A DNA stretch of 6,195 bases from a bacterium. Lineage in GTDB: Bacteria; CSSED10-310; JAJRTK01. The notes under the pieces were generated by a model. The model saw only the letters and a program-made list of their open reading frames with translations. It was not told the origin of the DNA and did no database searches. This document shows positions 1 through 6,195 of the stretch, piece by piece. The stretch spans positions 1 through 6,195 of the forward strand of contig JAJRTK010000424.1 in the NCBI GenBank assembly GCA_024278345.1. Direction: 5' to 3'. How positions within the stretch are numbered: the stretch's first letter is position 1; each line of letters starts with the position of its first letter. Made by a program: the position numbers and the translations under genes.

Positions 1-186
1 CGGGCAACGCCTCGCTGTCGCTCGGCGGGTCACGCCGCGCGTTACCCGTAGGTCGTCCGGGGATTCCATCCCCTGGCAGGGCTTCGCCCTGCACCCACCA
101 GGGAGTTACCTCCCTGGACCCACGTTTTTGTACGCTCCGCGTCTTTTTTGGGTTTTGTTGCGTGTCCCGGCTTAGCTGGATACCCC
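1..186 (+). repeat. Hairpin-array repeat, copy A (cut by window start)
   Basis: This is a direct repeat of 1358-1524. It holds consecutive perfect hairpins: GGGGAT/ATCCCC (59-73, loop TCC), GCAGGGC/GCCCTGC (76-92, loop TTC) and CCAGGGAG/CTCCCTGG (98-117, loop TTAC). A T-rich tract follows, with a small ACGC/GCGT stem before a run of T (about 132-149), and then a 25-bp terminal motif beginning GTGTCCCGGCTTA and ending GGATACCCC (162-186). Stems match copy B while the loops differ, so the folded structure seems to be what is kept. The block probably extends left of the window, because its first bases match the reverse complement of the window's last bases (CTCGGCGGGTCACGC). The function is unknown. 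The hairpin plus T-tract could terminate transcription, but that is inference. Confidence 0.8.
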
Positions 187-995
187 CTGAGTAGAACCTT
201 GCTCATCGTTTCGGTCTTTGGCACGAGATCTGTCTCCAAGGGGTTCCGGCCCCCCCCATTTGCCGGCGCCGACGACCATGGTTTCCAAGATTTTCCATCT
301 CTGCTGGCCGGTACCCACTCGGGAAGACTTTCCAGCGATGGCGCCGCGGCTCCCGCGGAAGAGCAGGTCTCCGTGGCCTGGCTTCGAGGACGAGGAGTGA
401 TTGCTCCAGCATTTGAAGAGCCTCGACCGTCGTCATTGGTGATCGGCGGAGCCGACTCACCTCCGGTCGGCATGCCACCCGCCAGCCGCGACGTACAAAG
501 GGGGTCTGGGCTCGCGCTCCCTGGAGAGGGTCTTGATGCCATCCAAAGCGATGACCGGTCCCACCTGCCGAAGCGGCCGCCGGTGATCGGTCCCATGGGT
601 TTCAGCCCGTCCGGGGACTTCGTTGATGGCGCCCCGCCGAGAAAACGCCGGGAGCGGAAGGCAAGTTCAAGAAAAGAGGAGCGGTCTTGTTTTTTTGGTC
701 CTTGAGGTATGATACAGGCAAAGGTCTGAGGGAGTTTTGGATGTAAGGTCGAAACTCCGGGGTATCCATAGACTCGGAACTCTCATCACGAATCGTCACG
801 AGGCGGTCCGAGGCGCGTTTTCACCAAGGAGGAGGAAGGCCCCACCGGAGGCGTAGTCTTGCGCTACGTCGAGGAGCTGGCCGACGAGGACGCCGGTGGA
901 AACGATGGATCGGCTGCCGCGGTAGAGACGTGATGAGAGTTCCGGGTTGGAGCCTGAAAAAAATTGAACTTCTGCCCTGAACGCAGCCTTCGATG
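187..995. other. Gene-free stretch with scattered repeat fragments
   Basis: I can defend no gene here. The open frames that cross it run into repeat sequence at their ends, lack convincing ribosome binding sites and resemble no family I know. Visible items are a run of eight C (250-257), a CCGCGG-CTC-CCGCGG hairpin (344-358), and a 27-bp stretch at 432-458 that matches 2317-2343 at 25 positions and includes a TCGGC-GGA-GCCGA hairpin. A fragment of the terminal repeat motif (GGGGTATCCA, minus orientation) sits near 759-771. A possible -10 box TATGAT (708-713) has a poor upstream partner TTGTTT (687-692) at only 15 bp. The stretch could be decayed coding DNA, but I cannot identify a parent gene. 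Confidence 0.5.
432..458 (+). repeat. 27-bp dispersed repeat, copy 1 of 2
   Basis: It matches 2317-2343 at 25 of 27 positions by hand alignment. Both copies end in a hairpin with a GGA loop and GC-rich stem (CGGC-GGA-GCCG), followed by ACTC. It is part of the same modular repeat background as the hairpin arrays. Confidence 0.65.
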
Positions 996-1149
996 GGGAC
1001 CTATCAGATCCGGTTGACAAGTCCACGCACGAAAGGAACCCACCGTTCAATTCCGTGAATCCCGTCCAGCCCGCCACCGGCAAGATGCCGATGCCACCAG
1101 GGCGGCGCCGCGGAGTGTAAAGCAAAAACGCGGGGATTTGATAGGTCCC
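996..1149 (-). mobile_element. 154-bp MITE-like element, copy 1
   Basis: This is a miniature inverted-repeat transposable element, inverted relative to the copy at 4569-4722. The left terminal repeat is GGGACCTATCAGATCC and the right one is its complement with one mismatch (15/16). The two copies have equal length with four mismatches and no gaps in my hand alignment. The flanks are CTTCGATG (988-995) and CTTCGGTG (1150-1157), an 8-bp target duplication with one later substitution. Inside are a GCCGGTG-type hairpin, where one C-G pair has become a wobble pair, and a perfect TTGACA hexamer at 1014-1019 with no good -10 partner. No transposase is encoded, so it must have been moved in trans. 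An 8-bp duplication occurs in several IS families; I cannot assign one. Confidence 0.88.
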
Positions 1150-1232
1150 CTTCGGTGGTCAGTGCGTCGGGGGAACCCTAAACGGGAAGTAAACTTTTTT
1201 CAGCCTTGAAGGCGAGACAAAACAAAAGAAAA
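1150..1232. other. Short gene-free spacer between MITE and degraded repeat
   Basis: This holds the right target duplication of the MITE (1150-1157), a run of six T at about 1195-1200 and an A-rich purine tract. I see no gene and no clear terminator stem. Confidence 0.4.
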
Positions 1233-1329
1233 ACCCCGCAGCGTACAAAGAAGGGTCCAGGCAGGAGTGCCCCCGGTGGGTCCGGGGCGGAGCTTGGAGG
1301 CGCGGGGGTATCCACGTAAAGCGGGACAC
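1233..1329 (-). repeat. Degraded inverted copy of the hairpin-array repeat
   Basis: Read on the minus strand, it begins with the terminal motif (1305-1329, complement of GGGGTATCCACG and GCGGGACAC). It passes through a CCCCGG/CCGGGG hairpin (1271-1287, loop TGGGT) and reaches a segment like CCTGGACCC...TTGTACGCTGCG before a T-rich tract (about 1238-1262). The order of parts differs from copies A and B, so this is a rearranged or decayed relative. With copy B just to the right it forms a loose head-to-head inverted pair. Confidence 0.55.
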
Positions 1330-1357
1330 TTCATGGATTGTGGTAATGCCAATCGTC

Positions 1358-1524
1358 CGGGCAGCGCCTCGCGCTGCTCGGCGGTCGTCTGGGGACATCG
1401 TCCCCAGACCCCTGGCAGGGCTTTGCCCCGCACCCGCCAGGGAGCTCGCTCCCTGGACCCACATTTTTGTACGCTGCGCGTCTTTTTCTGGTTTTGTCGT
1501 GTGTCCCGGCTTAGGTGCATACCC
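1358..1524 (+). repeat. Hairpin-array repeat, copy B
   Basis: This aligns with positions 1-186. The hairpins are CTGGGGAC/GTCCCCAG (1389-1407, loop ATC), GCAGGGC/GCCCCGC (1415-1431, loop TTT, one mismatch) and CCAGGGAG/CTCCCTGG (1437-1456, loop CTCG). The T-rich tract with an ACGC/GCGT mini-stem follows, then the terminal motif at 1501-1524. In the first stem the inner closing pair is C-G here and T-A in copy A, with both partners changed, which points to selection on the fold. The loop sequences are not conserved. Confidence 0.85.
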
Positions 1525-1753
1525 GAAGCGCGGCATCCGGCAGGGAAAGCAAAGGTGCTCCCTGGTGAATGCTGGGCGAAGGCCCTTGCCAGGGGCCCGG
1601 GCACATACGTCCCCGGGCTACCGCCGAGCGAGCCGGAGCGCAGCGGAGGCAATGGCCGCAGACCATAACCGCGGCGCAAAAAAGGCGCGTCAAACTGTCC
1701 CGCTTTGCGTGGATGCCCAAACTTCGCGTGAAGATTCATTTAACCCCTTTTGC
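1525..1753 (+). repeat. Mosaic repeat region upstream of the SRPBCC gene
   Basis: This carries a 7-bp hairpin GCCCGGG/CCCGGGC (1595-1618, 10-nt loop), a 19-bp stretch at 1652-1670 that matches 2350-2368 at 18 positions, and a variant of the dispersed terminal motif at 1696-1718 (TGTCCCGCTTTGCG then GGATGCCC). The same order of parts occurs after the SRPBCC gene at 2350-2509, so the gene is flanked by direct repeats of this mosaic. I see no convincing promoter. The frame of the downstream gene is open through here, but the repeat content argues that this is not coding. Confidence 0.55.
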
Positions 1754-1758
1754 AGAGG
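1754..1758 (+). promoter_or_regulatory. Ribosome binding site of the SRPBCC gene
   Basis: AGAGG lies five bases before ATG 1764. It decides in favour of this start over in-frame upstream starts such as the ATG at 1569, which lie in repeat DNA. Confidence 0.6.
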
Positions 1759-1763
1759 TCAGG

Positions 1764-2303
1764 ATGTACATCGAAAGTAGTGACATTGTGGAGCATTCCG
1801 CTGACGAAGTTTACGTTCTTGTGCGGGACGAGATGGACAAGATTGTACCGTTCCTGCCAAATGTCGATACCATTGAGCTTGTGGAACGGGAGGAGACCGA
1901 GCGAGGGCCGAAGATTCTAAGAAACTGGCGTGCAAAAATAGAGATTCCTTCCTTGGTGAAAAAATTTGTCAGCCCTGACATCGCCAAGTGGGCCGATCAT
2001 GCATGGTGGAACGATGCCGATTACAGCGTTGATTATGAGCTGAAAGGCGCGTGGCTTCCGGGTCTCTATACCTGCAAGGGGACCAACAGTTTTCGGCCCG
2101 GCGGCGAGGGCAAGACTGAGGTCAAGGTTACCGTGAACCTTGAGATTCATGGTGATCAGATTCCCGGCATACCGCGGTTTTTGTCCAGCAGAGCGGTTCC
2201 CGCCATCGAAGGACTCATACAGCGACTCATGAAGCCAAATCTTACCAGCCTAGCCACGGGCCTGAAGCACTACTTCGCCGCCCAAGAGAAGGAAGCCGGT
2301 TAG
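1764..2303 (+). CDS. SRPBCC-family (START/polyketide-cyclase-like) protein
   Basis: This encodes a 179-residue soluble protein, a normal length for a single SRPBCC domain, a helix-grip fold that binds lipids or other hydrophobic ligands in a deep cavity. The pattern fits: a first strand (MYIESSDIV), a short helix (SADEVYVLVRDEM, residues 12-24), alternating strands rich in charged residues (about 36-60 and 86-128, including YSVDYEL and TEVKVTVNLEI), and a long C-terminal helix (about 144-175) that would close the pocket. The mid-region has several Trp (55, 76, 81, 82). No signal peptide or membrane segment is visible. The start was chosen for its AGAGG site and because upstream codons fall in repeats. 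The ligand and reaction are unknown. The family assignment comes from sequence pattern and remembered relatives, not from a search; an enzymatic role is not shown. Confidence 0.82.
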   Translation: MYIESSDIVEHSADEVYVLVRDEMDKIVPFLPNVDTIELVEREETERGPKILRNWRAKIEIPSLVKKFVSPDIAKWADHAWWNDADYSVDYELKGAWLPGLYTCKGTNSFRPGGEGKTEVKVTVNLEIHGDQIPGIPRFLSSRAVPAIEGLIQRLMKPNLTSLATGLKHYFAAQEKEAG

Positions 2304-2310
2304 AGAAAAA

Positions 2311-2510
2311 ATCGCGGTCATCGGTGGTCGGCGGAGCCGACTCTCCGTGATGGCCGCAGGCCATAACCAGCGCTCCCGGCGGAGGTCCGGAGGCCGCCTC
2401 CGCCGGGTACCAGGGCCGGAGACCCTGGCGCTGTGCCCGAATTTTACTGGATGGCCGAGACGATGGCCAAGGCCCCCGGCGACATTGTCCTGCCTTGCGT
2501 GGATACCCCA
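2311..2510 (+). repeat. Four-hairpin repeat cluster between convergent genes
   Basis: It starts eight bases after the SRPBCC stop. The hairpins are GTCGGC-GGA-GCCGAC (2327-2341), ATGGCC-GCA-GGCCAT (2350-2364), an 11-bp stem CCCGGCGGAGG/CCTCCGCCGGG (2375-2407) and CCAGGG/CCCTGG (2410-2428). The terminal motif variant lies at 2485-2509 (TTGTCCTGCCTTGCG then GGATACCCC). The part from 2377 to 2480 aligns with 6079-6175, and the first 27 bases of the cluster match 432-458. The stems lack a following T-run, so a classical terminator is not supported, although they could stop transcription or protect the mRNA 3' ends of the two convergent genes. This is inference. Confidence 0.75.
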
Positions 2511-2621
2511 GCAGGTGATTGCCCGGGGCCTTCGGAATTCCTCACGGTAGCCAGTGCCGAACCACGTGGAGAGCCGCCAAAGCGGCCACCGGATCCGGGA
2601 CTGAGAAAAACGGTGGACAGC
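2511..2621. other. Spacer downstream of the membrane protein gene
   Basis: This is the region past the 3' end of the minus-strand gene. It has one small hairpin, GCCGC-CAAA-GCGGC (2573-2586), without a T-run on the minus strand. A run of five T follows the minus-strand stop (complement of 2606-2610) without a stem before it. No gene is visible. Confidence 0.4.
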
Positions 2622-4313
2622 TCATGGGTTGGTATTTCGAGTTGCGGGCAGGAGAACGACTTCGTCAATGGCTACGACCAAGGGTCTCGGATCGGGTGTG
2701 CCACGTCCCGTGGCCGCCTTTCCCCGAAAGACCAAGCTGTTGTTGCCCAGCAGCAAGGAACCGGGTGGTAGATAGGTCTTGTAGACTCTCCACCCGGGCT
2801 TCAGATTGAATGTCGCAAGAAGCTCGCCGTTGAGCTCGATCTGGACGCCCGCCCCCGCGACGCCAGCCGCTGGTTGGAGAACCACTCTCAGGTTTCCCTC
2901 GAACCGTCGGAGTCGAGGGATCGAAAGGCGTGCTCGAGGGGCTTCCGCCCAGGCGAAACTTCGGCGTTTTCCTTCCGGTGGATAGAATCCCTCCAGGAGT
3001 CTTGGCCTAGTGGATGAGTCGAAATCCAACCGCTCGACGTTGGGCCAGGTGACGATGATCCAAGTCAGGGCAACGCAAACAGCAGTTGCTCCCGCGATGG
3101 TTCCCCGCCACCGCCGTTTTTCGCTCTGGCCAAGGAAGTTGGGGAGAAGAAGCAGAAGGGGAGAAAAGAGGCTATACCACCAGCAAGGTGCCGAAGAGAG
3201 GGCAAAAACGAAAAGGGCCAAAGCTCCACTTCCAAGGGCTCCTTGTGCCTTTTTCCACCGATGGCGAGTCAAGATGTAGACGCCAAGAACCGCGCCAATC
3301 CGCAGCAGGGAAAGGAGGCCTGGAATCTCCAAATCATAGAAAAGACCGGCAAATCCGAGCTGTCCTGTGACCAAAGGAGGATCATATTCGAACACTCTTT
3401 GGGGAAGTTCCAAATACCACCCGACGGTTCCTTGGACAAACAAATTTGGCGCCCAGACGAAAAAGGGCATGAGAAGAAGAAGGGGGAGTCCAACGACTAG
3501 AAACAGAGGCTTCACGGCGCTGAGCAAGTTTCCCTGGCTCCCATCACCCGGTTTTCGAAACGTAAAATGGTAGGCCACCGGAGGAAGAAGGAGGAGAGCT
3601 GTCTGACGCATGGTCAGGAGTGCCGCGAACCAGACGAAGGCACCCTTCCTACGCCCTTTTGCCATCGCGTCAGCGAAGAGAAGAAGCACGAACCAATACA
3701 AGTAAAGGTGCCCGATCCTCGAGAATCCACTGTATTTGGCGCTAGCCGCCAGAATCAACAACACGAAAAGTGGCAGGTTTCCTCCGGGACGGGCGCTCAT
3801 GCCTGCCAGTTTGCCTGCCAACCCAATGGTGGCAAGCAGCCCAAGAAAGCGTAGATCAATCCCCAAGAGCCATGGAGGCAGGTAGCTCAGCCAGAGCCCT
3901 GGAAGAAACGTCAAGGGAAGTGGCCAGGGCATTTGGTAGACGTGGTAGGGAGATTCCCCTTGCCAGAGCCTGTCCAGCGCCTTCTGGATTAGGGGCAACA
4001 TATCGGCATATTCGGCGTCCATGGGAAGATGAAAGATCGCTTGCACTGCCAGGAGCGCCACCGTGGAAACCAGACAGATGGCCAAGATCGCCGAAATCCC
4101 TCCCGGCCCCTCTTTTTGTTCCCACCGATTGCCGCTTTGAAGAAGCCACAGGAAGAGGCCCAGAAGAAGAGCTCCGATAGCCGCGTTTGCACCGGGTCCC
4201 AACCTGTTGGGAGTCGGGACGTAAAGCACGATTGCCAGGAGTCCGCCCAGGGAAAGGTAGCTCGTGGACACCCTCAAGATCTCACTTTTAGACAAAACTC
4301 CGAGATTGGGCAT
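2622..4313 (-). CDS. Polytopic GT-C-type glycosyltransferase with C-terminal beta domain
   Basis: This is a 563-residue integral membrane protein. About 11-13 hydrophobic segments span residues 16-423 (clear ones near 16-33, 43-59, 74-94, 152-169, 201-218, 226-246, 266-287, 332-349, 382-394 and 403-423). The first large loop has acidic residues and the pattern DAEYADMLPLIQ...LWQGESPYHVY (99-126), typical of GT-C enzymes of the GT87/GT39 type, where loop acids serve catalysis; RQTALLLLPP (236-245) also fits. These enzymes move a sugar from a polyprenyl-phosphate donor on the outer face of the membrane. Residues 424-563 form a soluble beta-rich tail (VQIELNGELLATFNL, PGSLLLGNNSLVF, DPRPLVVAIDEVVLL) like a carbohydrate-binding jelly-roll. 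ATG 4313 is the first start after an in-frame stop, though its ribosome site is weak. Donor and acceptor are unknown. Confidence 0.8.
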   Translation of the reverse strand: MPNLGVLSKSEILRVSTSYLSLGGLLAIVLYVPTPNRLGPGANAAIGALLLGLFLWLLQSGNRWEQKEGPGGISAILAICLVSTVALLAVQAIFHLPMDAEYADMLPLIQKALDRLWQGESPYHVYQMPWPLPLTFLPGLWLSYLPPWLLGIDLRFLGLLATIGLAGKLAGMSARPGGNLPLFVLLILAASAKYSGFSRIGHLYLYWFVLLLFADAMAKGRRKGAFVWFAALLTMRQTALLLLPPVAYHFTFRKPGDGSQGNLLSAVKPLFLVVGLPLLLLMPFFVWAPNLFVQGTVGWYLELPQRVFEYDPPLVTGQLGFAGLFYDLEIPGLLSLLRIGAVLGVYILTRHRWKKAQGALGSGALALFVFALSSAPCWWYSLFSPLLLLLPNFLGQSEKRRWRGTIAGATAVCVALTWIIVTWPNVERLDFDSSTRPRLLEGFYPPEGKRRSFAWAEAPRARLSIPRLRRFEGNLRVVLQPAAGVAGAGVQIELNGELLATFNLKPGWRVYKTYLPPGSLLLGNNSLVFRGKAATGRGTPDPRPLVVAIDEVVLLPATRNTNP

Positions 4314-4367
4314 AAGAACTCGATCTGTTGCCAGGAGCCACTTGATGATTGTCCGGCATGGTTTTTA

Positions 4368-4535
4368 TTAGAGTTGTGTTCCGCTCCGACCGGGCGCTGG
4401 CCAGCGCCCATCCGTCGCCGGGGGCTCCACTATTCTGAGCCACCGGCCGAACAAATGCCAGCCTGGACCCAGAAGAACCCCTGCCGCGCACAACAAATCT
4501 GACTTTTTCATGTGTTTTGTGAAACCCGGTGTCAT
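4368..4535 (-). CDS. Possible small membrane peptide upstream of the GT-C gene
   Basis: This is a 55-residue frame on the same strand as the GT-C gene, ending 54 bases before its start. The ATG at 4535 is preceded by GGGAG (complement of 4541-4545) at five bases, a better ribosome site than that of the GT-C gene. The protein begins MTPGFTKHMKKSDLLCAAGV and has one hydrophobic stretch (about residues 13-30, LLCAAGVLLGPGWHLFG), then an Arg-Pro-rich tail. This would suit a small single-pass or signal-anchored peptide co-transcribed with the transferase. I recognise no family. The tail overlaps an 18-bp perfect palindrome, so the frame could instead be a chance opening across a structured leader. 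Confidence 0.33.
   Translation of the reverse strand: MTPGFTKHMKKSDLLCAAGVLLGPGWHLFGRWLRIVEPPATDGRWPAPGRSGTQL
4392..4409. repeat. 18-bp perfect palindrome
   Basis: GGGCGCTGG is followed directly by its complement CCAGCGCCC. It lies 79 bases before the GT-C start, inside the 3' part of the possible small peptide. It could be a dimeric-repressor operator or, with a small loop, an mRNA hairpin ahead of the membrane protein gene. No T-run follows on either strand, so a terminator is unlikely. Confidence 0.6.
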
Positions 4536-4540
4536 GGTCG

Positions 4541-4545
4541 CTCCC
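4541..4545 (-). promoter_or_regulatory. Ribosome binding site for the small minus-strand frame
   Basis: On the minus strand GGGAG lies five bases before the ATG at 4535. It is the main reason to consider that short frame real. Confidence 0.4.
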
Positions 4546-4568
4546 GTTTCTAGCTGTTGAAAGTGGGC

Positions 4569-4722
4569 GGGACCTATCAGATCCCCGCGTTTTTGCTTTA
4601 CACTCCGCGGCACCGCCCTGGTGGCACCGGCATCTTGCCGGTGGCGGGCTGGACGGGATTCACGGAATTGAACGGTGGGTTCCTTTCGTGCGTGGAGTTG
4701 TCAACCGGATCTGATAGGTCCC
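4569..4722 (+). mobile_element. 154-bp MITE-like element, copy 2
   Basis: This is the better preserved copy. Its terminal inverted repeats (GGGACCTATCAGATCC at 4569-4584 and its exact complement at 4707-4722) are perfect over 16 bp. It is flanked by an exact 8-bp target duplication, AAGTGGGC, at 4561-4568 and 4723-4730. Relative to 996-1149 it is inverted, with four mismatches and no gaps by hand alignment. An internal hairpin CACCGGC-ATCTT-GCCGGTG lies at 4625-4643. It encodes no transposase. It sits in the divergent region between the GT-C operon and the alpha/beta hydrolase, 33 bases before the possible small minus-strand frame, so it may have displaced or supplied promoter sequence. Joining the flanks at one AAGTGGGC restores a plausible empty site. 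Confidence 0.93.
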
Positions 4723-4735
4723 AAGTGGGCCTTGT

Positions 4736-4907
4736 GGTCATCGGTGGTGCCTTCGGCAGATCTTGAAATGCTGGCATTCTTTGGTTCCCATTCCTAAGGT
4801 CCCCTCCACTACATCTACCAGGGACGCCCCCCTGATTTCACCTCAATTTCTTGGGAAAGTGGCGGAGTCCGGCGTGGCGAGAGCTGCCGAAGGCACCACC
4901 GATGACC
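4736..4907. repeat. 24-bp inverted-repeat pair upstream of the hydrolase
   Basis: GGTCATCGGTGGTGCCTTCG plus GCAG (4736-4759) is repeated as its exact complement at 4884-4907, 124 bp apart. Similarity continues outward (GGCCTT left, AAGGCC right) after a two-base gap. The left arm starts a few bases after the MITE target duplication. The first 13 bases (GGTCATCGGTGGT) also occur at 2316-2328. The pair could be a second small element or a long RNA stem before the hydrolase. I see no target duplication. No gene is visible inside. Confidence 0.7.
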
Positions 4908-4917
4908 AAGGCCAGCC

Positions 4918-4923
4918 AGGAGG
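4918..4923 (+). promoter_or_regulatory. Ribosome binding site deciding a TTG start
   Basis: A perfect AGGAGG lies seven bases before TTG 4931. No comparable site precedes the in-frame ATG at 4763 or the GTG codons at 4859 and 4874. This supports the later start of the hydrolase. Confidence 0.6.
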
Positions 4924-4930
4924 GTTGGAG

Positions 4931-5959
4931 TTGCACTGCCGCCAACAGCCCGTCGAAGAGGAGTTTTTCATTGTCACGGCCGATGGTTGGAGGTTGGCAA
5001 TCCTGGGTCGTCAGGCTATCGGTCCCCCTTGCGGAGTCGTTCTGGCCGGTCATGCCATGATGGCCAACCGGCGCAGCCTTGACCGGCCTCGTGGAAACGG
5101 ATTGATCACGACCTTCGTGGAAGCTGGTTTTCACACTTACGCCCTCGATGTTCGCGGCCATGGGGCCAGTGGACCCAAAGCCGAAGAGGGTGCCGACTGG
5201 AGCTATGACGACATCCTCTGGTTCGATCTCCCCGCGGCGATCACGTTTGTCCACGGACGCCATCCAGAGCTTCCCCTGGCCGTGGTGGGCCATTCCCTGG
5301 TGGGACATGTCATTTTGGGATTGTTGGGGCAATTCCCGGAATTGCCGGTAATCGCAACGGTCTCGCTTGCAGCCAATGTCTGGATTCGAAGGCTCGAACC
5401 GAGCCCCTTGAGGTGGCTGAAAAAACTGTTGGCCATCCGACTCATGAACCTGGCCCGGCTTCCTTTTGGACGGTTTCCCACAAGGTACTTAGGGCTTGGC
5501 AATGAAGATGAGGCGTCCAGTTTTGTCCGGCAGTTCCAGGTTCTCTTGGAGCAGGGCGATTGGTGCAGCCTTGACGGGGGCATCGACTACATGAGGAACG
5601 CGCATCGCGTTCGGCGATCCATCCTTGCCGTGGTGGGATCTGGCGACCGCCTTCTTTGCCATCCCACAAGCTCCGTCCTTTTTCATCGCCGGTTTCAAGG
5701 CTCAAGGATCTGGCACTGGACGGTTGGTGGCGGGGATTTTGGGCTTCCATGGGGTTACGAGCCGGATCACATGCAAGTCGTGACCGATCCGCGTTCACGG
5801 CCTGTATGGCATGCCATCGCCCACTGGCTTCACCAGCGTTTCCAGGAAGTGGGTCAAGAAGTAGAGCCCGGTTTCTTCGAGGCGGGAGACCGGCCTAGCT
5901 GGGGTATCGACGTAAGCCGGGACACCCGCCAAAACCAAGACGCACCGCGTCGTACATGA
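4931..5959 (+). CDS. Alpha/beta-hydrolase fold protein
   Basis: This serine hydrolase has 342 residues from the TTG start. An early strand (EEFFIVTADGWRLAILGRQ) leads to VVLAGHAMM (36-44) with the oxyanion-type HG region reversed to GH, then TYALDVRGHGASG (69-81), typical of the fold. The nucleophile elbow is VVGHSLVG, Ser122, with Val at 124 where Gly is usual. The acid is probably Asp239 (VGSGDRLLCHP) and the base His280 (EPDHMQVVTDPRSRP). A cap-like region lies at about 150-210. No signal peptide is seen. The substrate is unknown; an esterase, lipase-like or thioesterase role is possible. The in-frame ATG at 4763 would add 56 residues, but those cover an inverted-repeat arm and lack a ribosome site. 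The domain should end near residue 304. Residues 325-342 and the stop come from a repeat, so the tail looks acquired. Confidence 0.82.
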   Translation: MHCRQQPVEEEFFIVTADGWRLAILGRQAIGPPCGVVLAGHAMMANRRSLDRPRGNGLITTFVEAGFHTYALDVRGHGASGPKAEEGADWSYDDILWFDLPAAITFVHGRHPELPLAVVGHSLVGHVILGLLGQFPELPVIATVSLAANVWIRRLEPSPLRWLKKLLAIRLMNLARLPFGRFPTRYLGLGNEDEASSFVRQFQVLLEQGDWCSLDGGIDYMRNAHRVRRSILAVVGSGDRLLCHPTSSVLFHRRFQGSRIWHWTVGGGDFGLPWGYEPDHMQVVTDPRSRPVWHAIAHWLHQRFQEVGQEVEPGFFEAGDRPSWGIDVSRDTRQNQDAPRRT

Positions 5960-5966
5960 ATGTGGG
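5901..5966 (-). repeat. Terminal part of hairpin-array repeat, copy C, overlapping the hydrolase end
   Basis: The reverse complement matches 121-186 and 1461-1524: CCCACATT, GTAC, a GACGC-GGT-GCGTC mini-stem, a T-rich tract, and the 25-bp terminal motif (5901-5925). The mini-stem is kept while its loop differs from the other copies. The last 18 codons and the TGA of the hydrolase lie inside it. Confidence 0.75.
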
Positions 5967-5975
5967 CAGGGATCC

Positions 5976-6178
5976 CGGGCCTCGGTCATGGTACCGGCCA
6001 CCCGAAAAAAGCGCGCAGCGCACAAAGAGGGGTCCAGGGAGCTGGCTCCCTGGCGTGGGTCTGGGAGCGGCGCTCCCAACGGAGGTCCGGAGGCGGAGCC
6101 TCCGCCGTGTTCCAGGGCTGGAAGCCCTGGGGCGGCGTCTGAAGTCTGCACCGTGGCCGGGACCATGACCGAGGCCCG
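5976..6178. repeat. 203-bp hairpin-rich block bounded by 26-bp inverted repeats
   Basis: The ends, 5976-6001 (CGGGCCTCGGTCATGG...) and 6153-6178, are complementary at 25 of 26 positions. Inside are perfect stems CCAGGGAG/CTCCCTGG (6034-6053), GGGAGC-GGC-GCTCCC (6063-6077), CGGAGGC-GGA-GCCTCCG (6088-6104) and CCAGGGCT-GGA-AGCCCTGG (6112-6130). The right half aligns with 2377-2480. I see no flanking duplication and no gene. It may be a hairpin-repeat element with mobile-element-like ends, or two inverted repeat units that abut. Confidence 0.7.
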
Positions 6179-6195
6179 CAGCGTGACCCGCCGAG

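Follow-up and report, generated by a model that had tools for sequence, protein, structure and literature searches.

A high-copy 154-bp element with the features of a MITE family, almost confined to one bacterial draft genome

Introduction

The contig JAJRTK010000424.1 (C363), which in its full length of 6,195 nucleotides is referred to as the window in the following, belongs to a 6.06-Mb draft genome (550 contigs; 87.9% complete) and carries one 154-bp element twice, in inverted orientation and at exactly the same length. This raises the question whether the element is a mobile unit and, if so, by which machinery it was multiplied. An initial annotation, made from the letters of the window alone, had described both copies as a miniature inverted-repeat transposable element (MITE) mobilized by a partner insertion sequence (IS) elsewhere in the genome. 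Here, this proposal was followed up in the complete assembly and in external genome collections.

Results and Discussion

The features of both window copies are compiled in Table 1. Two copies of 154 bp in opposite orientation, separated by four mismatches, were reproduced exactly at both sites, and the mismatches were assigned to element columns 26, 96, 111, and 143. The previously reported terminal repeats of 16/16 and 15/16 belong to the 4569 and the 996 copy, respectively, and the reported 8-bp duplications were found at both sites, with one deviating position at the 996 copy.

Table 1. Positions of the 154-bp element copies and their parts in the window.
Feature	Position	Strand	Basis or remark
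MITE copy 1, subfamily A, 154 bp	996..1149	+	inverted repeat; 97-99% identity to approximately 40 genomic copies; subfamily A consensus
Copy 1, 8-bp target duplication, 5′, CTTCGATG	988..995		
Copy 1, terminal inverted repeat, left end, GGGACCTATCAGATCC	996..1011	+	
Copy 1, core palindrome, consensus CACCGGC-AAGAT-GCCGGTG	1076..1094	+	subfamily alignment; here one change, GCCGATG
Copy 1, terminal inverted repeat, right end, GGGACCTATCAAATCC	1134..1149	-	15/16
Copy 1, 8-bp target duplication, 3′, CTTCGGTG	1150..1157		7/8
MITE copy 2, subfamily A, 154 bp	4569..4722	-	4 mismatches vs copy 1
Copy 2, 8-bp target duplication, 5′, AAGTGGGC	4561..4568		
Copy 2, terminal inverted repeat, element's right end	4569..4584	+	16/16
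Copy 2, terminal inverted repeat, element's left end	4707..4722	-	
Copy 2, 8-bp target duplication, 3′, AAGTGGGC	4723..4730		8/8

The description as a two-copy element holds within the window, but not for the genome. Exact matches to the 14-mer end GGGACCTATCARAT were counted 261 times in the assembly, versus no occurrence of a reversed-pattern control, which is far more than chance would yield; since every copy contributes two ends, this corresponds to at least approximately 130 copies. These are dispersed, with ends on more than 100 contigs and different flanks at every site, whereby the 16-bp ends are the same genome-wide (end sequence of the family, GGGACCTATCARATC). A DNA search gave 270 first-look candidates; of the 40 that were scored, nearly all were 95-99% identical to the window copy, either along the entire element or as far as the edge of the contig. 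The length of complete copies is 154 bp in 67 out of 76 cases, with the others ranging from 151 to 170 bp.

Among complete copies, three types were distinguished: A (37, including the window pair), B (35), and a third type (4). Types A and B both measure 154 bp, whereas the length of third-type copies ranges from 154 to 170 bp, and two of them show a tandem expansion of 8 bp. Types A and B start with the same 25 bp (GGGACCTATCAGATCCGGTTGACAA), and they also agree in the core CACCGGCAAGATGCCGGTGCCACC and in the right end, which TGTAAAGC adjoins on the inner side. The intervening parts differ; two chimaeric copies (L042 and L057) combine a left part of A-type with a right part of B-type. All three types have conserved the core palindrome and two subterminal motifs, one inward of the left end (TTGACAA) and one inward of the right end (TGTAAAGC), whereas the remaining sequence diverges. 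Longer versions of 162 and 170 bp are also present and noncoding, as is a 312-bp version (L201:1213-1524) flanked by the 8-bp duplication GAAATTCG, whose extra interior occurs twice genome-wide, the other occurrence being located at the start of a contig (C243).

The core palindrome, common to all subfamilies, is tandemly expanded in some relatives. At four loci (L189, L164, L133, and L157) GGC-AAGAT-GCC was observed as tandem arrays or stem variants, the arms being CACCGGC, CAGCGGC, or ACAGGC with the loop kept. These arrays look like a REP-type unit that was captured and expanded within the 154-bp family.

Target duplications were scored in 72 assessable complete copies. They were perfect over 8 bp in 55 of these, and in 65 there was at most one mismatch, while the chance of such a match of at least 7/8 at a single site is approximately 4e-4. 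The result is similar for subfamily A (27 of 36 perfect; 33 of 36 with at least 7/8) and subfamily B (25 and 29 of 33, respectively), and all three assessable third-type copies possess a perfect duplication. No strong consensus was apparent among the duplicated 8-mers. Long spanning frames (≥250 aa) contain 41% of the insertion sites compared to 60% of random positions, i.e., the sites are weakly biased to intergenic DNA. Inspecting the genomic copies for other end positions or absent duplications, which had been named as a possible refutation, left the family standing.

The most direct evidence for movement comes from a nested copy (L002, contig C533), in which an A copy flanked by the duplication CCGCCCCA is located within a B copy, the latter being flanked by a separate duplication, GATCACCC. 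Removal of the inner element together with one duplication restores exactly 154 bp, of which 152 agree with the B consensus. The empty-site counterpart is represented more than 40 times in the genome, by B copies without an interruption. A nested insertion of this kind, with its own duplication and with empty B copies at hand, proves transposition without the need for a second strain. Four further insertions (L005, L025, L100, and L121) sit in another dispersed repeat for which uninterrupted paralogous copies serve as empty sites, and the reverse case, other repeat families inserted into copies of the 154-bp element, was found as well (L058, L197, and L198). The earlier claim of true transposition rather than recombination is therefore supported by genome-wide duplications and by a nested insertion with an empty-site counterpart.

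Taken together, the element combines a short and uniform length, terminal inverted repeats, a fixed 8-bp duplication, and many copies with empty sites with the lack of an internal transposase. It almost certainly represents a family of non-autonomous DNA transposons, i.e., MITEs, which would most likely be moved by a transposase acting in trans; the identification as a MITE was borne out genome-wide by ends, length, duplications, and copy number. The family is recently active and as such an ordinary representative of a well-known kind of mobile element, which appears to be undescribed so far.

It is very improbable that the host maintains the 154-bp unit chiefly as a structured RNA or regulatory cassette, with mobility being a relic only, even though its strict length and a predicted fold much better than that of shuffled sequences (z-scores of -5.5 and -5.2 for types A and B) would fit such a function. 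The good folding results from the inverted ends and the core palindrome, the fold largely reflects the pairing of the inverted ends, and strong folding is a common trait of MITEs. Moreover, an Rfam search yielded no match, and neither a promoter-like nor a terminator-like site was found in the element. Two further observations could be cited in favour of the cassette: in most A copies, a reading frame runs through the entire unit without interruption, and element plus duplication amount to 162 bp, a multiple of three. An in-frame, protein-inserting element was considered but set aside, as the subfamilies do not share the same open frame and frames spanning the element are short in most cases. 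The 154-bp element offers at most approximately 53 open codons and no domain, which agrees with the earlier statement that no transposase lies inside; including the copies genome-wide, there is no coding capacity for one. Insertions within other repeats and of copies within each other, as well as the near restriction to one genome, also argue against a host-kept cassette. A sensible reading of the element is rather that of a transposase substrate, with the ends and subterminal motifs as putative binding and cleavage sites, that would be moved in trans.

Many contigs break off within the element, the distance to its end often being 137-141 bp, a pattern typical for short-read assemblers stalling on near-identical copies, which implies further near-identical copies beyond the assembled ones and makes the element responsible for much of the fragmentation of this metagenome-assembled genome (MAG). 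An origin of the copies by recombination, segmental duplication, or assembly artefact, for which these contig ends could be cited, can practically be dismissed, since the flanks vary from site to site and are duplicated for 8 bp, the ends are spread over more than 100 contigs, and the collapse of reads cannot yield a nested copy together with empty sites.

As to the mobilizing machinery, a DDE transposase supplied in trans would most likely recognize the 16-bp ends together with the conserved subterminal motifs and transfer the element to new sites with little sequence preference, where a cut staggered by 8 bp would give rise to the target duplication; amplification by this route would have led to at least approximately 130 units with a fixed length of 154 bp and two main sequence types. 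The presumed DDE chemistry and supply in trans are modelled on known MITEs (reviewed in PMC10969869).

Transposase families in the genome itself were searched with PF01609, PF00872, PF01610, PF12762, and NF033572. Only incomplete transposases were recovered: the ISAs1-like hit is a C-terminal fragment at the edge of a contig, the ISL3 gene is broken, the IS1595 genes are partial, and the ISKra4-like type is represented by remnants. No match to PF00872 (Transposase_mut), indicative of IS256, was present in the assembly. None of the ISAs1-like, ISL3, IS1595, and ISKra4-like remnants has a GGGACCTATC end nearby, nor are they bordered by ends within 4-5 mismatches of GGGACCTATCAGATCC, and those ends that are readable by eye differ from the ones of the MITE (ISL3, GGCTCTTCGCCA; IS1595, GGCTCTATATGC). 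Derivation of the element from any of these four remnants is therefore not supported, given the lack of a shared terminal repeat, and the same applies to derivation from IS256, given the lack of a PF00872 match in the assembly.

Each exact left end that was examined could be traced to a copy of the MITE, to a contig that breaks off within such a copy, or to a site that is either diverged or due to chance. Neither these ends nor those listed in the assembly that do not have the MITE subterminal bases led to a larger element with coding capacity; an apparent pair of ends 180 bp apart (L028) was discarded because it shows no duplication and one end apparently lies in coding sequence. Likewise, no autonomous IS with these ends was found in seven genomes of the same phylum, in GTDB, or in viral, phage, and plasmid collections. 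Regarding the partner IS proposed in the initial annotation, its role as supplier of the transposase is still inferred, but no such IS was found in the assembly. Because the draft is fragmented at repeats and does not cover the whole genome, an IS present in several copies could have escaped assembly, and the absence of the partner is weak evidence. Judged by GG ends and 8-9-bp duplications, the transposase would most likely be of the ISL3, IS1595, ISKra4/ISMich2, or IS256-like type; its gene may since have disappeared, may not be contained in the draft assembly, or may reside on another replicon.

The window contains further repeats. At 5977-6177, a second MITE-like element of approximately 201 bp with inverted ends (GGGCCTCGGTCATGGTACCGGCCAC) was observed, whose approximately 203-bp relatives at other genomic sites are flanked by duplications of 8-9 bp; one member (L062) interrupts an ISL3-type transposase gene on contig C5 and is flanked by the duplication GTTCAAGC. 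A third repeat family is represented at 1306-1524, with inverted ends (GGGTATCCACGYAARGCGGGACA), lengths of 190-310 bp, and 8-9-bp duplications at several sites of the genome. Solo or partial ends of this family are located in the window near 163-185, 1696-1718, 2486-2508, and 5902-5924, and genome-wide the 154-bp MITE is found inserted in copies of this family and vice versa. An inverted repeat at 4735-4908 (TGGTCATCGGTGGTGCCTTCGGCAG and its complement) adjoins MITE copy 2; its ends resemble those of the ~203-bp family, and it is probably another small element. It is conceivable, though rather unlikely, that several unrelated MITE families starting with GG(G) (154-bp, ~203-bp, and 220-300-bp; 8-9-bp duplications) are perhaps served in this genome by a single transposase that acts across families and is of an as yet undescribed type, and that bursts go on although all transposases detected in the assembly are remnants or partial.

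Beyond this genome, a DNA search of 59 other genomes yielded no copy, and the exact end motif is absent from the seven same-phylum genomes. An 18-mer search in GTDB gave 12 matches, close to the number expected by chance, with only one true relative. This locus (L071:4931-5041, JAJRTE010000302.1) is a cut-off subfamily B copy interrupted by another repeat; its contig is labelled Myxococcota, comes from a hydrothermal-vent MAG (bin Dive96_bin1.27), and also carries the 220-300-bp (third) repeat family of the present genome. Dive96 is a sample name in a study of Southwest Indian Ridge vents (PMC9769843). The copy may reflect either transfer within a habitat common to both organisms or misbinning of the contig. 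End matches in viral, plasmid, and phage collections did not exceed chance level, and a literature search for the end sequence gave no match. The 154-bp family is accordingly almost confined to one genome.

With these results, a bacterial phylum that has been sampled sparsely gains a well-documented MITE family of high copy number. Its main interest lies in a recent burst with no intact partner transposase in sight and in the presence of several GG-ended MITE families in one genome.

Comparison with Known Systems

According to ISfinder conventions, ISL3, IS1595, ISKra4, and ISAs1 are characterized by GG-type ends, target duplications of around 8 bp, or both. In this respect they resemble the 154-bp family, whereas their remnants in this genome have no GGGACCTATC end in their vicinity. 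Among MITEs, the Correia element of Neisseria duplicates TA, in contrast to the 8 bp duplicated here. Compared by description, this original prokaryotic MITE of 204 bp, the number of which was revised to more than 120 copies (PMC10969869), is similar to the 154-bp family in copy number. QMITE1 and QMITE2 of Coxiella burnetii, with 45 and 78 copies in one strain, are also of high copy number, have no identified transposase, and grade into degraded copies (PMC5896051). Their direct repeats measure 2-4 bp for QMITE1 and a variable length of about 7-9 bp for QMITE2, and there is much size variation (PMC5896051), unlike the fixed length and the mostly intact 8-bp duplications of the 154-bp family. 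The Chunjie MITE of Geobacter uraniireducens, present in dozens of mostly intergenic copies, is by description likewise short and recently active, with conserved inverted ends and direct repeats (PMC10969869); its length varies from 178 to 235 bp, whereas that of the family described here is almost fixed at 154 bp.
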